This document shows, piece by piece, positions 1-7,968 of a DNA stretch of 7,968 nt. The position numbers and the translations under genes were made by a program. Position 1 is the first letter of the stretch; every line of letters starts with the position of its first letter. Below the pieces are notes generated by a model. It was not told where the DNA came from and searched no databases. It saw only the letters and a list, made by a program, of their open reading frames with translations. The stretch comes from a bacterium (GTDB lineage: Bacteria > UBP15 > UBA6099). The stretch covers positions 1 through 7,968 of the forward strand of contig JAKQPS010000061.1 in NCBI GenBank assembly GCA_029564595.1. The letters are read 5' to 3'.

Positions 1-461
1 GCGCGGCTCGGATACTCGCCCCGCCGCAACTTCTGGCGGATGCCGCGCCACACATTTTCCGTGAGGTTTTCCACATAATATTGCGACTGGCCGAACGCGA
101 TATTGAGCATGAACTTGCCTTGCGGCGTGTTCTCAAACCAGAAAGTCGGGAATTTCAGCGCTTTCAGGTGGCCTGTGGAAAGCAGATGCACGATCCGCCC
201 GCCGTCCACTGCATTCCGCGCCAAGCGGTCGGGATGCCATGAAATGACGCCCTCCGCGTGGCCACGCTCGATCTCCTTGACCATTTTATCGAAGACGGGC
301 CGACCCGGAGCCTTCGCGGACATCGACTCGACGAATTCGCGGACGATTTGAATGCCGTCTTTCTTCGCCAATTCGCGCAGTTCGTCCAGTTGGCTTTCAA
401 TCGAAAGCATCTGGCGGTCGTCCTCGTCGGTGGACTTGCGGGCATAGAGGAAAAAGTTCAT
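1..461 (-). CDS. Large serine recombinase, N-terminal part (cut by window edge)
   Basis: This gene encodes a site-specific DNA recombinase that would cut and rejoin DNA through a covalent serine-DNA link. Only the first 153 residues are in the window. The N-terminus reads MNFFLYARKST, with the Y-x-R-x-S signature and S10 as expected nucleophile (R8 beside it). It is followed by SIESQ at 20-24, the DRLAR motif at 78-82, and the long-helix region AFGQSQYYVENLTENVWRG at 122-140 that leads into the Recombinase domain of large serine recombinases. The start ATG (461-459) overlaps the stop of the upstream AbrB-type gene as ATGA, so the two are probably translationally coupled. Such enzymes serve phages, integrative elements and transposons. 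No att site or other element gene is visible here, and the C-terminal DNA-binding half is out of view, so intactness cannot be judged. Family assignment is secure; the element it serves is unknown. Confidence 0.93.
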   Translation of the reverse strand, partial: MNFFLYARKSTDEDDRQMLSIESQLDELRELAKKDGIQIVREFVESMSAKAPGRPVFDKMVKEIERGHAEGVISWHPDRLARNAVDGGRIVHLLSTGHLKALKFPTFWFENTPQGKFMLNIAFGQSQYYVENLTENVWRGIRQKLRRGEYPSR

Positions 462-682
462 GGCATGCCCCCTTTCTTGGTCTTGGCTTCGAGTTTGCGG
501 AGTTCGCCAATCACACGCTGGAAGGAATTGGCCTGCGGCACGGTGATGGGCTTCAAAAGCAGGTTTTCGCCATCCGAGACGATCACCATTTTGGAGCCCG
601 TCGAAAGCCCGAGAAGATCGCGGAAGCGTTGGGGAATGGTGAATTGGCCCTTGGAAGTCAGCGCGGCAATGTCAGCGTGCAT
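458..682 (-). CDS. AbrB/MazE/SpoVT-type DNA-binding protein
   Basis: This is a 74-residue protein with a swapped-hairpin AbrB domain over about residues 6-46: LTSKGQFTIPQRFRDLLGL, then G-S-K-M-V-I-V and the LLLKPI strand. These are the hallmarks of SpoVT/AbrB and MazE-type DNA-binding dimers. The C-terminal tail is short and basic (about 50-74, with LRKLEAKTKKGG). The start ATG at 682-680 has the Shine-Dalgarno AAGGAG (693-688) 5 nt upstream. Its stop overlaps the recombinase start by ATGA, so the pair forms one operon with this gene first. By family it could be an antitoxin or a transcription regulator. Because the partner is a recombinase and not a toxin nuclease, a regulator of recombinase expression is the likelier role (inference). 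It probably binds its own promoter, where an imperfect palindrome is seen at 745-770. Confidence 0.9.
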   Translation of the reverse strand: MHADIAALTSKGQFTIPQRFRDLLGLSTGSKMVIVSDGENLLLKPITVPQANSFQRVIGELRKLEAKTKKGGMP

Positions 683-744
683 GATGTCTCCTTATGCGAA
701 AAGGAATCCTTACGCGATTACCTTACACCTGGGGGGAGGGGTGG

Positions 745-770
745 TCAAATGTTTGTTCGGACAAATTTGA
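745..770 (-). promoter_or_regulatory. Imperfect palindrome upstream of the AbrB-recombinase pair
   Basis: TCAAAT (745-750) and ATTTGA (765-770) are exact inverted copies. Inside them lies the near-palindrome TTTGTTCGGACAAA (752-765), with 5-bp perfect arms and a slightly shifted centre. The site lies 63-88 bp upstream of the AbrB-gene start, within an AT-rich patch in GC-rich surroundings, as expected of an operator or promoter. No convincing -35/-10 pair was identified. Binding by the AbrB protein itself is inference. Confidence 0.35.
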
Positions 771-1046
771 TTTAGGTGCGGGGGTCGGAGCGGCGGACAG
801 CGGGCCGCCCCGCGCGCCGTGTGAGGAACGAACGCCAAGCGCGGGAGTGGACCGCTTCCGCCGCCGGGGATTTTGGGCGAGGTCTGGCCGAACGGTCTGG
901 GCGAGCCCTTCTTACGCGCGTGTCCGAACGGCTCGGAAGCAGAGCCGCCCGAGGGGCGGGAGAGTGCTCGGCGCGGCGGCTTCGCCCCACGCGCCGACGG
1001 GACCGATCCGACCGCCGCCGCCGTTCCCTGCCGTACCTCCAAGCCC
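771..1046. other. GC-rich gene-free stretch with strong hairpins
   Basis: No credible gene is seen on either strand: the open frames are Arg/Pro/Ser-rich and open in several frames at once because stops are rare at this GC. Clear inverted repeats are CGGCTC/GAGCCG (929-934/942-947), CCGCCC-GAG-GGGCGG (945-959, overlapping and mutually exclusive with the first) and GGCGCG/CGCGCC (970-975/990-995) enclosing GGC-TTC-GCC. A direct repeat GGTCTGG occurs at 881-887 and 894-900. Function is unknown. Confidence 0.5.
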
Positions 1047-1322
1047 GTGCCCATCAACGGCGAATCGAATTCCGCCCGTTTCGCGCCGCCCGCCTGTGGC
1101 CTTGCCCGTTCCGCCCCGCCGCCCGCCTCGCAAGCCCCGTCTGTCCGTGCGGGAGTGCCCCCGTTGAGGTTTCTTGGAAAAGCCGTGCCGCGCGTCGTGG
1201 TGGAATTCGCTGAACCGTGGCGATCCGTCGCGGAATTCGCCCCGAAAAAGGAATGGAGCCGGATAACGGAAGCTGTCCGAACTCACTTTGACCCCGAGTA
1301 TGCCAAGCGTGCGCAGAAGTAA
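1047..1322 (+). CDS. Possible short gene or 3' coding remnant, unknown
   Basis: The last 50 or so codons of this frame look protein-coding, unlike the Pro/Arg-rich frames around them. They read KAVPRVVVEFAEPW, then PKKEWSRITEAVRTHFDPEY, ending AKRAQK and TAA, with purine-rich first positions and hydrophobic codons of normal spacing. No start has a convincing Shine-Dalgarno. In-frame GTG at 1047, GTG at 1155 and TTG at 1164 are options, and the stretch before about 1164 is Ala/Pro-rich and doubtful. It may be the 3' end of a decayed gene, a small real gene, or chance. No family is recognised, and it lies alone in a gene-free zone. Confidence 0.2.
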   Translation: MPINGESNSARFAPPACGLARSAPPPASQAPSVRAGVPPLRFLGKAVPRVVVEFAEPWRSVAEFAPKKEWSRITEAVRTHFDPEYAKRAQK

Positions 1323-1335
1323 AAGCCTATAATCT

Positions 1336-1530
1336 TTCCCCCCTTGCCGCGGCCTTCACCCTTTGCGCCCGCCTTCCTCAAGCCCCCCTTGCGCGGCCTT
1401 GCCTTCCCCCCTTGGCCACGCTTCCCCCCATAGCCCGGCCTTCCTTTCCCCCTTCTGCCGCGACCTCCTCAAGCCCCCATTAGGCCGCTCCGCTTTTCCC
1501 CCCTTGCGCGGCTTCCCCCCTTACGCGCGG
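1336..1530. repeat. Imperfect C-tract repeats (about 8 units)
   Basis: Eight runs of five or six C begin at 1338, 1383, 1406, 1424, 1448, 1474, 1498 and 1515, mostly 17-26 bp apart (the first gap is 45 and contains a degenerate CCC). Most have a CTT or TT flank and are followed by a GCGCGGC-like block, giving a unit near TTCCCCCCTTGCGCGGC. CCTCAAGCCCCC occurs twice (from 1377 and from 1467). The minus strand is therefore a series of G5-G6 tracts that would appear in any read-through RNA downstream of the 1873-2619 gene. The pattern is directly visible; its role is unknown. Confidence 0.6.
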
Positions 1531-1841
1531 CGCTGCCGCGCCGCTACGCTGGCCCCTCGCTCCGCTTCGCGTCGCTCGGGATAGCCGCCCCCGCTTCGGC
1601 CACGGCCCCGCCGCTGACGCGGCTGGGCGCGGCCTGCGCAGGGGGCGGCTGTCCTCGCCGCTGTTCGCGGCTGCGGGTGGAACTCGCTTCCCGACACGCT
1701 TCGCGGTCGGGACGCGCTCGCCTCTGCCTCGGCCAAGGGCCTCGGCACCCACGCGGGCCTGTGCCCTGCGGGCAAAGCGGCCCGCGTGAAGATCGGCGGG
1801 GTTCTTCGCGGCGTTCTGCCGCGCTCTTCCGCCCTGCGGGC
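1525..1841. repeat. Cluster of GC-rich perfect hairpins
   Basis: This stretch holds no credible gene but many strong inverted repeats: GCGCGGC-GCT-GCCGCGC (1525-1541); CCCGAC/GTCGGG with inner CGC-TTC-GCG (1690-1711, one bulged A); CACGCGGGCC/GGCCCGCGTG (1750-1759/1779-1788) enclosing GCCC-TGC-GGGC (1763-1773); CGCGGC/GCCGCG (1807-1812/1818-1823); and a second GCCC-TGC-GGGC (1831-1841). None is followed by a U-tract on the minus strand, so none is a standard intrinsic terminator. The last ones lie 32-66 bp past the operon's final stop and could still stall polymerase or protect the mRNA 3' end. Confidence 0.6.
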
Positions 1842-1872
1842 TTCGGGTGGGGGCGCGCGCGTCTTTATGGCT

Positions 1873-2619
1873 CTATAATGCCATTTTATTCCGAATTATT
1901 CTTTCAAGAACAGCCTTGCCAAAATCGGTTATAATCATTTCCCGTGCTGATGCCGCATCTTCTATTGTCCACACCTTCTCGTTTTTCAGGACATCCATAA
2001 AATTGTAAATACGATGCAAATCCGCAACGATTGTTTCGTCTGGATTCACATATACTTCTGCGAGTTTAAGATAATCAACGCCTCCGCCCGGTGAATTGGT
2101 CGGCCAATATTGGCAAATATATCCAAGACGGCCATTGAACGGCTGGAACCAATTTTTCCCAATTATTGAGGACTGCAATTTATTTGCACTCTCTGCATCT
2201 ATCCATGTGAATTCATTTGTGAAATGACGCAATGCAAGAATCCATCTGCTTCCCGGAAGCGGGTGGAAGGGAGAAATTGTACGGCCTTCGCGTCTAGCAT
2301 GCAGACTACTTGTAAAAATATATGTCGGCGCATTAGTCGTTATGGAACTAACAAGCCAGAGTTTACTTAAACTGTAGCGAATTGTAGTTTCTGAATATTC
2401 CGATGAATATTCCAGATATTCCCCAGAAGGCAGGACGACAGGGCGCAGATCGATTGGCATTTCGTAGACACCCAAGACTATATCATCCTGCTGGAAGGCA
2501 TCGGCAAAACTGTCGGCCACCGCATAGTCGATATTTTCCACAGAGCTATTACCCGCCAATACATATCGCACCGACGATAATGAAACCAACACAAGGAAGA
2601 TGCCGAGATAAGTTTTCAT
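1873..2619 (-). CDS. Secreted 248-aa partner protein, unknown function
   Basis: Not recognised as a named family. The start at 2619-2617 is chosen because GGAGG (2630-2626) lies 6 nt upstream and because it begins a clean signal peptide: MKTY, a hydrophobic core LGIFLVLVSLSS, and likely cleavage after VLA (residues 20-22). There is no lipobox cysteine. The mature part starts with a probable beta-strand region (DIVLGVYE at 46-53, YSLSKLWLV at 82-90, GSRWILAL at 123-130). It ends with a helical region rich in charge (about 194-248, with YNFMDVLKN and DAASAREMI). An OB-fold of the TIMP/netrin-like kind is a weak possibility from the spacing of the LWLV and GSRWILAL strands. The gene begins 23 bp after the giant gene's stop, so they are one operon. 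It is much AT-richer (about one third G+C in a sampled line) than the giant gene's 5' part, suggesting joint acquisition with that gene's 3' end. It could be a partner, inhibitor or immunity protein acting outside the inner membrane (inference). Confidence 0.85.
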   Translation of the reverse strand: MKTYLGIFLVLVSLSSVRYVLAGNSSVENIDYAVADSFADAFQQDDIVLGVYEMPIDLRPVVLPSGEYLEYSSEYSETTIRYSLSKLWLVSSITTNAPTYIFTSSLHARREGRTISPFHPLPGSRWILALRHFTNEFTWIDAESANKLQSSIIGKNWFQPFNGRLGYICQYWPTNSPGGGVDYLKLAEVYVNPDETIVADLHRIYNFMDVLKNEKVWTIEDAASAREMIITDFGKAVLERIIRNKMAL

Positions 2620-2625
2620 ATGGAA

Positions 2626-2630
2626 CCTCC
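2626..2630 (-). promoter_or_regulatory. Shine-Dalgarno of the partner gene
   Basis: GGAGG lies 6 nt before the ATG at 2619, within the 23-bp gap between the two operon genes. It fixes the start there and not at the longer in-frame start at 2727, which would read through the end of the upstream gene and hide the signal peptide. Confidence 0.8.
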
Positions 2631-2642
2631 AATAATTAAAAG

Positions 2643-5600
2643 TTAAGGACAATTCGGATATGTGCATATCATAAGTGCGCGATGACTTGAACCCGCAGCC
2701 GTTTTTGCTTCGCGCTCCATATCGCAAGTGCGAATACTATCTTCGATACTGCTGCGCATGTTTTCGGCTGCTAAAGCGTTATTAAAAGCTGTCTGCGCCA
2801 ATGCCTTCGCTGCGGCCTCTGTGCCGGCAACGAAAGGTTGATTGGCAGTAGCCGCATTCATAACCAACTGAGCATCCCAAAGATCATTTACAATTGTTGA
2901 AGCTGTACCCTCATACTGACCTTCGTGAAATACTTCTTCATCGCGTATCATATTTAAATATTGAGAATTAGCTGGAGCAAACCAGGTTGCATCAGCTTGA
3001 ACATCCCGTTGAAAAGTATTCTGGTTGATATATGCCGCCCACTGTCCATTTGTCAATTGCGTTGCAGAATTTGTGATATTTCCCGACCAAGTCTGCGTAA
3101 CCCAGGTGTGCCCATCCAAGCATGAGCCAAAAGCTGAATCTGCCGTGAAGACAACAGGCGCGGTCTGGCACGAATACCCACCGATGCTAAGTGATGCACT
3201 GATTTTATAGTCAGATGTCTCGTTGCAGTGGTCGGTTTGCGTGGAATACCATCTAACATTGTCAATTTTCCATTCAGTGATGCTTGCGCTTCGTTGAGAA
3301 ATGGAAATACCCTGACCAGAGGGGTTGTCAAATTGAACTGTGTTGTCTGGCTTTGTTGCTGTGAATTGAATACTGCCAAGGCAATTTGCCGCGCTGACGG
3401 GCGTAACAACCAAATCAATGTCCACCTGCCTACCATCGCATTCCCTTAAAACAGATGGGAGAATCACAACTTTAACGACCGTTACCAGAACATTATCCTT
3501 GCACTTGGTTTGCTCGGAATAGCTCCATGAAAGGGTGTTGCTGCCCGGTGCGATGCCCTCCACATAAAGGGTGGTGCTGTTGAAGCTGGCGAAAGGCTCG
3601 ACAAATTGCGACAAGGCCGTCCCGCCGGATGCCGCCGTATAGATTTGGACCCGTGAGGAATCCCAAGTCAAAACCAGATTGCCCGGCGAGCCGGAAGGCC
3701 CGAAGGCTTCCAGGGTCAACGCCGTGCGGGAAGCGTTGGTGTGAACGGAACGGTCGGCGATGAAGCCGCCGGGAGATTCCTCGTCCAGTTCGGCCACGCC
3801 TGCGAGGGTGGCGTTCACGCCGAAGATTTGGAGGGGAATATTCGTCACGCAGTCGGACAGGCCGACGACGGAGAAAGAAGCCTGTCCGGTCCCGCAGCCG
3901 TCGCCCTTGAGGTATATGGTTTTGGGAAGCTGGGCGTTGGTAAACATCGTCGAGCCCAAGACAATGGGCACGCTGCCGGTAGGCGTCCAGTAGGCCGCCG
4001 CGCCGGAGAGCGAAAGCTGCATCAGGCCATTCCAGCCGCTGGGAAGCGTTTGTTTAAGTTGGAGGGGCTCCCCTTCGGCATCGGGATGGAGGGTTTTGTC
4101 GGCCAAAGGGCCAACCGATCCGATGTCGGCCTTTAGTACGGTGGCATTGGCGCGGTCGCTGACGGGAACGCCATCGCCGGAAATCTCCACAAAGGCATCC
4201 CGCATGCCGCCGCTGTGCGCGATGCCCTCCACATACAAAGGCGGGACATTTGACACAGGGAATTGCGTCCCGGAATCGATTTCGTTGTCTTGGTCGTCGT
4301 AGACCTGGAGATAAGAGCTGTTGTAGGCCAGCGTCAGATTGGAGACATATCCCCAAGCGTCCGGCCCGTTGATGCCCAGCGAGCGGCGCACGGCGTTGGG
4401 ATGGGCGCTCTTGTCGGCGAGCAGGAAGCCCACGGTTTCCTCGGATTCTTCCGCCACCCCTGCATCCAAATCCAGCAGAGCCGGGGCGTGGGTCAAAACG
4501 ATGTCCGCGCCGTATTCCGCCGGATTCTCATATTGCCAGGTGGTTCCACCGTCGATGACTTTGAAGGTGAAGTTGGTTTCGCCGCCGGTCAAAATGTAGA
4601 ACACGCGGTTCGTGGGCGGGTTCTGGTTGGGATTCAGCCAGACGCAAGTGACTTCGGGATCCTCCTCGACATCGAAGCTTTCCACGACATGGCCGCCCTC
4701 GACCACCCGGACCATGATAGGCGGGCAGTTGGATTTCGCCTGAATGTGGTAAGTAAGCGTGACATCGTGGCCGATGTCGCCCTCGTCGATGGTGCCGTCG
4801 ACGATCTGCCCGTTTTTCAGCCAGATGTAGGGGCGCGGGTCCACATCGTCGGCGTCGAAAGGATTGGTGAAATTGCCCACTTCGACCGCATTGGGAATTC
4901 CGTCGCCGTCGGTGTCCTCGTCGCCGTCGGGCATGGCGTCTCCGTCGCTGTCGGGGGAAAGCGGATTCAGGCCGCCCCACAGTTCCCAGCCATCGGGAAC
5001 GCCGTCGTTGTCCGAGTCGTAGTCCAGCGGATCGGTGCCGCTGGAAAGCTCGTCCGCATCATTTCCGCGCGGGGGCGCGGAGGTGTCCCAAGGGAAGGCG
5101 TCGCCGTCGGTGTCCACATTGTTTGCGTCGGTGCCAAGCGTCGCCTCGTCGGCATCGCTCACCCCGTCGAAATCGCTGTCCGTTTCGTCGATCTGCGTGC
5201 CGCCCTCGATGGGGAAAAGGCCACCGGCCATTTCGTTGGAATTGGAAAGCCCGTCCCCGTCCAAGTCCAAATAATCGCCTTGCGTGTGGGGTAGCCACGA
5301 GGTCGCGGGCATATTCTTCCAATCGCCCGCGTGGTCCGTGTCGTAGCCGATCCAAGTCCGGCGAATCACCCAATTCGTCCACGGCCGCAGGATAGGCATT
5401 TCCTCGCCGAAGCCGTCCATGGAAAGATTGTATTCGTTCGTGACGCCGTAGAGCAAGGCGTCGGCCACAAAAGACGCCGGGCTCGGAACCACGAGGCGAA
5501 TGCCGAACATCGCCGGAGGATTGGAGGAACTGTTGGGCATGCCCAAGGCCGCTTGATAATCGCCGTTGGTGCCCACCACCAGAAAATCCCCCGAGTCCAG

Positions 5601-6866
5601 TGTGACCCCGGCGGGGAAGGTGAAAACATTGGTCCAGCCCGCCGGTTTCGCGGTTTGGAGGCGGAACCCGGCCAGCGATTTCGGGCTCGGTCCGGCGTTG
5701 AACAATTCGACCCATTCCCCGGGATTCGCCGGGGAATTGTGGATCGGCAAGGCCGCATTGATCACAATTCCGAAATAGTCGCTGCCGTTCAGGGGATCGG
5801 TTTCCAGCGCGATTTCGCGCCCGTCCGAGTGCCCGTCCAAATCCGTATCGGACAAACCGAGGTCGGTGCGGTGAATGAAGATTTCCGCGCCATCGGTCAG
5901 CCCGTCGTTATCGGTATCCAATCGATTCGCCACGGCATAAAACCGGACCCGGGCATTGCTCGATATGTTTGCGTCCTCGTAAACGCCAACCCCGCCGGAA
6001 AGGGCAAGGTTGGTCGTCAGGCATTCCCACTCGCTTTCGATACCATTGAACGGCGGGGAAACGGGGGTCCAAAGGGTGTTGGTGCCGATGTTCGTCACGC
6101 CGTATTCATCAACCCATTCATTCGTTGTCACCGTTGAAGTGTGCCAGACGGTGTAAGCGTAAACCTCCGCCGTGTCCGCTCCGTTCGTCACCGTAATCCG
6201 CATGGAACCATTGGTCAGGCGCTGAACCCCGGCAATCCCAAACTCGCTTGCGCCCAGGCTGCGCAAGACCATCCCGCCGGATTTCGTCGCCTTGGCGGTT
6301 AGGGTTTCCGCATAATCCGCGATGCGGCTTTCGGTGTACAGGTAGGGCTCGACATCTTCGGCGGGGAGCAAATCAAGTTGTAAGGTCACGCGGGCCGGGT
6401 CGGCATCCTCCGGCCATTCGCGGGAAACCCGGTCGGTGGGGATAGTCGCAATCAGCTTGCCCTCGGCATTGAAAACAAGGGTTTCGCGCGTCTTGGGGTC
6501 CAGCGCCAGCGAGAGCGGATAGATCGCCACGCTGTTCTTGTCTTCCCCTAGAAGCTCGTCCAAAAACTTCTCGTCGAAGTTTTCGGCGTCGAACGGAACC
6601 ACGGGCGGGAACATCGGCTGAACCCAAGAGATCCCCTGAGGGGTGATCCGATTGAACATGCGGCGCTGGATTTCCGCGCCTTCCGCCAAGTCCTGAATGT
6701 CGAAAACCTCGTTTTCGATGAAATCGGCGTACTGCTCGGAATCGACGGCGGCGGGCTTTTCGATCCGTATCGAATCCGACGCAATGGCCGCAAGACATAG
6801 TACGGCGACAATGGCGGCGATTCCGATCCCGATGAAGGGCTTTTGGTGATTTTTCGGATTTCTCAT
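2643..6866 (-). CDS. Giant secreted TSP3/lamin-tail repeat protein (1407 aa)
   Basis: This is an exported, probably surface or extracellular protein. Residues 1-29 form a signal peptide (basic RNPKNHQK, core FIGIGIAAIVAVLCLAAIA). Residues 30-315 are unrecognised. TSP3-type Asp-rich calcium motifs (DTDNDG from D317, DTDLDG near 342) precede a lamin-tail-like domain (about 365-483, with FGIVINAAL, GEWVELFN, L-A-G-F-R-L). A second TSP3 block (about 534-674) has LDLDGDG, DSDFDG, DSDNDG, DSDGDA and DTDGDG. Three internal repeats follow, each opening with an (L/I)-A-D-(K/R) element (D818, D923, D1038) and closing with an L-Y-V-E-G-like strand (E880, K987, E1103). The C-terminal module (about 1117-1407) holds E1311-x-x-H1314-x-x-Q1317 and ends CTYPNCP. 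Its DNA is much AT-richer than the rest. The start at 6866 is preferred over 7124 because of AGGAG 8 nt upstream and the signal peptide. Calcium binding and lamin-tail assignments follow from known families; the biological role is unknown. Confidence 0.9.
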   Translation of the reverse strand: MRNPKNHQKPFIGIGIAAIVAVLCLAAIASDSIRIEKPAAVDSEQYADFIENEVFDIQDLAEGAEIQRRMFNRITPQGISWVQPMFPPVVPFDAENFDEKFLDELLGEDKNSVAIYPLSLALDPKTRETLVFNAEGKLIATIPTDRVSREWPEDADPARVTLQLDLLPAEDVEPYLYTESRIADYAETLTAKATKSGGMVLRSLGASEFGIAGVQRLTNGSMRITVTNGADTAEVYAYTVWHTSTVTTNEWVDEYGVTNIGTNTLWTPVSPPFNGIESEWECLTTNLALSGGVGVYEDANISSNARVRFYAVANRLDTDNDGLTDGAEIFIHRTDLGLSDTDLDGHSDGREIALETDPLNGSDYFGIVINAALPIHNSPANPGEWVELFNAGPSPKSLAGFRLQTAKPAGWTNVFTFPAGVTLDSGDFLVVGTNGDYQAALGMPNSSSNPPAMFGIRLVVPSPASFVADALLYGVTNEYNLSMDGFGEEMPILRPWTNWVIRRTWIGYDTDHAGDWKNMPATSWLPHTQGDYLDLDGDGLSNSNEMAGGLFPIEGGTQIDETDSDFDGVSDADEATLGTDANNVDTDGDAFPWDTSAPPRGNDADELSSGTDPLDYDSDNDGVPDGWELWGGLNPLSPDSDGDAMPDGDEDTDGDGIPNAVEVGNFTNPFDADDVDPRPYIWLKNGQIVDGTIDEGDIGHDVTLTYHIQAKSNCPPIMVRVVEGGHVVESFDVEEDPEVTCVWLNPNQNPPTNRVFYILTGGETNFTFKVIDGGTTWQYENPAEYGADIVLTHAPALLDLDAGVAEESEETVGFLLADKSAHPNAVRRSLGINGPDAWGYVSNLTLAYNSSYLQVYDDQDNEIDSGTQFPVSNVPPLYVEGIAHSGGMRDAFVEISGDGVPVSDRANATVLKADIGSVGPLADKTLHPDAEGEPLQLKQTLPSGWNGLMQLSLSGAAAYWTPTGSVPIVLGSTMFTNAQLPKTIYLKGDGCGTGQASFSVVGLSDCVTNIPLQIFGVNATLAGVAELDEESPGGFIADRSVHTNASRTALTLEAFGPSGSPGNLVLTWDSSRVQIYTAASGGTALSQFVEPFASFNSTTLYVEGIAPGSNTLSWSYSEQTKCKDNVLVTVVKVVILPSVLRECDGRQVDIDLVVTPVSAANCLGSIQFTATKPDNTVQFDNPSGQGISISQRSASITEWKIDNVRWYSTQTDHCNETSDYKISASLSIGGYSCQTAPVVFTADSAFGSCLDGHTWVTQTWSGNITNSATQLTNGQWAAYINQNTFQRDVQADATWFAPANSQYLNMIRDEEVFHEGQYEGTASTIVNDLWDAQLVMNAATANQPFVAGTEAAAKALAQTAFNNALAAENMRSSIEDSIRTCDMEREAKTAAGSSHRALMICTYPNCP

Positions 6867-6874
6867 TGGGCATG

Positions 6875-6879
6875 CTCCT
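6875..6879 (-). promoter_or_regulatory. Shine-Dalgarno fixing the giant gene start
   Basis: AGGAG lies 8 nt before the ATG at 6866-6864. An in-between ATG (6873-6871) is in another frame. The site supports the start at 6866, which directly yields a signal peptide. Confidence 0.75.
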
Positions 6880-6943
6880 GGGGTGGTGGCATGAACCCGG
6901 TGCCGCGCAAATTGGAAAGAGGACGCGACACCAAGCCCATGCC

Positions 6944-7057
6944 CTGACAGAGGGACCAGCAAGCCCCACCGAAGAACACAAGACAAGGAGCCGCGCCCAT
7001 GGTGGGCGCGTCTCTCAAGTCTCGTTCTTCGGTTGAAAGCTGCTGGTTTTCTGTCAG
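6944..7057 (-). promoter_or_regulatory. 114-nt nested stem-loop in the giant gene's leader
   Basis: Five inverted-repeat pairs nest around one centre: CTGACAGA/TCTGTCAG (6944-6951/7050-7057), CCAGCA/TGCTGG (6956-6961/7041-7046), ACCGAAGAAC/GTTCTTCGGT (6968-6977/7024-7033), AGAC/GTCT (6981-6984/7019-7022), and GCGCCCA-TGG-TGGGCGC (6993-7009). The gaps between stems are short. It lies 78-191 nt before the start codon and would fold in the mRNA leader. Linker wobble pairs are possible on either strand, so they do not reveal the transcribed strand. It has no U-tract. It could be a cis-regulatory RNA, a cruciform binding site or a small mobile palindrome. Confidence 0.5.
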
Positions 7058-7064
7058 AACGACT

Positions 7065-7080
7065 CCCCGCTCGCGCGGGG
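7065..7080. repeat. CCCCGC-TCGC-GCGGGG hairpin
   Basis: A perfect 6-bp GC stem with a 4-nt loop (a flanking T-A pair can extend it) lies 7 bp from the 114-nt nested structure. No U-tract follows on either strand, so it is not a standard terminator. The next stretch, 7081-7158, is AT-richer and may hold the operon promoter, but no convincing -35/-10 pair was found. Confidence 0.4.
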
Positions 7081-7174
7081 AAGACTTCAAAACGCAAAAT
7101 AGAAAAGAACAAGTCCGAACACATAGCATTTCGGAACTGCCGAATTTATCGCAGAAGCCGGGACGGTTGGCGAG

Positions 7175-7227
7175 AAAAAATATCGGGACGGCGGAGAAGG
7201 CATTTTGCGGACAAAGAGGCCGTCCCG
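7175..7227 (-). terminator. Possible terminator or attenuator in the leader
   Basis: On the minus strand CGGGACGGC (7227-7219) pairs perfectly with GCCGTCCCG (7192-7184), followed by ATATTTTTT (7183-7175). The 26-nt loop is long for an intrinsic terminator but contains its own TTTG-TCCG-CAAA stem. The stem's 5' arm can instead pair with a second downstream CCGTCCCG (7166-7159). An upstream 9-bp hairpin, CCGCCCCCC/GGGGGGCGG (7225-7233/7245-7253), shares 3 nt with it. Such exclusive pairings are typical of attenuators; whether leader transcription passes here is unknown. Confidence 0.4.
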
Positions 7228-7298
7228 CCCCCCTAAGAGCATCCGGGGGGCGGCGGCGGGGCATTGGTGGGTAATACTTACGAAAGGCGGACGCATGG

Positions 7299-7467
7299 TT
7301 TTCCACACTATGGAAAAGTTTTCTCGGATTTTTCCACAGTCGCTATGGAAAATATTTTCGAGATTTTTCCACGCTATGGAAAATATTTGGCCGATTTTTC
7401 CACGCAATGGAAAAACTATTAGCGAATTTTCCACGCAATGGAAAAACTTTTTCCACAGTGTGGAAAA
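7299..7467. repeat. Array of six palindromic TTTTCCA/TGGAAAA units
   Basis: Six units with identical 7-bp arms TTTTCCA and TGGAAAA occur at 7299-7317, 7330-7352, 7365-7383, 7396-7414, 7427-7445 and 7449-7467. Spacers are 5 bp (CACTA, CGCTA, CGCAA twice, CAGTG), except the second, which is 9 bp. The last is a near-perfect palindrome with 8-bp arms. Centre-to-centre distances are 33, 33, 31, 31 and 22 bp, close to three and two helical turns. The array lies about 430 bp upstream of the giant gene and 60 bp before the candidate RNA at 7527. Likely a multi-site regulator-binding region; DnaA-type boxes are an alternative. Confidence 0.85.
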
Positions 7468-7473
7468 CTCGGA

Positions 7474-7505
7474 TTTAGGGCTGTTATCGGGTGTTTAGGG
7501 CTGTT
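7474..7505. repeat. Two direct copies of TTTAGGGCTGTT
   Basis: The 12-mer occurs at 7474-7485 and 7494-7505, 20 bp apart (about two helical turns), between the palindrome array and the structured region. A partial copy, GGGCTGTT, recurs at 7732-7739. This could be part of a promoter or binding region for rightward transcription; no -35/-10 pair is convincing. Confidence 0.4.
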
Positions 7506-7526
7506 CGCTCGGGGCTGTGGAGCGAA

Positions 7527-7713
7527 GCGCGCGGCGCCCCATGTGAGCCGTAACGCGCGACCGACCGAGGGGCCGGGAAAAACGGTGCCCGACGCAGGCG
7601 GGCAGCGCACTCAGCCGCGCCCGCTTCGGGTGCGGCGTAGTGAGCGGCCGTTTTTCTCGGTCACGAGGTCGGGGGTTTCTCGCGCGTTCAGGCGAAACGG
7701 GGGCGGTGCGCGT
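7527..7713 (+). ncRNA. Candidate structured RNA, 187 nt, nested with three-way junction
   Basis: Nested stems: 7527-7540/7700-7713 (13 of 14 pairs), 7552-7560/7680-7688 (AACGCGCGA/TCGCGCGTT, 9 perfect), 7561-7566/7667-7672 (6 perfect), and 7571-7585/7648-7662 (15 pairs, including A5/T5). The last encloses two hairpins: TGCCCG/CGGGCA (7586-7604) and a longer one (7605-7645) capped by GCCGCGCCCG-CTT-CGGGTGCGGC. Together they form a three-way junction. Five stem positions are wobbles, and all five are G-U on the plus strand (7527/7713, 7533/7707, 7572/7661, 7576/7657, 7619/7631); on the minus strand they would be C-A mismatches. That points to an RNA read rightwards. It matches no RNA family I recognise. 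DNA cruciform or replication-origin roles remain possible. Confidence 0.42.
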
Positions 7714-7775
7714 GAAGCGATCTTAATCAAGGGGCTGTTAATTATTCCTAGAGGATTGAGAGACCATGCCGCGGA

Positions 7776-7946
7776 AGGCCGAAGGCCTGACCCCAGTCCC
7801 GAACGCGTCCGCGCGGTCGGGACGGTGCCGGGCGCGGTCCAGAGTCCGCGCCTGACAGGTAGGCCGCCGTTAAGCAAGTGGCCCCGAGTTTCACGCGTAG
7901 CGCGGCTCGGGGCGAGTTGCAGGCGGCCCGCAGCGCCTTCGGAGGC
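7776..7946 (+). other. Further stem-loops, perhaps continuing the structured RNA
   Basis: Successive hairpins are AGGCC-GAA-GGCCT (7776-7788); GTCCCGA/TCGGGAC (7796-7802/7817-7823) with inner CGCG-TCCG-CGCG; GGCGCGG/CCGCGCC (7831-7837/7846-7852, extended by a G-U pair 7830/7853); a long nested stem GGCCGCC/GGCGGCC (7862-7868/7922-7928) around GCAA/TTGC, GCCCCGAG/CTCGGGGC (7881-7888/7906-7913) and CGCG-TAG-CGCG; and GCCT-TCGG-AGGC (7935-7946). There is no credible gene here. They may form one long RNA with the 7527-7713 structure or be separate palindromes. The region runs toward the window edge. Confidence 0.35.
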
Positions 7947-7968
7947 CGTTTTGAGGGCGAAAAGAGGG

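What the first reader, a model, noticed from the sequence alone, without database searches (positions are those of the whole stretch)
1866..3535. Exchangeable cassette: AT-rich C-terminal module plus downstream partner gene
Hand counts of sample 60-base lines give about 65% G+C in the middle of the giant gene (4981-5040) and 62% at 3541-3600. This falls to 45% at 3481-3540, 43% at 3001-3060 and 33% in the downstream gene (2161-2220). The change occurs within about 60 bp and coincides with the end of the third internal protein repeat (about residue 1116). Composition returns to very GC-rich right after the partner's stop. A conserved exported scaffold whose C-terminal module and next gene differ together in composition is the architecture of polymorphic effector/immunity or effector/partner systems. 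Both products carry signal peptides, so the pair would act outside the inner membrane. No toxin fold is recognised, so the function is open.
Basis: partly seen in the sequence, partly recalled or inferred. Interest (0 to 1): 0.72.

Follow-up and report, generated by a model that had tools for sequence, protein, structure and literature searches.

The report
Swappable effector tip with partner gene
A very long exported bacterial protein carries an exchangeable tip that moves between different carrier proteins together with the small exported gene behind it, the pattern of bacterial toxin-and-antidote cassettes, here on a carrier I could not find described before.

Summary
GC drops from 60% to 46% at window 3532 (change-point gain 28.5; best of 300 shuffles 9.2) and rises to 77% after the partner gene. 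Seven modules from Kiritimatiellota/Verrucomicrobiota-type assemblies share the last scaffold repeat: identity is 52-88% in the 100 residues before one junction and 14-28% after it, except one cognate pair. Each has its own small downstream gene. The window's C-terminal type recurs as a headless orphan (L110) and on an unrelated carrier (L120), both times followed by a homologue of the window's partner. The L004 type recurs on another carrier (L111) with its own partner. In 23 cassettes all six pairs with similar partners also have similar C-termini (0 of 20,000 shuffles). This is the architecture of polymorphic effector-immunity systems. Nothing shows that the C-terminus is toxic or that the partner protects. 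The window C-terminus belongs to a family sharing only an [H/E]ExxH...E zincin-like signature and a proline; other tips look peptidase- or transglutaminase-like. Structure models failed (pLDDT below 40). The window's host is uncertain because of binning problems.

The parts
2643..6866 (-). Giant exported protein, 1407 aa from the likely start (ORF opens at 7124): signal-like N-terminus, conserved N-terminal domain, TSP3 repeats and lamin tail domain, internal repeats, polymorphic C-terminal module
5916..6866 (-). N-terminal head domain (residues 1-317), shared by the family, without a Pfam or NCBIfam model; multi-copy in one assembly (G066)
3533..5915 (-). Scaffold: TSP3 repeats, lamin tail domain and repeats; residues 1-1114 are 73% identical to L004
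3474..3532 (-). Junction: end of the third repeat (YS[EA]Q[TS]xCxDxxxxxxxKV), after which seven modules stop resembling each other; GC change point at 3532
2643..3476 (-). Exchangeable C-terminal module (277 aa) with EEVFH and a later conserved Glu; related modules have HENKH
1873..2619 (-). Partner gene, 248 aa, signal-like N-terminus, own Shine-Dalgarno; cognate of the module
1340..1866 (.). GC-rich degenerate flank (75% GC) that recurs near these loci and elsewhere in related assemblies
7299..7470 (.). Array of TTTTCCAC...GTGGAAAA inverted repeats upstream of the gene, also upstream of most close relatives

Best explanation
The locus is a polymorphic effector-immunity (or effector-inhibitor) system. 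Shown by comparison: a conserved exported head and repeat scaffold carry one of many unrelated C-terminal modules, the boundary is sharp, and module plus downstream gene are exchanged as one cassette. Inferred: the C-terminal module is an exported enzyme, here a zincin-like metallopeptidase or a relative with altered metal ligands, that acts outside the cytoplasm on neighbouring cells or their envelope; the co-transferred exported partner binds and blocks it in the producer and its kin; homologous recombination in the repeated head, the last repeat and the flanking repeats swaps cassettes.
For: Modules sharing the scaffold (window, L004, L037, L082, L112, L110a, L110b): 52-88% identity before and 14-28% after the junction, apart from the cognate pair window/L110b at 62%. 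L110 holds a tandem: a scaffold with one tip and partner, then a headless copy of the last repeat fused to a window-type tip followed by a window-type partner. L120 and L111 hold the window-type and L004-type tips on carriers that share only TSP3-like repeats (L120) or nothing significant (L111) with this scaffold, each with the matching partner 3 and 24 bases downstream. In 23 cassettes 17 pairs have similar tips and 6 similar partners; all 6 are among the 17, and 0 of 20,000 shuffles reach this. L005 and L006 have tip and partner 98-100% identical in DNA but heads and upstream regions 79-100% identical in blocks. Partners diverge as fast as or faster than tips (68/36, 59/27, 51/27, 49/38, 48/48 %). 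Nine tip homologues share only E, H, a later E and one P. Other tips carry HEWGHAVGCSH (matrixin Pfam E 0.004), HELGHLLT, GWFHTHT, SGHG with FAGCS, and a transglutaminase-like Cys/His pattern (Pfam E 0.015).
Against: No toxicity, protection or binding data. No Pfam, NCBIfam, PADLOC or PDB match to the window tip or partner. The first metal ligand of HExxH is Glu in the window tip and in four relatives, so it may not be a classical peptidase. AlphaFold models were too poor to use. No delivery machinery was identified. The enzyme assignments of other tips are below curated cut-offs or by eye.
Confidence: 0.66

Rival explanations
1. The tips are secreted enzymes for nutrition or envelope work, and each partner is a dedicated chaperone, foldase or self-protection inhibitor; swapping broadens substrate range rather than serving conflict.
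For: Tips look like peptidases and transglutaminases; partners appear exported like the enzymes; carriers have Ca-binding TSP3 repeats common in secreted proteins. Small stand-alone relatives (L121-L124) also have a downstream exported gene.
Against: A headless orphan cassette downstream of a full copy, rapid partner divergence and many alternative tips on one head are typical of conflict systems (PMC3150448, PMC3482391).
Confidence: 0.22
2. Surface protein diversification: the tips are variable adhesins or binding modules and the partner helps surface display or assembly.
For: Large repeat scaffold, multi-copy head in G066, mosaic heads.
Against: Enzyme-like motifs in several unrelated tips; partners differ with each tip instead of being a common assembly factor.
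Confidence: 0.08
3. Composition drift or assembly chimera: the AT-rich block is an artefact and not a functional cassette.
For: Contigs are short and break at repeats; the window's bin is doubtful.
Against: The same junction and AT-rich block occur in independent assemblies, the window sequence recurs at 99.8% in L003, and tip plus partner recur together on other carriers or as an orphan.
Confidence: 0.04

Closest known systems
CdiA-CT/CdiI and Rhs-CT/RhsI modules (PMC3150448)
   Same: Conserved head, polymorphic C-terminus after a fixed junction, immunity gene immediately downstream, orphan CT/immunity pairs, interchange of modules
   Different: No VENN or DPxGL motif at the junction, no FHA or YD repeats found by Pfam, no CdiB gene within the window; partners appear exported; function untested here
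Polymorphic effectors with lineage-specific N-terminal domains, such as APD1/APD2 of Amoebophilus (PMC3482391)
   Same: Signal peptide, highly conserved N-terminus, extremely polymorphic C-termini
   Different: Different head; TSP3 and lamin-tail scaffold (neither TSP3 nor thrombospondin occurs in the held text of that paper); here each tip has a downstream partner
Peptidase-type polymorphic toxin domains (Tox-MPTase, Tox-JAB-2/DUF4329, Tox-TGase, caspase) and HEAT-repeat immunity proteins (PMC3482391)
   Same: Motif-level resemblance of several tips (HExxH, HTH, SGHG) and of the L088 partner (HEAT_2, E 0.004)
   Different: No tip reached a Pfam gathering score; the window tip is a family without a model

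Membership tests
Polymorphic toxin (effector-immunity) systems | Conserved head with variable C-terminal modules after a sharp boundary | tested here: met
   52-88% before, 14-28% after, except the cognate pair window/L110b (62%)
Polymorphic toxin (effector-immunity) systems | Downstream gene specific to each C-terminal type and co-transferred | tested here: met
Polymorphic toxin (effector-immunity) systems | Orphan module plus partner cassettes without the head | tested here: met
   L110 5779-7625, one case
Polymorphic toxin (effector-immunity) systems | C-terminus is toxic and partner neutralises it | not testable with these tools
   needs expression assays
Polymorphic toxin (effector-immunity) systems | Recognisable toxin domain or known trafficking domain | tested here: inconclusive
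   only sub-threshold enzyme matches; no known trafficking domain
CDI or Rhs family | FHA/haemagglutinin or YD-repeat stalk and VENN/DPxGL junction | tested here: not met
   TSP3 and LTD only; neither motif is at the junction
HExxH zincin metallopeptidases (window tip) | HExxH plus third ligand | tested here: inconclusive
   ExxH and a later E invariant in 9 homologues; the first H is E in five of them including the window

The most novel reading that the evidence does not exclude
A previously undescribed class of polymorphic effector-immunity systems in Kiritimatiellota-like bacteria: a new exported head with a TSP3 scaffold, mostly peptidase-like tips acting outside the cytoplasm, and exported inhibitor partners, including a new [H/E]ExxH...E peptidase family with its own fast-evolving inhibitors.
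Probability: 0.42. Interest if true: 0.72.

Novelty: new variant of a known kind. Interest (0 to 1): 0.62.

Why it matters
If true it extends polymorphic effector-immunity systems to a largely uncultured group with a new carrier, and supplies a ready set of cognate enzyme-partner pairs, several of them peptidase-like, in which exported, fast-evolving inhibitors could be studied. It also gives a clean natural example of cassette exchange: one junction, many tips, an orphan, and the same tips on unrelated carriers.

Tried and rejected
AlphaFold of the window tip and of the partner with four-sequence alignments gave pLDDT 36.8 and 39.9, so no fold search was run. The idea that the partners have a TIMP/netrin-like fold came from an ADVILxGxxE...G...LxFLKK pattern read by eye; no Pfam or PDB support, so it is not claimed. 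PADLOC and plasmid searches gave nothing. A weak Pfam DUF922 hit (E 0.09) to one member of the tip family was not seen in the seven members rescanned and is not used. Window-type and L004-type partners could not be related to each other by profile comparison, while their tips align weakly (E 0.0026).

Full report
Observation. The window holds one giant minus-strand gene and a small gene behind it. The composition claim is exact: the five hand counts are reproduced, and the best change point in the gene is at 3532, with a log-likelihood gain of 28.5 against at most 9.2 in 300 codon-shuffled controls; third-position GC falls from 0.75 to 0.42 and is 0.41 in the partner. The partner begins at ATG 2619 behind a GGAGG site, 23 bases after the giant gene's stop. 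Pfam sees only TSP3 repeats and a lamin tail domain in the giant protein and nothing in the partner.

Relatives. A scan of genome contigs found seven relatives, and searches of their genomes found more. The head domain (residues 1-317) matches in 21 of 288 sampled genomes of the phylum of one relative, strongly (E below 1e-100) in six of them. It occurs in 17 pieces in a single assembly, G066, where many contigs end inside the head, as expected for a repeated sequence. Record titles name Kiritimatiellae, Lentisphaerae and Verrucomicrobia, with some probably misbinned.

Variation at the tip. In seven modules that contain the last scaffold repeat, the 100 residues before the junction YS[EA]Q[TS]xCxDxxxxxxxKV are 52-88% identical and the 100 after it 14-28%, except for the cognate pair window/L110b at 62%. 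The two modules on the same contig, L110a and L110b, are 88% before and 26% after. Each module is followed by its own small gene, which in the close relatives starts between 32 bases before and 23 bases after the end of the tip's gene. L039 and L040 have shorter open frames without an obvious partner and may be broken or fragmentary.

Cassette exchange. The window-type tip was found again as a headless orphan in L110 (51% identical; partner 27%, E 3e-6) and on an unrelated carrier in L120 (68% identical; partner 36%, E 1e-44). The L004-type tip was found on another unrelated carrier in L111 (49%; partner 38%, E 8e-37). The carriers of L120 and L111 share with this scaffold only TSP3-like repeats or nothing significant. 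Across 23 cassettes, 17 of 253 pairs have similar tips and 6 similar partners, and all six coincide; none of 20,000 label shuffles reached this. The shuffles treat cassettes as independent, and L005/L006 are nearly the same cassette, so the number is a guide; without that pair five coinciding pairs remain. L005 and L006 also show the reverse view: tip, partner and following DNA are 98-100% identical while head and upstream DNA range from 79 to 100% in blocks.

What the tips may do. Nine homologues of the window tip share only four invariant positions: E and H of [H/E]ExxH, a Glu about 70 residues later, and a Pro. This resembles a zincin with HExxH and a third Glu ligand, but the first ligand is Glu in the window, L110, L120, L122 and L124. 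Other tips show a matrixin-like HEWGHAVGCSH (Pfam E 0.004), HELGHLLT, GWFHTHT as in Tox-JAB-2/DUF4329, SGHG with FAGCS as in clan CD cysteine peptidases, and a transglutaminase-like pattern (Pfam E 0.015). All are below curated cut-offs and partly read by eye. Partners are of several kinds; one has weak HEAT repeats.

Mechanism. Shown: the exchangeable unit (tip plus downstream gene), its sharp junction, an orphan copy and its presence on unrelated carriers. Inferred: that the tip is an enzyme acting outside the cytoplasm on other cells, that the partner is its specific inhibitor or immunity protein, and that swapping proceeds by homologous recombination in repeated sequence. The alternative that these are secreted enzymes with dedicated chaperones or inhibitors, without a role in conflict, cannot be excluded.

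Comparison with known systems. Poole et al. (PMC3150448) describe CdiA and Rhs loci with the same anatomy, including orphan CT/immunity modules that keep a piece of the upstream sequence. Zhang et al. (PMC3482391) describe lineage-specific N-terminal domains with polymorphic C-termini, peptidase toxins, HEAT immunity proteins and a minority of secreted immunity proteins. The present carrier, with its own head and TSP3 scaffold, was not found there; searches for polymorphic toxins with Kiritimatiellota gave no relevant paper. The library holds open-access papers only, so absence is weak evidence.

Limits. No function was tested. Both structure models failed. The window's own genome belongs to a small phylum whose six other sampled genomes lack the gene, and the 99.8% copy L003 lies in a bin of 31% GC, so binning is probably wrong in at least one of them; a Kiritimatiellota host is the most likely reading, but it is inference.

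Noticed in passing
window 7299-7470; L004 1078-1328; L005 221-354; L006 1069-1202; L007 787-951; L112 1601-1702: Array of TTTTCCAC...GTGGAAAA inverted repeats, often 31 bases apart, upstream of the giant gene and its close relatives; possible regulatory array. In L112 it lies away from the gene, so it may be a general repeat.
   Followed up: partly
window 1340-1866: Very GC-rich degenerate flank that recurs on one or both sides of these loci and in up to 9 places of related assemblies, often at contig ends.
   Followed up: partly
window 3-682 (-): Serine recombinase N-terminal domain (cut by the window edge) behind a MazE/AbrB-like gene, beyond the cassette; could belong to a mobile element.
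   Followed up: partly
L003 (CALMWW010000021.1) and G000:C50: The same 6.1 kb at 99.8% identity sits in two bins of different composition (31% and 51-57% GC): probable misbinning in at least one.
   Followed up: yes
L121 2537-3664 (+), L122 2860-3729 (-), L123 1128-1970 (-), L124 2739-3638 (+): Small stand-alone, apparently exported proteins with the [H/E]ExxH...E domain, each followed by a different exported gene; a possible peptidase-inhibitor family outside the giant carriers.
   Followed up: partly
L089, second ORF (758 aa, minus strand): What looks like a frameshifted copy of the L037-type tip next to an intact HELGHLLT-type locus.
   Followed up: no
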